From: Fictibacillus halophilus
GTDB taxonomy: Bacteria; Bacillota; Bacilli; Bacillales; Fictibacillaceae
Reading direction: 5' to 3'
NCBI RefSeq assembly: GCF_016401385.1
Contig: NZ_JAEACF010000001.1
Coordinates: forward strand, 1,860,001 to 1,924,000
Length of the DNA stretch: 64,000 bases
The notes below the pieces were generated by a model that was not told the DNA's origin, did not search any database, and saw only the letters and a program-made list of their open reading frames with translations. Made by a program: the position numbers and the translations under genes. This document shows, in pieces, positions 1 through 64,000 of this stretch (position 1 is its first letter; the number at the start of each line of letters is the position of its first letter).

Positions 1-154
1 TTCCTAAAAGTCCGTTCTCTGACTGTAGAACGACCTCTTTATTATCGGAAATAAAATTGGCAACCATCGTTGGCATTCCGATCCCTAAATTTACATAGAA
101 TCCTGATTCGATCTCTTTTTCGGCTCTTTTTGCAATTCTTTCTCTTATATTCAT
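1..154 (-). CDS. scoB: 3-oxoacid CoA-transferase subunit B, N-terminal part
   Basis: Partial gene: about the first 51 residues are present and the rest lies beyond the left edge. The start ATG at 154 follows a strong AGGAGGGAG ribosome binding site. The protein begins [15 protein letters not shown] and continues with [12 protein letters not shown] and the glutamate-containing SENG motif of family I CoA transferases, where that glutamate forms the CoA thioester. It should pair with the subunit A gene 16 bp upstream to move CoA between succinyl-CoA (or acetyl-CoA) and acetoacetate. Acyl specificity cannot be read from this fragment. Confidence 0.9.
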
Positions 155-170
155 AATGGTCTCCCTCCTC

Positions 171-863
171 TTACCCTTTTTTTACAGTTAATCGTTCAAT
201 ACGTTTTTCTTGAGTTCCAACAATCAGCTTTTGAACATATACACCTGGTGTATGTATGTAATCAGGGTGCAGATCACCGATCTCAACAATCTCTTCTACT
301 TCAGCAATCGTCACCTTTCCAGCTGCTGCTATCATCGGATTAAAGTTACGAGCCGTTTTGTTATAGATCAGGTTTCCTGCTTTGTCTCCTTTTGCTGCGC
401 GAATTAAACTAAAGTCAGCTACGATTCCTTCTTCAAGCAGATATTCCTTACCGTTAAACGTACGTGTTTCTTTTCCTTCTGAGATCGGTGTTCCTACTCC
501 TGCTGGAGTATAGAACGCAGGAATGCCTGCACCGCCTGCTCTAATCCTTTCCGCAAGTGTACCTTGTGGGATTAAATCTACTTCAATCTCACCTGATAAT
601 ACTTGTCTTTCAAACTCTTTGTTTTCACCAACGTAAGATCCGACCATCTTTTTGATCTGTTTATTTTTTAATAGAAGGCCAAGACCCCAGTCGTCCACTC
701 CACAGTTGTTTGAGATGACGGTAAGATCTTTCGTTCCTTTTTCGACTAGTGCTAAGATTAAGTTCTCAGGAATTCCAACAAGACCGAACCCTCCTACTAA
801 AAGAGTAGATCCATCTTTTATATCTGCTACAGCTTCAAGTGCTGAGTTCAATATTGGTTTCAT
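171..863 (-). CDS. scoA: 3-oxoacid CoA-transferase subunit A
   Basis: Cytoplasmic CoA transferase alpha subunit (230 aa, usual length). The N-terminal glycine-rich [13 protein letters not shown] (about residues 24-36) and the C-terminal [16 protein letters not shown] block are typical of the ScoA/AtoD group. The ATG at 863 has GGAGAG at good spacing. It lies between the thiolase gene upstream and scoB downstream on the same strand, so the three genes probably form one operon for acetoacetate or ketone-body use: CoA transferase activates the acid and the thiolase splits acetoacetyl-CoA. Family assignment is sure; the exact acyl substrate is inferred from neighbours. Confidence 0.93.
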
Positions 864-905
864 TTTTCTCTCTCCTTTTTACGATCATTGTCCTTAAACA
901 GTCAT

Positions 906-2105
906 TTACTCTTCTTCGTTTTCAAAAACCGACGCTACCCCTTGGCCACCACCAATACAGAGCGTTGCAAGACCTCGTTTTGCATTTCTGCGTTTCATCT
1001 CATGAAGCAATGTTACGACGATTCTTGCGCCGCTTGCTCCGATCGGATGCCCAAGTGCGATCGCTCCACCGTTTACGTTCAGTTTTTCTTTGTCAAACTC
1101 AAGATCCTTGCCAACCGCTAGAGATTGACTTGCAAATGCTTCATTTGCTTCAACTAAATCAAAGTCTTTCATGCTCAACTCTGTCTTCTTCAATACTTTT
1201 TTAACGGCTTCTACTGGTCCGATTCCCATCACTTCTGGTGCAACACCTGCGCTCGCGTTCCCTTTTACGACGGCAAGCGGTTTAAGGCCTAATTCTTCTG
1301 CTTTCTTTCGGCTCATCACAACGAGTGCTGCTGCACCGTCATTGATGCCTGACGCATTACCAGCCGTAACCATGCCGTCTTTCTTGAAAGCTGGGCGTAG
1401 TTTCCCTAACTTTTCAGCCGTTGAACTTGGCTTTGGATATTCATCTGTATCAACAATAATCGGATCACCTTTACGTTGAGGAATCTCTACCGGCGTGATC
1501 TCGTCATTAAATTTTCCTTGTTCTTGTGCTTGTGCACATTTTCTTTGACTTTCTGCTGCGAACTCGTCTAGCTCTTCACGGGATAATGAATGAGTCTCAC
1601 ATAAGTTTTCCGCAGTGATTCCCATATGATAATCACCAAATGCACACCATAATCCGTCTTGAATCATGGAATCTACCATAGGAGCGTTACCCATTCGAAG
1701 ACCATCTCTCGCGCCGTTTAAAAGATAAGGAGCTTGGCTCATGTTTTCCATTCCGCCGCAAACGATAATATCTGCTTCGTTCAGCCAGATCGCTTGGCAC
1801 GCTAGATGAATAGCCTTAAGACCTGATCCGCATACTTTATTGATCGTCATGCTAGAAACTTCATTCGGCAACCCAGCTTTTATAGCTGCTTGTCGGGCTG
1901 GGTTCTGTCCTAGTCCGGCTTGCAGAACATTTCCCATGATTACTTCATCTACTGAATCATTCGGGACACCGGCTTTTTTTAATGCATCTGTAATCGCGAT
2001 TGCTCCTAAATCTGTTGCCGCAACCGTTTTGAAGCTCCCCATAAAGCTTCCGATCGGTGTTCTGACAGCGCTTACAACTACAGCATCTCTCTCCCTTGAA
2101 ACCAT
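906..2105 (-). CDS. acetyl-CoA C-acetyltransferase (thiolase)
   Basis: Thiolase of 399 aa. The acylated cysteine is Cys92 in [12 protein letters not shown], the catalytic histidine is His353 in [14 protein letters not shown], and the second cysteine is Cys383 in CIGGGQG. All three positions of the thiolase triad are intact. It condenses two acetyl-CoA or cleaves acetoacetyl-CoA. The ATG at 2105 has GGAGGAG eight bases upstream. It is the first gene of the thiolase-scoA-scoB set, divergent from HMG-CoA lyase; the 145 bp between them carries a cre-like site. Together the genes fit terminal leucine breakdown (HMG-CoA to acetoacetate to acetyl-CoA), although a biosynthetic thiolase cannot be excluded from sequence alone. 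Confidence 0.95.
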
Positions 2106-2181
2106 TACTAGTCTCCTCCTTGTCGATCTCTTTTAAATTTCTGAAAATTCCTTTTTATCATACCATAACAATTTAAATGTG

Positions 2182-2210
2182 TTGCAACTGACGATTTTTT
2201 TTAGTTAAAA
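2182..2210 (+). promoter_or_regulatory. candidate sigma-A promoter of mvaB
   Basis: TTGCAA at 2182-2187 and TTAAAA at 2205-2210 are separated by 17 bp, about 40 bp before the mvaB start. The hexamers are only moderate matches to consensus, so this is a candidate. A cre-like palindrome follows immediately downstream, where bound CcpA would block transcription. Confidence 0.4.
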
Positions 2211-2218
2211 TAACAATA

Positions 2219-2232
2219 GGAAAACGTTTTCA
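2219..2232. promoter_or_regulatory. cre-like site (CcpA operator) between thiolase and mvaB
   Basis: GGAAAACGTTTTCA is nearly a perfect palindrome and differs at one position from the CcpA consensus TGWAANCGNTNWCA. It lies just downstream of the candidate mvaB promoter and upstream of the mvaB ribosome binding site, a typical position for catabolite repression. Assignment is by motif only. Confidence 0.5.
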
Positions 2233-2250
2233 AGAAAGGGGTTTACATTA

Positions 2251-3156
2251 GTGGACTTACCTGAACGAGTTACGCTTATAGAAGTTGGACCGCGAGATGG
2301 CCTTCAAAATGAGAAGAATTTAATACCTGCAAAGAATAAGATAGAATTTATTTCTCTATTAAAAAATGCAGGCTTTCAAGAGATGGAACTCACCTCGTTC
2401 GTGTCACCGAAATGGGTTCCTCAAATGCAAGATGCATCTGTTATTATCGATAGATGCCTGGACGATTTAAGAAACTTTGTACTCGCACCAAACCAAAAAG
2501 GAATTGACTTAGCTGTTGAATCTGGAGTGAAGCATATTGCTGTATTCGTAGGAGTCAGCGATACGTTCAATAAGAAGAATATAAACAAATCAACAGAAGA
2601 GAGCATGAATGAACTACGACCTCTGATACAAGATTTAAAACGCAGAGGATTTTTCGTGAGGGCTTGTATCTCTACTAGTTTTTATTGTCCATTTGAAGGA
2701 AAAATCGATGAACAAGACGTTTTAAAAATTTGCCTAGATTTTGAAGAGATGGGTGTAGATGAACTGAGTGTGGCAGACACAATCGGTATGGCTAATCCAT
2801 CAGAGTGCTTTGAACTATTTTCACTTTTAAAGCATCATCTGCGTGGAACAACACTTTTAACCGCTCATTTTCATGATACGAGAGGAATGGCTCTTGCTAA
2901 CATTTTTGCCAGCCTTCAAGCCGGCATCGATCGTTTCGATACATCTGCTGGAGGGCTTGGTGGTTGTCCGTTCGCACCTGGAGCTTCTGGTAACGTAGCA
3001 TCTGAAGATGTTGTACACATGCTTTCTCAAATGGGAATTTCAACAGGTATTCATCTCGATAAACTGCTTGAAGCAGCAGCGTACATATCTCCTCTTCTTT
3101 CAAAACCTGTTTCAAGCAAGCAGTTTCAACTTTTAAAAAATGTTCCTCAGCCTTAA
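2251..3156 (+). CDS. mvaB: hydroxymethylglutaryl-CoA lyase
   Basis: HMG-CoA lyase (301 aa), a TIM-barrel enzyme of the HMGL/DRE-metallolyase family that splits HMG-CoA into acetoacetate and acetyl-CoA, the last step of leucine breakdown. The signature EVGPRDGLQNE lies at residues 11-21, the metal-binding HFHDTRGMALAN is in the C-terminal half, and the active-site loop GGLGGCPFAPGASGN carries the conserved cysteine. The start is a GTG at 2251, supported by AGAAAGGGG about ten bases upstream. It diverges from the thiolase-scoAB genes, which could consume its acetoacetate. A paired mccABC-type operon is not in the window. Confidence 0.95.
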   Translation: MDLPERVTLIEVGPRDGLQNEKNLIPAKNKIEFISLLKNAGFQEMELTSFVSPKWVPQMQDASVIIDRCLDDLRNFVLAPNQKGIDLAVESGVKHIAVFVGVSDTFNKKNINKSTEESMNELRPLIQDLKRRGFFVRACISTSFYCPFEGKIDEQDVLKICLDFEEMGVDELSVADTIGMANPSECFELFSLLKHHLRGTTLLTAHFHDTRGMALANIFASLQAGIDRFDTSAGGLGGCPFAPGASGNVASEDVVHMLSQMGISTGIHLDKLLEAAAYISPLLSKPVSSKQFQLLKNVPQP

Positions 3157-3157
3157 C

Positions 3158-3198
3158 AAACAAAACACGGGCATTTTATAAGCCCGTGTTTTGTTTCG
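3158..3198. terminator. bidirectional terminator between mvaB and the HesB-like gene
   Basis: Long stem with arms 3158-3172 and 3182-3196 (AAACAAAACACGGGC and its complement), flanked by A and T runs, placed between two convergent genes. The right arm overlaps the last codons of the HesB-like gene. Confidence 0.85.
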
Positions 3199-3514
3199 TT
3201 CTATCATAGTATTTCATTGAAGGATTCAGCATCTCACCAGGGCTTTTTAATGAGAAGTGGTTGCCTGCTGGTGCATCAATCGTCATCTTTTCAGCAAAGA
3301 ATACAGCAGTATTGTATTCCATGAATAGATCTGGACCATTCGTCTCAATTTTGGTATCGTTCTCCTCTGTTTGCTCGACGAGAACAAGGGCAGCTACACC
3401 GCTCACAACGCAGCCACAGCCTTCTGTATCATGTTTGAGTTTCAGGTACCCTTCTTTTCCCTGTACCTTCTTTTCCAATCGAGTTAATGCTGCATCTGTA
3501 AATACAATTTCCAT
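3176..3514 (-). CDS. HesB/IscA-like iron-sulfur biosynthesis family protein
   Basis: Small protein of 112 aa with the HesB-like beta fold. It carries a GCGC pair (Cys33, Cys35) near the N-terminus but lacks the C-terminal CGC pair of true A-type iron-sulfur carriers such as IscA or SufA, so it resembles the YqkB-type subgroup and may not carry a cluster in the canonical way. The ATG at 3514 lies just after the padR stop codon, and its ribosome binding site (AAAGGTGAG) sits in the end of padR, so the two are probably co-transcribed. The role is unknown. Confidence 0.7.
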   Translation of the reverse strand: MEIVFTDAALTRLEKKVQGKEGYLKLKHDTEGCGCVVSGVAALVLVEQTEENDTKIETNGPDLFMEYNTAVFFAEKMTIDAPAGNHFSLKSPGEMLNPSMKYYDRTKQNTGL

Positions 3515-3520
3515 ACTGTT

Positions 3521-4066
3521 TTATGACTCACCTTTCTTCTTTAGAACTTTAATCGCCCAGTTACACCATGATAACCAGCTTTCCATATATCGAATGCCAT
3601 ATTCACTTGTTAAAAATTCGCCAAGTTCGTTTTTTCCATACGTTCCTTTTGGAAAGTGCTCTTCTTGCCATTTTTTCGTCATCATCAGTCCCATCTGATG
3701 GTGTTCTTTACTCTTTTCTAAAAAAGCAATCGCTTTGTCTGTCGGGATAAAATGAAACATGGATACCCTTAATAACAAATCATCTTTCAGCTTTGGTGCA
3801 TTTACAGGTTTATTCAGCATCCATTCAAGCAGCTGTTCAAAACCTTTGTCCGTGATCGCATATATCTTCTTATCAGGGTAATCACTCTGCTGTACAGTCT
3901 TTGATTGTGTGAGTCCTTCTTCTTCCATCTTTAAGAGTTCTCTATAGATCTGCGTGTGATGGGCTGTCCAAAAATGAATAACTGTTTCTTTAAATTGCTG
4001 TGTTAGCTCGTAACCTGTTGCTTCATTTTTCGCCAATAAACCTAACAGCGCATACCTTAACGCCAT
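3521..4066 (-). CDS. PadR family transcriptional regulator
   Basis: Regulator of 181 aa with the PadR winged-helix domain at the N-terminus (MALRYALLGLLAKNEATGYE) and the alpha-helical Vir_act_alpha_C dimerisation region after about residue 95. I chose ATG 4066 over the longer open frame because GAAGG lies 7-8 bases before it. It is divergent from the RND exporter gene. The shared 164-bp intergenic region holds an ATGT-N8-ACAT dyad, the operator form described for PadR, so I infer that it represses the exporter and itself. The inducer is unknown. Confidence 0.88.
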   Translation of the reverse strand: MALRYALLGLLAKNEATGYELTQQFKETVIHFWTAHHTQIYRELLKMEEEGLTQSKTVQQSDYPDKKIYAITDKGFEQLLEWMLNKPVNAPKLKDDLLLRVSMFHFIPTDKAIAFLEKSKEHHQMGLMMTKKWQEEHFPKGTYGKNELGEFLTSEYGIRYMESWLSWCNWAIKVLKKKGES

Positions 4067-4138
4067 TTGATACCCTTCTTTCTTTCTGTTCTGCTTTGCA
4101 TTGTAACACATTTTTCACAAATATTTTATTCTTAATAC

Positions 4139-4168
4139 TTGATATAAATCTTATACAGCTATTATATT
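4139..4168 (+). promoter_or_regulatory. candidate sigma-A promoter of the RND exporter gene
   Basis: TTGATA at 4139-4144 and TATATT at 4163-4168 with an 18-bp spacer. The predicted start of transcription would fall at the edge of the PadR-like dyad that follows, consistent with repression. Confidence 0.5.
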
Positions 4169-4177
4169 ATATATAAA

Positions 4178-4199
4178 CATATGTGAAAATACACATATG
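4178..4199. promoter_or_regulatory. PadR-type operator (perfect 8+8 inverted repeat)
   Basis: CATATGTG-AAAATA-CACATATG is a perfect inverted repeat. Its core reads ATGT-N8-ACAT, the spacing known for PadR operators. It lies between the divergent padR gene and swrC-like gene, just downstream of the candidate promoter. Confidence 0.7.
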
Positions 4200-4230
4200 A
4201 AAAATAAAAACATACGTAGGAGAGGAAACA

Positions 4231-7200
4231 ATGAACTGGTTAACACGATTTAGCTTAAAAAATCCAGTAGCAATATTCATCTTTTCATTTTTACTCATTG
4301 TTGGTGGAGTCTTCTCATTCACGAACTTGAAAGTGGATTTGCTGCCAAACGTTGAGTTTCCACAGCTGACCGTTCAAACCGTTTATCCAGGAGCATCTCC
4401 TGAAGATGTGAACGAACAAGTAACGGACAAACTTGAAACACAATTGAAGCAAGTTGAGGATGTAAAAACCGTTAAGAGTTCTTCGAACGAAAGCGTATCT
4501 ATCATTAGTATGGATTTTCCTTTCACCGCAAATATGGATGAGGTAGAAGATCAAGTCAAATCCATCATTTCAGAAACGGATCTTCCTGAAGATGTGGAAC
4601 CAGAGGTAAGCCGTTTCTCATTTGGAACGATTCCTATCTACAATATTTCTCTATTCCCTGAAAAAGAAGGAGAAAACATCCAAGCATTCGTGAATGACGA
4701 ATTAGTTCCAGAACTTAAAAAGATCCAAGGTGTGAACAACGTATCTGTAGGTGGTGTTAAAGAAACATTCGTCTCGATCACACTTGATAAAGAAAAAGCA
4801 AAAGAAGCTGGTATCACCTTAAATGCTGTTAAAGAAGCAATCACCAGCCGTGACCTCTCCTTCCCTGCTGGAACCGTAACCGATGACTCGATTACAGTCC
4901 CAGTTCGTGTTGAAGAAGTGGTCGATACGGTTGCTGAGCTTAAGGAAATTACCATTTCTCAAAGTCAAGGCGCACCTGCACAGTCTCCTGGGGGACCTGG
5001 TGGAGGAGCTCCTGGCGAAGCAGCTCAACCAGGAGCTGGAGGCGGAGCTCCAGGCGGTCAAAACGCACCTGGTGGAGCACAAGCACCTCAAGCACCAGCA
5101 AGCTTAAAGCTTGGTGATCTTGCTGAAGTTAAAGAAACAGATGATGTTAGTGAGATTACAAGATATAACCAAAAAGCTTCACTCTCTATGGCCGTAACAA
5201 AGAAACAAGATGCAAATACGGTTGAAGTTGCTGATAAAGTTCTAGAAGTGCTGAACAAAAATAAATACGATGATAAGTTAAACTATGCGATTGGTTTCGG
5301 CCAGGCAGAAGGTATTAAAGACTCTGTAAACACGCTGGTTAAAGAAGGATTATTCGGAGCATTATTCGCTTCTCTAGCCGTACTGATATTCCTTAGAAAC
5401 CTTAGAGCAACCATCATTGCCATCATCTCAATCCCGCTTTCACTTCTCGTTTCTGCCATCTTCTTAGACCGTCTTGATATTACATTAAACATCATGACAC
5501 TCGGCGGAATGGCAGTAGCAGTCGGACGCGTTGTAGATGATAGTATCGTGGTTATCGAGAATATCTTTAGAAGAATCCGTAAAACAGATGGTGACTACGA
5601 CCGTGATGAGTTGATCATTGATTCTACACGCGAAATTTTAAAAGCGATCGTATCTTCTACGATCACAACCGTCGTTGTATTCTTGCCACTTGGTCTAGTC
5701 GGCGGTATCACAGGTGAGTTCTTCTTACCGTTTGCATTAACGGTTGTATTCGCATTATTAGCTTCACTGATCGTTGCTGTTACGATCGTACCTATCCTAG
5801 CAAAATATGCATTTAAAACCGTAAAACCAGAAAAGAACGATGGTCCTTTGCAGCGTGGTTATGAAAAACTGATCAAAGCATCATTGAATCATAAAATTCT
5901 AGTTCTTTTCACTTCATTCATTCTTTTAGGCGGATCTTTCTTCCTTGCAACGAAACTTGGAATGGTCTTCCTACCGAATGAAGAGCAAAAAACATTAACG
6001 ATTAACGTTGAATTACCTGCAAGTACAAACGTAACAAAGACGAACGAAGTGTCTTTAGAAGTTGAAGAGTACCTCTCTAAGCGCGGTACGATTGAAGATG
6101 TAACAGCTGGTATCGGATCTCGTGATTTCCAAACCGGTCTTAAGCGTCAAAATGTTGCTAACTATTTTGTTAACCTCAAAAAAGAAGCAAACATTGACAC
6201 AGAACTAAAAGAGCTAGAAAAAGGTATTAAAGAGATCACAGACGAAAAAGCAGAAGGAACCGTAATCAGCTTGCAGGAAGTTTCAAGCGGTGGACCTCCA
6301 GCGAATAACGAAGTCAATATTGACCTGTATTCAAACAACTTAGAAGATCTACAAAAAGCTGCAAGTGAAGTTGAAGAGTACATGAAGACGATTGATTCGA
6401 TCAAGTATGTATCCAACAACTTTAAAGATACACAAAAACAATGGGCAGTTGACATTGATACAGAAAAAGCAGCTGAAAAAGGCGTATCAGGATTCGCTAT
6501 TCTAGGGGCTGTCTCAGATGTAACGAAACCTGTTGAAGTAGGAGAACTTACATTAGACGGCGATCAAAAGAATGTGAAAGTCGAATATGACGAATCTGTT
6601 AAATCCCTTGATGAGATTAAGGATCTGACTGTATTCGGTTCATCTGGACCAGTTAAGATCTCAGACGTTGCTGAGGTAACAGAGAAAGACACAGTAACTG
6701 GCATCCAAAAGCTTGATGGTAAGATCTATGCACAAGTCTCTGCACAAGTAAAAGGAGACAATGTTCAAAAAGTGACACAAGACGTTATTAAAGGCGTTGA
6801 AGATAATGTAGACCTTCCTTCTTCTGTATCAACAGAAGGTGGTGGAGGAAGCGAAGAAACGATGGATACGTTTAAAGATCTTGGACTTGCGATGCTAGTT
6901 GCGATCGGTCTCGTTTACTTAACGATGTTGATCACGTTTGGTCGAGCACGTATTCCGTTCATCATCCTCTCTTCCCTCATATTCGTTCCTGTTGGAGCAA
7001 TTGGAGGATTATACTTGATCAACGAACCATTGTCTGTAAGTGCGATGATCGGAATACTCATGTTGATTGGTATCGTTACGACGAATGCGATCGTATTGGT
7101 AGACCGCATCGGACAGAACCGTGAGATTAAAGGTATGCCGGTTCGTGAAGCGTTATTAGAAGCTGGTAAAACCCGTTTACGTCCGATATTAATGACAGCA

Positions 7201-7395
7201 TTTGCAACAATTGCAGCATTGATTCCGCTTGCATTAACAACATCTTCAGGAACGCTGATTTCTAAAGGATTGGCGATTGTTGTAATCGGTGGTCTAACGA
7301 CTTCTACACTATTAACGTTGATCATCGTACCTGTTCTATACGAATTATTCTTCAGAAGACAGGCGAAGCGTGAAAAAGCAAAATTAAATGCATAA
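4231..7395 (+). CDS. swrC: RND-family efflux transporter, SwrC/AcrB-like
   Basis: Inner-membrane proton-driven exporter of 1054 aa with the AcrB architecture: TM1 at residues 12-30, a large extracytoplasmic loop, TM2-6, a second loop, TM7-12. The NxxD-type segment GRVVDDSIVVIENIFRR in the middle holds the acidic residues of the proton relay. In B. subtilis SwrC gives surfactin resistance and aids swarming; the substrate here is unknown. Residues about 243-292 (DNA about 4960-5105) form a Gly/Pro/Ala-rich, low-complexity insert in the first loop. AGGAGAGG precedes the ATG. It stands alone as a single-gene unit with its own terminator and a divergent PadR regulator. Confidence 0.9.
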   Translation: MNWLTRFSLKNPVAIFIFSFLLIVGGVFSFTNLKVDLLPNVEFPQLTVQTVYPGASPEDVNEQVTDKLETQLKQVEDVKTVKSSSNESVSIISMDFPFTANMDEVEDQVKSIISETDLPEDVEPEVSRFSFGTIPIYNISLFPEKEGENIQAFVNDELVPELKKIQGVNNVSVGGVKETFVSITLDKEKAKEAGITLNAVKEAITSRDLSFPAGTVTDDSITVPVRVEEVVDTVAELKEITISQSQGAPAQSPGGPGGGAPGEAAQPGAGGGAPGGQNAPGGAQAPQAPASLKLGDLAEVKETDDVSEITRYNQKASLSMAVTKKQDANTVEVADKVLEVLNKNKYDDKLNYAIGFGQAEGIKDSVNTLVKEGLFGALFASLAVLIFLRNLRATIIAIISIPLSLLVSAIFLDRLDITLNIMTLGGMAVAVGRVVDDSIVVIENIFRRIRKTDGDYDRDELIIDSTREILKAIVSSTITTVVVFLPLGLVGGITGEFFLPFALTVVFALLASLIVAVTIVPILAKYAFKTVKPEKNDGPLQRGYEKLIKASLNHKILVLFTSFILLGGSFFLATKLGMVFLPNEEQKTLTINVELPASTNVTKTNEVSLEVEEYLSKRGTIEDVTAGIGSRDFQTGLKRQNVANYFVNLKKEANIDTELKELEKGIKEITDEKAEGTVISLQEVSSGGPPANNEVNIDLYSNNLEDLQKAASEVEEYMKTIDSIKYVSNNFKDTQKQWAVDIDTEKAAEKGVSGFAILGAVSDVTKPVEVGELTLDGDQKNVKVEYDESVKSLDEIKDLTVFGSSGPVKISDVAEVTEKDTVTGIQKLDGKIYAQVSAQVKGDNVQKVTQDVIKGVEDNVDLPSSVSTEGGGGSEETMDTFKDLGLAMLVAIGLVYLTMLITFGRARIPFIILSSLIFVPVGAIGGLYLINEPLSVSAMIGILMLIGIVTTNAIVLVDRIGQNREIKGMPVREALLEAGKTRLRPILMTAFATIAALIPLALTTSSGTLISKGLAIVVIGGLTTSTLLTLIIVPVLYELFFRRQAKREKAKLNA

Positions 7396-7397
7396 AT

Positions 7398-7442
7398 AAA
7401 AGAGTACAGCTCGGTTTTTACTGCCGGCTGTACTCTTTTTTT
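7398..7442 (+). terminator. terminator of the RND exporter gene
   Basis: AGAGTACAGC (7401-7410) pairs with GCTGTACTCT (7427-7436), followed by a run of T. It lies directly after the exporter stop codon. Confidence 0.9.
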
Positions 7443-7654
7443 ATCTAACCCTTTCTGTCAGTAATGTTATTATCTCCATAGCCTCCATACCTCACATTAG
7501 AGTATGCCGAATATCGTTTAAATAAGTACCCTTCTTTATTCTAAAGCACTAAATATCTCTCATCACTTTGCACATCGGGACTAAAGACCTTGTTTCGGTC
7601 TCTCTACTTATGGGAAATATATCAGCAATCATTTCATTGAGGAGGCTTACGACT

Positions 7655-7921
7655 ATGAGACAAATCTGCTCTCAAAAAGTGAAAGTTACCGCTAAGTATA
7701 CAGTGAGTAAAGCCATTGAAATTATGCATTCTGCCAAGAGACTTAACAGCCAGCTTTTTTTAAGTAAAGACGGTATTACTATTCACGCCTCTGGATTATC
7801 ACAGCTCGTATCATTTTTTTTAACGCTAAAAGAAGGAGATTCTTTTCTTTATATTGTTGAAGGTGCTGATGCTGAGTCAGCCATGAGTCTGATCTTACCT
7901 CAAGAACAACTACTTTCTTAA
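7655..7921 (+). CDS. HPr-like domain protein lacking both phosphosites
   Basis: Small protein of 88 aa. The start ATG at 7655 is set by GAGGAGG nine bases upstream, which discards a longer N-terminal extension of the open frame. The second half aligns with HPr/Crh: LFLSKDG, then a helix region LSQLVSFFLTL, then a strand and the GADAESAM helix. The region that should hold the His15 loop (HARPA in HPr) reads KYTVSKAIEIM, and the position of Ser46 is occupied by glycine. It therefore cannot act as a normal PTS phosphocarrier. It sits about 0.7 kb from a second HPr-like gene, with the TVP38 gene between on the opposite strand. Function unknown. Confidence 0.6.
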   Translation: MRQICSQKVKVTAKYTVSKAIEIMHSAKRLNSQLFLSKDGITIHASGLSQLVSFFLTLKEGDSFLYIVEGADAESAMSLILPQEQLLS

Positions 7922-7924
7922 TTC

Positions 7925-8578
7925 CTACAACCCTATCTTTGCTTTCATCTTCTTCTTAAAGAGCATAGGTAGAGCGACAAGGACAAATAAAAGGGTAGTT
8001 CCAATCCAAACGACTTTTTTGCTTCCCGACGTCATCGACGTACCTAAATACGTGTAAGCAATTGTTCCAGGAATGATTCCAATTGCTGTAGCGATCGCAT
8101 AGTCTTTAAACTTTACATTTGTTAATGACGTTAAATAACTTACCAAATCATAATTTAATACCGGAAGCAGCCTTAACAATAGAACGAAACGAATGCCTTC
8201 TCTCTCAATCTTGTTGCGTACTTTCTCGTAGTTTTCGTTTTTCCATTGTTTATTTTTCTTAAAACGGCCAAGGCGGTTGATCGCGAAATATGTTAGGAGT
8301 CCTCCTCCTAACGATCCGAGATATGTATACAGACATCCCCAATAAAAACCAAACGATAAGCCGCTTGTAATGGCAAATATGGAAGATGGAAATAACACAA
8401 ATGGCCTCAATGTATAAAGGACAACAAAGATAAAAGGTGCGATCCATCCCCACTGTACAATCCAATTTCTAAATTCTTCAGGACTAAATCCCTTATAATT
8501 TTTTTGCAGCCAGAGAACTAAAGTGATTAAGCCAGCAATTATTAACGCAAGATATAGCCACTTTTTTGTAGGTTTCAT
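7925..8578 (-). CDS. TVP38/TMEM64 family (DedA-like) membrane protein
   Basis: Integral membrane protein of about 217 aa with the SNARE-associated/VTT domain: a TM near residues 6-26, then WIAPFIFVVLYTLRPFVLFP, the conserved glycine-rich stretch SLGGGLLTYFAINRLGR, and LRLLPVLNYDLVSYLTSL, which matches the family F/YxLRLxPxxNFDxVSY pattern. Family members are proposed lipid scramblases or lipid-flow proteins; no substrate can be assigned. ATG 8578 is preferred because GGAGG lies just before it, while the upstream in-frame ATG has no ribosome binding site. It converges on the first HPr-like gene with only 3 bp between stops. Confidence 0.85.
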   Translation of the reverse strand: MKPTKKWLYLALIIAGLITLVLWLQKNYKGFSPEEFRNWIVQWGWIAPFIFVVLYTLRPFVLFPSSIFAITSGLSFGFYWGCLYTYLGSLGGGLLTYFAINRLGRFKKNKQWKNENYEKVRNKIEREGIRFVLLLRLLPVLNYDLVSYLTSLTNVKFKDYAIATAIGIIPGTIAYTYLGTSMTSGSKKVVWIGTTLLFVLVALPMLFKKKMKAKIGL

Positions 8579-8671
8579 GTTTCCTCCATGTGAAAATTTC
8601 ATTTAGTAAGCATTTTTCCTTCTTATGCACATATCCATACATAGTGTGATTGGCAAAGGAGGTTATTGATC

Positions 8672-8920
8672 ATGATTGTAAAAGCTACTCGACCTATTTA
8701 TGCAGAGCGCGCTGCTAAACTTGTTGAACTAACAGGCAGTTTTAAAGAATCCATCTATTTGCAAAAAGGGGATCGGACAGCTGACGGAAAAAGCTTTCTC
8801 GGTATCATCGCATTGTCTATCTATCCAGATGACTACATCGAAATTATCTGCGATCCGCCTAATACGGAATTAAAAGAAAAAATACTCTCGTCTGGACTTT
8901 TCGCAAGCTGTAAATCTTAA
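8672..8920 (+). CDS. Crh/HPr-like protein with Tyr at the His15 position and conserved Ser46
   Basis: 82-aa protein; ATG 8672 is preferred to an upstream TTG because AAAGGAGG sits nine bases before it. Residues from YAERAAKLVE to KSFLGIIALSI align without gaps over 41 positions with HPr from His15 onward. The phosphorylated histidine is replaced by Tyr, Arg17 by Glu and Pro18 by Arg, while the Lys45-Ser46 pair phosphorylated by HPr kinase is kept. This is the pattern expected of a Crh-type regulator (Crh has Gln15) rather than a PTS carrier. The first beta-strand is shortened. No PTS gene is nearby, and the role is inferred only from the residues. Confidence 0.65.
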   Translation: MIVKATRPIYAERAAKLVELTGSFKESIYLQKGDRTADGKSFLGIIALSIYPDDYIEIICDPPNTELKEKILSSGLFASCKS

Positions 8921-9105
8921 TCTTATTGCTCTTATTATTATCTTATTACACCGAACTCCTATTTGGCTAATTCTTCCTGACTTATAACTTGTAAAATGCC
9001 AACTGAGTTAGGCTACTAATATCAACTATAGTGGGGTGACGTGATCTTTGCACTGCGCCTGGATGCATTCTTTTTCGCGGCCACACGAGTATGATGAATA
9101 TGTAA

Positions 9106-9157
9106 TAAAAATAAGGGCTTCGCATGAAAATCAATCCCATGCGAAGCCTTATTTTTC
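9106..9157 (-). terminator. terminator downstream of the amidase gene
   Basis: AAAATAAGG-CTTCGCATG pairs with CATGCGAAG-CCTTATTTT with a single bulged G. On the minus strand it ends in a T-rich run, 37 bp after the amidase stop codon. The 270 bp between the second HPr-like gene and the amidase holds nothing else I can support. Confidence 0.8.
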
Positions 9158-9193
9158 CTGTTTAAGAAGAAACACTCTGAATCTCACGGTTTA

Positions 9194-10618
9194 TTATAAT
9201 TCGTTCAGCGCTGCATTAAGAGAGTTAATTCTTGTTTGAAGCGGTATTTTTGCTTCATTTAGCATTTTTTTGTAAATATCCAATATCATAGTACTGTACG
9301 TTGTGCCTGGAATGGCCCATTTGCCGTTCAGCTGTGCCCATGTCACGGCACTGCCTCTCTGAACATATTGAAACCTCGGATCAACCATAGGATATTGTGA
9401 AGGCAGAGGCTGTGTAGAGCTATATGCAAACAAGTGCTGAATGTGAGCTAAAACGCCTTCTTGAGGAGTCTTAAACACGGCTGATTCGTTCTTACCTGTC
9501 GCACCGATTCCTGCATAATTATTCTGTGAAGCTTTAACGTTTCCTTCAAAGCGGAAGTACCCTGTTTCTTGAATGGCCTGAGCGAATGCTACATCTCCTC
9601 TGACCCCGTATACTTGTCCGATCTGAACGTAAAGAGCAGCAACAGATGGCGCATTCGGATTGACCTTCTTAACAAATCGATCCATCTCTTCTGCAGATAG
9701 CAACGATGAGCCTTGTATCGTTAGTCCCTTTGGAGGCGCTGGTTTTGGCGGTTCTGGATTTGGCTTTGGTGTTTCTGGACTTGGCTTTGGCGGTTCTTGG
9801 ACTGGAGGCGGCTGATTTGTATTCTTCTCTACTACATAAGCATCCCCGACACCTGCTGAACGTATCTTTTTAGCAAAATTCTCTGCGTATTCTCTATTCT
9901 GAAAAGCTCCGGCTTGAACTCTGTAATAGGTTTTGTTTCCGCTAGTTATTTCGTCAATAAAAGCTGTAACATTTTGTTTAGCTAAAAGTGAAACACGAGC
10001 AACCGCATTCTCTTTTTGTTCAAACGCACCTGCGATCACATTGAAGATTTGTGTCTGTGTAATCTTTGCCTGTTTTTTTGGAAGAGAAAGACTTTGTGCG
10101 ATTCCTTGTGCAATGGCTATAGACAATTCGTTTTGAAAATCTTCTCTTTTTAAAAGTGCCACGTTTTTCTCATTATCCATGAAAAGTACTTCTAGTAAGA
10201 CAGCAGACTTTTTCGTTTCACGAAGCACGTGAAAGTCAGCCTGTTTTTGTCCTCTGTCTCGCACACCGTACTTACTCATAACAGCGGTGACTGATGCATG
10301 TAAAATATTTTGTATTCTTTTCGTTTCGGCGTCTGCACGCTGGTGCACATAGCTTTCAAAGCCTTCTCCTCCACCGGTGTTCTGGTGGATGGACACAAAC
10401 AGCTCTGCATTCTTGCTGTTTGCTAAATTCGTTCTTTCCTCTAATGATACAGTTGTATCAACTGTTCGAGTCATGATGACCGTCACTTCATAGTTGTTTT
10501 GAAGATTCGTTTGTATCTTTTTGGCGATTGCCAGATTATATATTTTTTCAAAATACTCTTTGTTTACCGCTCCTGGATCATTACCTCCATGGCCCGGGTC
10601 AATAATTATGACTTTCAA
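9194..10618 (-). CDS. N-acetylmuramoyl-L-alanine amidase with SPOR and glucosaminidase domains
   Basis: Peptidoglycan hydrolase of 474 aa with three parts. An Amidase_3 zinc domain (residues 1-175) has the metal ligands in DPGHGGNDPGA, SIHQNTGG and the glutamate of LLEVLFMDNE. A SPOR domain (about 185-265) should bind denuded glycan. After a proline-rich linker (about 268-292) comes a glucosaminidase domain (300-450) with the catalytic glutamate in AQAIQETGYF. There is no signal peptide: the protein begins directly with MKVIIIDPGHGG. That is the pattern of CwlC-type enzymes of the mother cell, which act on the wall at lysis. The start is a TTG at 10618 behind AAGAAGGTGA. The bifunctional cutting is inferred from domains. 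Confidence 0.9.
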   Translation of the reverse strand: MKVIIIDPGHGGNDPGAVNKEYFEKIYNLAIAKKIQTNLQNNYEVTVIMTRTVDTTVSLEERTNLANSKNAELFVSIHQNTGGGEGFESYVHQRADAETKRIQNILHASVTAVMSKYGVRDRGQKQADFHVLRETKKSAVLLEVLFMDNEKNVALLKREDFQNELSIAIAQGIAQSLSLPKKQAKITQTQIFNVIAGAFEQKENAVARVSLLAKQNVTAFIDEITSGNKTYYRVQAGAFQNREYAENFAKKIRSAGVGDAYVVEKNTNQPPPVQEPPKPSPETPKPNPEPPKPAPPKGLTIQGSSLLSAEEMDRFVKKVNPNAPSVAALYVQIGQVYGVRGDVAFAQAIQETGYFRFEGNVKASQNNYAGIGATGKNESAVFKTPQEGVLAHIQHLFAYSSTQPLPSQYPMVDPRFQYVQRGSAVTWAQLNGKWAIPGTTYSTMILDIYKKMLNEAKIPLQTRINSLNAALNEL

Positions 10619-10763
10619 ATTGTCACCTTCTTTTTTTTCCGATAGAAGCGCTTTTTGAAATGAAAATGGCGCTTACTTCTATTAAAAAGGATTTGGCGGT
10701 ATACTAAAAGAGCCATATGACTATTTTTATAAAATTGGATATTTGACTAAGGTGGGTAACAGA

Positions 10764-11495
10764 ATGGAAGCTGCTTTATTTGGAAGTGTTTTATCTGCAT
10801 TAGCAACCGGTTTTGGTGCACTGCCTGTTCTCTTCTGGTCTCAGGTAACACACCGGTTCCGCGACATATTGCTTGCTCTTACCGCAGGTATCATGGTCGC
10901 TGCTTCAACGTTCAGCTTGATTCCTCAAGCTCTTGAACTATCAAACTTAACTGTACTTACAATCGGTATCACACTTGGTACCCTAACTCTCTTACTTTTA
11001 GAAAGGTTCGTTCCGCACGTTGATCTTGATCATTCTAAGATTTTTAAGGGCATCGATGCTAAAGCGTTCCTTGTCATTGCTGCGATCACCTTGCACAATT
11101 TGCCTGAAGGTCTTTCTGTTGGGGTCAGTTATGCTAGTGAAAATACCGGGCTCGGCGGTTTGATCGCATTTGCGATCGGACTTCAAAACGCACCAGAAGG
11201 TCTGTTAGTAGCCCTTTTTCTCATTCATCAAAATATGAACCGATTTAAGGCTTTCCTTATCGCAACATTAACAGGTGCTGTTGAAATCGTTACGGCTTTG
11301 CTTGGGTATGTGCTCACCTCTTATGTAGAGAATCTTGTCCCTTACGGCCTTTCCTTTGCAGCTGGTGCCATGCTCTTTATCGTCTATAAAGAACTCATTC
11401 CTGAAAGCCATGGTGATGGTCACGCTCGATCTGCTACATTATCATTTATTGCTGGTCTCTTAATCATGATTTACTTAACTCAAATCTTTGGATAA
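10764..11495 (+). CDS. ZIP family metal transporter
   Basis: Membrane protein of 243 aa with about eight TMs. The metal-binding helices carry HNLPEGLSVGVSY (TM4) and QNAPEGLLVALFL (TM5), the signatures of the GufA/ZupT branch that imports zinc and other divalent cations. The histidine-rich loop of some ZIPs is reduced to DHSK between TM3 and TM4. ATG 10764 follows AAGGTGGG; the TTG further upstream overlaps that site and is less likely. Monocistronic, ending in a strong terminator. Metal preference cannot be told from sequence. Confidence 0.9.
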   Translation: MEAALFGSVLSALATGFGALPVLFWSQVTHRFRDILLALTAGIMVAASTFSLIPQALELSNLTVLTIGITLGTLTLLLLERFVPHVDLDHSKIFKGIDAKAFLVIAAITLHNLPEGLSVGVSYASENTGLGGLIAFAIGLQNAPEGLLVALFLIHQNMNRFKAFLIATLTGAVEIVTALLGYVLTSYVENLVPYGLSFAAGAMLFIVYKELIPESHGDGHARSATLSFIAGLLIMIYLTQIFG

Positions 11496-11500
11496 TAATA

Positions 11501-11546
11501 AACAGCAAAAACTATCTTTAGCGTTAGTTTTTGCTGTTTTTTTTAC
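11501..11546. terminator. bidirectional terminator between the ZIP and yolD-like genes
   Basis: AACAGCAAAAACTA pairs with TTAGTTTTTGCTGTT, followed by T8 on the plus strand and a T-rich run on the minus strand. It serves two convergent units. Confidence 0.85.
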
Positions 11547-11565
11547 GCCTATATTTTTTATGTGT

Positions 11566-11895
11566 CTATGCGTATTCAACATCCATAATGTCAGTCACTT
11601 TTAAGATATGCATCCTTTTTTCTTCATTCAGCACCCTTAACTCTTTTTTGTATTCGTCTATATAATGCACATGGCCTATAAGCACGAGCGCCCTGCCTTT
11701 TTCAAAATACGTAAACTTCAGCGCTTGGTTCTCTTCCATCGCAACACAGATTGTCTCATTGAATTCTTCGTACTTTTGTTCATCTAATTCTGGCTTTCTT
11801 CCATAGTCCAGACCGTCTTGATGCTCTCTTAACATTTTTACATGCTCCGGCAGCATCATTGCCGTCCACTTAATCGTTCCTCTGTCACGAATCAC
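11566..11895 (-). CDS. YolD-like family protein (polymerase partner)
   Basis: YolD-like protein of 109 aa: the N-terminal RDRGTIKWTAMMLPEHVK is the family signature. It starts with GTG at 11895 and lies 15 bp after the Y-family polymerase gene on the same strand, as yqjX follows yqjW in B. subtilis. YolD proteins are known to be encoded next to UvrX/PolY2-type polymerases and are thought to assist them, loosely like UmuD with UmuC. Expression should follow the LexA-controlled promoter upstream of the polymerase. Confidence 0.88.
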   Translation of the reverse strand: MIRDRGTIKWTAMMLPEHVKMLREHQDGLDYGRKPELDEQKYEEFNETICVAMEENQALKFTYFEKGRALVLIGHVHYIDEYKKELRVLNEEKRMHILKVTDIMDVEYA

Positions 11896-11910
11896 CGTTC
11901 TTCCGCCCCC

Positions 11911-13167
11911 TTATGCCTTATGTCCGCCTAAAAGTCGGCTTCTGTATAATGCTGTTCCTCCTTTTGTATAAGAAACAGCCCGCAGAAGAGAGTTGGAGCC
12001 GTATTTTTGCCGAATATCATCCATAACATAGCCGATCTTTCTTTTCTTTGGATGATCTAAAGAAAACAAAGTAAGCTGTGTTTCTGTATCTTCACAGACA
12101 TTAGAAAGGGCGATTGAAATCTTACGCACCGTCTCTCCCCGATAAAAGGTTTGAAGAAGCTCTAGACACACTTCATACAGCTCCATCGTGATATTAGATG
12201 GCTGATCGATTGATTTAGAACGATGAAAGCCGCCACCACCTTCATCTTTGCTGTACCCTAGCCCAAAACTGATCGTCCTTCCTGCTTTTCTTGCCCTTCT
12301 CGCACGCCTTGCCACCTCTTCACACATCTCCAAAATGACATGTTTGATCTCCGTTATATCCGTATAGTCACGAAGTAAAATCTGGCTTTTTCCGTAGCTG
12401 ACCTGACCTTGCATGATGGGCGCACCAATTTCAGACAGATCGATGCCCCATGCATGGTGATACAGCTGATTTCCCATGATCCCGAATTTTTTCTCTAAAA
12501 GTTCAAGAGGATAATGCGCGAGGTCACCGACTGTTACAATACCCATCCTGTTTAAAGTCCGCTCTACTCTTGATCCGATTCCCCACATCTGGCTTAGTGG
12601 AGATAGATGCCATAATTTCTTCTCTACATCTTCATACCCCCACTGCGCCACTCCTTTTTTCTTCGCTTCAAGATCGAGACAAAGCTTTGACATGAGCATG
12701 TTCGGGCCGATTCCGATCGCACACGGCAATCCAAACTCTCGCCAGATGTCACGGCGGATCCTCTCAGCAAGTTCTTGTGCACTTCCCCATAACCTTTCTG
12801 TTCCATCAGCTTGAAGAAAACTTTCATCCACGCTATATGTGTGGATCGACTCTGGCGGAACATAGCGGTGCAGCATCTTCGTAATCTCCATCGATCTTTC
12901 TAGGAAATAAGCCATCTGCGCGTTTACAACGATAATGTTTTTATTCTTTGGAATCTCAAACAGCCGGTTGCCTGTGCGAATACCAAAATCAGCCTTCAGT
13001 CTCGGTGATGCTGCAAGCACCACGCTTCCCTGTCTCTCCGTATCCCCTACTACTGCCAAATGACATGTCAGCGGATTTAACCCTAAGCGAACAGCAGCAC
13101 AGCTTGCATAAAAACTTTTCATATCCATACATAAGATCGTGCGCTTAGGCATTTCATCATAGTTCAT
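11911..13167 (-). CDS. Y-family DNA polymerase, UvrX/YqjW (PolY2) type
   Basis: Translesion polymerase of 418 aa. The N-terminal motif CMDMKSFYASC holds the first catalytic aspartate, YSVDESFL supplies the second acidic pair, and a helix-hairpin-helix region (WGIGSRVERTLNRMGI) precedes the little-finger domain. It differs from the Pol IV gene at 20.5 kb and belongs to the UvrX branch. ATG 13167 is chosen because AAAGGGGTG sits 7-8 bases before it. Two LexA boxes stand upstream, so SOS induction is expected; yolD follows in the operon and yqzH is divergent. Confidence 0.9.
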   Translation of the reverse strand: MNYDEMPKRTILCMDMKSFYASCAAVRLGLNPLTCHLAVVGDTERQGSVVLAASPRLKADFGIRTGNRLFEIPKNKNIIVVNAQMAYFLERSMEITKMLHRYVPPESIHTYSVDESFLQADGTERLWGSAQELAERIRRDIWREFGLPCAIGIGPNMLMSKLCLDLEAKKKGVAQWGYEDVEKKLWHLSPLSQMWGIGSRVERTLNRMGIVTVGDLAHYPLELLEKKFGIMGNQLYHHAWGIDLSEIGAPIMQGQVSYGKSQILLRDYTDITEIKHVILEMCEEVARRARRARKAGRTISFGLGYSKDEGGGGFHRSKSIDQPSNITMELYEVCLELLQTFYRGETVRKISIALSNVCEDTETQLTLFSLDHPKKRKIGYVMDDIRQKYGSNSLLRAVSYTKGGTALYRSRLLGGHKA

Positions 13168-13192
13168 TCGACACACCCCTTTCATCACTATA

Positions 13193-13206
13193 CGAACATC
13201 TGTTCT
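13193..13206. promoter_or_regulatory. LexA (DinR) box 1
   Basis: CGAACATCTGTTCT contains the perfect GAAC-N4-GTTC core of the Bacillus SOS box. It lies about 26 bp upstream of the start codon of the Y-family polymerase gene. Confidence 0.8.
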
Positions 13207-13228
13207 TTATATGTATACCCATTTTAAC

Positions 13229-13242
13229 CGAATATATGTTCT
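13229..13242. promoter_or_regulatory. LexA (DinR) box 2
   Basis: CGAATATATGTTCT has one mismatch in the GAAC-N4-GTTC core and starts 36 bp from box 1. It lies between the divergent polymerase and yqzH-like genes, so it could affect either. Confidence 0.65.
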
Positions 13243-13331
13243 TATAACAATGGTAATTTTTTCAGCAAATTTTGCAGATTGACGTTTTTGAGCCAAAAGT
13301 CTAGGATTTATAAGGAAAGATAGGTGAAGAA

Positions 13332-13532
13332 ATGAACCGTTTATTGATAAGAAAAATGATCCAACAATCGCTGAAGGATTATTTATGGGAAGAAGAAAAT
13401 TGTATATTGTCGGAGAAAGAATGGAGAAATCTCGAAGAAGAAGTCTTGCGTCAGATGCATGAGGAAGATCAAAATGAGGCTGTTTACAGCATCATTCAGG
13501 ACGTTGTGTATGCTTATTTTACAAATAAATAA
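13332..13532 (+). CDS. yqzH: YqzH-like small protein
   Basis: 66-aa acidic, helical protein (MNRLLIRKMIQQSLKDYL at the start). Length, composition and position beside a yqjW-type polymerase gene match the YqzH family of Bacillus, whose function is unknown. AGGTGA precedes the ATG. It is divergent from the polymerase and shares the region with two LexA boxes, so it may also be SOS-controlled. A strong hairpin terminator follows directly. Confidence 0.65.
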   Translation: MNRLLIRKMIQQSLKDYLWEEENCILSEKEWRNLEEEVLRQMHEEDQNEAVYSIIQDVVYAYFTNK

Positions 13533-13571
13533 GCAGGTTCCGCCTTTTGAAAAGGAAACCTGCTTATTTTT
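13526..13571 (+). terminator. terminator of the yqzH-like gene
   Basis: AAATAAGCAGGTT pairs with AACCTGCTTATTT, followed by T residues. The left arm overlaps the last codons of the gene. Confidence 0.85.
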
Positions 13572-13620
13572 GATGTTGGTGTGAGAGGTTTAGACTGTGA
13601 TCGATGAGATTTTAAGCGGC

Positions 13621-13704
13621 AATCCATAAGTTTCGGGCTGTAATCCACGAGTTTCGGACTTTAATCCACGAGTTTCGAGCTCCAATCCACGAGTTTCATC
13701 ATCA
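13621..13704. repeat. four tandem copies of a 21-bp intergenic repeat
   Basis: Units begin at 13621, 13642, 13663 and 13684 and share AATCCAYRAGTTTCG followed by six variable bases. A weaker copy may precede them. No coding frame of useful length crosses them. Related units of 20-21 bp occur at about 32643-32702 and 56990-57062. Confidence 0.85.
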
Positions 13705-13754
13705 GCTCTAAAAGTCTTCCAAAACTTTAGTTTACATAATAAAATTATTGTAAC

Positions 13755-14546
13755 TTACTTTTGTCTAAACGATTTTCCACCTAGTGTTTCAATCAATTTT
13801 GGCATGACTTGATACATAGTACTTCCTACGTTCATCCACCATGGAAGATTGATCTCACGAACGGGACGCTCCATCGCTTTAACGATTTTTTCGGAAACAT
13901 GCGAAGGCTGAAGCATCAGTTTTTGAACGTTTTTAACGTAATTGCCAGACTGATCAGCAAGTGTAAAGAAGTTTGTAGCGATCGGTCCAGGGTTGATGGT
14001 TGTCACGTCTACCCCTTTATGTGCGACTTCCAAACGCAGCCCGTTTGAGAATCCTAACACAGCATGTTTCGTTGCTGCGTATACGCTGGATTTTGGTGTT
14101 GAAATCTTACCTGCCTGAGACGCAATATTCACGATATGGCCGCTTCCTCTTTGAAGCATGTGAGGCAGAACAGCTCTCGTACACGCCATAAGCCCAAGAA
14201 CGTTCGTTGAAAACATTCCTTCGATATTTTTCCATGGCGAATCTACAAACTCTTCAAAAATACCATAGCCCGCATTGTTCACTAAAATATGTATGTTTTC
14301 ATGTTCACTAAGGATCGTTGAGAAAACCTCCTCAACGCTTTCTGTGTTTGAAACATCTAAAATATAATAAGGCGCTTTTATATTCGTAGCTTTTAAGATG
14401 GCTTCCTGTACAATTTTTAGCTGATCTTCTCTTCTTGCAGTTAGGATGGGAGTTGCTCCTTTTTTAGCAACATCCATAGCAAGGTGAGCGCCGAGTCCCC
14501 CTGATGCTCCTGTTATCACCACGACTTTATTTCTTAATGTACTCAT
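13755..14546 (-). CDS. yqjQ: SDR family oxidoreductase (YqjQ-like)
   Basis: Short-chain dehydrogenase of 263 aa. It has the Rossmann nucleotide motif TGASGGLGAHL near the N-terminus, NNAGYG in the middle, the catalytic serine in VNIASQAGK and the YAATK tyrosine-lysine pair. The aspartate or arginine that would fix NAD versus NADP preference reads TARRE, which favours NADP(H). Its ATG overlaps the stop of the upstream MBL gene by 4 bp (ATGA), so the two are translationally coupled, as yqjP-yqjQ are in B. subtilis. Substrate unknown. Confidence 0.9.
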   Translation of the reverse strand: MSTLRNKVVVITGASGGLGAHLAMDVAKKGATPILTARREDQLKIVQEAILKATNIKAPYYILDVSNTESVEEVFSTILSEHENIHILVNNAGYGIFEEFVDSPWKNIEGMFSTNVLGLMACTRAVLPHMLQRGSGHIVNIASQAGKISTPKSSVYAATKHAVLGFSNGLRLEVAHKGVDVTTINPGPIATNFFTLADQSGNYVKNVQKLMLQPSHVSEKIVKAMERPVREINLPWWMNVGSTMYQVMPKLIETLGGKSFRQK

Positions 14547-15520
14547 CTTGTAACTCCTGTTCTGAGATAATGTAATATCTTGTTCTCTTCCTCTACTCGT
14601 ACTCTTTCTTCTGCTTGAAGCAGATCAAGATGCCCAACAACTTCGGAAACTACTAAACCGAGCTGCTTTTCATATAGTTTTGGAAACAGACGTCGACACA
14701 GTTCAAAAACGGTTAACGGCTCATCACTCAACAGATGTTCAAGCGCTCTTGCACGCTCGGTATGATCGTGAAGGCGTTTTGTGATCAACTGTGTTGCATT
14801 CTTAAAAGGTTCCCCGTGTCCAGGGTATACCGTTTTTAAGTTCAGCGTCATTAAGTATTGCAACGTCTCTCGGTATTGGAGCAATGTTCTTGGCCGTTCA
14901 GTTTCGTTCAAAGCAGGCGGTTCTAATAGGGCATTGGACGAAATATGAGGCAGAAGCACATCCCCGCCAATTAAGATACCTTCTTCTTCATGATAGAGAG
15001 AAAGATGATCTGGGGCATGGCCAGGCGTCTTAAGAAAGATAAACCCATCGTGACCAGGCACTTCATCACCAGGTAAAGGCAATTTGTCTGGAACAAACGT
15101 GCTTGAAAACGTACGATATTTCCGCAGCTTTAACAGTTCTAACCTTCCAAGAGCATCTGGCACTCCGAAAGAATGGTAGAGATTAGTATAAAACGTTTCT
15201 CCCTGTTCAATAAAATGGCGGTCGCCACTAACATAAGGAACAGCTTCTTTAAGCATGAGGGTAGGAACACCATTGTCTTGTATCTCTTTTGACAGACCCG
15301 CATGATCAGGGTGGTAGTGTGTGCAGATATAATGATCTAGATCTTTAAAAGTGAGCCCGTGATCCTTTAGGGTAGCGATGAGCTGTTGTCTGCTTTCTTC
15401 GGTTTTTGCTCCAGAATCAACAAGCGTAACCGCATCACTTTTTAGGAGGACACAGTTTACAGGACCTACATCAAACGGTGTAGGAAGCGTAATCGGGATA
15501 ATTGCTGTTTTTTGAGTCAT
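14543..15520 (-). CDS. yqjP: MBL-fold metallo-hydrolase (YqjP-like)
   Basis: Metallo-beta-lactamase-fold hydrolase of 325 aa. Metal ligands are in THYHPDHAGL (HxHxDH), in TPGHAPDHLSLY and in YPGHGEPF. The C-terminal 60 residues form the helical tail common to this group. ATG 15520 is preferred because GGAGG lies six bases upstream; the TTG extension overlaps that site. It is divergent from proI and coupled to the SDR gene downstream. The reaction is unknown; glyoxalase II-like thioester or lactone hydrolysis is possible. Confidence 0.9.
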   Translation of the reverse strand: MTQKTAIIPITLPTPFDVGPVNCVLLKSDAVTLVDSGAKTEESRQQLIATLKDHGLTFKDLDHYICTHYHPDHAGLSKEIQDNGVPTLMLKEAVPYVSGDRHFIEQGETFYTNLYHSFGVPDALGRLELLKLRKYRTFSSTFVPDKLPLPGDEVPGHDGFIFLKTPGHAPDHLSLYHEEEGILIGGDVLLPHISSNALLEPPALNETERPRTLLQYRETLQYLMTLNLKTVYPGHGEPFKNATQLITKRLHDHTERARALEHLLSDEPLTVFELCRRLFPKLYEKQLGLVVSEVVGHLDLLQAEERVRVEEENKILHYLRTGVTR

Positions 15521-15589
15521 CTTTTCCTCCAAATAAAATAACTAGTTGACATACATATAGAAATCATAGCATAATGTTTTTTAAAATAT

Positions 15590-15850
15590 AAAAGAAATGC
15601 CAATTATGGCCAATAAATAAATGCGTTGAAAGGGATTAGTACGTAATCTCCTCCGTTTAGAGAGTGGAATCCATAGGCTGCAAGATTTCACCGTAAAGGA
15701 ATTACTGAACCTGCCCTGGAGCAGTCTGGAGAAATCCGGCGCAGTTCTGCGATAAAGACATCTTGAGCGGGCAATCAATCATGCCAACAAAGGTGGTACC
15801 ACGGATCACTCCCATCCGTCCTTTATATTAGGACTGGGAGTTTTTTTATA
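15590..15850 (+). promoter_or_regulatory. T-box riboswitch, proline-specific, upstream of proI
   Basis: The leader has a long stem I, the T-box sequence AGGTGGTACC at 15791-15800 whose TGGT can pair with the ACCA end of uncharged tRNA, and a terminator hairpin with T7 at 15807-15848. The specifier is most likely CCT (Pro) at 15710-15712, directly after TGAA as in other T-boxes. Uncharged tRNA-Pro would favour the antiterminator and turn on proI. Specifier choice rests on motif position and on the downstream gene. Confidence 0.9.
15807..15848 (+). terminator. conditional terminator of the proline T-box
   Basis: ACTCCCATCCGTCCT can pair with AGGACTGGGAGT, followed by T7. The left arm is adjacent to the T-box sequence, giving the usual switch between terminator and antiterminator. 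Confidence 0.85.
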
Positions 15851-15876
15851 CTCAAAATTTCTGGGAGGGATTACCC

Positions 15877-16695
15877 GTGGGAACAGAAAAAATAACGTTT
15901 ATTGGTGCCGGATCGATGGCTGAGGCCATTATGGAAGGATTGATCAAAAAAGAAAAATGGCAAGCTGATTTGATTACGATAAAAAATCGAAGTAATACAC
16001 AACGAGTGAATGATCTTCAAGTAAAGTATGGTGTAGTACCGGCTTCAACGATAGAAGAAGCAGTCGTTGGTGCTGACATTATCATTCTTGCCGTGAAGCC
16101 AAAAGATGCGCAAAATGCGGTAAATAACATCAAGCCGTTTGTTAAGAGTCACCAGCTGATCATTTCCGTCATGGCAGGCATATCCACTGAAACACTTACA
16201 AATTGGCTTCATCTTCATAACCCTGTCATGAGAGCGATGCCAAATACATCCGCATCGATCGGACATTCTGCAACTGCACTCTCCTCAGGAATATATGCAG
16301 AGCAATCGCATATTGAGAAATCACTTGAACTGTTTGAGACGATTGGAACGGTTACTCTTGTCCCTGAAGAAAAACTTCATATCGTTACAGGCCTCTCTGG
16401 AAGCGGTCCTGCCTATGTTTACTATATCGCTGAAGCCATGCAAAAAGCGGCTGAAGAATTAAATCTTTCTGAAGAAGAAGCAAAGACTTTAATCTCACAA
16501 ACGCTTTTAGGTGCATCTCTTATGCTTAAACAAACAACAGATTCTCCAATAGAGCTTAGAAGAAAAGTCACCAGTCCTGGCGGCACGACTGAGGCAGGAA
16601 TCGGTAAACTTGAGCAATATGGAGTTCAAGATGCCTTTTTAGCTTGTATCAAAAAAGCGGTGAAACGTTCAGAAGAATTAGGAAGAATGAACTGA
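15877..16695 (+). CDS. proI: pyrroline-5-carboxylate reductase
   Basis: P5C reductase (272 aa) for the last step of proline synthesis. It shows the N-terminal Rossmann motif FIGAGSMAEAIM and the C-terminal signature from SGSGPAYVYYIAEAM to RRKVTSPGGTTEAGI, which forms the decamer active site. It starts with GTG at 15877 behind GGGAGGGA. The proline T-box upstream identifies it as the biosynthetic enzyme. The stop is only 3 bp from that of the convergent DUF3889 gene, with no obvious terminator between. Confidence 0.95.
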   Translation: MGTEKITFIGAGSMAEAIMEGLIKKEKWQADLITIKNRSNTQRVNDLQVKYGVVPASTIEEAVVGADIIILAVKPKDAQNAVNNIKPFVKSHQLIISVMAGISTETLTNWLHLHNPVMRAMPNTSASIGHSATALSSGIYAEQSHIEKSLELFETIGTVTLVPEEKLHIVTGLSGSGPAYVYYIAEAMQKAAEELNLSEEEAKTLISQTLLGASLMLKQTTDSPIELRRKVTSPGGTTEAGIGKLEQYGVQDAFLACIKKAVKRSEELGRMN

Positions 16696-16698
16696 TCG

Positions 16699-17040
16699 TT
16701 AACGGGCTGTCTCTTGAAATGAAATATCCTTAAACACACCGTTCGGAGTTAACGTAATCGTTATGATGACTCCCTTTTCTGAAGCACCTTTCTTGATCCA
16801 AAGCTTAAATCTTTCGACAATATCTTCATTTTGAGCGGTCGTTCTTCCAACATATAAATAATCCACGATATCATAATCGGGGTAGCGTTTCCCTGTTTCG
16901 AAAACAGCGAGCCTTCCCCATTTTGCATAAGCAGGTTCTTGTATCCTTGAACTTTCTGCTGAGACTGTAATCGGAAGTGAGTTACACACTAGAAAACTGG
17001 CCATGATCCAGCAGACTAACTTGATAGAAATCTTCATCAT
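16699..17040 (-). CDS. secreted DUF3889 (YqzG/YhdC family) protein
   Basis: Small exported protein of 113 aa. The N-terminus is a signal peptide (about residues 1-28, ending near VSA-ES). The mature part has PAYAKWGRLAVFETGKRYPD, IVDYLYVGR and FKLWIKK, which I recognise as the DUF3889 pattern. Function is unknown. Two adjacent ATGs at 17040 and 17037 are both possible starts; AAAAGGAG suits either. It converges on proI. Confidence 0.8.
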   Translation of the reverse strand: MMKISIKLVCWIMASFLVCNSLPITVSAESSRIQEPAYAKWGRLAVFETGKRYPDYDIVDYLYVGRTTAQNEDIVERFKLWIKKGASEKGVIITITLTPNGVFKDISFQETAR

Positions 17041-17178
17041 ACCAACTCCTTTTCGTTATTTTGCACCAATTCTCTAGTTTTCTCTGCAGAAATTGACGAT
17101 TAGAAAAAATTGACAAGCCCTTTACTTACTCTTTATCATCTAAGTAGAAGCTAGAGCTAGATTTAGGGAGGGATTTGT

Positions 17179-17358
17179 GTGACCGAAGTTGAAGTTTCCC
17201 AAAGATACCTTGAATTGCGCGTTCAGTTTGAAAAGTTCACGAAACGATCTCTTACTGACAAAGAGCTTGTTTTTATCCACTGGCTGACAGAAAAAGGAGC
17301 CACTGTTGAAGAACACAACAGAGAAGAAAAAAAGAAGCGTTCTAGACGCAGAAAATAA
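17179..17358 (+). CDS. small basic protein of unknown function (59 aa)
   Basis: Open frame starting with GTG at 17179, preceded by GGGAGGGA at the right spacing and ended by a hairpin terminator, so it looks like a real gene. The sequence begins MTEVEVSQRYLELRVQFEKF and is mostly helical, with a strongly basic C-terminal tail of Lys and Arg (EEKKKRSRRRK). The tail suggests binding to nucleic acid or another acidic partner, but I do not recognise the family. Confidence 0.6.
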   Translation: MTEVEVSQRYLELRVQFEKFTKRSLTDKELVFIHWLTEKGATVEEHNREEKKKRSRRRK

Positions 17359-17361
17359 CTC

Positions 17362-17394
17362 ACCCTTCCTCTACAAACAGGAAGGGTTTCTTTC
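17362..17394 (+). terminator. terminator after the small basic protein gene
   Basis: ACCCTTCCT (17362-17370) pairs with AGGAAGGGT (17379-17387), followed by a T-rich run. Confidence 0.8.
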
Positions 17395-17428
17395 ATTCTG
17401 TCTTTTCTTATGTTGGTCTATGAAGATA

Positions 17429-17557
17429 GTTGAATTCCGCTTCAGATTGCTCGCTTTCCATGGGGCGTGCGGTGAGCCTCCTGCCGCTACGCGCCTTTAG
17501 GAGTCTCCACCTGACCGCTCGTCCCATAGGAGTCGGCAACCTTCCGCTCCATTCAAC
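17429..17557 (+). repeat. dispersed palindromic repeat, copy A (129 bp)
   Basis: Bounded by inverted ends GTTGAAT and ATTCAAC. The inner part can fold into a long stem: ATGGGGCG pairs with CGTCCCAT, and AGCCTCCT with AGGAGTCT. Similar in sequence and fold to copies B and C in this window. No coding capacity is seen. The GC content is well above the surrounding DNA. With copy B it fills the roughly 590-bp gap before the GDPD gene. Confidence 0.85.
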
Positions 17558-17639
17558 TTGCATAGAAAGATAAAAGAATATATTCAAAGTAATAACCCTT
17601 TAGATTAGTAAAGCTTTTAGATTCTTGTCTCCTTTGACA

Positions 17640-17850
17640 GTTGATTGGAGTGTAAGGTGCGTGGCTACCACATGAGGAGATACTTCCTGCAAGGCATGCG
17701 ACGAGAAAACTTACTACGAAGTATCAATTGTAGACGCAGGAGCAAGGAACTTCTTAAGGCGGTCAGGTGAGACACTTAGTGGCGCGAAGCGACAAGTGGT
17801 TCGCCGGTCGCCCCGCGGAAAAGGAAGCACCTGAAACGGAACTCAATCAC
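17640..17850 (-). repeat. dispersed palindromic repeat, copy B (211 bp, inverted, with insertion)
   Basis: Read on the minus strand, it matches copy C from TTTCCGCGGGGC to GTCTCACCTGACCGC, then departs for about 85 bp before returning near the end with GCACCTT and CAATCAAC. The ends GTTGATTG and CAATCAC are inverted. It lies head to head with copy A, 80 bp away. Confidence 0.75.
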
Positions 17851-17952
17851 TTTCATAAGGAACAAAGTTTACTGTGGAGCCTTTCATTTTATCTCCGTTT
17901 TCTTTTAGCTTATACTGTCTTTAATCTTTTTCTATGAAGGGAGCTTACATTC

Positions 17953-18711
17953 TTGACCTATATATTTGCTCATAGAGGATCTAGTAAGGATTGTCCTGAA
18001 AATACGATGGCTGCATTCAAAAAAGCATTTAAAGATGGTGCTGATGGGATCGAACTTGATGTACAGCTATCTAAAGATGGTGTACCTGTCATCATTCATG
18101 ATGAGAAGCTCGATCGTACGACGAACCGAAAAGGTTATGTTGTTGATTACACGTATGATGAACTAGCGGAACTAGATGCGGGCAGCTGGTTTTCAAAGTC
18201 GTTTAGCAAAGAATCCGTTCCTTCTCTTCAGCTATTCTTAGAATGGATAGCCCCGCTGCCTATGTTGCTTAATATCGAATTAAAAAACAATATCATCGAA
18301 TATAACGGTCTTGAAGAAAAGGTACTTCAATTGTTGCATCACTATGGAATGATGGATCGTACTGTGATCTCCTCATTCAATCATTACAGTTTGGTCAAAA
18401 TTAGAAAAATGAACGGTTACGTGCAGACTGCTCCCCTATACTCTTCTGGATTATTTGAACCGTGGGAGTATGTTAAAGCGGTTTGTTCACAAAGTGCGCA
18501 CCCGAACTATAAATCTCTGCACCCTTACATTATGAAAGGTTTTAAAACAAATAATATTCCTGTTCGTCCATATACGGTAAACAGTCAAAAGTGGATGAAG
18601 TATTTTTTTGAGTGGGACACCGAAGCGATCATAACCGACTATCCGATTCTAGCAAGAGAACTGTTGAACAGCCTTCAACCACATTCAAAGAGCAGATTTC
18701 TTCAAAAATAG
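17953..18711 (+). CDS. glycerophosphodiester phosphodiesterase
   Basis: GDPD-family TIM-barrel enzyme of 252 aa that hydrolyses glycerophosphodiesters to glycerol-3-phosphate and an alcohol. The catalytic pair and metal ligands are visible in FAHRGSSKDCPENT, GIELDVQLSKDG and VIIHDEKLDRTTN, with IELKN further on. There is no signal peptide, so it acts in the cytoplasm, like UgpQ-type enzymes. The start appears to be a TTG at 17953 behind GAAGGGAG. It follows two dispersed repeats and precedes namA on the same strand; a link to namA is not evident. Confidence 0.9.
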   Translation: MTYIFAHRGSSKDCPENTMAAFKKAFKDGADGIELDVQLSKDGVPVIIHDEKLDRTTNRKGYVVDYTYDELAELDAGSWFSKSFSKESVPSLQLFLEWIAPLPMLLNIELKNNIIEYNGLEEKVLQLLHHYGMMDRTVISSFNHYSLVKIRKMNGYVQTAPLYSSGLFEPWEYVKAVCSQSAHPNYKSLHPYIMKGFKTNNIPVRPYTVNSQKWMKYFFEWDTEAIITDYPILARELLNSLQPHSKSRFLQK

Positions 18712-18791
18712 TGATCAAACGTTTTACAATGAGAAAGAAAAGGAATGTTGTTTTAAAAAGTTTGTGCTAAAAGAAAAAGGAGTTGTTTCAT

Positions 18792-19808
18792 ATTCAACCG
18801 TTATTGTTTCAACCATTGACAATCCGTGACGTAACGTTAAAAAACCGGATCGTAATGTCACCTATGTGTATGTATTCTTGTTACGAACAAGATGGAATTG
18901 TTACCCCTTGGCATATGACTCATTATACGTCCAGAGCAATGGGTCAAACCGGGCTTATCATGACAGAAGCAGCAGCCGTTAGCCCTCAAGGAAGAATAAG
19001 TGCTGAAGACTTAGGAATCTGGGATGACAGCCATGTAGAAGGTCTGTCTAAACTCGTTTCAGCCATTCAAGAAAATGGCTCAAAAGCAGCGATTCAGATC
19101 GCCCATGCAGGTCGTAAAGCTATGATAGACGGGCCGATTATTGCCCCTTCTGCTATTGCTTTTTCTGAAAAGATGAAGACTCCAGAAGAAATGTCACTTC
19201 AGCAGATCGAAGAGACAGTGAATCAATTTAGAAGTGCGGCAAAAAGAGCGAAGGCAGCAGGTTTTGATGTGATTGAGATCCACGGAGCTCACGGATATTT
19301 GATTAATGAGTTCCTTTCACCTCTGTCCAACAGAAGAAGTGATTTTTATGGAGGCAGTCAAGAAAATCGCTACCGATTTTTACAAGAGATCATTGCTGCT
19401 GTCAGACTAGAATGGGAAGGTCCGCTGTTTGTTCGTATATCAGCGAATGATTATCATCCAGAAGGAAATACACCAGAAGATTTTGTAACCTATTCGAAGT
19501 GGATGAAAGAAGACGGGGTCGATCTTATCGACTGTAGTTCAGGAGCTGTTGTACCAGCGAAGATTCCAACGTTCCCTGGTTATCAAGTTTCTTTTGCAGA
19601 CAAAATTAAAAACGAAGCTGAAATTGCAACAGCAGCTGTTGGTTTGATCACAACAGGTAGGCAGGCAGAAGAAATCTTACAAAACAAACGAGCTGATCTT
19701 ATTTTTATCGGTCGAGAGTTTTTGAAAGATCCGTATTGGCCTCGATCAGCAGCACAAGATCTCGGAACAGAGATCGAAAGTCCAAAACAATATGAACGTG
19801 GTTGGTAA
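18792..19808 (+). CDS. namA: NADPH dehydrogenase NamA (old yellow enzyme family)
   Basis: FMN-dependent ene-reductase, about 338 aa. Landmarks: the FMN-site [35 protein letters not shown] with the substrate-binding histidines, and the final [12 protein letters not shown] and QYERGW of the YqjM class. It reduces activated C=C bonds in stress metabolites or xenobiotics. The start is uncertain. The open frame can begin at TTG 18783, but the AAAAAGGAG ribosome binding site ends right at that codon. An ATT at 18792 has 9-base spacing and gives the same N-terminal length as B. subtilis NamA, so I place the start there tentatively. Confidence 0.9.
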
Positions 19809-19818
19809 GAATGCGATG

Positions 19819-19850
19819 GAAAGCTGGCTCTTTGAAGAGTCAGCTTTTCT
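19819..19850 (+). terminator. terminator after namA
   Basis: AAAGCTGGCTCTT pairs with AAGAGTCAGCTTT with one mismatch, followed by TCTT. It may also slow the convergent PAP2 transcript. Confidence 0.65.
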
Positions 19851-20509
19851 TATTCATATGAAACATTCCTCTTAATAACATGGTTCAGCCATTTATACAG
19901 CAAAATGCAGATTAAAAGCCATGTTCCTCCAGCCGCAAACCCACCTAGAACATCTGTAGGATAGTGAACTCCTAAATATACTCTGCTAAAACCGACCGAT
20001 CCAATAAAAAGGGCAGTAACGACATACATAAACTTTCGATATCTGTACAACAAAGAATAGTTTTGTACAAGAAGATAGGTAAGCAAACCAAAAAAAGCGA
20101 TGGAGATCATAGCATGCCCGCTTGGAAAGCTATACCCTGTAATTTCAATAACACGATCGTACATCGGTCTGTCTCTTTCAAACCATTCTTTAAACCATTG
20201 ATTTTCAAAGCGAATACCGAATAGACAAATGCCTAACACGAACGGTTCTATCCACTTTCTTTCACCGATCAGCCAGATTACAGCAAAGAAGATAAAGATC
20301 GCATACTGATACGGTCGTGAAGCGATGTTTGTCAGGAAAGTAAAGCTATCATTTAGAGCAGGCTGATGGATGACAGACACATTTTTCATTGCCCACACAT
20401 CAAGAACTTCTACTCTTGATTGTTCGTAAACAGAGGCAAACAGAATAAAAAGTCCGAGGCAAAGCGCAGTTAACATTACTGTTCTAATCACGCTGTTCTT
20501 AAAGATCAT
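19850..20509 (-). CDS. PAP2-superfamily membrane phosphatase
   Basis: Integral membrane lipid phosphatase of 219 aa with about six TMs. All three PAP2 motifs are present: KEWFERDRP (KxxxxxxRP), PSGHAMIS (PSGH) and SRVYLGVHYPTDVLGG (SRxxxxxHxxxD). Likely substrates are phosphatidate, phosphatidylglycerol phosphate or undecaprenyl pyrophosphate; sequence cannot decide. It begins 17 bp downstream of the Pol IV gene and may be read with it. Confidence 0.9.
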   Translation of the reverse strand: MIFKNSVIRTVMLTALCLGLFILFASVYEQSRVEVLDVWAMKNVSVIHQPALNDSFTFLTNIASRPYQYAIFIFFAVIWLIGERKWIEPFVLGICLFGIRFENQWFKEWFERDRPMYDRVIEITGYSFPSGHAMISIAFFGLLTYLLVQNYSLLYRYRKFMYVVTALFIGSVGFSRVYLGVHYPTDVLGGFAAGGTWLLICILLYKWLNHVIKRNVSYE

Positions 20510-20526
20510 GAAACGATCAGCTCCTG

Positions 20527-21702
20527 TTACTTTTTTCCCTTTTTTATGATGCCTTCTCCATGCTTTCTCTCAATAGAGGACAATACATCGTGAAGGAGAG
20601 CATCTTTTTCGTTCTTTTCGACAGAGAACAGATCAAGCTGATAAGTAGCTTGATCTTTTTCCACTACCTCTGTAGCAGTTATACCTAATAGACGAACAGG
20701 TTCATGATTCCAATGTCTGCGAAAGAGCTCGACCGCTGATTTTTGGATATCTATTGAATGCTGTGTTCCGTTTGCGAGCATCTTGCTTCTCGTAATCGTT
20801 TTACGATCGCTATAGCGAATGGTGATCGCGAGGGTTAGTGCTACATACCCTTTTGTTTTAAGCCGAGACGATACTTTTTCCGCGAGCTTCTTAAAAACAG
20901 CTTCTGATTCCGTAACAGAGACAAGATCTTCACTCAATGTCGTAGAACTGCCAATCGACCGATAATCACTGGCAGCACTTGGATCAACTGGACGCGTATC
21001 GATGCCGTTTGCTCTTTCTTTCATCTTGATACCATTGATTCCAAAACGAACCTTTAGTTCATAATCTACGGCATCTGCCAGATCTTTTATTGTCATGATG
21101 CCATATTTGTTTAACTTTTCTTCGGTTTTCTTGCCGATTCCGTGCATTTCCCCCACTTTTAGCGGCCAAAGCTTCTCTCTGAGATCTCTCTTTCTAAGAA
21201 CAGTGATTCCGAGCGGTTTCTTCATATCGGAAGCTGTTTTAGCTAGAAATTTATTAGGACCGATTCCGATCGATGATGGCAGATTCAGCTCATTCAATAA
21301 CCTTGATTGAATCTCTTTTGCCATTTCAAGTGGTTCTTGGCAGTCTGTCACATCCATATAGCCTTCATCGATGGAAACAGGCTCTACCTTTTCTGTATAT
21401 TCCTGCAGAAGCTGAAACATGCGTGATGAATACATTTTGTATGTTTCAAAGTCTGGGGGTACAACAACAAGATTGGGACAAAGCTTTCTAGCTTGCCAAA
21501 GTGGCATCGTTGTTCTAACACCTTTTTCCCTCGCTTCATAACTGCATGTTACGATGATCCCTTTTCGTTCTTCTACATTTCCTGCTACCGCAACTGGCTT
21601 TCCTCGAAGATCAGGGTTTTCAGCCATTTCTACTGAAGCGTAGAAGCTGTTCATGTCCACATGAAATATGATTCTTCTTTTAGACCCAGGAGACTGAAGC
21701 AC
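20527..21702 (-). CDS. dinB: DNA polymerase IV
   Basis: Y-family translesion polymerase of 391 aa, equivalent to B. subtilis YqjH. The palm motifs FHVDMNSFYASVE and VSIDEGYMDVT hold the catalytic acidic residues, the thumb has GIGKKTEEKLNKYGI, and a little-finger domain follows. The C-terminal QLDLFS is a beta-clamp binding peptide. The start is GTG at 21702 with GGGAG upstream. No clear LexA box was found ahead of it, in line with the non-SOS behaviour reported for yqjH. Confidence 0.94.
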   Translation of the reverse strand: MLQSPGSKRRIIFHVDMNSFYASVEMAENPDLRGKPVAVAGNVEERKGIIVTCSYEAREKGVRTTMPLWQARKLCPNLVVVPPDFETYKMYSSRMFQLLQEYTEKVEPVSIDEGYMDVTDCQEPLEMAKEIQSRLLNELNLPSSIGIGPNKFLAKTASDMKKPLGITVLRKRDLREKLWPLKVGEMHGIGKKTEEKLNKYGIMTIKDLADAVDYELKVRFGINGIKMKERANGIDTRPVDPSAASDYRSIGSSTTLSEDLVSVTESEAVFKKLAEKVSSRLKTKGYVALTLAITIRYSDRKTITRSKMLANGTQHSIDIQKSAVELFRRHWNHEPVRLLGITATEVVEKDQATYQLDLFSVEKNEKDALLHDVLSSIERKHGEGIIKKGKK

Positions 21703-21784
21703 ATGAACACTCCCTTTATCAAAACTTATCTATTAGTATATGTTAGAACAGACTTTAAAAACAAAAGGAAAGACTGTCTACGCA

Positions 21785-21815
21785 AAAGAAAAAGACAAGG
21801 TATCTACCTTGTCTT
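21785..21815 (-). terminator. terminator of the MarR-type regulator gene
   Basis: AGACAAGGTA pairs with TACCTTGTCT with a 2-nt loop, followed by T residues on the minus strand. The stem includes the last codons and the stop of the gene. Confidence 0.75.
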
Positions 21816-22301
21816 GTGAAGCCGCTTACCAGTATCTTCTACCCATTCAACAAATTCTTCACCATGAAAATGCTTGTTTAAATCTTTATGTAATTGAATC
21901 AGATCTCGATAGAATTCTTTTTTACTTTCATCTTCCATCCATTTTTGAAGAAAGCCGTATATTTGACAGTTGAAGCTCGTGGACTCTTTATGTTTTACCA
22001 TACCTTCATCTGTTAAATAAACATAAGATATTCGGCGGTCATCGTTCTTTTTCTCTAATCTCACATAGCCTTTATCTTTTAGTCGTTTGATCACTTGCAT
22101 AACTGTAGATACATCCCACAATCCGTAATAAGCGATCTTAGAGATCGTAATGTCTTCTTCAAGTGAAACAATCCATAAAATATGTTGCTCGGCTTGAGTT
22201 AATCCAATGGCTTTCGCTGCTTTCTGCCAATCTTCTTCTAAAACTTTATAAACGCCACGCATATAATTGACCATCATATGCATGTCAGATAGTTGACTCA
22301 T
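21804..22301 (-). CDS. MarR-family regulator, Hpr/ScoC-like
   Basis: 165-aa winged-helix regulator. The core from EQHILWIVSLEEDITISKIA to VSTVMQVIKRLKDKGYVRLEK and NDDRRISYVYLTDEG resembles the ScoC (Hpr) subgroup, which represses proteases and sporulation genes in the transition phase. The C-terminal extension is shorter than in B. subtilis Hpr, so orthology is uncertain. ATG 22301 is set by GGGGAGG at normal spacing; the longer open frame upstream has no ribosome binding site. It stands alone between Pol IV and the peptidase gene. Confidence 0.75.
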   Translation of the reverse strand: MSQLSDMHMMVNYMRGVYKVLEEDWQKAAKAIGLTQAEQHILWIVSLEEDITISKIAYYGLWDVSTVMQVIKRLKDKGYVRLEKKNDDRRISYVYLTDEGMVKHKESTSFNCQIYGFLQKWMEDESKKEFYRDLIQLHKDLNKHFHGEEFVEWVEDTGKRLHKTR

Positions 22302-22456
22302 CCCATTTCCTCCCCCGAAATAAGATTCTTTTAAATTTCCAATATTTTCATTTACATGATAAAAACATCTTACATAAATCATAAAGTGACTGTCAACTTT
22401 TTGCGACATTTTGTTCTAAAGAGCAACAAAAACAGGCAACAAGGCCTATTCAACAA

Positions 22457-22484
22457 TAAAAACTTGGCGAAATTCCGCCAAGTT
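22457..22484 (-). terminator. terminator of the mutase-carboxylase-peptidase operon
   Basis: AAACTTGGCGG and CCGCCAAGTTT arms with a T-rich run on the minus strand, 13 bp after the peptidase stop codon. Confidence 0.85.
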
Positions 22485-22496
22485 TCGTCATTTTTC

Positions 22497-23627
22497 TTAT
22501 TCGCCAGCTGTTATTTCGATAACCGCAAGTACCATTTCTGCGGTCTTCGTCAATTCCTCAATCGGCATTCTTTCATTCGTTGTATGAATCTCTTCGTAAC
22601 CTACAGCTAGATTTACAGTTGGAATACCGTGACCCGCGATAATGTTCGCATCACTTCCGCCACCACTATGAAGAAGTCTGTGTGGACGTCCGATCTTCTC
22701 AGCAGCTTTTTTAGCCACTTCTACAACATGATCACCTTCACCAAACTTAAACCCAGGATACATCACTTCGATCTCAACTTCTGCACGTCCGCCTAATTCT
22801 GCAGCAGCTGATTCATAAGCTTCTTTCATTTTTGCTGTTTGAACTTCCATTTTCTCGTTGATCAATGAACGAGCTTCAGCAAGGACGAACACAGTGTCAC
22901 AAACGATATTTGTTTGCTCTCCTGTACCTCCACCATGAAAATGGCCGATGTTTGCTGTCGTTTCTTCATCAATTCTGCCAAGCGGCATGCGAGCGATCGC
23001 TTTCGCTGCAATCGTGATGGCTGACACTCCTTTTTCAGGAGCCACACCTGCATGTGCCGATTTACCATAGATCTTTGCTCGAACTTTTGCCTGTGTAGGA
23101 GCGGCTACAATAATATCTCCAACCGGTCCGTCACTGTCTAGAGCAAAACCGTATTTTGCTGTGATTTTAGACGCGTCCATCGCCTTTGCTCCAACTAATC
23201 CAGATTCCTCTCCTACCGTAATGATAAATTGAATATCACCATGAGAAATGTTGTTTTCTTTTAGCACTTTAATCGCTTCAAACATAGCAGCAAGACCTGC
23301 TTTGTCATCCGCTCCAAGAATCGTAGTTCCATCCGTTACTACATATCCGTCTTTTATAGAAGGTTTGATCCCGTTACCAGGAGTAACTGTATCCATATGA
23401 GAAGTGAAATAGATCGTGTCAACGCCTTCTTTATTTCCTTTTAACGTACAGATTAAATTTCCTGCTGCGTGCTCTGTTGTTGATTCAGCATCATCTTCAT
23501 AGACTTCAACTCCGAGCTCTTCAAATTTCTTTTTAAGAACGATTGAGATCTCTTTTTCATGTCTAGTCTCTGAGTCGATCTGAACAAGCTCTAAAAATTC
23601 GTTTAACAAACGGTCTGCATTTACCAT
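22497..23627 (-). CDS. yqjE: M20-family peptidase (PepT-like, YqjE)
   Basis: Zinc aminopeptidase-like protein of 376 aa. Metal and catalytic residues are visible in FTSHMDTVTPG, ILGADDKAGLAAM, TVGEESGLVGA and HSGGGSDAN. A dimerisation domain interrupts the catalytic one in the middle, as in tripeptidase T. It is the last gene of the operon with the acyl-CoA carboxylase, and the same neighbours (yqjD-yqjE) occur in B. subtilis. A metabolic link with propionyl-CoA metabolism is not obvious. Confidence 0.9.
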   Translation of the reverse strand: MVNADRLLNEFLELVQIDSETRHEKEISIVLKKKFEELGVEVYEDDAESTTEHAAGNLICTLKGNKEGVDTIYFTSHMDTVTPGNGIKPSIKDGYVVTDGTTILGADDKAGLAAMFEAIKVLKENNISHGDIQFIITVGEESGLVGAKAMDASKITAKYGFALDSDGPVGDIIVAAPTQAKVRAKIYGKSAHAGVAPEKGVSAITIAAKAIARMPLGRIDEETTANIGHFHGGGTGEQTNIVCDTVFVLAEARSLINEKMEVQTAKMKEAYESAAAELGGRAEVEIEVMYPGFKFGEGDHVVEVAKKAAEKIGRPHRLLHSGGGSDANIIAGHGIPTVNLAVGYEEIHTTNERMPIEELTKTAEMVLAVIEITAGE

Positions 23628-23646
23628 TTATGTATTCCCTCGCTTC

Positions 23647-25194
23647 TTATAGTGGTATGTTTCCATGCTTTTTGTAAGGTCTGTCTTCGCTCTTGTTGCG
23701 CAGCATGTCAAGCGCCTGAATACACTTGATTCTCGTTTCTCTCGGATCAATAACATCATCCACCATCCCGTTTGCAGCAGCGATGTAAGGGTTAGCAAAT
23801 TTCGTACGATACTCTTCAATCTTAGCGGCCCTCGTCGCTTCAGGATCTTCGCTTCGTTCGATTTCTTTGGCAAAGATGATATTCGCAGCTCCCTGTGGCC
23901 CCATAACAGCAATCTCTGCATTCGGCCATGCAAATACTAAATCTGCTCCGATAGATTTACTGTTTAAAGCTACATATGCACCGCCATATGCTTTTCGAAG
24001 AATAATCGTTATCTTTGGAACAGTTGCCTCTGAGTAAGCATAAAGAATCTTTGCTCCATGACGGATAATGCCGCCATGCTCTTGTTTTACTCCTGGAAAG
24101 AATCCTGTTACATCCTCAAACGTGATGATTGGAATATTGAAAGAGTCACATAAACGGATAAATCGCGATGCTTTATCTGAAGAATCAATGTCTAGTCCTC
24201 CAGCCATGACTTTTGGCTGATTACATACTAATCCTATCACTTCACCCTTTATCCTTGCAAAACCTACAACTATATTTCTTGCAAATTGAGCATGAACTTC
24301 CATGAATGAATCCTTATCTACCACTTCTTGGATAACCGTTCTTACATCATAAGGCCTCGTGGAATCGAATGGAATGATCTCTGTAAGTTCTGGGCGATCA
24401 TCCTCTTCATCTCCCCAAGGTAAGACTGGCGTTCTCTCTTTATTATTCTGCGGAAGGTAAGAGATTAAACGTCGAACATCTTCTAACACTTCTGATTCAG
24501 ATGGTGCTGTAAAATGTGCGTTCCCACTCTTAGATCCATGAACTTCAGCGCCGCCTAGATCTTCAGAGGAAATCTTTTCCCCTGTTACAGTCTCGATTAC
24601 TTTTGGTCCTGTAATAAACATCTGACTTGTTTTTTCCACCATAAACACAAAATCTGTGATCGCTGGAGAATACACCGCTCCCCCTGCACATGGTCCCATA
24701 ATAACGGAGATTTGAGGAATCACACCAGAATAGATGCTGTTTCGATAAAAAATATGACCATAGCCATCAAGTGACATGACACCTTCTTGTATACGAGCAC
24801 CTCCAGAATCGTTCAACCCGATAAAAGGAGTTCCGTTCTTAGCTGCAAGATCCATCACTGCAGCGATTTTTTTTGCGTGCATCTCTCCAAGTGCTCCGCC
24901 AAATACCGTAAAATCTTGAGCAAACAAATAAATGGGACGGCCATGAATCTTTCCGTAGCCCGTCACTACACCTTCTCCTGGCGCTTTCATACCAGAAAGG
25001 CCAAAGTCATGTGAACGGTGCTCCATGAAGGGATTTAGTTCAACAAACGTTCCTTCATCAAGTAAAAGATCGATGCGTTCTCGTGCCGTTAACTTTCCCC
25101 GTTCATGCTGCTTATCAATGCGGTCATCACCGCCGCCTAATTCAATCTCTGTTTTCTTTTCATAAAGTTCATTGATTTTGTCATAGATGTCCAT
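23647..25194 (-). CDS. yqjD: acyl-CoA carboxylase carboxyltransferase subunit (propionyl-CoA type)
   Basis: Carboxyltransferase of 515 aa with the two crotonase-like halves of the PccB/MmdA family. Oxyanion-hole glycines are seen in SGGARIQEGVMSL and GPCAGGAVYSP in the first half, and in FPGVKQEHGGIIRHGAKIL and KAYGGAYVAL in the second. It carboxylates propionyl-CoA to (S)-methylmalonyl-CoA using carboxybiotin carried by another protein. Its start codon overlaps the stop of the mutase B12/epimerase gene by one base (TAATG), and the operon order fits propionate conversion to succinyl-CoA. No biotin carboxylase lies beside it; accB-accC at 57.6-59.5 kb could serve. Confidence 0.93.
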   Translation of the reverse strand: MDIYDKINELYEKKTEIELGGGDDRIDKQHERGKLTARERIDLLLDEGTFVELNPFMEHRSHDFGLSGMKAPGEGVVTGYGKIHGRPIYLFAQDFTVFGGALGEMHAKKIAAVMDLAAKNGTPFIGLNDSGGARIQEGVMSLDGYGHIFYRNSIYSGVIPQISVIMGPCAGGAVYSPAITDFVFMVEKTSQMFITGPKVIETVTGEKISSEDLGGAEVHGSKSGNAHFTAPSESEVLEDVRRLISYLPQNNKERTPVLPWGDEEDDRPELTEIIPFDSTRPYDVRTVIQEVVDKDSFMEVHAQFARNIVVGFARIKGEVIGLVCNQPKVMAGGLDIDSSDKASRFIRLCDSFNIPIITFEDVTGFFPGVKQEHGGIIRHGAKILYAYSEATVPKITIILRKAYGGAYVALNSKSIGADLVFAWPNAEIAVMGPQGAANIIFAKEIERSEDPEATRAAKIEEYRTKFANPYIAAANGMVDDVIDPRETRIKCIQALDMLRNKSEDRPYKKHGNIPL

Positions 25195-26045
25195 TATTTT
25201 GCTTCCTCCTTACTTTTCGTCTTCTCACAAAGCTCAAACAACACTTTGTGTGTGGAAGAAGGGTGCATGAAAGCAACTGACGCACCGCCTGCGCCGGGAA
25301 CAGCAGCATCATGAATCATCTTGATGCCGTTTGCTTTCATCTCATCGATCCGATCTTGGATGTTTGTAACGCCAAGAGCAACGTGATGGACACCTTGCCC
25401 ACGCTTTTCGATAAACTGCGCGACAGGACTTTCTGCAGTTAGTGCTTCAAGCAGTTCTAATCTTGTCTCACCAATCTTTATAAAAGCCACTTTCACTTTT
25501 TGTGAAGGAACTTCCTCGATCGCTTCTAGTGTTAACCCCAGAACATTCACGTAGAACGGGAGCGCTTCATCTAAAGATTTTACAGCGATTCCAATATGAT
25601 CGATCTTTTCTGGCGCCACTCCTGAAAACACTACTTCTGTAATCCCATCACGTTTATATACCGCTTGTTCGATAAATTTAGCTGTTTCGATCGTCGGGGT
25701 TCCTGGTGTGAATACTTTTTGGATCCCTTTAGACTCTAAGAAGGGAATGTCTTCCCATGGAATTACCCCACCACCGACAACGATAATATCGTCTGCTCCT
25801 TTTTCATGAAGAAGTCTCATCACTTCTGGAAAAAGTTCGTTGTGTGCGCCTGATAGACAAGATAAACCGATCGCATCCACGTCCTCTTGAACAGCAGCAG
25901 CAGCTATTTGTTCTGGTGTTTGTCTTAATCCTGTATAAATGACTTCCATTCCATAATCTCTTAACGCTTGAGAAACAACAAGTGCTCCTCGGTCATGACC
26001 GTCGAGTCCTGGTTTGGCAATTAAAACACGAATCGTTTTCTTCAT
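25194..26045 (-). CDS. fusion of methylmalonyl-CoA mutase B12-binding domain and methylmalonyl-CoA epimerase
   Basis: One continuous frame of 283 aa with two enzymatic parts. Residues 1-135 form the cobalamin-binding domain of the mutase: the DxHxxG motif is DGHDRG with His17 as the lower axial ligand, followed by GLSCLSGAH and VVGGGVIP. Residues 147-283 form a vicinal-oxygen-chelate epimerase: metal ligands appear to be His150 in IDHIGIAV, His221 in GVHHVALG and Glu271 in VLFELCE. So the epimerase that converts (S)- to (R)-methylmalonyl-CoA is tied to the cofactor domain of the enzyme that uses it. ATG 26045 has GGAG upstream and lies 23 bp after the mutase gene. Confidence 0.9.
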
Positions 26046-26068
26046 CGTTTCTCCACTCCTCTCTATTT

Positions 26069-27709
26069 TTAGACCCCTGTATATTCTCCAAATTCTTCTC
26101 GAAGCACACCGCATATTTCTCCGATCGTACAATATGATTTTACACATTCAACGATGATCGGCATTAAGTTATCATCGCCTTTAGCTGCAGCACGTAATGA
26201 TTCCAACTGAGCGCTCACTCGGTTTTGATCTCTCTTTGCTTTCAGTGCTTGCAACTTTTCTTTCTGTTTCTCTCCTAAAGTCGGATCCACTCTTAACAAT
26301 TCAGGCTGTGGTTCATTTTCAATACTAAATTTATTCATGCCTACGATGATTTCTTGGCCACTCTCGATCTTTTTCTGAGTTTCATAGGACGTATGGTGGA
26401 TCTCTCGCTGCATGTATCCTTGTTCAACGGCCGCAACCGCTCCACCCATCTGATTGATCTTCTCAATGTATTCGTTTGCTTTTCGTTCTAGTTCATCTGT
26501 TAAATGTTCTACGTAATAAGAACCTGCAAGTGGATCCACAGTATCAGCCACACCTGTTTCATGAGCTAAGATCTGCTGAGTACGAAGAGCGATTCGAGCC
26601 GAATCTTCAGTTGGTAGAGCAAGTGCTTCGTCTCTTGAGTTCGTATGAAGACTCTGCGTTCCACCTAGGACGGCTGAAAGTGCTTGGGTTGTAACTCGTA
26701 CGATATTGTTATCAGGCTGCTGTGCCGTGAGGGTTGATCCTCCCGTTTGTGTATGAAAACGAAGCTGCCATGACTTTGGATTTCTTGCTCCATAATGTTC
26801 TTTCATAAGTTTAGCCCACATTCTACGAGCTGCTCTGAACTTCGCAACTTCCTCAAAGAACTGATTATGCGCGTTAAAGAAAAAGGCTAACCGCGGAGCA
26901 AAGTCATCGATATTTAGTCCGGCTTCTATCGCAGCATCCACATAGGCAAGTCCATTTGCAATTGTAAAAGCAAGTTCTTGCGCGGCATTCGCCCCAGCTT
27001 CTCGAATGTGATAGCCAGAGATGCTGATCGTATTCCACTTTGGTACAAATTCCTGACAATAGCCGAAGATATCTGTAATCAATCGCATAGAAGGCTTTGG
27101 TGGAAAAATATATGTACCACGCGCGATGTATTCTTTTAAAATATCATTCTGTATCGTTCCTGAAAGTTTTTCTGGACCTACTCCCTGCTTCTCAGCAACA
27201 GCGATATACATAGCGAGCAGAACAGAAGCAGGTGCGTTAATCGTCATCGAAGTACTTACCTTATCGAGCGGAATGTCTTTTAAAAGAGCTTCCATGTCTT
27301 CGATCGAATCAATCGCTACTCCTACTTTCCCTACTTCACCGCGTGACATCGAGTGATCTGAGTCATACCCGATTTGTGTAGGAAGGTCGAATGCTACAGA
27401 AAGCCCGGTCTGCCCTTGATCAAGCAAATAGCGAAAACGTTTATTCGTTTCTTCTGCCGAGCCAAAACCGGCGTATTGTCTCATCGTCCAGAATCTTGCA
27501 CGATACATCGTGGATTGAGAGCCACGTGTGTATGGATATTCTCCCGGAAGCCCCAACGATTCCATTGGATAATGCTCTTCCTCTGTACCATACAGCCTTT
27601 CAACCTCTATATCTGAAGAAGTATGAAACCTTTCTTTTCGTTCTGGAAATCTATTCATTGATTGTGCGGTCTTTTCTTGCCATTCTTTTATACGCTGTTG
27701 TTTATCCAT
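26069..27709 (-). CDS. methylmalonyl-CoA mutase, catalytic subunit
   Basis: Mutase catalytic subunit of 546 aa, a TIM barrel without the B12-binding domain, which is encoded by the next gene. Typical segments are [60 protein letters not shown] and [13 protein letters not shown]. It rearranges (R)-methylmalonyl-CoA to succinyl-CoA with adenosylcobalamin. ATG 27709 follows AGGAGG and is preferred to the longer frame. It is the first gene of the operon; no MeaB-type GTPase chaperone gene is adjacent. A weak cre-like site precedes it. Confidence 0.94.
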
Positions 27710-27763
27710 TAGAAGCCTCCTGTTTAACAAAGAAAAATAGTCTCAACATAACATCTTTCGTTT

Positions 27764-27777
27764 TGTAAGCGCTTTTT
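27764..27777. promoter_or_regulatory. weak cre-like site upstream of the mutase operon
   Basis: TGTAAGCGCTTTTT matches the CcpA consensus TGWAANCGNTNWCA except at the last two positions. It lies about 55 bp before the mutase start codon. Motif evidence only. Confidence 0.35.
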
Positions 27778-27833
27778 CCTGCTTGATACCGCAAATTTTC
27801 GACTAAATTTGCAAATTGGTATTTTAGGATTTC

Positions 27834-27862
27834 TTGTTTCTGCTTTCCAAACACGATACAAT
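27834..27862 (+). promoter_or_regulatory. candidate sigma-A promoter of the Prli42-like gene
   Basis: TTGTTT at 27834-27839 and TACAAT at 27857-27862, 17 bp apart, about 34 bp ahead of the tiny open frame and its AGGAGGG ribosome binding site. Confidence 0.6.
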
Positions 27863-27895
27863 TAAGATGGAAATGTTTATAGGAGGGTAAAGGCT

Positions 27896-27988
27896 TTGAA
27901 TCAAAAACTAATAAAAACGATTGTGTACATTATGATTATCTGTCTTGTTCTAAGCAGTCTTTTAACAGGAGTCGCTTTTTTCTTATAA
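27896..27988 (+). CDS. prli42: Prli42-like stressosome-associated miniprotein (30 aa)
   Basis: Very short gene starting with TTG at 27896, eight bases after AGGAGGG, with a promoter upstream and a terminator downstream. The product begins MNQKLIKTIVYIMIICLVLS and ends LLTGVAFFL: a short basic cytoplasmic end and one transmembrane helix. This matches in length and layout the miniprotein Prli42 of Listeria, a membrane anchor for the stressosome that is conserved in Firmicutes. The stressosome genes are not in this window. The match is by eye. Confidence 0.8.
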   Translation: MNQKLIKTIVYIMIICLVLSSLLTGVAFFL

Positions 27989-27996
27989 AAATGGTT

Positions 27997-28027
27997 AACC
28001 CCCAGTCCTCGTTGGACTGGGGGTTTT
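27997..28027. terminator. bidirectional terminator between the Prli42-like and L,D-transpeptidase genes
   Basis: AACCCCCAGTCC pairs with GGACTGGGGGTT across a 5-nt loop, followed by T residues. It separates two convergent genes. Confidence 0.88.
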
Positions 28028-28030
28028 ACG

Positions 28031-28522
28031 TTACTGTTTTATGATATCTTCAAAGCTTTTTGCGGAGTGGATCACTTTTATCTTTGTGCCTATCTTTAGT
28101 TTGCTGTAAAGCTTCTGAACATCTTTTTCATACATACGTATGCAACCGGCCGTGACATATCTTCCGATGGCTGATGGATTATTATTTCCATGTATTCCGA
28201 AGGTGCGACCGTCCGTTCCGTTTGCGTCAAAACCGATCCAACGTGTGCCGAGCGGATTCGTTTTATCGCCACCTGGTATATCCTTTTTTCGATAATAAGG
28301 ATCAACAGCTTTTACCGTGATTGTAAACTCGCCTTCTGGTGTTAGTTCTTTTGACTTGCCTGTTGCTACTTTATAGATTTCTTTAATCATCCCATCTTCA
28401 ACGTATGCAAGTCTGTTGGATGTTTTGTTGATGATTACATAAGGGTCTCCTAAAGCATGTGCATCTCCGATCGGCCAAATTGGTGAAAATAACAAGATAA
28501 AAGCTAACTTGAGTTTTCCCAT
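28031..28522 (-). CDS. L,D-transpeptidase (YkuD domain)
   Basis: Exported cell-wall enzyme of 163 aa. A signal peptide covers residues 1-22 (hydrophobic AFILLFSPIWPI, ending near AHA). The YkuD catalytic motif is intact: HGNNNPSAIGRYVTAGCIRM, with the nucleophilic cysteine in AGCIRM and the upstream histidine in IHG. It forms 3-3 cross-links or attaches proteins to peptidoglycan; no LysM domain is present. ATG 28522 is preferred because CAGGGTGAT precedes it, while the upstream GTG lies inside that site. Confidence 0.9.
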   Translation of the reverse strand: MGKLKLAFILLFSPIWPIGDAHALGDPYVIINKTSNRLAYVEDGMIKEIYKVATGKSKELTPEGEFTITVKAVDPYYRKKDIPGGDKTNPLGTRWIGFDANGTDGRTFGIHGNNNPSAIGRYVTAGCIRMYEKDVQKLYSKLKIGTKIKVIHSAKSFEDIIKQ

Positions 28523-28617
28523 TTTTATCACCCTGTCATTTTTTACTTAGTATTTGTAAATGCAGGGGAAGTCATGAGTGGGTTTTTTTAGTTTTTTCTT
28601 AGGTGATTTTTGATAGA

Positions 28618-28744
28618 GTTGACTTTCGTTACAGTTGCTCGCTTTCCGCGGGGCAGGCGGTGAGCCACTTGCCGCTATGCGCCATTAAGTGTCTCACCTG
28701 ACCGCTTGTCCCGCAGGAGTCTCGCACCTTTCACTACAGTCAAC
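28618..28744 (+). repeat. dispersed palindromic repeat, copy C (127 bp)
   Basis: Bounded by perfect inverted ends GTTGACT and AGTCAAC. Inner stems: GCGGGGCA with TGTCCCGC, GCGGT with ACCGC, and AGCCACTT with AAGTGTCT. Same family as copies A and B more than 10 kb away. It lies between the L,D-transpeptidase and the exporter-family gene. GC-rich and non-coding. Confidence 0.87.
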
Positions 28745-28821
28745 TGTTCAGTGATGAGAAGTAATCAAAATCAATACCTTAGTCGAAAATTACGTTAAAT
28801 AATTTTAAAAAAAGTCTTAGC

Positions 28822-29769
28822 CTACTTCTTAAATTTACTTTTGATGATTAAGTAATCCTCGATGTCTTGAAGTAGCTGGTAGAGTTTTGAGCGTGTTTCG
28901 AATTCGTCTCTGTCTTTTGGTAGATGCATCTCTCGGAATTCTTGTCTCATCTTTTCGAGATCATCTAAAAACAAAACCGCTGTATTTCCTGGGTGTACGG
29001 CTGCGCTTAGGCGTTCGAAGAAGCTTCCTAGTTTTTCACACTGAACATATGTCTTATCGATGGAAGAAATGATCGGTAGCATTCGTTGGATGATCTCAAA
29101 CTGTTTTTCTCTCATCTTAAAATAGTGATAATACTGGTTTTCGTAACGAAGAAAATGATTTTCAATGTCTCGAAATGCAATACTTTTCGCGTTTGAGATA
29201 AGATCTGCACATTCTGTAATCTCTTTTCCGTCCCATTCGTGTTTATCATGAGCCAAATACAGATGAAATTCATGAAAGATCACTTTGTATCTTTTTTCGA
29301 GTTCCCTTTGCATGTTTAACAGTATTTTTTCCACCGAAGGCATATAGAGATTCATGATTAATCCCATCCCTATACCAATTACGATGATGCTAAATTCGTT
29401 AAGCACGATTTCCCATGTGACCTTTTGTAGGGTGTATAAATGAAGGATGATGACCGACGATGTAATGATGCCTTCTTTCAGATTTAGGGAAACGAGTGTT
29501 GGAATGAATAGAATTAAAAGAACGGTTAGTGCATAAGGATGATAGCCGATCAGTGAAAAGATTGCACTCGCAAATCCAATTCCGAGTATACAAGCAGCAA
29601 ATCTTTCCCATGAAGAGATGATCGACTTCTTCTTCGTTATCTTTATACAAAGAATGGTTAGTATACCGGCAGACGTATAAAAGTCTAACCCTAGCCACTC
29701 AGCTAAGGCGATAGCAAGACCTGCTCCGATTGCAGTCTTTAATGTTCGATAGCCAATAGTGAATTTCAT
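28822..29769 (-). CDS. yqjA: aromatic acid exporter family membrane protein (YqjA-like)
   Basis: Membrane protein of 315 aa. The N-terminal half has about five to six TMs (FTIGYRTLKTAIGAGLAIAL at the start, WERFAACILGIGFASAI, and so on); the C-terminal half, from about residue 150, is a soluble helical domain rich in charged residues. This is the layout of the ArAE/DUF939 family, to which YqjA of B. subtilis belongs; transport is assumed for the family but not shown for this gene. ATG 29769 has GAAGG ten bases upstream. It follows the ABC transporter operon in order but a terminator lies between further upstream, so it has its own promoter or depends on readthrough. Confidence 0.82.
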   Translation of the reverse strand: MKFTIGYRTLKTAIGAGLAIALAEWLGLDFYTSAGILTILCIKITKKKSIISSWERFAACILGIGFASAIFSLIGYHPYALTVLLILFIPTLVSLNLKEGIITSSVIILHLYTLQKVTWEIVLNEFSIIVIGIGMGLIMNLYMPSVEKILLNMQRELEKRYKVIFHEFHLYLAHDKHEWDGKEITECADLISNAKSIAFRDIENHFLRYENQYYHYFKMREKQFEIIQRMLPIISSIDKTYVQCEKLGSFFERLSAAVHPGNTAVLFLDDLEKMRQEFREMHLPKDRDEFETRSKLYQLLQDIEDYLIIKSKFKK

Positions 29770-29844
29770 AAAAAGCATGCCTTCTTTCCGATCTCGTTCT
29801 GCATCTTATACCATTATTCCACAGTTCAATGGAATTTAAGAAAC

Positions 29845-29878
29845 GAAAAAGGACTTCAGCTAAGAAGTCCCTTTTTTA
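29845..29878 (-). terminator. terminator of the artPQM-like operon
   Basis: GGGACTTC and GAAGTCC arms with A and T runs on either side; on the minus strand it follows the ATP-binding gene by a few bases. Confidence 0.85.
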
Positions 29879-29882
29879 AGCA

Positions 29883-30596
29883 TTATAGCACTTTTTCTAA
29901 GAAAGCTTTAGCTCGATCTGTTTTCGGATTTTCAAAGAAAATACCAGGTACTTGATCTTCTACTAATTTTCCATCGTCCATGAACAGAACCCGATCGGCA
30001 ACTTCTTTTGCGAAGCCCATCTCATGTGTCACAATAACCATCGTCATGCCAAGCTTGACGAGGTTCTTCATCACTTGCAGCACCTCTTTTACCATCTCTG
30101 GGTCAAGAGCCGAAGTTGGTTCATCAAAAAGCATAACTTCAGGTTTCATAGCGAGGGCTCTCGCTATCGCCACCCGCTGCTTTTGTCCGCCAGAGAGGTT
30201 TGAAGGATAGCTGTTCGCTTTATCACTCAGTCCAACTGTTTTAAGAAGATCTAAAGCTTCCTTTTCAGCTTCACTCTTGGAGATCTTTAATACTTGCTGA
30301 GGCGCGAATGTAACATTTTCTAAAACGGTTAAATGAGGAAACAGATTGAAATGCTGAAACACCATCCCTATCTTTTTACGAAGGTGAAGTTCCATCTCTT
30401 TTATATCTTTACCTTCAATCTTAATATAACCTTCATCGTGTGTTTCTAAAAGATTCAAACAGCGGAGAAATGTAGACTTACCTGATCCTGAAGGCCCGAT
30501 CACAGCGATAACTTCTCCTTTTTTTATCGAAGTTGATATCCCTTTTAACACTTCATTATTTCCGAATCTTTTTTTCAAACCTTTAACATCAATCAC
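29883..30596 (-). CDS. artM: amino-acid ABC transporter, ATP-binding protein (ArtM-like)
   Basis: ABC ATPase of about 237 aa of the polar amino-acid type. Walker A is GPSGSGKST, the signature is [15 protein letters not shown], Walker B with catalytic glutamate is [13 protein letters not shown] and the switch histidine is in [11 protein letters not shown] favour GTG 30596: AGGAGG lies about ten bases before it and inside the end of the permease gene, whereas the upstream TTG 30605 has only one base of spacing. It overlaps the permease stop by a few bases, so the genes are coupled. Confidence 0.93.
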
Positions 30597-31248
30597 TCTT
30601 AGCAAGCCTCCTCTCCATAACTCGACCAGCCAACGTCAACATCATCACTAATAGATAATAAACAAGCCCCGCTAATAATAGAGGTTCAAAAAAGCGATAG
30701 TTGCTCGCCCCAACGATTTGAGCTCGTCTCATAATATCAAGCGCTCCAATAACGGAGACGATTGCTGATTCTTTTGTTAATGTAATAAATTCATTCATCA
30801 ATGCCGGTAAAATGTTCTTGAAGGCTTGAGGTAGAATGATCTTCAGCATCATCGTGCGATATGGAACACCTAAAGCCATAGCAGCTTCTTTCTGTCCTTT
30901 GTCGACTGCATTGATACCGGCACGAATAATTTCTGAAATATATGCTGCCGAGTTAAGAGCAAATGTTAGAACCCCTGCTGAGAATGCGCCAATATCGACT
31001 CCCGTTAGCTGAGGTACAGCATAATAGATCAACAGCATCTGAAGAATTAACGGCGTTCCTCTGAAAACCGAAGTATATGCATCTGCAAACCATCTTAAGA
31101 TTGTGATCTTACCTATCTTAAATAGGGAAAGTACCGTTCCCCATAAAAATCCTAGTACTAACGATACCGCCACGAACTGCAACGTAACCCATATTCCGTA
31201 TAGAATATACGGAATAGAAGGCACGAGCTGGGCAAAATCCAAGTTCAT
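30589..31248 (-). CDS. artQ: amino-acid ABC transporter permease (ArtQ-like)
   Basis: Permease of 219 aa with five to six TMs in the HisM/ArtQ family. The cytoplasmic coupling loop (EAA motif) is [25 protein letters not shown], given here in two pieces: [13 protein letters not shown] and [15 protein letters not shown] 31248 follows GAGTGG. It stands between the binding protein gene (18 bp upstream) and the ATPase gene, matching the yqiXYZ order of B. subtilis. Confidence 0.92.
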
Positions 31249-31266
31249 GCCTACCACTCTCTTTCT

Positions 31267-32052
31267 CTATTTTTTAACACCGAACCACTTTTCAACTAGC
31301 TCGTCCAATGTACCGTCTTCTTTCATCTTCTTTAATTCCGCATTGAATGCTTCAGTCAGCTCACTATCCTTAGGAAAAGCAATAGCCGATCCTGCTGCGT
31401 CAGTGTTTGGAAGTGCGAAAGAGGAAAGGTCTTTATTTTTCTTCAAAAACTCGTAAGCTACTGCATCTTCAATAATCGCAGCATCTACACGGTTTGATTT
31501 CATCTCTTGAACCAATTCAGTTACTTTGTTACGCTGAACAACTTCAAATTTATGATCCTTTAATAATTTATCTGCTTCTTTTTCTTGAATGGAAGCTAAT
31601 TGTACGCCAATTGTTTTGCCTTCAAGATTCTCCACACTTTTAATGGTTTTGTCTTTTGTAACGATTAATTGTTGGGCTGCATAATATTCATCTGAAAAAT
31701 CTACAGTTTTTCTTCGTTCTTCATTAGGTGTCATTCCAGCGATTACAAAGTCAGCTTTGCCGCTGTCTAATGCAGGAATCAACCCGTTAAAGTCCATGTC
31801 CTTTATCTCAACCTTATATCCTAATTTTTTTGCGATATGATTCGCTACATCAATATCAAAACCTACGATCTCTCCACCTTTTGCTGTTTCCACATATTCA
31901 TAAGGAGGATAATCTGCTGAAGTTGCCATCACTAACGTCTTCTCTGACGAGTCGCTCCCTGTATTAGTCGAACTCTTTTCTTCAACTGCCCCACAACCCG
32001 CCAACAATGCGAGTACTATGATAAAATAAATGCTAAAAAGATTTCGTTTCAT
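31267..32052 (-). CDS. artP: amino-acid ABC transporter substrate-binding lipoprotein (ArtP-like)
   Basis: Lipoprotein of 261 aa: signal peptide with lipobox LLAGC (Cys near residue 20), then a periplasmic-binding-protein type 2 domain with ATSADYPPYEYVE, GFDIDVANHIAKKLG and DFVIAGMTPNEERR. The last motif and the arginine in it are typical of binders of basic or polar amino acids. ATG 32052 follows AGGGGG. By synteny it matches YqiX/ArtP, a high-affinity arginine binder. ARG-box-like sites upstream support arginine control by ArgR, also encoded in this window. Confidence 0.92.
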   Translation of the reverse strand: MKRNLFSIYFIIVLALLAGCGAVEEKSSTNTGSDSSEKTLVMATSADYPPYEYVETAKGGEIVGFDIDVANHIAKKLGYKVEIKDMDFNGLIPALDSGKADFVIAGMTPNEERRKTVDFSDEYYAAQQLIVTKDKTIKSVENLEGKTIGVQLASIQEKEADKLLKDHKFEVVQRNKVTELVQEMKSNRVDAAIIEDAVAYEFLKKNKDLSSFALPNTDAAGSAIAFPKDSELTEAFNAELKKMKEDGTLDELVEKWFGVKK

Positions 32053-32096
32053 TTGTAGTTCCCCCTGTACAATACGTCTATATTTATTCGTTAAAA

Positions 32097-32110
32097 TGAA
32101 TATTAACACA
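32097..32110. promoter_or_regulatory. ARG-box-like site, promoter-proximal
   Basis: TGAATATTAACACA fits the ArgR core TGNATWWWWATNCA with one mismatch, about 45 bp upstream of the artP start codon. Assignment by motif. Confidence 0.45.
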
Positions 32111-32144
32111 CAATTATGCAAAATTAAGTATTTTAATAATTCTG

Positions 32145-32162
32145 AATGTATTTATATGCATT
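32145..32162. promoter_or_regulatory. ARG box (ArgR/AhrC operator)
   Basis: AATGTATTTATATGCATT matches 16 of 18 positions of TNTGNATWWWWATNCANA, within a 22-bp near-palindrome (32143-32164). It lies between artP and the divergent Nudix gene. Confidence 0.6.
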
Positions 32163-32174
32163 CAAGTAAGGTGG

Positions 32175-32609
32175 ATGGTTACTTTGCAATTTGGTGAAAA
32201 GATGAAGGATGTTCGTTATCGTAAACGAGAAGCTGTGTATGCCATAGTCGTGGATGATAATAGGAATATTGCCGTTATCGTTCAGAATGGCAAAGGATTC
32301 TTACCGGGAGGCGGTATAGAAACTGGAGAAAATCATATAGTCTGTTTGAAAAGAGAATGTATCGAGGAGACAGGCTATACATTTAAGATGGAGCAATTTT
32401 TAGGAAATGCAAAGCAATATTTTAGAACGAGACAAGGCGAACATCTAATGAATGATGGGTATTTTTATACAGGTTCCTTTGGAGAGTATGCAAATGAGCC
32501 ATTAGATCAAGATCATAAGTTAGTGTGGATGAATATTGATCAAGCTGAGGAGCTATTATTTCATTCGTCTCATGTGTGGGCTGTGAGAAAGGGGCTCGGG
32601 TTGGAGTAA
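32175..32609 (+). CDS. Nudix hydrolase
   Basis: 144-aa Nudix enzyme; the box GX5EX7REUXEEXGU is complete in GGIETGE and RECIEETGY (residues about 51-73). Hydrolyses a nucleoside diphosphate linked to another moiety; substrate unknown. ATG 32175 is only three bases from AAGGTGG, and TTG 32184 would be better spaced, so the start may be nine bases later. It diverges from artP across the ARG-box-like region. Confidence 0.88.
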   Translation: MVTLQFGEKMKDVRYRKREAVYAIVVDDNRNIAVIVQNGKGFLPGGGIETGENHIVCLKRECIEETGYTFKMEQFLGNAKQYFRTRQGEHLMNDGYFYTGSFGEYANEPLDQDHKLVWMNIDQAEELLFHSSHVWAVRKGLGLE

Positions 32610-32642
32610 GAAAGCTATTTTGGATTAATGGTTCAATGATCG

Positions 32643-32702
32643 ATCATAAATCTTTATAAACGCTCATAAATCAATGGAATCGATCATAAATCTCGAGAAT
32701 CG
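32643..32702. repeat. three tandem copies of a 20-bp intergenic repeat
   Basis: Units of the form CGATCATAAATCNNNANAA(A/T) repeat with a period of 20 bp: GATCATAAATC, GCTCATAAATC, GATCATAAATC. Flanking DNA does not continue the pattern. Similar in style to the 21-bp units at 13.6 kb. Confidence 0.7.
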
Positions 32703-32741
32703 CTTTTCACCTCATACTTTTCCTTCATTTTACGAGGAACT

Positions 32742-32774
32742 AAAAAAAAGCTGGCTCAAAATCTAGCCAGCTTT
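32742..32774 (-). terminator. terminator of brxB
   Basis: AAAGCTGGCT and AGCCAGCTTT arms with T8 on the minus strand, placed just after the bacilliredoxin gene. Confidence 0.88.
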
Positions 32775-32796
32775 CGTTCATACATACTTCTTATCC

Positions 32797-33225
32797 CTAC
32801 TTACAATAGGTTTCAAAAGCACTTCTTAGCTTGTTTACAACTTCCATCGGTTCGTGGCCTTCAATCTCATGACGTTCGACCATCATTTGTATCTCTCCAT
32901 CTTTTAACAGTGCAAATGATGGGGATGACGGTGGATAGCCTGTAAAATAAGAACGCGCTGTTTCTGTTGCTTCTTTATCTTGTCCGGCAAATACCGTAAC
33001 AAGATGGTCCGGGCGAACGTCTTGTTTTACCGAATATGAAGCCGAAGGGCGTGCGATTCCTCCAGCACAGCCACAAACGGAATTAATCATAACAAGTGTT
33101 GTACCTTCTTTTTGAAAAGCTTCTTCAACATCTTCTGGTTTGAATAGCTGTGTATAGCCAGCCTCTACCATTTCTTTACGAGCCGTTTCTACTACATCAT
33201 TAAAAAGATTAAATTGAAAGTTCAT
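32797..33225 (-). CDS. brxB: bacilliredoxin BrxB (YqiW)
   Basis: 142-aa thioredoxin-fold protein of the BrxA/BrxB family with the signature CGC active site in [13 protein letters not shown] (Cys about 52 and 54). It removes bacillithiol from S-bacillithiolated proteins after oxidative stress. Its presence implies that the organism makes bacillithiol. It follows the bkd operon on the same strand, behind a terminator, as yqiW does in B. subtilis. Confidence 0.93.
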
Positions 33226-33276
33226 TCGTATTCAGCTCCTTTCTTTCTTATTGTACTCAATTATCGCGATATAAAA

Positions 33277-33312
33277 AAGAAAAATGCCGTAACATGTACG
33301 GCATTTTTCTTA
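33277..33312 (-). terminator. terminator of the bkd operon
   Basis: AAAAATGCCGT pairs with ACGGCATTTTT; a T-rich run follows on the minus strand. It lies about 80 bp after bkdB. Confidence 0.88.
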
Positions 33313-33390
33313 GGGGGTTATGGGGTTTGGAGGTGTTGATAGTTATCTCTACCCGCAATAAAACCCGCATAAACCTGAAAAACACATTTT

Positions 33391-34722
33391 TTAATAAATG
33401 GATGTATTTTCTTTTGTCATGCTCTCTAAACGTGCTTTTACAGCAGCTAAGAAGCGTCCGCATACAAGGCCATCAAGAACACGATGATCTAGAGAAAGAC
33501 AAAGGTTAACCATATCTCGTACAGCGATCATGCCATTGTTCATAACAACCGGGCGCTTAACGATCGATTCTACAGAAAGGATAGCCGCTTGCGGATAGTT
33601 GATGATCGGCGTAGACATCACAGATCCGAAAGAACCCGTGTTATTTACGGTAAACGTTCCGCCTTTCATGTCGTCACCAGCCAACTTATTCGTTCTTACT
33701 TTATCAGCTAGTTCTTTCACATCACGTGCGATTCCTTTGATAGACTTCTCATCTGCATGTTTGATGACTGGAACATATAGTGCATCATCTGTTGCAACAG
33801 CGATTGAAATGTTGATGTCCTTTTTCTGGATGATCTTATCTCCTGCCCACATCGAGTTGATCTGAGGGAATTCTTTTAGTGATTCGACAACAGCTTTGAT
33901 AAAGAAAGGCAAGAACGTAAGGTTGTATCCTTCTTTTGTTTTAAAATCACCCTTTACAGAATTACGATATTCTACCAAGTTCGTTACATCCACTTCTACC
34001 ATCGTCCATGCATGAGGCGCTTCGTGCTTTGAGCGAACCATGTTTTGAGCGATCGCTTTACGGATACCTGATACCGGAATTTCAATATCCCCAGGCATAG
34101 TGTCAATCGCAACCGGCTTTAATGCTGGCGCTGATTGTTGCGGTTGAGCCGTATTTTGTGCACTAACAGCAGCAGGTGCTTCAGAAACATCTTTTGCAGC
34201 TGGCTTGTTATCTTTAGTAGGAATCTCACCAGAATCAATGATTCTCTGTAGATCTTTTCGAGTGATCCTTCCGCTTTGTCCTGATCCCTCTACCTGGTCT
34301 AGATCGATGCCATGTTCAGATGCCATACGTACAACTGCAGGTGAAAAACGACCTCTTGCCGCTCGATTGACGTTTGACGCAGGCTTAGCAGCACTTACAC
34401 TCGGAGATACTGAAGGTGTTGTTGCCGTTTCAGCAGGCTTTTCTTCAGTTGAAGTTGATGCTGCACTTCCCCCGCCTTCTCCTTCTGTTTCGATATAGCA
34501 GATCAGCTCACCTACAGAAAGAGTATCTCCTTCGCCAGCGACCAGTTCTTTTATTGTTCCAGAAAAAGATGATGGAACTTCTGCATTTACTTTATCTGTC
34601 ATCACTTCAGCCAAAGGATCATATTTTTTAACCGTATCACCCGGCTGAACGAGCCATTTACTGATCGTTCCTTCTGTCACACTTTCCCCTAATTGGGGCA
34701 TTGTAATTTTCTCTGTAGCCAT
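33391..34722 (-). CDS. bkdB: branched-chain 2-oxoacid dehydrogenase E2 (dihydrolipoyl acyltransferase)
   Basis: E2 core protein of 443 aa. Lipoyl domain at residues 1-80 with the lipoylated Lys44 in TDKVNAEVPS; an Ala/Pro-rich linker; a peripheral-subunit-binding domain near residues 118-155 (FSPAVVRMASEHGIDL); a second linker; and the catalytic domain with His413 in DHRVLDG. It passes branched acyl groups to CoA. It is the last gene of the ptb-bcd-buk-lpdV-bkdAA-bkdAB-bkdB operon. AGGAGGGG precedes the ATG. Confidence 0.95.
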   Translation of the reverse strand: MATEKITMPQLGESVTEGTISKWLVQPGDTVKKYDPLAEVMTDKVNAEVPSSFSGTIKELVAGEGDTLSVGELICYIETEGEGGGSAASTSTEEKPAETATTPSVSPSVSAAKPASNVNRAARGRFSPAVVRMASEHGIDLDQVEGSGQSGRITRKDLQRIIDSGEIPTKDNKPAAKDVSEAPAAVSAQNTAQPQQSAPALKPVAIDTMPGDIEIPVSGIRKAIAQNMVRSKHEAPHAWTMVEVDVTNLVEYRNSVKGDFKTKEGYNLTFLPFFIKAVVESLKEFPQINSMWAGDKIIQKKDINISIAVATDDALYVPVIKHADEKSIKGIARDVKELADKVRTNKLAGDDMKGGTFTVNNTGSFGSVMSTPIINYPQAAILSVESIVKRPVVMNNGMIAVRDMVNLCLSLDHRVLDGLVCGRFLAAVKARLESMTKENTSIY

Positions 34723-34740
34723 TAAAGTCCCCTCCTATTG

Positions 34741-35724
34741 TTAAAATGCCGCAAGATCTCTCATGGCTTTTTCTACTTTGTCAGGATTCACCATAAAGTG
34801 CTTCTCCATCGTTGGAGCATACGGCATCGCCGGTACATCTGGACCTGCCAGGCGTTGAACAGGTGCATCTAATTCAAACAAGCAATTTTCAGCAATGATC
34901 GCAGAAACTTCACTCATGATGCTTCCTTCTTTATTGTCCTCAGTAACGAGTAGCACTTTACCTGTTTTAGAAGCTGCTTCGATAATGGCTTCTTTATCCA
35001 ATGGGTAAACGGTACGAAGATCGAGAATATGAGCTGAGATTCCGTCTTTTTCTAACTTCTCAGCCGCTTGAAGGGCAAAGTGTACACAAAGTCCGTATGT
35101 AATAACGGTAATATCTTCTCCTTCACGCTTCACATCTGCTTTTCCGATCGGCAGTGTATATTCTTCACTCGGTACTTCGCCTTTAATCAGTCGGTAGGCA
35201 CGTTTATGTTCAAAGAAAAGAACGGGATCTTCATCACGGATTGCAGACTTCAAAAGACCTTTTACATCATAAGGCGTAGAAGGCATAACAATCTTTAAGC
35301 CTGGTACGTTAGCGAATAGTGCTTCAACAGATTGTGAGTGATAAAGTGCACCATGAACACCACCGCCATATGGAGCACGAATCGTAATCGGGCACGTCCA
35401 ATCATTGTTCGAACGATAGCGAATCTTAGCAGCTTCAGAAACAATCTGGTTAACGGCTGGCATGATAAAGTCAGCGAACTGCATCTCTGCAATCGGACGC
35501 ATACCGTACATCGCCGCACCGATACCAACTCCTGCAATAGCAGATTCTGCGAGAGGAGCATCGATCACTCTCTCTTCTCCAAACTCTTCAATTAACCCAG
35601 TCGTTGCACGGAAAACTCCTCCACGTACACCAACATCTTCACCTACTACGAATACTCGCTTATCGCGTTGCATCTCTTCGCGAATCGCTTGTGTTACAGC
35701 ATCAATATATGAAATTACCGGCAT
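34741..35724 (-). CDS. bkdAB: branched-chain 2-oxoacid dehydrogenase E1 beta
   Basis: E1 beta subunit of 327 aa of the transketolase-like family, with EDVGVRGGVFRATTGL near the N-terminus, FADFIMPAVNQI and APYGGGVHGALYHSQS in the middle. Together with BkdAA it decarboxylates keto acids from valine, isoleucine and leucine, giving primers for branched fatty acids. Ribosome binding site AAAGGGGG; 14 bp after bkdAA. Confidence 0.95.
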   Translation of the reverse strand: MPVISYIDAVTQAIREEMQRDKRVFVVGEDVGVRGGVFRATTGLIEEFGEERVIDAPLAESAIAGVGIGAAMYGMRPIAEMQFADFIMPAVNQIVSEAAKIRYRSNNDWTCPITIRAPYGGGVHGALYHSQSVEALFANVPGLKIVMPSTPYDVKGLLKSAIRDEDPVLFFEHKRAYRLIKGEVPSEEYTLPIGKADVKREGEDITVITYGLCVHFALQAAEKLEKDGISAHILDLRTVYPLDKEAIIEAASKTGKVLLVTEDNKEGSIMSEVSAIIAENCLFELDAPVQRLAGPDVPAMPYAPTMEKHFMVNPDKVEKAMRDLAAF

Positions 35725-35738
35725 CTCGTTTTCCCCCT

Positions 35739-36731
35739 TTACTCTGCGTAAACATGAAGAAGTGCGCTTTCAGGATCAGCATATTTTGCGTTCTCTGCAT
35801 AATCAGTAGCTTCATCCACTTCTTTTTGAATTTCGTCCGTGATCTGTTTTTCTAGTTCTTCTGTCAAGATACCATTCTCTTTTAAGTAAGCCGCAAACGT
35901 ATGAATCGGATCTTTTGCTTTCGCTTCTTCAACCTCTTCACGCGTTCTGTACGCACGATCATCATCATCTGATGAGTGAGGCGTTAAGCGATACGCTACT
36001 GTCTCAACTAAAGTAGGGCCTTCACCGCGTCGACCGCGATCAGCAGCTTCTTTAACAGCTTCATAAACAGCTAGTGGGTCATTCCCGTCCACTGTTACTC
36101 CTGGCATTCCGTAACCGATCGCACGGTCAGAAACGTTCACACAAGCTAGCTGTTTAGAGATTGGAACCGAGATTGCGTATTTATTATTCTCACACATAAA
36201 GATAACAGGAAGTTTATGAACAGAAGCAAAGTTTGCTCCTTCGTGGAAATCTCCTTGGTTAGATGAGCCCTCACCAAACGTTGTGAACGTTACTAGGTCT
36301 TTGCCTTCCATTCTTCCGCCAAGCGCAATTCCTACAGCATGAGGAACTTGAGTTGTAACAGGTGAAGAACCTGTTACGATGCGAAGCTTTTTAGAACCAA
36401 AATGCCCTGGCATCTGGCGACCGCCGCTGTTAGGGTCTTCTGCTTTTGCAAAACCTGAAAGCATAAGATCTTTCGCTGTCATACCAAACTGTAAAACAAC
36501 ACCCATGTCGCGGTAGTATGGCAGCACAAAATCTTTCTCATTATCTAGAGCCATCGCTGCACCAACTTGTGCTGCTTCTTGCCCTTGACACGAGATAACG
36601 AAAGGAATCTTCCCCGCACGGTTCAATAGCCACATACGCTCATCAATTTTTCTTGCTAATAACATCGTTCTATACATATGGATTACATCTTCATTGGTTA
36701 AGCCTAATTGTTCATGACGTAATTCTGCCAT
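35739..36731 (-). CDS. bkdAA: branched-chain 2-oxoacid dehydrogenase E1 alpha
   Basis: Thiamine-diphosphate-binding E1 alpha subunit of 330 aa. The ThDP-binding stretch begins FGEGSSNQGDFHEG and ends MCENNKYAIS (GDG-NN type, with the middle residue E). It also has GRQMPGHFGSKKLR with the substrate-pocket histidine, and the phosphorylation-loop region YRLTPHSSDDDDRAYR. AAGGAGG precedes the ATG. Confidence 0.95.
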   Translation of the reverse strand: MAELRHEQLGLTNEDVIHMYRTMLLARKIDERMWLLNRAGKIPFVISCQGQEAAQVGAAMALDNEKDFVLPYYRDMGVVLQFGMTAKDLMLSGFAKAEDPNSGGRQMPGHFGSKKLRIVTGSSPVTTQVPHAVGIALGGRMEGKDLVTFTTFGEGSSNQGDFHEGANFASVHKLPVIFMCENNKYAISVPISKQLACVNVSDRAIGYGMPGVTVDGNDPLAVYEAVKEAADRGRRGEGPTLVETVAYRLTPHSSDDDDRAYRTREEVEEAKAKDPIHTFAAYLKENGILTEELEKQITDEIQKEVDEATDYAENAKYADPESALLHVYAE

Positions 36732-36745
36732 TTGTTTTAACCTCC

Positions 36746-38167
36746 TTAGAAATGGATTGCTTTTCCTTCAACAGCCAACGCTGCTTCACCAAATACTTCT
36801 GATAGAGATGGATGTGGATGGATGGTATGAGCCATCTCCCACGGTGTTGCGTCTAAAACTTTCGCTAAGCCGGCTTCAGAGATCATATCCGTTACGTGAG
36901 GTCCGATCATATGAACACCCAAAAGGTCATCATTGTCTTTATTTGCAACGATCTTAACAAACCCATCACTTTCACCATATACAAGGGCTTTTCCGATCGC
37001 TTTAAAAGGAAACTTGCCGACTTTTACGTTGAAGCCTTGATCTTTTGCTTGTTTCTCAGTAAGGCCAACACTTGCCATCTCTGGACTTGAATAGATACAT
37101 TTTGAAATATTATCGTAGTTGATCGGCTCAGGTTGCAGGTTAGAGAGGTGTTCTACTGCCGTGATTCCCTCATGTGATGCAACATGCGCAAGCTGAAGTC
37201 CTCCGATTACATCTCCGATCGCATAGATGTGGCTCTCTGCGGTTTGGAAATATTCATTCGTTTGAATGTATCCGTTTTCAACTTTAATGATGGTGTTCTC
37301 TAAACCGATTCCTTCTGTGTTCGCCATACGGCCTACAGAAACGAGCATCTTCTCTGCACTAAATTGTTTTGTCTCGCCTTTATGTTCAGCCGAGATCATT
37401 ACGCCTTCACCTTTTTCTAATGTATCAGGAAGGACTTTCGCACTCGTTACGAGCTTGATGCCTTTTTTCTTAAGAACGCGCGCTGCTTCTTTCGAAATCT
37501 CTTCGTCTTCTGTCGGTACAATTCTGTCCGCATATTCTAATACGGTTACTTCCACTCCAAGATCATTGAGCATAGAAGCCCATTCAATGCCGATCACTCC
37601 ACCGCCGACGATGATGATTGATGATGGCAACGACTCCATCTCTAGCGCTTCATCACTAGACATAACAATTGTACCGTCAATCTCTAATCCTGGTAATGAA
37701 CGTGGTCTAGAGCCTGTTGCAATAATTACGTTCTGCGGGATAAGAATCTCATTTTCTGTACCATCATTAAACTCTACTGATACGGTACCTGGCATTGGTG
37801 AAAAAATAGAAGGTCCTAGTATACGACCGATTCCTTCATAGACTTCAATCTTTCCTTTTTTCATTAAACTTTGTACACCCATGTGTAGTTGATTGACGAT
37901 GGATTGCTTACGTTCTTGCATCTTGGAAAAGTTCAAGCCTAGCCCTTCGATCTCAACACCAAAGTCTGCAGCCTTTTTTGCTGTTTTGTATACTTCAGCA
38001 CTTCTTAATAACGCTTTACTTGGTATACATCCTCTATGTAAGCAAGTACCCCCAAGCTTTCCTTTTTCAACAACTGCAACGGTTTTCCCTAATTGAGCAG
38101 CGCGGATGGCAGCTACATAGCCGCCAGTCCCTCCGCCCAATATGACCAAATCAAAGTCTTTTGACAT
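36746..38167 (-). CDS. lpdV: dihydrolipoamide dehydrogenase (E3)
   Basis: FAD-dependent E3 of 473 aa. The FAD motif is GGGTGGYVAAIRAAQLG, the redox disulfide is in GGTCLHRGCIPSK, the NAD motif is VGGGVIGIEWASM, and the active-site His-Glu pair is in HPHPSLSEVFGEA near the C-terminus. It reoxidises the lipoyl group of BkdB. AAAAGGAG precedes the ATG. Confidence 0.95.
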   Translation of the reverse strand: MSKDFDLVILGGGTGGYVAAIRAAQLGKTVAVVEKGKLGGTCLHRGCIPSKALLRSAEVYKTAKKAADFGVEIEGLGLNFSKMQERKQSIVNQLHMGVQSLMKKGKIEVYEGIGRILGPSIFSPMPGTVSVEFNDGTENEILIPQNVIIATGSRPRSLPGLEIDGTIVMSSDEALEMESLPSSIIIVGGGVIGIEWASMLNDLGVEVTVLEYADRIVPTEDEEISKEAARVLKKKGIKLVTSAKVLPDTLEKGEGVMISAEHKGETKQFSAEKMLVSVGRMANTEGIGLENTIIKVENGYIQTNEYFQTAESHIYAIGDVIGGLQLAHVASHEGITAVEHLSNLQPEPINYDNISKCIYSSPEMASVGLTEKQAKDQGFNVKVGKFPFKAIGKALVYGESDGFVKIVANKDNDDLLGVHMIGPHVTDMISEAGLAKVLDATPWEMAHTIHPHPSLSEVFGEAALAVEGKAIHF

Positions 38168-38192
38168 CGCTCATATCTCCTTTTGCTGTTAG

Positions 38193-39305
38193 TTAATCCA
38201 GTGACACTCTAGCAATCGTTTTTCCCCCAGGATAAACCTTTGCTGTTTCTTCTTCTCTTAGTACTCGAAGGCCACCTTCTGCTAACGCTTGAAGCTCATT
38301 CTCTCCCGGCTGAATGATACAATCAGAAATCCATTCAACGCGGTCAGTTATCTTCTTAACAAATTCTTTTCCGAAAGCGAGACCACCTGTTAGGATGATC
38401 ACATCAACTTGTCCATAGAGAACCGTACTTGCTGATCCGATCTCTTTTGCAACTTGATAGGCCATCGCATCATAGATAAGCTCTGCTTTTTTGTCACCGT
38501 TTTCGATTCTTTCTTCAACGGTTCTTGCATCGTTTGTTCCCAGGTAAGCAACAAGGCCACCTTGGCCTACAAGCTTCTTCATTACTTCTTCTGCATAAAA
38601 CTCACCAGAGAAGCAGAGTGAAACCAGATCACCTATCGGAACAGTGCCTGCACGTTCAGGAGAGAAAGGTCCCTCTCCATGCAGTCCGTTGTTTACATCG
38701 ACCACTCTTCCGTCCTTGTGGACACCTACCGTGATCCCCCCACCCATATGAACGACAATGAGCCGTAGAGCTTCGTAAGATTTATTCAACTGTTTCGCTA
38801 CGCGTCGAGCAACTGCCTTTTGATTCAGCGCGTGAAAAATACTCTTTCTTTCCATTTCAGGAACACCCGAAATTCTTGCGATCTCATCCATCTCATCAAC
38901 GACAACTGGATCTACGATAAAAGATGGGATATTCAGACCTTCTGCTATTTCAAATGCCAGGATTCCACCTAAATTCGAAGCATGTTCACCAGCGTAACCA
39001 TTTTTCAGATCCTTGAGCATCGGTTCATTAACGCTGTATGTTCCACCTTCGATCGGTCTTAACAAACCGCCGCGGCCGACCACACAACTGAGCTTTGAAA
39101 TATTGATGCCCTCGTAGTCTAGAGCTTCTAAGATCGTTTCTTTTCTAAAAGTGTACTGATCAATAACAGAATCAAACGAATGGATGGCTTCTGTATCATG
39201 ACGGATCGTTTTTTCAAATACTGGCCGTTCGTTATCGAAAATACCAATCTTAGTAGAGGTTGACCCCGGATTGATCACTAGTATGCGAAATTCTATTTGA
39301 TGCAC
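38193..39305 (-). CDS. buk: butyrate kinase
   Basis: ASKHA-fold acyl kinase of 370 aa: [15 protein letters not shown] at the N-terminus, [25 protein letters not shown] and [19 protein letters not shown]. With Ptb it converts branched acyl-CoA to acyl phosphate and then to acid plus ATP. GTG start at 39305 behind GGAGG, eight bases away. Confidence 0.95.
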
Positions 39306-39332
39306 GTTTCAAACCTCCATTGATACGAACTC

Positions 39333-40433
39333 TTAACGAGATCGGTTAGACAGGATATGTCTTTCGTTTAATAAGAACTGACTTCTAGACTTTCTCATGC
39401 GTTCGATACGCTCTTCTGCAAGACGATCTGCTGCAAGGTACGTTGGAATGTTATCACGTTTTGAGATCTCGATAACACTCGCGATGTTGTCATAGATCGT
39501 TTCTACTTTTTTCATTGCACGGTCACGATTATACCCGTTAAGCTCATCTGCTACGTTAATAACTCCACCTGCGTTGATTACATAGTCTGGTGCATAAACG
39601 ATTCCCATCTCATGAATCGCATCACCGTGACGAGTTTCTTTAAGTTGGTTGTTAGCAGCTCCTGCAATAACTTTTGCTTTGATCTGTGGAATTGTATCGT
39701 CGTTGATAATAGCTCCTAGTGCACATGGAGCAAAGATATCGCAATCAACACTGTAGATCTCATCGATCTCAACAGCTTTTGCACCAAAATCTTCTACTGC
39801 ACGTTGTACAGCTTCTTTATTGATATCTGTAACGATCAATGATGCGCCTTCTTCGTGAAGGTGTTTACAAAGTGTGTAAGCAACATGTCCAACACCTTGA
39901 ACAGCGATAACTTTTCCTTCTAGAGAATCTGTACCAAACGCTTCCATTGCTGCCGCTTTCATACCACGGTATACGCCGTAAGCCGTTACCGGAGAAGGAT
40001 TACCGCTTGAACCGAAAGCAGGTGATACACCCGTTACGAAAGGTGTTTCTTGGTAGATAAGATCCATGTCTTCAACAGTAGTACCCACATCTTCTGCTGT
40101 AATATAACGTCCATTAAGTCCTTGAATATAACGTCCGAACGCACGGAACATTTCTTCGTTCTTGTCTTTCTTTGGGTCACCGATGATTACTGTTTTTCCG
40201 CCGCCAAGATTCAATCCTGCCGCTGCGTTTTTATAAGTCATCCCTCTAGCTAGTCTTAATGCATCTTCAATCGCTGCATCTTCTGTTTCATACGTCCACA
40301 TTCTCGTTCCACCAAGTGCAGGTCCAAGTGTCGTATCGTGAATACAGATAATTGCTTTTAGACCAGATTGTTTATCTTGGCAGATCACCATTTGCTCATA
40401 ATCGTAAGTTTCCATATATTTAAAAATTTCCAT
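39333..40433 (-). CDS. bcd: leucine dehydrogenase
   Basis: NAD-dependent branched-chain amino-acid dehydrogenase, 366 aa. The catalytic lysine region is [14 protein letters not shown], the substrate-side motif GTRMWTYE, and the nucleotide-binding motif [15 protein letters not shown]. It deaminates leucine, isoleucine and valine to the keto acids used by the Bkd complex. Good ribosome binding site (GGAGG). Confidence 0.95.
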
Positions 40434-40452
40434 TGTGTTTTCCTCCTAAGGT

Positions 40453-41358
40453 TTAATTGTCAGTGATGACTGAGTTTACAGCTAAAGCGATAGAATAATA
40501 TTTACTTTCTGCTGAATCAGCTCTGGACGTTAGAACGATTGGCGCTTTAGCACCACAGATTACAGCTCCAACTTTTGCACGAGCAAAATAGATCAGCGAT
40601 TTATACAAAACATTTCCTGTTTCTATATTAGGAACAAGAAGGATGTCTGCATCCCCAGCTACACTCCCTGTAATTCCTTTGTGAGCGGCAGCTTCCTTCG
40701 AAATTGCATTATCTAAAGCTAATGGACCTTCGACTATGCCGCCCTTAATTTGATCTCTAAGGTTCATAACCGTTAGACTCGCTGCATCCAATGTGGCTTG
40801 CATAGCAGGATTAACGTTCTCTACAGCTGCAAGTACAGCGGCTTTTGGAACTTCCACCCCGGTTCGAACGGCAAAATCGATAGCATTTTGTAGGATCTGT
40901 ACTTTTTGATTAAGGTCAGGCTCTATGTTCATGGCAGCATCTGTAATAAAAATCAATTTTTGAAATCCTTCTACTTCAAATGCAGCAACATGTGATAACA
41001 CTTTGCCTGTACGGAGACCAAATTCTTTATTTAGGACTGCTTTTAAAAGAGCAGAAGTTGAGATAAGCCCTTTCATCAAAATATCAGCGTCTCCATCATG
41101 AACAGCTTTTACCGCCTTTAACGCAGCCGAAGCTGTATCGGTAGGTACAACTTTTATTCCATCCAACGGAACATCTGCATTTCTGTTTAACCAATCAGAA
41201 ATTTTGTCACCGTTTCCAAATAGAATAAAATGGGCGAGCCCCTCTTTATATGATTTCAGTATGCTTTCCAAAACCTCCTGATCCCCAGCTTCTGCCACTG
41301 CGATGACTGGTTTCTCTTGTTGATTTTTGGCTTGGCTCACCAAGTTTTGTAAACGCAT
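40453..41358 (-). CDS. ptb: phosphate butyryltransferase
   Basis: 301-aa phosphotransacylase, first gene of the bkd operon. Features: AVAEAGDQEVLESI at the N-terminus, DILMKGLISTSALLKAVL in the middle and IVEGPLALDNAISKEAA. It exchanges CoA for phosphate on butyryl or branched acyl groups. A sigma-54 type promoter starts about 33 bp upstream. AAGGGGGG precedes the ATG. Confidence 0.94.
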   Translation of the reverse strand: MRLQNLVSQAKNQQEKPVIAVAEAGDQEVLESILKSYKEGLAHFILFGNGDKISDWLNRNADVPLDGIKVVPTDTASAALKAVKAVHDGDADILMKGLISTSALLKAVLNKEFGLRTGKVLSHVAAFEVEGFQKLIFITDAAMNIEPDLNQKVQILQNAIDFAVRTGVEVPKAAVLAAVENVNPAMQATLDAASLTVMNLRDQIKGGIVEGPLALDNAISKEAAAHKGITGSVAGDADILLVPNIETGNVLYKSLIYFARAKVGAVICGAKAPIVLTSRADSAESKYYSIALAVNSVITDN

Positions 41359-41390
41359 GCTATCCCCCCTTGTTAACCGCTTTATTAACT

Positions 41391-41408
41391 ATGCAATTTT
41401 CATGCCAA
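41391..41408 (-). promoter_or_regulatory. sigma-54 promoter of the bkd operon
   Basis: On the minus strand TTGGCAT-GAAAA-TTGCAT matches the -24/-12 consensus TTGGCAC-N5-TTGCW with one mismatch. It is upstream of ptb and downstream (in transcription order) of two dyads that may bind BkdR. Confidence 0.85.
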
Positions 41409-41447
41409 CTACTAAATGTGTTTAAAAAGTAGATTTCCTGATTTAAC

Positions 41448-41501
41448 TATGCAATAAAATGCATATACCTTGCAATAATTTGCATGAAATTATTTGCGCA
41501 A
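41448..41501. promoter_or_regulatory. candidate BkdR enhancer: two inverted repeats
   Basis: TATGCA-ATAAAA-TGCATA (41448-41465) is a perfect dyad. AATAATTT-GCATG-AAATTATT, inside 41470-41501 (bounded by TTGC and GCAA), is another. They lie 40-110 bp upstream of the sigma-54 promoter, where an enhancer-binding protein is expected. The second overlaps the 3' end of bkdR. Confidence 0.55.
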
Positions 41502-43550
41502 TTTTTCATCAAGATTGTATTTTTCTAATTTATAGTAAAAATTTCTAAGAGAGATACCTAGCGATTTTGCTGTTTTCGTTTTGTTGCCACGAAACCTCTC
41601 TATAGCTTCTGTTAAAATACGTTTTTCAAACGCATCGATTTGTTCGGCTAAAGTCTTCGCATCATCGGTTGTATCGGTCATAGCTTGCAGTTGGAGGTCC
41701 TCTTTATTTGATGGCTCTAAAGATAACAACGAAATATGACTCCGATTGATCTGCGAATCAGTATGACTCATGTGAATGATCGCTCTTCCTAATACATTTT
41801 CAAGCTCTCTAACATTTCCCGGCCAATGATACGCTAATAAAAACTCTTCAGCATCCTTGCTAATAAAATCAATGTTTCTTCCATAGTCTTGATTTAACTT
41901 CTGCAGAAGGTGATAAGCTAAAAGCAAAATATCATTGTTTCTTGCTCTTAATGGTGGAATATAAATCGGCATCCTGTTCAGTCTGTAGTACAAATCCTGC
42001 CTGAACGTGCCATCTGCAATCATTTTTTCAAGATTGACATTAGTTGCAGCAATAACACGTACATTGATCGGAATCGCTTTAGTCCCACCAACACGTCTGA
42101 TTTCATTCTCTTGCAGCACGCGCAAAAGTTTAGCTTGTGTGTTCTGCGACAACTCTCCCACTTCATCTAAAAAGATACTTCCACCATTCGATTCTTCGAA
42201 TAGTCCTCTTTTCCCGCCTCTTAACGCACCGGAAAAAGCACCTTCTTCGTAACCAAACAGTTCGCTCTCTAGTAACGATTCAGACAGGGCTGCACAGTTG
42301 ACACGTATAAACTTGTTAAACTTCCTGCTGCTCGCATTATGTATGGCATGAGCAAAAAGCTCTTTTCCCGTTCCTGATTCACCACGAAGGAGAACGGTTG
42401 CTGGAGTAGAAGCTGCAAGCTTAGCCTGATCAATTGCAAAACTCATTTCTTCGGACGAACCAATAATATCTTCAAACGAATATTTCGCTTCAAGAGTACG
42501 AATGATCTGTCTTGCCCGATTTAGTTCTTCTGTAAGTCCTTTTATCTCTGAAACATCGTGTATAACACCTACACTGCCTTTTAATAAACCATCCACGATT
42601 ACAGGTGCAACGTTAACGATTACATCTTTCCGGTTCGGTCCAACTCTTAAACGAGCACCCCGTACAGGCTTGCGTGTTTTAAGAACCTGCATATGAATAC
42701 TTTCACCTTCAGAAATATCAGTTGTTGCAGGTTTCCCAATTACTTGCTCTGCTGTGTAACCTGTGAGCTTCGTGTAAGCAGGATTGATCATAATGCCTTT
42801 TCCTTCTTCATCCACAACAGATATGGCTTCTTCGGAAGATTGGATGATAGCTCTTAACATCGTTTGTATGCTTTTTAAATTCGTTACTTCTTCTGCCAAG
42901 TCTACGATTTCTGTAATATCTTTAAAGACGGCAAAAGCACCAAGCTTTCGACCTTCGTGATTTAAAATAGGTGTTCTCGTTGTATAGATTTTCGTACCAT
43001 TAGCTAAAATTTGTTCTTGGTTCACTTCTTCTATGCCTGAATCCATAACTCTTGGAAGCTGGCTGTTAGGCATTACTTCAAGAATAGATTTTCCTACAGC
43101 TTGCTCTTTAGACAAACCTGTCATTTTTTCAGCACTCTTGTTAAATATAGTAATTGTTAAATCTTGATCAATAACGATCATGCCGTCGTGTGTATTGTCT
43201 AATATCGTTTTGAGCTGCTGCAGATGCCCGATTTCTTTTTTATTTTTTGTTTCGTTAGGAATTGATAACAGAAATCGAAATTGAGAAGTAGTCAATTTCC
43301 CTGACGTTGGGTACTTATTCTCATATACCCAATCTGCGTTTTCTTTAAGAGAATCCGAATAAACAATAACGTCCACCTCTTCATTTGGTGCCGAAGAATA
43401 TGTATATACCGGGATGTTATCCAATATGGCCGGCAACGATTGAAGAGGTCCTTCCAAAAGAGCCGCAAGTTCAAAAAGTTCGGATTGATTGATCTGTTGA
43501 ATTAATTCTAATTCTTCTTGCACTACCAGCAATGCGATCCTTTGCAACAA
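41490..43550 (-). CDS. bkdR: sigma-54-dependent activator BkdR
   Basis: 686-aa enhancer-binding protein. An N-terminal region of unclear fold (1-110) is followed by two PAS domains (about 115-225 and 235-345), an AAA+ domain with Walker A GESGTGKE near residue 391, the sigma-54 contact loop GAFSGA near 438 (Ser in place of the usual Thr) and [10 protein letters not shown] (Walker B). A Fis-type HTH ends the protein ([18 protein letters not shown]). It starts with TTG at 43550. Located directly upstream of the operon whose sigma-54 promoter it should activate, probably in response to branched-chain amino acids. Confidence 0.94.
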
Positions 43551-43690
43551 TTAGCCCACCTTTAATTATAACGTGCAATATTTTTCATAAGTTTATCATA
43601 GCTCACTATGAAAGGGTTTGCAAACTTATTTTACATCGACAATAATTTTAACTTTATGTACAATAAGACAAGTAGAGGAGTGTATTCTTC

Positions 43691-43927
43691 ATGAGCAGAT
43701 ATGCAGCATTGGTAATCGTATTAATCCCTGGAATCATGGCCGTGATGGGCATCAAATGGATGAGAGACACGTTATTTGGAGTTTTGCAGTTTCCGTTTCC
43801 ATTCTTATGGCTACAATTTATCGCTGGGTTGTTAAGCTTCTTAGCAGGCTTAGCTTTTGTAGGTGGATTCATCTTTTACAGAGACCGTAAAAGAAATAAA
43901 GTTCAGTTAAAATACAGAAAAAAATAA
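43691..43927 (+). CDS. yqzF: DUF2627 membrane protein (YqzF)
   Basis: 78-aa protein with two predicted TMs (AALVIVLIPGIMAVMGI and FIAGLLSFLAGLAFVGGFIF) and a basic C-terminal tail. Same family and position, divergent from bkdR, as YqzF in B. subtilis. Function unknown. GAGGAG lies about ten bases before the ATG. Confidence 0.85.
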   Translation: MSRYAALVIVLIPGIMAVMGIKWMRDTLFGVLQFPFPFLWLQFIAGLLSFLAGLAFVGGFIFYRDRKRNKVQLKYRKK

Positions 43928-43960
43928 CCATCTCTCAATTTTGAGAGATGGTTATTTTTA
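43921..43960. terminator. bidirectional terminator between yqzF and spo0A
   Basis: Perfect stem AAAATAACCATCTCTCAA with its complement around a 2-nt loop, A-rich on one side and T-rich on the other. Confidence 0.92.
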
Positions 43961-43971
43961 TAAGTAAGTAA

Positions 43972-44778
43972 TTATGCCATTACCCTATGTTCGATTCGAA
44001 GCTTATCCGCGACCATCGCGATGAACTCTGAATTTGTAGGCTTTGCTTTTGACATTGATACGGTATAGCCGAATAGGGATGAGATGCTGTCGATGTTTCC
44101 ACGGCTCCATGCAACTTCAATCGCATGACGTATAGCACGTTCAACACGGCTAGATGTTGTATTGAATTTTTTTGCGATATCTGGATAAAGAACTTTTGTG
44201 ATCGATCCTAATAGTTCAATATCATTGTATACCATAGAGATCGCTTCTCTTAAGTACATATATCCTTTAATATGAGCAGGAACGCCGATCTCATGAATGA
44301 TACTTGTGATACTCGCATCCAGATTGCGTGGTTTATTGTTAATTGTAGATTGGAAGTTGTTTCGATTATTTCCGGACGCACGCTGTACAGTTGATTTTTC
44401 TGCTCCACAGATCTGACGGATCTGACTCGCTAGGTTGTCCATATCGAATGGCTTTAAAATAAAGTATGATGCACCTAAGTCTACGGCTTTTTTCGTAACA
44501 TCTTCCTGACCAAACGCCGTTAACATGATAACATTCGGCTGAGGCAGATCATCGCTAGATCTAATCTTTTCAAGCACTGCTAATCCATCTAAATGAGGCA
44601 TGATAATATCAAGAACTAGTACATCAGGATCTTTATTCTCTAAAACGGATAAACATTCTTGACCGTTGTAAGCTACCCCAATTACCTCCATATCATCTTG
44701 ACTTGAAAGATACTCCCTCAGAAGACTAATCAGTTCACGGTTATCATCAGCTAGACAAACTTTAATTTTTTGCACCAT
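43972..44778 (-). CDS. spo0A: sporulation master regulator Spo0A
   Basis: Response regulator of 268 aa. Receiver domain at residues 1-125 with the acidic pocket LADDN, phosphorylated Asp57 in [13 protein letters not shown] and Lys in FILKPFD. The DNA-binding domain starts near 150 and includes the recognition region [19 protein letters not shown], which is essentially invariant among Spo0A proteins. ATG 44778 with GGGGAGG is chosen over a longer frame. The upstream region carries two exact 0A boxes and a vegetative-type promoter, so autoregulation is expected. Confidence 0.98.
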
Positions 44779-44901
44779 TATTTCCTCCCCATCCAACAAT
44801 TTCTTGTTTTTCCCAATGTAACATTTCAACAATAAATCTTAAATCCCTTTATTTTGTTTTAAATTTTTTAAAATTATTTTGTTTTTGTAGCAGATAGAGC
44901 C

Positions 44902-44910
44902 ATTTCCTTC
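44902..44910 (-). promoter_or_regulatory. candidate -35 element of a sigma-H promoter for spo0A
   Basis: On the minus strand GAAGGAAAT fits the sigma-H -35 consensus RNAGGAWWW exactly, but the expected -10 (RNNGAATWW) is a poor match. It lies just downstream of a 0A box, where the Ps promoter lies in B. subtilis. Confidence 0.35.
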
Positions 44911-44924
44911 AATTTACTTTGAAT

Positions 44925-44931
44925 TTCGACA
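44925..44931 (-). promoter_or_regulatory. 0A box
   Basis: Exact TGTCGAA on the minus strand, upstream of spo0A. Confidence 0.7.
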
Positions 44932-44956
44932 GTTATTGTATTTCCAAAAGCAGTTT

Positions 44957-44963
44957 TGTCGAA
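44957..44963 (+). promoter_or_regulatory. 0A box (opposite orientation)
   Basis: Exact TGTCGAA on the plus strand, 32 bp from the first box and just downstream of the vegetative-type promoter of spo0A. Confidence 0.6.
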
Positions 44964-44980
44964 TTTTCTTTATATCCCTC

Positions 44981-45009
44981 ATTATACAAAATTTTCATAG
45001 GATTGTCTA
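44981..45009 (-). promoter_or_regulatory. vegetative (sigma-A) promoter of spo0A
   Basis: On the minus strand TAGACA, 17 bp and TATAAT: near-consensus. About 200 bp upstream of the start codon, with both 0A boxes between it and the gene. Confidence 0.7.
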
Positions 45010-45094
45010 AATTATCTAAAATTAAATCATAGCAGAAGACCTCTTTTGCTCGTCGTAGCTGAACGAACCACTTTGGACGTTCCCACTATAAACT

Positions 45095-45141
45095 CAAAAA
45101 AAAAGAACATCTCAACTCATTTTGAGAGTTGAGATGTTCAT
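45095..45141 (-). terminator. second terminator between spoIVB and spo0A
   Basis: GAACATCTCAACTC and its complement with a short loop; on the minus strand a run of nine T follows. Located 100 bp beyond the first terminator of spoIVB, thus doubly insulating spo0A from upstream transcription. Confidence 0.85.
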
Positions 45142-45205
45142 ACACTTAAAAGAAGAATGACTCTTTAGCTATTTTTTATTTCAGTGATAAGTTGATAAGA
45201 TAACA

Positions 45206-45236
45206 AGAAAAACCGGTGAGATTCAACCGGTTTTTC
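45206..45236 (-). terminator. terminator of spoIVB
   Basis: AAAAACCGGT and ACCGGTTTTT arms around an 11-nt loop, ending in TTTTTC on the minus strand, immediately after the spoIVB stop codon. Confidence 0.85.
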
Positions 45237-45239
45237 GAG

Positions 45240-46529
45240 TTAACTCGCCTGTTTTGCATCTTTATAAATATCTACACCGGCTTCATCAAGCATCCACTCG
45301 ATATGAACGCCGTAACCTGATGTTGGGTCATTTACAAACACATGGGTAACGGCTCCAATAATTCTTCCATTCTGAATGATTGGGCTGCCGCTCATTCCTT
45401 GTACGATTCCACCGGTAATTTTTAAAAGTTCAGGATCTGTAATCTTAATGACCATTCCTTTAGTGGCAGGGAATTTCTGCGGAACGGAGCTCACAACATC
45501 AACGTCAAATTCTCGAACCTTTGATCCGTTAACGACAGTCAAAATCTTTGCTGGACCCTCTTTAACTTGATGAGACAGGGCGATTGGCAACGGTTTGTTC
45601 CAGTCCCCATTCGATAATTTATCGTTTAATTTTCCAAAAATGCCAAATGGACTGTTCTTTGAAATGTCCCCTAAAACTCTTTGGTCATTGGAAAAGCGCG
45701 CTAACTTTTCTCCAGGATGACCGTTTGAACCTTTTTCAATGGAAGTAACGGTAGATCCTAGGATTTCCCCGTTATTTACCTTAATAGGCTTTTTGGTATC
45801 CATATCTGAAATCACATGGCCGAGTGCACCATATTTATAGGACGCTGGATCAAAAAAGGTAAGTGTTCCTACACCCGCTGCTGAATCACGAATATATAGT
45901 CCTATGCGATAAGACTGATCATTCTTATCCTGCAGAGGAGTAAGTGTTTTATGAAACGTTTTACCATCTCGAATAATCGTTACGTCTAAAGGATTTCGAG
46001 TTTCACCAGATTGTTTAACAAATGGGCTTACATCTCCCATTTTTTTAATATTTTTTCCGTTAATTTTGGTAATAATATCTCCTACTTGTATATCGGCAAT
46101 TTCACCTGGAGATTGTTTTCCTGTTGTTGTATTTACAAGGTGATGCCCAACAATCAGTACCCCTAGAGTATTTAATTTAACTCCTATTGATTGTCCACCA
46201 GGTACAACCTTTAGATCAGATAAAACTTTTACATTCATCTTTTTTATGGGAAAACTTGCTGCTTCGAGAGTTGCCATGCTATCACCGTTTGTTTTGGCTT
46301 GTATCGAAACTTTATGTTCGCTTTCCATTGCAGTCGTATAAATATTTGTTTCTTCCTGTTTTATGCTTGTTCCAACAGGAAGGGCTTGCATGACATGCTG
46401 TCCTTCAAAAAAGGTAATCGATTCAGGCAGTGCTACATATTCACGCACAGGAGACAAAAAACCGATCCCCACTAAACTTCCAAGGAGAATAACGCCGATC
46501 ATTCGCCGAAGTAAATCCTTATACATCAT
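45240..46529 (-). CDS. spoIVB: SpoIVB peptidase
   Basis: Forespore-secreted serine peptidase of 429 aa that triggers pro-sigma-K processing. N-terminal TM at about residues 9-27, PDZ domain at about 105-190 ([30 protein letters not shown]), then the S55 peptidase domain with the catalytic histidine in [10 protein letters not shown] and serine in [11 protein letters not shown] near residue 380. Two adjacent ATGs could start it, behind GAGGAG. It lies between recN and spo0A, as in all Bacillus. Confidence 0.96.
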
Positions 46530-46615
46530 ACACTCTCCTCGCTCCTAGCTCACACCCTCACCATGGCTGTACCTTTAATTTAGCCTACGGACCATGAGTT
46601 TATAACCAAGAAAAA

Positions 46616-46650
46616 AGAAAAAGCTATTCCTTAAATGGATAGCTTTTTCA
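46616..46650 (-). terminator. terminator of recN
   Basis: AAAAAGCTAT and ATAGCTTTTT arms with a mismatched inner part; T-rich tail on the minus strand, 10 bp after the recN stop. Confidence 0.82.
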
Positions 46651-46660
46651 TGCATAAAGT

Positions 46661-48358
46661 TTATGATGTCTTTTTGATGGACGCTGCAAGCTCTAATAAT
46701 TCCTGAGCATGCTGCCTTGTAAGGTCTGTTATCTCAACCCCTGAGATCATTCTTCCTATTTCATTTACTTTTTCATCTGTTTTTAAGGTAAGAACCTTTG
46801 TAACCGTTCTTCCTTGCAGTGTATCCTTTGAAATATGAAGATGCGTATCAGACATTGCAGCAACTTGTGGAAGGTGAGAAATACAAAGCACTTGTGAGCC
46901 GACTGAAACTCTGTAGATCTTTTCCGCAATTGCTTGAGCGACACGGCCAGAAACGCCCGTATCCACTTCATCGAAAATAATAGCGGTGATACCTTGATTT
47001 TCAGAGAAAATGGTTTTTAGCGCTAATATGATTCTTGAAAGCTCACCACCTGATGCGACTTTGGATAACGGTTTAAGTGGTTCCCCAGGATTCGGAGAGA
47101 TATAAAACTCTACAGAATCAAGTCCCGTTCTCAAAAACTGATTATCCTCCGTTCTCTTCATCACGACTTCGAACTTGGTTTTTTCCATATAAAGTTCTTT
47201 TAGCTGCTGCTGTATGTTATTTTTTAAGACTTTTGCGGTCTCTGCTCTCTTTTTAGTCAGTCTTTTTCCTGAGGTCTCAAGTTTTGCAATAAGCTTATCC
47301 TGCTTCTTTTTGAGCTCTTCAATATGATTATCTTTATTTTGAATAAGTTCTAATTCTTTTTTGATTTTTTCACTATAATCGATCATTTCTTTAACTGAAG
47401 TTCCATACTTGCGTTTAAGCTTACTCAATTCATCAAGACGGGACTCGATGCTGTTAAGCCTTTCCGGATTGTATTCTAATGAATCAAACATATCCCGAAT
47501 CTTATATGTAAGCTCTTCTAATACATAAAAACTGTTGCCAAATTGCTCTTCATCAGCTTTTAATGATTCATCAAGTGCTGCGACTTGCGAGAAATCAGCT
47601 AGCGCACTAGAGACTAACTCAAGTGCTTTTCCTTCACCATAAAGGTTATGATAGGCATCCTGAAGAGAGCCATGAATTCTTTCAAAATTTGAAAGCATTC
47701 GTTTTTCTTCTTCAAGCTTAACATCTTCATCAGGAATGAGATTGCTACCAGCTAATTCTTGATACTGATATTCAAGGAGGTCTATTCTTTGTGCAATCTC
47801 TTGTTCGTTTCTAGATAGCTCAGAAAGCTGCTTATTGATTTCTTTATAGTCCTTGAATGTTGATTCATACGCGATCAACTCTTTTTTAAAATCCTTATCA
47901 CCAAAACTATCGAGTAAAAAAAGATGCTTATCAGGCTGCATTAAGTATTGCGTTTCATGCTGACCATGAATATCTACTAATGCCTGTCCGATCTCTTTAA
48001 GAACAGACAGCGTAACAAGCTTTCCATTTACTCTGCAAATGCTTTTTCCATTCTCTGTAATATCCCTTTTGAGCACGACCATCTCATCTTCATCCGAAAT
48101 CGCAATACCAAATTCCTCACATTTATAATAAACACGATGACCTGGATGAATATGAAACAAACCTTCGATCTCTGCCTTTTGAGTACCATAGCGCACAAAT
48201 TCCGTAGAACCGCGGCCGCCGATCAAAAGTCCGATCGCATCAATGATGATGGACTTTCCTGCCCCTGTTTCACCTGTTAATACGGTTAACCCTTTTGTAA
48301 AAGAAACACTCAAAGAATCAATAATAGCAAAATTACGAATACTTAATTCTGCCAGCAA
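46661..48358 (-). CDS. recN: DNA repair protein RecN
   Basis: SMC-like ATPase of 565 aa. Walker A LTGETGAGKSIIIDA near the N-terminus, a coiled-coil region (about 160-370), the signature KVASGGELSRIILALK and Walker B AIIFDEVDTGVSG near the C-terminus. It acts early in double-strand break repair, tethering DNA ends. Start is TTG at 48358 behind AAGGTG. argR lies 24 bp upstream on the same strand, the usual argR-recN pair. Confidence 0.96.
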   Translation of the reverse strand: MLAELSIRNFAIIDSLSVSFTKGLTVLTGETGAGKSIIIDAIGLLIGGRGSTEFVRYGTQKAEIEGLFHIHPGHRVYYKCEEFGIAISDEDEMVVLKRDITENGKSICRVNGKLVTLSVLKEIGQALVDIHGQHETQYLMQPDKHLFLLDSFGDKDFKKELIAYESTFKDYKEINKQLSELSRNEQEIAQRIDLLEYQYQELAGSNLIPDEDVKLEEEKRMLSNFERIHGSLQDAYHNLYGEGKALELVSSALADFSQVAALDESLKADEEQFGNSFYVLEELTYKIRDMFDSLEYNPERLNSIESRLDELSKLKRKYGTSVKEMIDYSEKIKKELELIQNKDNHIEELKKKQDKLIAKLETSGKRLTKKRAETAKVLKNNIQQQLKELYMEKTKFEVVMKRTEDNQFLRTGLDSVEFYISPNPGEPLKPLSKVASGGELSRIILALKTIFSENQGITAIIFDEVDTGVSGRVAQAIAEKIYRVSVGSQVLCISHLPQVAAMSDTHLHISKDTLQGRTVTKVLTLKTDEKVNEIGRMISGVEITDLTRQHAQELLELAASIKKTS

Positions 48359-48382
48359 TTACATCACACCTTATTTTAAAAA

Positions 48383-48832
48383 TTACAGCATATCTAAAAA
48401 GCGCTGCGAAACATCTGCACTAACTTCTTTAGAACGACAAATAATCAAAATTGTATCATCGCCACAGATCGTTCCCATTAAATCTTCCCAATCTAGCTTA
48501 TCGATTAACGCTCCAATGGCATTTGCATTACCAGGAAGTGTCTTCATAATGATCAGATGATCTGCATAATCAATACTAATAAAGCTGTCAGTCAGCGTTC
48601 TTTTTAATTTTTGCAGTGGGTTGAATCTTTGGTCAGCCGGAAGACTGTATTTATAGCGACCATCGTTCATCGGTACTTTCACAAGATGCAGTTCTTTAAT
48701 ATCACGGGAAACTGTTGCTTGGGTTACATTAAAGTTGGCATTCTTGAGCAGTTCCACTAAGTCGTCTTGCGTTTCAATATCATGATTGCTAATCATTTCA
48801 CGTATTTTAATATGTCGTTGTCCTTTATTCAC
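48383..48832 (-). CDS. argR: arginine repressor ArgR/AhrC
   Basis: 149-aa hexameric arginine sensor. N-terminal winged helix ([40 protein letters not shown]) and C-terminal oligomerisation/arginine-binding domain with [14 protein letters not shown]. In Bacillus it represses arginine synthesis and activates catabolism. Starts with GTG at 48832 behind GAGGTGG. Target sites of its type lie in front of the artP-like gene here. Confidence 0.96.
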
Positions 48833-48920
48833 TCGTGATCCACCTCAATTTACACTGTCACATTCTGCCTTTATCTTATACTATTGTGCATAGGATGTAA
48901 ATTTTTCATTAATAGAATAA

Positions 48921-48955
48921 TAAAAAGAGCGAGGAATTTATTCCCGCTCTTTCTT
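48921..48955 (-). terminator. terminator of the yqxC transcription unit
   Basis: AAAGAGCG...GGAA and TTCC...CGCTCTTT arms with a T-rich end on the minus strand. The stem overlaps the last codons of yqxC. Confidence 0.8.
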
Positions 48956-49756
48956 TAATGTTTCATGAGCTGACTTAACAACTTCTTCAATATTCTCTGA
49001 AGTTATGGTTTGAAAGTCCTCATTATTCACTTTTCCATGCATTAAAAACTCTATGTTGCCATCCCCACCAGTAATAGGTGAAAAAGACAATGCAACAGGA
49101 TTAATCCCTGTTTTACGGGCAAAATCTGTAATCTCTTCGATCACGCGTTTATGAACTTTTGGATCTCTAACAATTCCCTTCTTCCCGACTTCTTCACGTC
49201 CTGCTTCAAACTGAGGCTTGATCAAAGCGATCACATCGCCAGTTGGCATAAGCTGAGTCAGCACAGGAAGTATAATTCGTAGAGAAATAAATGAAACGTC
49301 AATTGTGGCAAAGTGAGGAATGCCCTGTTGTAGCTGATCAGGGGTTACATACCTAAAGTTTGTTCTTTCCATCACCGCTACTCTAGAGTCATTTCTTAGC
49401 TTCCAGGCTAGTTGATTGTAGCCAACATCGATCGCATAAATATAAGATGCGCCATTTTGAAGTGCACAATCTGTAAAACCGCCTGTTGAAGCTCCAATAT
49501 CCATCCCAATCTTTTCTTTAACATCAAAATCGAAAATCTGAAGTGCTTTTTCAAGCTTCAATCCGCCTCTTCCTACATAAGGAATGACATCTCCTTTAAC
49601 CTGGAGAGGCGCATCTTGTTCTATCTTTTCTCCTGGCTTATCCATCCGGTTCGTTCCTGAATACACAAGACCTGCCATAACAGATCGTTTGGCTTTTTCT
49701 CGTGTTTCACAAAGTCCTCGATTGACAAGCAGTACATCTACACGTTCTTTTTTCAT
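48938..49756 (-). CDS. yqxC: TlyA-family rRNA 2'-O-methyltransferase (YqxC)
   Basis: 272 aa: an S4 RNA-binding domain (residues 1-62, [21 protein letters not shown] at the start) and an FtsJ-type methyltransferase domain with the SAM motif [14 protein letters not shown] and the catalytic-lysine motif LIKPQFEAG. TlyA in mycobacteria methylates 16S and 23S rRNA; targets in Bacillus are inferred. Its ATG overlaps the dxs stop by 4 bp. Confidence 0.92.
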
Positions 49757-51651
49757 GTAAGAAGACCCTTTTCTGCCTTTCTTTTAACAAGTGCTTTCAC
49801 ACGCTCAACGAGATCAGGTGTTGTAATTCCGATCTCTTCTAATAGTTTTGTTACACTTCCATGCTCGATAAAGCAATCTGGTATTCCCATGCGATCGATG
49901 ATCACATTAGCCTGGTGATCTGCTGCATGCTCTAATACCGCACTTCCAAAACCGCCTTGAAGAACTGCTTCTTCAAGAGTTAATATAGGCATATTTTCCG
50001 CATAAAGCTCTTTTAGCATTTTTGAGTCAAGCGGTTTAATAAAACGAGCGTTGATCACACGTGCAGAGACACCTGATTTCGCAAGGATTTCCCACGCTTC
50101 AAGTGCCATTGGAATCGTCGTTCCGAACGTAAGAATCGCAACGTCGTCTCCCTCTTTAAGCACTTCCCATGAACCAATTGGGATATTCTCGAACTCTTCA
50201 TCCATCGGTACTCCTGAACCGTTACCTCTTGGGAATCTGATCGCAATCGGACCATCTTCGTAGTTAAGAGCAGAGTAAACCATATGCTGAAGCTCATTTT
50301 CATCTTTCCCCATCATCAATACCATATTTGGGATATGACGCAAGAAAGCAATATCAAATACACCTTGGTGCGTTTCTCCATCAGCACCAACAAGACCAGA
50401 TCTGTCTATTGTGAAAACGACATTCAAATTCTGTCTCGCTACATCATGAACAACTTGGTCGTAACCTCGCTGCAAAAACGTAGAATAGATCGATAGGACC
50501 GGTTTCATATTCTGCGTCGCAAGCCCAGCTGCCATCGTTGTTGCATGCTGTTCAGCAATACCAACGTCAAACAAGCGATCAGGAAACGCTTTGCCGTAAT
50601 CCGTTAGCTTAGAGCCAATGGTCATGGCAGGCGTTATGACAGCAATACGATCATCTTTATGTGAAAGAGTCTCGAGTGTTTTACTGACAACTCCGCTGTA
50701 AGAAGGTCCTACTTGCTGCGGTTTGATTTGCTCACCTGATTCAATCTTATAAGGACCTACACCATGCCAGCTGTCTTTCTTATCACTCTCAGCGGGTTCA
50801 TATCCTTTTCCTTTTTTCGTAAGAACATGAATGATTACAGGACCTTTCGTCTTTTTCGCATATGTTAGATTTTCGATCAGGTCGTCTACATCATGACCAT
50901 CAACTGGTCCTAAATAGGTGTAGCCCAATTCCTCAAAAAACATGCCAGATACTAACAAATACTTCAAGCTATCCTTTACACGTTCGGCCGTTGCAGCCAA
51001 TTTCCCGCCAAACGCAGGTATCTTACGGATTAGTGATTCAAGCTCATCTTTTGCTTTATTGTATTTTCTAGCTGTTCTCATGCGTCCTAAAACGTTGTGA
51101 AGAGCCCCTACATTTGGTGCGATAGACATCTCGTTGTCGTTAAGTACAACGATTAAGTCTTTCTTTTCATGACCGATATGGTTCAGCGCTTCTAAAGCCA
51201 TACCGCCTGTTAAAGCACCATCACCAATGACCGCAAGAACTTTATCATCCGTTTTCTTAAGATCTCTGGCGATAGCCATACCCATAGCTGCAGAAAGTGA
51301 TGTAGAACTGTGCCCTGTTTCCCAAACATCATGTTCGCTTTCAATCCTTTTAGGAAAACCACAGAGACCTTTATACTGACGAAGTGTATCAAACTGAGAC
51401 GCTCTTCCCGTTAGGATCTTGTGCACATAAGCTTGATGACCTACATCCCAAATAAATTTGTCTTTCGGACTGTCAAAGACTTTGTGCATGGCAAGCGTTA
51501 ATTCTACAACGCCAAGATTAGGACCTAGGTGGCCTCCTCTAACTGAAAGTTTTTCAATTAGAAAAGAACGAATTTCGGCAGCTAATTTATTTAATTGTTC
51601 AGTTTCATACGTTTTCAAAAACTGAGGATCTTGAATTTCTTCCAGGTTCAT
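49753..51651 (-). CDS. dxs: 1-deoxy-D-xylulose-5-phosphate synthase
   Basis: ThDP enzyme of 632 aa for the first step of the MEP isoprenoid pathway. It has [14 protein letters not shown], the ThDP-binding [15 protein letters not shown] with [11 protein letters not shown], and the C-terminal [15 protein letters not shown]. The start ATG 51651 (MNLEEIQDP) matches the known N-terminus of Bacillus Dxs and has AGAGAGG upstream; a longer frame begins at 51672, overlapping the oapA stop. Placed downstream of ispA and the OLE RNA, so three isoprenoid-related units are in one operon. Confidence 0.96.
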
Positions 51652-51671
51652 GGAATATGCCTCTCTTTCCA

Positions 51672-52268
51672 TTAACGCCTTTTCTTCTCTCTTTTAGCAG
51701 GCGATAGCAGTTTAATTCTTAATTTTTCCTCTAAAAAATATAATAAACGCCCAACCTGAAAAATAATAAAGGTTGAGTGGTTGATCGCATATGATTTTCC
51801 TAACGCTTTGCCTCCTACAGTAAGTGCAGCAACTACACTAGTGAAGACGATCGAGATCAAATACTCGGAGTTTGATCCAGAACTATTCCCCATAGAGAGT
51901 GTAAGTTCTACAACAACTGCAGCAGATGCTGTTCCGCTAACGATTCCAGAGATATCACCGATAACATCGTTACAAAAATTCGCTACACGATCTGCGTTTC
52001 TTGTAATGATTATAGCATGTCTTGCTCCAGGAACCTTCTCAGAAGCCATCGCATGAAACGGAACTTCATTCGCAGCTGTTGATGCTACCCCCACTATGTC
52101 AAACAGAACCCCGGTTAATACGATTAGAAAGACGATTCCCATCCCGATAGCCCACGAAACTCCATTTAACAAAAAAGAGGATACAACTGTAAAAATAGCC
52201 GCTAACACAAGAGTGATAACGGCAATGCTTGTACTCCATTTGAGTGTTTTAGTAAAGGAATGCTTCAT
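51672..52268 (-). CDS. oapA: OLE-associated membrane protein OapA
   Basis: 198-aa integral membrane protein with about four TMs (residues about 13-35, 38-60, 115-133 and 138-162) and a conserved centre, [20 protein letters not shown] and [15 protein letters not shown], reminiscent of CNNM/DUF21 transporters. The identification as OapA rests on three points: it lies directly downstream of the OLE-like RNA, between ispA and dxs; its length is close to that of B. halodurans OapA; and it is membrane-bound. OapA binds OLE RNA and carries it to the membrane. A strongly basic C-terminal tail ([10 protein letters not shown]) suits RNA contact. Confidence 0.85.
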
Positions 52269-52305
52269 GCATAACTCCTCACCTTTTGGTCACTTTATGT
52301 AATAG

Positions 52306-52918
52306 GGAGTGGTCACCTTATTAAGTAAAGACTGCGGCTTAGGTCCAGTAGGTTTTCCCAGAAGAGTACGAAATGTCGCCATATTCGCGGTTTCCCTTTA
52401 CTCTCTTCTTAACGCTGTTGCCAAACGTTAGACTAGATTACCACTTAGTCCGCACTATAATCCCTAATAGGTGTCAGGGCAGAACAGTCTAGGAGTTTTC
52501 CTCAACAGCCTCACGCACATTCCCTAGCCTCTTTTGCAGAGAAGATTTCATATGGTATAAAGCTCATAATCAGCGGCCAACCGATACAGGCTTTTCACAC
52601 CATAATCCCCTCAAGCTCCACTCAAGGCAGGCTACGCTGCTCGCCTTCTTTTCCTGTGAACAAGAAAAAAAGCTAAGCAGGTTCAAACCCCATTTCGCAG
52701 TAAGGTCTTTTGAACACAAACCGCAAATATGGGGGCCTCCGCGGAAGAAGGGTCCTCGCCCACATGCCATTGTGGATCGCCCTTCAACCTTAACTCCCAG
52801 CGATGACCCAAGGCTGGGCGCCTCAAGCCAATACAAGGAACTTCATCGATGTGCCCTTTGGCGGATTTTTAGGCCCGCCTTCAGGAATGGGGGGCTGACT
52901 AGAATACTGCACCACTCC
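52306..52918 (-). ncRNA. ole: OLE RNA (ornate, large, extremophilic)
   Basis: The 695-bp gap between ispA and oapA holds no believable gene on either strand, yet is rich in stems. On the minus strand it begins GGAGUGGU (52918-52911) and ends ACCACUCC (52313-52306), which pair perfectly, giving about 613 nt, the known size of OLE (about 610 nt). Its location (ispA-OLE-oapA-dxs) is the published one. GC-rich conserved-looking blocks occur at about 52690-52900 (for example GCGAGGACCC and GCGGAGGCCCCC). OLE forms a membrane ribonucleoprotein with OapA and is linked to cold, ethanol and magnesium tolerance and to carbon/energy adaptation. Co-transcribed with the isoprenoid operon. Confidence 0.9.
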
Positions 52919-52963
52919 AAAGCAAATAATATCATATCATACTTCCAATTTTGCAACAATCTC

Positions 52964-53845
52964 TTAATGGTTTCTTTTTATAATGTAGTCAGCGATGGAC
53001 GCTAATATGCCTGTATTTCCGTTGATCTTGTTTAAATGGTCCAAAGAAATATGTATGTGATTTTCCATTTCTTTCTTTGCACCATCAAGACCAAGAATCT
53101 TAGGGTATGTGGTTTTCAAGTTGGCTTCATCACTTCCAACGGGTTTACCTATCTCTTCTTGATTCCCTGTTACATCAAGGATGTCATCTTGAATCTGAAA
53201 AGCAATTCCGATATGCCGTGCATAGTTTGTCAGGTGCATAAGATCTTCATCAGAAGCTCCTGCTGCAATTCCACCTATGATCACTGAACATTCAAGCATC
53301 TTACCTGTCTTTTTTTCATGAATGCTTTCTAACTCCATTAACGAGAGGTTTCTGTTTTCTCCCTCTATATCTTCTACTTGACCACCGACCATACCTGTTG
53401 CTCCTGCTGCTTTTGATAATACTGCAATCATTTGAACTTTTTGGACAGCTGTTAAAAAGGAGTTGTTCGTAATCAAGCTAAAGCTCTCTGTTAATAAAGC
53501 ATCACCTGCTAATATCGCTTGAGCCTCGCCAAAAACTTTGTGGTTAGTGAGTTTGCCTCTTCTATAATCATCATTATCCATAGAAGGAAGATCATCATGG
53601 ATCAGAGAATAAGTGTGAACAAATTCAATCGAACAAACAACATCTACTATTTCTTCTGTATTCTTTTCAAAAGATTCCATAACTGCAAGGGCAAGGATTG
53701 GACGTATTCGCTTTCCACCTGCAGAAATTGAATATAGCATCGATTTTTTTAATGTTTCTGGAGCATCCAACTTGTCCAAATAAGCGACCATCTTTTCTTC
53801 AACCAATGTTTTTTTATCTCGAAGATATTGTTCAAACGCTATCAA
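52964..53845 (-). CDS. ispA: farnesyl/geranyl diphosphate synthase
   Basis: Trans-prenyltransferase of 293 aa. First aspartate-rich motif [10 protein letters not shown] near residue 85-95, second QIQDDILD near 220, plus [12 protein letters not shown]. It elongates DMAPP with IPP to farnesyl diphosphate for undecaprenol and quinone synthesis. TTG start at 53845 behind GGAGGAAG; it overlaps the xseB stop by 4 bp. OLE RNA begins about 46 bp after its stop. Confidence 0.95.
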
Positions 53846-54081
53846 TGATCTTCCTCCTGAATCGCGAATGGTTCTTCTTTTCCGTCTTCATGCAGAATCG
53901 TATCCATCTTCTTCTCAACGTTCTGTAATTTCGTATGACATAATTTTGAGAGCTTCATTCCTTGTTGATACAGATCAATACTTTCTTCTAAAGGAACATC
54001 TCCCTGTTCAAGCTTTTCAACGATTTCTTCTAGCTGTATCATAGCTTCTTCAAATGTAAGTTTGCTTGTTTTTTCAGTCAT
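53842..54081 (-). CDS. xseB: exodeoxyribonuclease VII small subunit
   Basis: 79-aa helical protein: [20 protein letters not shown] and [16 protein letters not shown] are the XseB signature. It binds XseA to make the exonuclease VII complex. ATG 54081 lies inside the 3' end of xseA (8-bp overlap) with GGAGGCG upstream; the longer frame has no support. An acidic tail ends the protein. Confidence 0.94.
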
Positions 54082-55435
54082 TCGTAAAAGACGCCTCCGT
54101 TCCAGTGATGTGACAATCAATCTGTCCATCTTTTAACTTTATCGTTAATGCATCCCCAGCTTTAACCTGTGATACTGATTTAACCAATTCGTCTTTGCCT
54201 TGTTTATAGGTCAAGCTGTATCCTCTATCCATTACAGCCAGAGGATTAAGGGAAGAGAGCCTAGAAATCTTGTTAGAAAAATCCTTCTGGTGCTGCCTTA
54301 CGTGACGGTTTGTTTCTTTTAGCAATGTCTTATGCAGAGAAACGACTCTTTCGTTTGCCTTCTGAAGCTGACCTCTAGGTGAAAACAGTAAAAGTTGACG
54401 TTTAATCTGTGAAAGTTGATTCTGATGTTGATCAACAAAGCTTCCAACCGTACGTTTTAATTGATCCATACACCTATCAAGTTCTTGCTCTTTTTGCTTA
54501 ATCAGTTGTGTTGGGTATTTAAAGGCGTAAGATTTTTGTAGTCGGGACAAATGCTGTTGATGACCCGCTACAAACTCATTCATCACCCTTTTCAGACGAA
54601 CATTTCTTTGGAATAATCGATCCTTTAGTTCATCTAGATGAGGCACTGCCATCTCAGCCGCAGCTGTTGGTGTTGGTGCTCTTAGATCAGCTACAAAATC
54701 TGAAATCGTAAAATCCGTTTCATGACCCACAGCAGAAATAATCGGCAGATTGGATTGAAAAATCGCTCTTGCAACACTTTCCTCATTAAACGCCCATAGC
54801 TCTTCTATCGAACCTCCACCACGTCCTACGATCAAAACATCTGATTCATTCAGTGCATTCGCTCGTTCAATTGCCCGAACGATGGATGGAGCAGCGCCTG
54901 GTCCTTGAACGAGTACGGGATAGATCGTGACAGCAGCTAGAGGAAACCTTCTCTTTATGGTAGTAACAATATCCCTTATGGCAGCTCCTGTTGGTGAAGT
55001 GATTACGCCTATCGTCGAAGGGAATTTGGGCAGCGGCTTTTTATGTATAGGATCAAAAAGCCCTTGTTGTTCTAACGTATTCTTAAGATTTTCGTACGCT
55101 AGAAACAAATTACCAACACCGTCTTGCTGCATCGTTCTGACATAGAGTTGGTATTGCCCTTGAGGTTCATAAACAGAGACCGAGCCTTGAATTAATACAT
55201 TCATTCCTTCTTCAGGTTTGAAGTTTAAATATCTGTTGTTTCCTGCAAACATAACAGCAGAAACTCTGCTGTTTGCATCTTTCAACGTAAAATACAAATG
55301 CCCTCTGCTATGGAGCTTAACATTAGATAGCTCGCCTTTTACCCAAACATCTTGTAAGTTACCGTCATTTTCAAATAGCCTTTTAATATACCGGGTTACA
55401 GCCGATATTGGAACATACCGATTGTTGTTTTGCAT
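54074..55435 (-). CDS. xseA: exodeoxyribonuclease VII large subunit
   Basis: 453 aa. N-terminal OB fold (about 1-100: [20 protein letters not shown]), then the catalytic domain with [19 protein letters not shown] and [17 protein letters not shown], followed by a long coiled coil (270-400). It degrades single-stranded DNA with XseB. ATG 55435 (behind AAAGGAAG) overlaps the folD stop by one base. Confidence 0.95.
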
Positions 55436-56298
55436 TAATGTACTTCCTTTAGCTTCTTTCTCCATTTCGAAGCAAGAACCGTATTGTTCATCAACATCGT
55501 AATCGTCATAGGGCCAACGCCACCTGGAACAGGAGTGATATGTTTTGCTTTAGGTTTAATAGCCTCATAGTCCACATCTCCACAAAGCTTTCCATTCTCC
55601 TTACGATTAACACCTACATCAATGACAACAGCACCTGCTTTTACCATATCTTCTGTAATAAGGTTCGGTTTTCCTACCGCCGCAATTAAAATATCAGCTT
55701 GTAATGTTTGTTCACGAAGATTGTTTGTTCTTGAGTGACAAAACGTGACCGTTGCATTTTCTTGCAGGAAAAGCTGGCCGGCTGGCTTTCCAACGAGGTT
55801 GCTTCTGCCTACAACAACAACATGTTTCCCTGAAATATCTTCACCGGTTTGTTTAACCATCTCTAAAATCCCAAGCGGGGTACACGGTATGAATGCTTGC
55901 TCGTCTCCTGCATGCATTCGTCCGATATTAATCGGATGAAACCCGTCTACATCTTTTTCAGGCAGAATCGCCTCAATTACTTTTGATTCACTAATATGTG
56001 AAGGAAGGGGAAGTTGTACGAGTATCCCATCAATTTGTTCGTCATTGTTAAACGCTTGAATGTATTGTAACAATTCATTCTCAGAAATAGATTCAGGAAG
56101 CTCCGTCAATACCGAATGCATACCGAGCTCTTTACACGTTCTTTCTTTTGCTAATACATATGAACGAGACGCTGGGTGATCGCCTACTAGAATAACAGCT
56201 AAACCCGGAACAATTCCTTCTTGTTTAAGGTCTTGGATCTCTTTTGCAAGTTTCTCTCTGATCTCTCTCGCAATTTGTTTTCCGTCTAACACAGCCAT
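55435..56298 (-). CDS. folD: bifunctional methylenetetrahydrofolate dehydrogenase/cyclohydrolase
   Basis: 287 aa. Substrate-site motif SYVLAKERTCKELG with the catalytic lysine, VDGFHPINIGR, the NADP motif VVVGRSNLVGKPAGQL and PVPGGVGPMTITMLM near the C-terminus. It interconverts methylene- and formyl-THF. GAGGGGG precedes the ATG. First of the tightly packed folD-xseA-xseB-ispA genes. Confidence 0.96.
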   Translation of the reverse strand: MAVLDGKQIAREIREKLAKEIQDLKQEGIVPGLAVILVGDHPASRSYVLAKERTCKELGMHSVLTELPESISENELLQYIQAFNNDEQIDGILVQLPLPSHISESKVIEAILPEKDVDGFHPINIGRMHAGDEQAFIPCTPLGILEMVKQTGEDISGKHVVVVGRSNLVGKPAGQLFLQENATVTFCHSRTNNLREQTLQADILIAAVGKPNLITEDMVKAGAVVIDVGVNRKENGKLCGDVDYEAIKPKAKHITPVPGGVGPMTITMLMNNTVLASKWRKKLKEVH

Positions 56299-56338
56299 TC
56301 TAAAGTCCCCCTCAAAAGTAGTTGGTTTTATTATTTAA

Positions 56339-56734
56339 TTAATTATTGTTTATATCTTTGATTATTTTTCCTAGGACACCGTTTACGAAACGTCCTGCTT
56401 CTTCACCGCCAAAGATTTTTGCTGTTTCGATCGCTTCATTCAAAGTTACGTTCTTTGGAACCTCTTCCATGAACAGCCACTCGTAAGCTGCCATCTGAAG
56501 AACGACACGTTCCACGTTTGCTAGTCTTGAAAAGCTCCATTTTTCTAAATAAGGCGTTAGAAAACGCTCGATTTCTTCTTTCTTTTCAACCGTACCATGA
56601 ACCATCTTTGTTAAGAATTCGTCTGATGGCTCTCCTTCTAAAACATGCTCCATAGCTTCACTAGCTGAGATGTCACTTACTTCAATTTGAAAAAGCGATT
56701 GAAATGCCTTTTCTCTGGCAAGTCTGCGTTTCAT
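56339..56734 (-). CDS. nusB: transcription antitermination factor NusB
   Basis: 131-aa helical protein: KRRLAREKAFQSLFQIEVSD at the start and PKNVTLNEAIETAKIFGG with FVNGVLGKI at the end are the NusB signature. It works with NusE (S10) in rRNA transcription. It lies 40 bp upstream of folD and probably heads this operon, separated from the Asp23 gene by a 450-bp gap. Confidence 0.95.
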   Translation of the reverse strand: MKRRLAREKAFQSLFQIEVSDISASEAMEHVLEGEPSDEFLTKMVHGTVEKKEEIERFLTPYLEKWSFSRLANVERVVLQMAAYEWLFMEEVPKNVTLNEAIETAKIFGGEEAGRFVNGVLGKIIKDINNN

Positions 56735-57180
56735 AATCCGACTTCCTTTCTATTTGCGAACAATTTCTATCTAGCATAATACCATAATGTTAGGACTCGT
56801 TACAATCCGAACAATGGACTTACTAACCCTTCCGAACATTCAGTTTTTTTACTTTCTGTTAAGGGTTGCTTGATAAATGAAAAAGTATTTTATCTTTTCA
56901 CTATCGGTTCTCTTCGCAAGCTATTGGTTTCTAAGTCTCAAAATTACTTTCACTCTATACGAGGTGGGGTATCCAGACTGTGAATTCAGTAAATTCACGA
57001 GATAATTCTAGAATTTTCGGACTTAATCCGGCGAGTTTTGCCCGAATACCGGCGAGTAGACACTATTCGATTACTATTCTGCCACCCTATACCCCCGCCT
57101 CAACTATAATTTCAACGAACAACGTAATAAAAAACAAGAAAAAAGATCAAAGGGCAAGTAGAACTCACCCTTTGATCTTT
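56735..57180. other. 446-bp gene-free region between nusB and the Asp23 gene
   Basis: A small plus-strand open frame here is not preceded by a ribosome binding site and overlaps repeats, so I do not call it. The region contains degenerate 20-21 bp repeats (about 56990-57062) and, at its right end, the terminator of the accB-accC-Asp23 genes. A promoter for nusB should lie near 56740-56800 but I could not choose one with confidence. Confidence 0.6.
56990..57062. repeat. degenerate 20-21 bp tandem repeats
   Basis: ATTCACGAGATAATTC, ACTTAATCCGGCGAGTTTTG and CGAATACCGGCGAGTAGAC follow one another with a period near 20-21 bp. The middle unit resembles the units at 13.6 kb (TTAATCCACGAGTTTCG). Confidence 0.6.
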
Positions 57181-57183
57181 TTA
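57139..57183 (-). terminator. terminator after the Asp23 family gene
   Basis: AAAAAGATCAAAGGG and CCCTTTGATCTTTTT arms with T residues on the minus strand, overlapping the stop codon region of the gene. Confidence 0.85.
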
Positions 57184-57588
57184 ATAATCTACTTCTGGTG
57201 CTTCATTCTGTTTTTCTTTTGAATCAAATTGAACACCAACTACGAATACGTTGATATCCGTTGCTTCTAGTGCTGTCATGTCTAGAAGCGCTTGTCTGAT
57301 GTAATCTTGAATTTTTTGAGCTACATCTGGAATCGCAACTCCATATTTCATTGATACGTATACATCGATTGAAATACCTGCTTCTGAGAGTTCAACTTTA
57401 ACGCCTTTGCCATGCGTTTTCTTTCCAAGTCGCTCAACTACACCACTTGCAAAGCTGCCTCTCATAGAAGCTACACCTTCAACATCAGAAGCCGCAATAC
57501 TAGCAATAACTTCGATGACCTCAGGTGAGATTTCAACTTTTCCTAATTCTGATGAGTAACTTTCCATTTCAAATGATAGTTCGTTCAT
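57181..57588 (-). CDS. yqhY: Asp23/Gls24 family protein (YqhY)
   Basis: 135-aa Asp23 domain protein: VEISPEVIEVIASIAASDVEGV, the AIPDVAQKIQDYIRQAL segment and DINVFVVGVQF. In B. subtilis yqhY follows accBC, its loss is harmful, and it is linked to control of fatty-acid synthesis. Here it is 20 bp after accC. ATG 57588 (after GGAGGTG) is preferred to the TTG one codon earlier. Confidence 0.9.
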   Translation of the reverse strand: MNELSFEMESYSSELGKVEISPEVIEVIASIAASDVEGVASMRGSFASGVVERLGKKTHGKGVKVELSEAGISIDVYVSMKYGVAIPDVAQKIQDYIRQALLDMTALEATDINVFVVGVQFDSKEKQNEAPEVDY

Positions 57589-57607
57589 CAATTAAACACC
57601 TCCGTAC

Positions 57608-58966
57608 TTATTCGCTTTTTGAAGTTAAATCATGATTTTCTAAAAACTTTGTATTAAAGTCACCATTCACAAAAGTCTCATGGTTTAACAGACGCAGGTG
57701 GAACGGAATGGTCGTATGAATTCCTTCAATAACAAACTCACTTAGCGCTCGCTTCATACGGTCGATCGCTTCTTGTCTAGTATTTCCGTAAGTAATAACT
57801 TTAGCGATCATAGAATCATAAAATGGTGGAATCGTATAGCCAGGATAAACAGCAGAATCAACTCGAACACCTAAACCGCCTGGTGGAAGATACATCTCAA
57901 TCTTCCCTGCAGATGGCATAAAGTTTTTCTCCGGATTCTCTGCATTTATTCTGCATTCGATCGACCAGCCATCAAACTCAATATCTTCTTGTTTGTATCG
58001 CAATCTCTCACCTGAAGCTACTTTAATCTGTTCCTTGATTAGGTCAATCCCTGTTACCATCTCTGTTACAGGGTGTTCTACTTGGATTCGAGTATTCATC
58101 TCCATGAAATAGAAGTCACCTGTATTATGATCAAAGATAAATTCAACGGTACCAGCACCAGAATATTGAACGGCTTCTGCTGCTTTTACTGCCGCATCAC
58201 CCATCTCTTGACGTTTAGATGGGGAGATAGCTGGAGATGGTGTCTCCTCTAAAAGCTTTTGAAGTCGTCTTTGGATACTGCAATCTCTTTCTCCCAAGTG
58301 GATTACATTCCCATGGTTATCTGCAAGCACCTGTATCTCAACATGTCGGAAATCTTCAATGTATTTTTCTATATACACACCTGGGTTACCAAAAGCAGTT
58401 GCTGCTTCTTGCTGAGTGATCGCAATGCCTTTTAAGAGTTCCGTTTCATTCTTAGCTACGCGGATCCCTTTACCCCCACCGCCTGCTGTTGCTTTAATAA
58501 TTACAGGATACCCAATTTTATTGCTGAGTTCAATGGCTTCTTCCTTGTCCCTAATTATCCCGTCAGAACCCGGTACGATAGGAACTCCGGCTTCTGCCAT
58601 TGTTGCTCTGGCAACATCCTTAATACCCATCTTGTTTATCGCTTCAGCACTTGGACCGACAAACGTTACATTGCACTCTCTGCAAAGTTCTGCAAAGTCA
58701 GCGTTCTCTGCCAAGAATCCATATCCAGGATGAATGGCTTCAGAACCAGTTAGTGTCGCAACGCTCATTATGTTAGTGAAGTTTAGATAACTATCTTTTG
58801 AAGCAGTCGGCCCGATACAATAAGCCTCATCTGCCAAACGGACATGCAAGGCATCTTTATCAGCTTCTGAATAAACGGCTACTGTTTCAACACCAAGCTC
58901 TTTGCATGCGCGAATAATCCTTACAGCAATCTCACCACGGTTTGCTACTAATAGCTTTTTAATCAT
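57608..58966 (-). CDS. accC: acetyl-CoA carboxylase, biotin carboxylase subunit
   Basis: 452 aa. N-terminal [19 protein letters not shown], the ATP-grasp glycine loop [14 protein letters not shown], the HxExQ-type [13 protein letters not shown], and [15 protein letters not shown] with catalytic residues. It carboxylates biotin on AccB. ATG 58966 with GGAGGG is better spaced than the one two codons earlier. Could also supply carboxybiotin to the propionyl-type carboxyltransferase at 23.6 kb, which has no biotin carboxylase nearby. Confidence 0.96.
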
Positions 58967-58978
58967 AGACATACCCTC

Positions 58979-59482
58979 CTATTCTGCTTTCACAAGGAAC
59001 AGAGGTTGTCCGTATTCTACTAATTGTCCGTTCTCAACTAATACTTTTACGATTTCACCATTTACTTCCGATTCGATCTCATTGAATAATTTCATCGCCT
59101 CAATGATACAAACGATGCTATCCTTAGAAACTTTATCTCCTGGCTTAACAAATGCATCAACATCTGGAGATGAAGCAGCATAGAACGTACCTACCATAGG
59201 TGAAACTACTTTATGTAAGTTAGCATCTTCGTCTGCCTGTTTTGTTTCTTGTTTAACTTCTGTATTTTCCTTAACCGTTTCAGCTGTTGGAGCCTGTTCT
59301 TTTACAGGGGGCGCTTGAGTCACTACGGGCTGAGAAACAACTTCTTCTGCTCCATAAGAAACAACTGATCCACTGTCCTTTTTAAGAACAATCTTAGAAC
59401 CATCATTTTCGTATTTGAATTCGTTGATACTTGATTTGTCAATAAGTTTAATCAATTCACGGATTTCTTGTATTTTTAGCAT
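58979..59482 (-). CDS. accB: acetyl-CoA carboxylase, biotin carboxyl carrier protein
   Basis: BCCP of 167 aa: N-terminal helical part ([19 protein letters not shown]), Pro/Ala/Thr/Glu-rich linker (about 45-85), biotinyl domain with Lys131 in [15 protein letters not shown] 59482 behind AAAAGGAG is preferred to an earlier one. The promoter region carries a cre-like site. Confidence 0.95.
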
Positions 59483-59615
59483 GATCTCTACTCCTTTTAA
59501 CAATCCTATCCAGGTTAGATTTTTTATTTAGCACCTTCTATTGTGACTAGGTCTTAACACATGTAATATACCACATTTCTCTTTTCGTGGATACATTAGA
59601 ATCATGTTCAAGTTA

Positions 59616-59644
59616 ATAGTACACGATTACGTCATACATTGTAA
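59616..59644 (-). promoter_or_regulatory. candidate sigma-A promoter of accBC-yqhY
   Basis: On the minus strand TTACAA, 17 bp and TACTAT, about 135 bp upstream of the accB start codon. The -35 element overlaps the cre-like site. Confidence 0.5.
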
Positions 59645-59653
59645 GCGTTTACG
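59640..59653. promoter_or_regulatory. cre-like site at the accB promoter
   Basis: TGTAAGCGTTTACG fits the CcpA consensus TGWAANCGNTNWCA except for the last base and is nearly palindromic. It overlaps the putative -35 element, so binding would repress. Confidence 0.5.
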
Positions 59654-59753
59654 ATTACTCTTCACTTTTTTCTATCATTTCCCGTCATAAAGAAATGCAA
59701 ACTTGAATGACGCTTTTAAGTTTCTATCCAATATATCATGAAATCACAAAAAG

Positions 59754-59779
59754 AAAAAAGCCGGAATGTCCGGCTTTCG
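59754..59779 (-). terminator. terminator of the spoIIIA operon
   Basis: AAAGCCGGA and TCCGGCTTT arms with a 3-nt loop and a T6 run on the minus strand, 20 bp after spoIIIAH. Confidence 0.88.
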
Positions 59780-59796
59780 TACTTTTTAAAGTCTAT

Positions 59797-60309
59797 CTAT
59801 TTGGATGCATGGTATTCAACAGCTACTGTTTTGCCGCTACCAAGGTGTTCGTTTGCCACATTCATGATCTCAACCACTTCTTTTTTCGATAGTTTATCAG
59901 CTTTTACAATTACTTTGATCTCATTGTTCATCGTGCTTACTAAAGCATCATTGAATCCCATCGATTTGATCAATGTTTCTACTGTTGATTCTTGCATAGT
60001 AAGTGACTGAAGCTCTGTCATCTTAGCCCACGCATCAGCTTGAACCTCAGCAGAAGCGTCCTCAGATCCTGCAACAGCTACATAATCAGCACTCATCTCA
60101 TCACGAACTTCATCTCGCTCAAGGCGAAGCGCAGTAAACACATCGTCGTTCGCAACACCTGACACAGTCGCTTCCTTACCTGACTTCTTTCCTGCCTCCA
60201 AATAAGCAAGATCATCCGTTCCTCCAGGTGCTGTAATATAATACACAGACAGCACAATGATTAAGCTAAGCATAGTCAGAAGCCAAACGGTTTGTTTTTT
60301 CAATAACAT
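59797..60309 (-). CDS. spoIIIAH: SpoIIIAH
   Basis: 170-aa mother-cell channel protein. One TM at residues 8-25 and an extracellular YscJ/FliF-like ring-building domain (about 85-165). It meets SpoIIQ of the forespore across the engulfment membranes to form the feeding channel. GAGGGGG precedes the ATG; last gene of the operon. Confidence 0.94.
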   Translation of the reverse strand: MLLKKQTVWLLTMLSLIIVLSVYYITAPGGTDDLAYLEAGKKSGKEATVSGVANDDVFTALRLERDEVRDEMSADYVAVAGSEDASAEVQADAWAKMTELQSLTMQESTVETLIKSMGFNDALVSTMNNEIKVIVKADKLSKKEVVEIMNVANEHLGSGKTVAVEYHASK

Positions 60310-60313
60310 TTGT

Positions 60314-60955
60314 TTATTCCCCCTCAGGATTTTTTGGTCCTACAAAAATCTGGTCACTACCAATATCAAAAACCTTTTTAACGAGCTCTATAATCATAGA
60401 CTTTGTCTGGATGTTCTCTGCACCTTGTGCCAATATCGCCACACCTTTGATCTTTGGTTTTTCTGTAGTAACGGTTATCGGCTCTTCTCTGCCATCATTT
60501 GAGATGATAACTACTTTTTCATCTATCTTTTGATCTTCTATCGTTCTCTTACCGCCGTTTTTATCATTTTCCGATGTAGTCTGGCTCTGTGTGCTATCGT
60601 CAGTAACAAACTCTCTTTTCTCTGTTGTTGAAAGTTCTACCATAACGGAAACTTTGCCAACTCCTTGCATCTGTTCTAATAGATCTTTAAGTTCATTCGA
60701 GTAACGATCTTCATACGTTTTGATATTCTTGTCAGTGACTTCTTTCGCTTGTTTAAAAACCGCCTCCGATTTTACCTTCGATTCTGGCACCAGTCCGTTT
60801 AATGAACTTTTTTGAGCAGGGGAGTCTATCATTTTGCTAATAAACATAAGAGAAATTCCCAATAGAAGTAAGACTAGTAAGTACTTTTGTTTATTCCCTG
60901 CTTTATCACTCAGCTGCAGCCGTTTTTTTATCTGTTCCCAAAATGAACGTTTCAT
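60314..60955 (-). CDS. spoIIIAG: SpoIIIAG
   Basis: 213 aa with one TM at about residues 25-41 and a ring-forming extracellular domain with a beta-triangle insertion (QMQGVGKVSVMVELSTTEKR, then an acidic-Ser/Thr linker). Forms the large ring of the SpoIIIA-SpoIIQ channel. Its start overlaps the spoIIIAF stop by 4 bp. Confidence 0.94.
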   Translation of the reverse strand: MKRSFWEQIKKRLQLSDKAGNKQKYLLVLLLLGISLMFISKMIDSPAQKSSLNGLVPESKVKSEAVFKQAKEVTDKNIKTYEDRYSNELKDLLEQMQGVGKVSVMVELSTTEKREFVTDDSTQSQTTSENDKNGGKRTIEDQKIDEKVVIISNDGREEPITVTTEKPKIKGVAILAQGAENIQTKSMIIELVKKVFDIGSDQIFVGPKNPEGE

Positions 60956-61578
60956 TGGGATAACTCCTCTCCCCCTTCCAAATGTACATCAACTTGGTCT
61001 GCATCCAACTGCCACTGATTGGTCAAAAACTGGATGACTTCGTTAGAAACCGGTTGTTCGAGCGATTCTTTTCTCTCAGGATCAGAAACACTGACATCTA
61101 CTTCTGATACTTCAGAGATTTCTGCTTGGTCGTGGTATTTGGCTAGTACCACTTTGGCACCCCTTATATCTTCAGGCTCCAACGGCTCTTTACCGATTTC
61201 CGTTTGAATTTGAAGATCGACAATCTCTAACTCATAAGTCTGTTTCAACTCCTCTTGAACTTGTTTTTTCATTGGGACAGCCATTTGCTCTAATATATAT
61301 GCACGTTGAGCGGATTGTATTTCACTTTTATTCTCTTCTATTGAATTTTTTATTTCGTCTTCTTTCGCAGGTGCTGGTAGATCCATTGCGAGAAACACTT
61401 GATCTAGATCTGTATTAATTAGTTTGAACAGTGGAGAGAGCATGGCGAGTAGGATGAGTAAACCTACAACCATCTTGATATAATTTTGAAATTGATTACC
61501 AGGTAACAACAACTCGATGACTCCTGCTAAAAGTACAAGAATAATAATATTGGTTATCCATTCCGTTAAAAATGCCAT
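60952..61578 (-). CDS. spoIIIAF: SpoIIIAF
   Basis: 208 aa. Two N-terminal TMs (NIIILVLLAGVIELLLPG and MVVGLLILLAMLSPLF) followed by a long soluble region with a ring-building-like domain. Component of the SpoIIIA complex. Ten bp after spoIIIAE. Confidence 0.92.
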   Translation of the reverse strand: MAFLTEWITNIIILVLLAGVIELLLPGNQFQNYIKMVVGLLILLAMLSPLFKLINTDLDQVFLAMDLPAPAKEDEIKNSIEENKSEIQSAQRAYILEQMAVPMKKQVQEELKQTYELEIVDLQIQTEIGKEPLEPEDIRGAKVVLAKYHDQAEISEVSEVDVSVSDPERKESLEQPVSNEVIQFLTNQWQLDADQVDVHLEGGEELSQ

Positions 61579-61588
61579 GACTCCCCTC

Positions 61589-62773
61589 CTATCTGACCAT
61601 CAGCGTAACGTTGCCGGCTGCGATTATAATCGTTATAGCTAAAAAGAACATGATAGACACCGTCATAAGGGCCGCAAAGATAAACATGACACTCTTGCCG
61701 ATGATGCCTAATGATTCAACAATCGGCCCACCGCCTAAAGGCTGAAGAAGGGCTGCAGCCATGCTATATATAAAAGCTAGTATTAAAACTTTGATGGCAG
61801 GAAATATAGCTAAAAGAAGTAACAATAGTGCCCCTATTATGCCTACTGAGTTCTTTAGTAAGATAGAAGCACTCATGACGGTATCTGTCGCATCTGTAAA
61901 CATACGGCCTACGACGGGAATAAAATTACCTGTTATAAATTTTGCTGTCTTGATCGTAATTCCATCTGCCACTGCTGCCGTTGCACCTTGTACACTCATT
62001 ACACCTAGGAAAACGGTGAAAAAAAAGGCGAGTGCACCCATGCTGATATTTCTTAACAGCTTGGCCAACTGTGTGACTTTGTGATGCTCTGACATCGTTG
62101 AAACGATGCTTAATAGTGCAGATAAAAAAAGAAGCGGCAATACAAAATTCTTGATTAAAAGGCCGCTAGTATTGACTAAAAACAAGATAACCGGATGAAA
62201 AAAAGCGACTGAAGCGATGCTTCCCACCGTTGCCATCAAAGCCAGCAGAAGGGGGATGAGGGCAATCATGAAACTTAACATGCTATCGATCGCTTCTGTT
62301 GCATAAGAAATCGCAACATGAAAACTGTTTAAAGCTAAAATGATTAAAACCATATAAATAATGCCATACGCCACTTTAGAGATAGCTGATCGATCAAAAG
62401 CATTTTGGATGGATTGAAGCAGCATGCTGAATACGGTAAGCAGAATTAAGGTTCCAAGCAGTTTTCCGTGAACAACAAGTTCATGAAACATAAACTTTAA
62501 AAGGCCGATCATGTAGCCTTTTATAGAAAATTCTTTTTCTCCTTTTACAAATTCAAGGAAGGTTCCTTTTTGGCTTTCTGGCAAGAATCCTCCGTACTCA
62601 CGGGAGATGCTGTCCCAGTATTGTTTGATTTCATCTAGCTGCATAGAGGAAACTTGTTGATCTACCATTTTTGAAGTGATCGAGCTCGCTGATGCGGATT
62701 CTATGGGGCCAAATAGGTTGAAGGAAAAGATTATGAGTAGAAGTAGACTTGTCCGCACCATCACTTTCTTCAT
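61589..62773 (-). CDS. spoIIIAE: SpoIIIAE
   Basis: Multipass membrane protein of 394 aa. Begins with a cleavable-looking signal peptide (KVMVRTSLLLLIIFSFNLFG, ending near ASAS), then seven or so TMs, including SMLSFMIALIPLLLALMATVG and the last LMTVSIMFFLAITIIIAAG. Likely permease-like part of the channel. Confidence 0.94.
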   Translation of the reverse strand: MKKVMVRTSLLLLIIFSFNLFGPIESASASSITSKMVDQQVSSMQLDEIKQYWDSISREYGGFLPESQKGTFLEFVKGEKEFSIKGYMIGLLKFMFHELVVHGKLLGTLILLTVFSMLLQSIQNAFDRSAISKVAYGIIYMVLIILALNSFHVAISYATEAIDSMLSFMIALIPLLLALMATVGSIASVAFFHPVILFLVNTSGLLIKNFVLPLLFLSALLSIVSTMSEHHKVTQLAKLLRNISMGALAFFFTVFLGVMSVQGATAAVADGITIKTAKFITGNFIPVVGRMFTDATDTVMSASILLKNSVGIIGALLLLLLAIFPAIKVLILAFIYSMAAALLQPLGGGPIVESLGIIGKSVMFIFAALMTVSIMFFLAITIIIAAGNVTLMVR

Positions 62774-62790
62774 CTTTACAACCCGCCTTC

Positions 62791-63180
62791 TTATTTCGGT
62801 ATAAGCGTCAGAACGGTTTCAATAATGACCGTTAGAATTGGTATCGCCATCACGAGAATCAGTATCTTACCACCTAGTTCAATCTTAGAAGCTATAGCTC
62901 CCTGACCTGCATCTCTGGTTATCTGTGCTCCGAACTCAGCAATATAAGCAATACCAATTATCTTTAGTAACGTTTCAACATAGACCATGTTTACATTTGC
63001 GTTGATGGCAAGCCGTTGAAGCATCGTTAGAATTTGCCCGATCTTATCAATCAGAAACAAAAAGATTCCTGCTCCGACCATGAGTGTGACCAAAAAAGCA
63101 AAATTCGCTTTTTGTTCCTTAAGGACTAAGGCTAAGAAAGCAGCAACCAGTCCAAAACCAACAATTTGGATAATTTCCAA
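62791..63180 (-). CDS. spoIIIAD: SpoIIIAD
   Basis: 129-aa membrane protein with about four TMs (FGLVAAFLALVLKEQKANFA near the start). The start is TTG at 63180, eight bases after AGGAGG; the longer frame runs into spoIIIAC and lacks a ribosome binding site. Related to SpoIIIAC. Confidence 0.92.
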   Translation of the reverse strand: MEIIQIVGFGLVAAFLALVLKEQKANFAFLVTLMVGAGIFLFLIDKIGQILTMLQRLAINANVNMVYVETLLKIIGIAYIAEFGAQITRDAGQGAIASKIELGGKILILVMAIPILTVIIETVLTLIPK

Positions 63181-63193
63181 TCTGGCCCCCTCC

Positions 63194-63400
63194 TTAATTC
63201 TGAAACAAAAAGACACCCTTTACTTTTTCAAATAAATCATCTAAAAGAGTGATGACCATAAAAAGGGCAACAACAAAACCTAGAAGAGTGACCCAGTGAG
63301 CATAATCCTCTTTTCCGATCATCTTTAATACGGTATGAAGCATCGCAACGATAATGCCAAGTCCAGCAATCTGAAACACCGCGTTTACATCCAATCCCAT
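63194..63400 (-). CDS. spoIIIAC: SpoIIIAC
   Basis: 68-aa protein with two TMs (FQIAGLGIIVAMLHTVLKMI and WVTLLGFVVALFMVITLL). Typical length for SpoIIIAC. Between spoIIIAB (16 bp away) and spoIIIAD. Confidence 0.93.
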   Translation of the reverse strand: MGLDVNAVFQIAGLGIIVAMLHTVLKMIGKEDYAHWVTLLGFVVALFMVITLLDDLFEKVKGVFLFQN

Positions 63401-63416
63401 TCGTAAAACCTCCCTG

Positions 63417-63932
63417 TTACATTAAGAGAATAACGATTAAAAGTCCCATTAAAACCCCAAGACTTTTACACATTTTTTCATAACGTTCTTGTATGTCCCT
63501 TGCTTCTTTTTCTTCGCGATTAAGGTGAGCTAACGTCAACTGAATCTGCTTCTGCTGATGCTCTTTATCATGCCTGCCAAGGGTTGCCCCAAACTGGCGG
63601 AGGACTTCGATCTCCCCCATCTTAAAAGAAGTTTCTTTGGCCAGAACAGCTAACTGATTATCCCAAGCTTCTTGCACCGAAAGCTCGCCTTCCGCTAATC
63701 GGTCTGATATGGTAAGAAAGAAAGTGGACAAAGGTTCTTTTAAAGGTCTTCCGATATGCAAAAACGCCTCATAAAGAGGAGTTGATCCGTACATGATCTC
63801 GGCCTCCAAGGCTTGTAGGGTTACTTTTAATTCTCTTAACTTCTTCGGCCGTTCTCTTACTCGCTTTGCCCACTCAAAACCAAAGACCGTTGTGGCTGAA
63901 AGAATAGCGATCGCACCTATCCAACTCATCAT
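63417..63932 (-). CDS. spoIIIAB: SpoIIIAB
   Basis: 171 aa: N-terminal TM (WIGAIAILSATTVFGFEWA), a helical domain and a C-terminal hydrophobic anchor (LGVLMGLLIVILLM). The fold recalls archaeal-type secretion GspF proteins. Either of two adjacent ATGs (63932, 63929) may start it; the first overlaps the spoIIIAA stop (ATGA). Confidence 0.93.
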   Translation of the reverse strand: MMSWIGAIAILSATTVFGFEWAKRVRERPKKLRELKVTLQALEAEIMYGSTPLYEAFLHIGRPLKEPLSTFFLTISDRLAEGELSVQEAWDNQLAVLAKETSFKMGEIEVLRQFGATLGRHDKEHQQKQIQLTLAHLNREEKEARDIQERYEKMCKSLGVLMGLLIVILLM

Positions 63933-64000
63933 GCTGCACCACCAGATGATCTGTAGATCTCATTCAATGCTCCGTCATAGATTCTTTGAATCGTTCCCGG
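63929..64000 (-). CDS. spoIIIAA: SpoIIIAA, C-terminal end
   Basis: Partial: only the last 23 codons, ending IQRIYDGALNEIYRSSGGAA, before TGA. The rest of this ATPase-like protein lies beyond the right edge. Identified mainly from position, first gene of spoIIIA, and overlap with spoIIIAB. Confidence 0.75.
   Translation of the reverse strand, partial: PGTIQRIYDGALNEIYRSSGGAA

Follow-up and report, generated by a model that had tools for sequence, protein, structure and literature searches.

Within the window, a stretch of 64,000 nucleotides from a genome of Fictibacillus, a genus of mostly mesophilic bacteria of soil and sediment, the end of ispA at 52964 and the start of the oapA open reading frame at 52268 lie either side of a 695-bp gap (52269-52963), and the question raised by this locus is what the gap encodes. 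The first-pass annotation, which had placed the gap exactly, read it as the gene for OLE RNA, a membrane-bound RNA of the bacterial stress response that is known from many Gram-positive bacteria and ranks among the largest structured RNAs of bacteria. From the computational follow-up described below, we are highly confident that the gap holds the gene for a full-length OLE RNA from a Fictibacillus species.

OLE RNA between ispA and oapA

A covariance-model search, which the first-pass annotation had named as the check on identity, matched the whole region: the Rfam OLE model RF01071 (cmscan, Rfam 15) aligned to 52931-52293 on the minus strand with 498.3 bits (E 3.3e-143, against a gathering score of 50), covering model positions 1-616 of 616. 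The RNA gene (52293..52931, minus strand), computed in this way to be a full-length member of the family, has an overall GC content of 0.48 and was the only copy found when the whole genome was searched. OLE was found in none of 14 control genomes, Bacillus subtilis among them, in line with the statement that this RNA is absent from B. subtilis. The window held one other Rfam match, a T-box leader at 15617-15826 on the plus strand (98.1 bits, gathering score 93).

The neighbours, strand and length of the RNA all agreed with those proposed for OLE. The computed gene order is ispA-OLE-oapA-dxs, all on the minus strand, with ispA, encoding farnesyl diphosphate synthase, upstream (52964..53845; NF045485, 404.5 bits), oapA, encoding the 198-aa OLE-associated protein A, directly downstream (51672..52268) and dxs beyond it (49753..51672; TIGR00204, 939.7 bits). 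OLE and oapA thus lie side by side in a cluster of fundamental genes which, with names taken from family matches, runs biotin carboxylase, Asp23-family, nusB, folD, xseA, xseB, ispA, OLE, oapA, dxs, FtsJ-type methyltransferase, argR, recN and spoIVB. The argR gene of this cluster (48383..48832, minus strand; PF01316 and PF02863) comes fourth among the protein genes downstream of OLE; a contact between ArgR and OLE is mentioned as unpublished in PMC12265935.

Terminal helix and covariation

The 613-nt span of the RNA had been proposed from complementary ends, and these were found exactly as described, the 5' arm GGAGUGGU at 52911..52918 and the 3' arm ACCACUCC at 52306..52313 (both minus strand) enclosing 52306-52918. 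The pairing of these ends was compared across 151 loci, 81 from Bacillales and 70 others, the latter comprising the 30 best-scoring OLE loci of a phylum sample (L082-L111) and loci hand-picked from different families (L112-L151). With the helix located by an ungapped best-offset search, at least 7 pairs were formed in 147 and at least 8 in 135 of the 150 usable sequences; one sequence, L085, whose contig stops at the RNA, was excluded from the counts of helix, tail and covariation, and the search settled on an odd offset in at least L049, L058 and L139, so the tail windows of these three may be misplaced. Among 77 representatives below 85% identity, the 5' and 3' arms of the same locus averaged 10.3 pairs, compared with 6.9 when 3' ends were swapped between genomes, a value that is high because the inner bases are conserved; at least 8 pairs were formed in 70 of the 77, compared with 31% of swapped arm pairs, and one position of the helix used six standard pair types.

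Covariation was measured by a G statistic with average-product correction over 123 non-redundant sequences, that of the window included, against a null of 15 alignments, simulated with independent sites on a FastTree tree, and 27 base pairs covaried at E ≤0.05. Two of these are in the terminal helix (52918-52306 and 52917-52307), and three (52895-52508, 52888-52519 and 52887-52520) link nucleotides 34-42 to 409-421 of the extended sequence, forming an inner helix whose 5' strand (52887..52895, minus strand) joins the 5' segment to 52508..52520. All five exceeded every value in the simulated alignments, and the ends of the RNA therefore pair beyond chance by two tests, the swapping of arms and the tree-simulated null. 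In the Rfam structure line, model positions 1-53 have no pairing partners, so neither helix is part of the Rfam structure. The terminal helix is probably the published P1 and the inner helix probably the published P2/P3; as P1 and P2 already appear in published models, where they belong to domain 2 (PMC12265935), neither helix is claimed as new.

Loop motifs and the P6 stem

On the Rfam structure line two hairpin loops of the window RNA resemble elements to which roles are given in PMC12286853. UUGGCC (52575..52580, minus strand), which contains a GGCC palindrome, is taken to be the L9.3 kissing loop, and the A-rich GCCUAAAAA (52866..52874, minus strand) is taken to be L4; both would be putative dimer contacts. 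The same six letters UUGGCC were present in 37 of the 151 loci, and GCCUAAAAA in 121 of the 151.

A perfect anti-Shine-Dalgarno mimic in P6 has been reported for bS21 binding in Halalkalibacterium halodurans, and is not class-defining. The mimic, CCUCCU, was not found in P6 of the window OLE (about 52740-52795, minus strand), and across the loci it was present in the P6 3' strand of 9/81 Bacillales and 3/70 others (12/151). According to PMC12054373, mutants M1-M3 showed the exact mimic to be dispensable for bS21 binding.

Partner proteins and MpfA-type proteins

Genes for OapA, OapB, OapC and bS21 were all found computationally in the window's genome, the last in a single copy. OapA shares 66% identity with its H. 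halodurans counterpart over 185 aa and carries a DxxxD motif (D101/D105) that was invariant in 34 aligned sequences; with its position directly downstream of OLE, it showed no notable difference from known OapA. OapB is a 107-aa KOW protein (L154, 1468-1791) matching PDB entry 7k9b, 'OLE-associated protein B' (E 1.4e-33), and OapC is an L7Ae-type protein matching the YbxF/L7Ae-like entry 3v7e (E 1.8e-26) and also 4lck, YbxF (E about 2e-26). The neighbours of oapB and oapC, recognised by eye, are what we take to be translation and transcription genes.

The likeness of OapA to the MpfA/CNNM Mg2+ exporters consisted of a CNNM match of 17.4 bits, which is below the cut-off, and of folds retrieved by Foldseek with an all-helical model of modest quality (pLDDT 67), where the best PDB entries were the CNNM structures 7m1t and 7m1u at a non-significant E of 0.04-0.26. 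A PDB sequence search with OapA gave no relative (one match, E 0.33). These weak CNNM matches are in line with the kinship of OapA and CNNM proteins published in PMC11332333. OapA differs from the exporters in that the searches showed neither a CBS nor a CorC domain in it, and the three MpfA-type proteins of the genome (L157, L158 and L159), each with CNNM, two CBS and CorC_HlyC domains, are encoded elsewhere.

The presence of three such proteins beside OLE bears on a published trend for OLE hosts to have at most one MpfA. Two or three CNNM proteins were present in each of the 18 Fictibacillus genomes, including the one without OLE. Among 50 other OLE-bearing genomes, which account for 50 of 80 loci, strong CNNM matches numbered none in 2 (one being the H. 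halodurans genome searched), one in 18 and two or more in 30; this was a hand count over 91 table rows out of 118, with the 27 that fell below the family cut-off left out. In 15 genomes listed as free of OLE in the phylum sample and belonging to the same order or class, taken without phylogenetic matching, there were 1-6 each, with two or more in 13. The means (1.8 matches in OLE hosts, 3.3 in OLE-free controls) follow the published direction, yet coexistence of OLE and CNNM proteins was common in this sample, where the full MpfA architecture was checked for L157, L158 and L159 and the other counts are of CNNM matches.

Distribution in relatives and loss in one Fictibacillus genome

The nearest named records to OapA among the best 80 of 339 loci were from Fictibacillus norfolkensis, F. 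phosphorivorans and F. nanhaiensis (97-99%), and the body of the RNA was 99.4 and 99.5% identical to that of two Fictibacillus loci (L002 and L003). Full-length OLE lay upstream of oapA in 80/80 of these best loci, a figure that is not an independent rate because the loci were picked by OapA similarity. More widely, OLE was present in 284 of the 398 genomes sampled across the phylum and in 17 of 18 Fictibacillus genomes, the window's own included, and all 17 also gave a full-length oapA match.

The one exception in the genus, G398, has its ispA and dxs matches 362 nt apart (L161, 6883-7244), with a spacer made up, in order, of a promoter-like stretch, CCTCATACATA and about 35 oapA codons at 60% identity; past these codons, no oapA match was found. 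CCTCATACATA recurs in the sequences flanking the 3' side of OLE in L012, L013 and L015 (it and the promoter-like stretch were read by eye). Judged from the sequence, this genome lacks OLE and the greater part of oapA at one and the same site, and their joint absence fits the near-complete co-occurrence of OLE and OapA given in PMC11332333.

This spacer also provides a measure for the reading in which the window's OLE is itself a decayed or silent copy that no longer functions. The score of 498.3 bits is below the 538.6 bits of H. halodurans, and the -35 hexamer of the candidate promoter (TTGTTG) is weak, as decay would have it; against this, the match is full length, with the terminal helix and loop motifs present, oapA, oapB and oapC are intact, other Fictibacillus score alike in the genus search (493-506 bits), and 17/18 genomes of the genus keep the RNA together with a full-length oapA match. 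As the OLE-free G398 is also without most of oapA, true loss looks different from the window locus, and we consider decay here very improbable.

Candidate promoter

Alignment by eye with relatives gave a candidate OLE promoter, TTGTTG-17-TATGAT, at 52931..52959 on the minus strand; TTGAG at the -35 position with a 17-nt spacer was present in most of 18 loci listed. Scored by hexamer matches plus one point for TG, a promoter-like site whose -10 falls a short way upstream of the helix reached at least 9 in 81/81 loci, compared with 9.6% of shuffles, and the mean score was 10.4 compared with 6.8 in shuffles. In the window the scorer's own best site was TGCAAA-18-TATTAT, which differs from the choice by eye. 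A strict generic promoter scan gave no site at the candidate promoter; it returned 3 promoter-like sites where 5.5 were expected and 3 terminator-like sites where 2.0 were expected, none of them placed to serve OLE.

These sites bear on whether the interval, which immediately precedes oapA on the same strand, is merely a cis-regulatory leader for oapA-dxs rather than an RNA in its own right. Its adjacency and orientation are as that reading would have them, but a promoter-like site stands ahead of the interval in all 81 loci, the terminal helix closes it as a unit, and in H. halodurans OLE is reported to have its own promoter and to be processed to an abundant RNA of about 630 nt (PMC9723947); we give a leader very little credence. 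A small protein is less credible still: the 88-aa TTG open reading frame at 52570-52836 is open over 88 codons and also open in 2 of the 10 Fictibacillus loci closest to it, but it matches no Pfam or NCBIfam family at E 0.001, its counterpart is broken by an internal stop codon or a net frameshift in 8 of those 10 and in 68 of 70 other loci (local alignments, 49/80 nearly full length, with the frame's own stop excluded), and the same sequence carries RNA-type covariation. This coding reading was rejected, and no protein gene accounts for the gap.

UACAUA tail

Just 3' of the terminal helix the window carries UACAUA (52296..52301, minus strand). TACATA within 40 nt past the 3' arm was present in 70 of the 81 Bacillales loci, where 2.1 were expected from shuffles, and in 20/25 Bacillales representatives below 85% identity. 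As the motif was first noticed in the Bacillales list, the other loci are the less biased test, and there it was found past the 3' arm in 18 of 69 (1.15 expected) and in 16 of 52 representatives; it was the commonest hexamer in the representatives of both sets. Its background rate in other 40-nt pieces of the Bacillales loci was 0.8%, or 1.7% in AT-rich pieces. The motif is not universal, being missing from 11/81 Bacillales and 51/69 other loci.

A reading of TACATA as the -10 of an oapA promoter was rejected, since a -35 with at least 5/6 matches preceded it in 0/69 loci (3% of shuffles) and its distance to oapA was variable. The spacing was tight to the helix (sd 2.3 nt) and loose to oapA (sd 39 nt), which, with no preceding -35, ties the motif to the end of the RNA. 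We infer that the terminal helix and the UACAUA tail mark the ends of the RNA and a 3' trimming site. More tentatively, the unpaired UACAUA could be a conserved 3'-maturation signal, strongest in Bacillales and found also beyond, which together with the helix would form a boundary element read by a nuclease or end-binding protein to free OLE from a polycistronic transcript, or else an anchor for domain 2. OLE RNA and UACAUA were not found together in the openly accessible main texts searched, so the novelty of the tail motif is provisional.

Proposed role and significance

The window OLE has in common with that of H. halodurans (L041) a full-length model match, oapA directly downstream, a promoter-like site, the terminal helix, the UACAUA tail and the partners OapA, OapB and OapC, those on the H. 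halodurans side being published. It differs in its sequence, at 69% identity, in its Fictibacillus host, in having no perfect anti-Shine-Dalgarno mimic in P6, and in sharing its genome with three CNNM proteins above the cut-off, where the H. halodurans genome searched has none.

A mechanism can be proposed from the published H. halodurans work and cryo-EM structures, with partner roles taken from PMC11332333, PMC12265935, PMC12054373, PMC9723947 and PMC12286853. OLE would be made from its own promoter and by operon read-through, and the transcript would then be trimmed. The RNA would dimerise and be held at the membrane by OapA, with OapC/YbxF predicted to bind the kink turn in domain 1 and OapB/YbzG to bind P13 in domain 2. 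The resulting complex may help the cell under cold, alcohol, Mg2+ and poor-carbon stress. Several observations weigh against the OLE reading: the weak -35 where the generic scan gave no site, the missing anti-Shine-Dalgarno mimic, the three MpfA-type proteins, the modest OapA model with its sub-threshold CNNM matches, and the loci that lack UACAUA.

The first-pass annotation had recognised this OLE RNA correctly from the letters alone; as a discovery, the locus is ordinary, adding another host to a known RNA class. Fictibacillus and OLE RNA were not found together in the openly accessible literature searched. Three side results may be new, namely the UACAUA tail, the scar left by loss of OLE and most of oapA, and the occurrence of OLE with three MpfA-type proteins; of these, the tail motif and the loss scar could have escaped a specialist. 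The coexistence of OLE with three MpfA-type transporters offers a testable case, and the loss of OLE and most of oapA in G398 a natural comparison within the genus. A conserved 3' boundary motif, if true, would give a handle on the maturation of OLE and on its unresolved domain 2.
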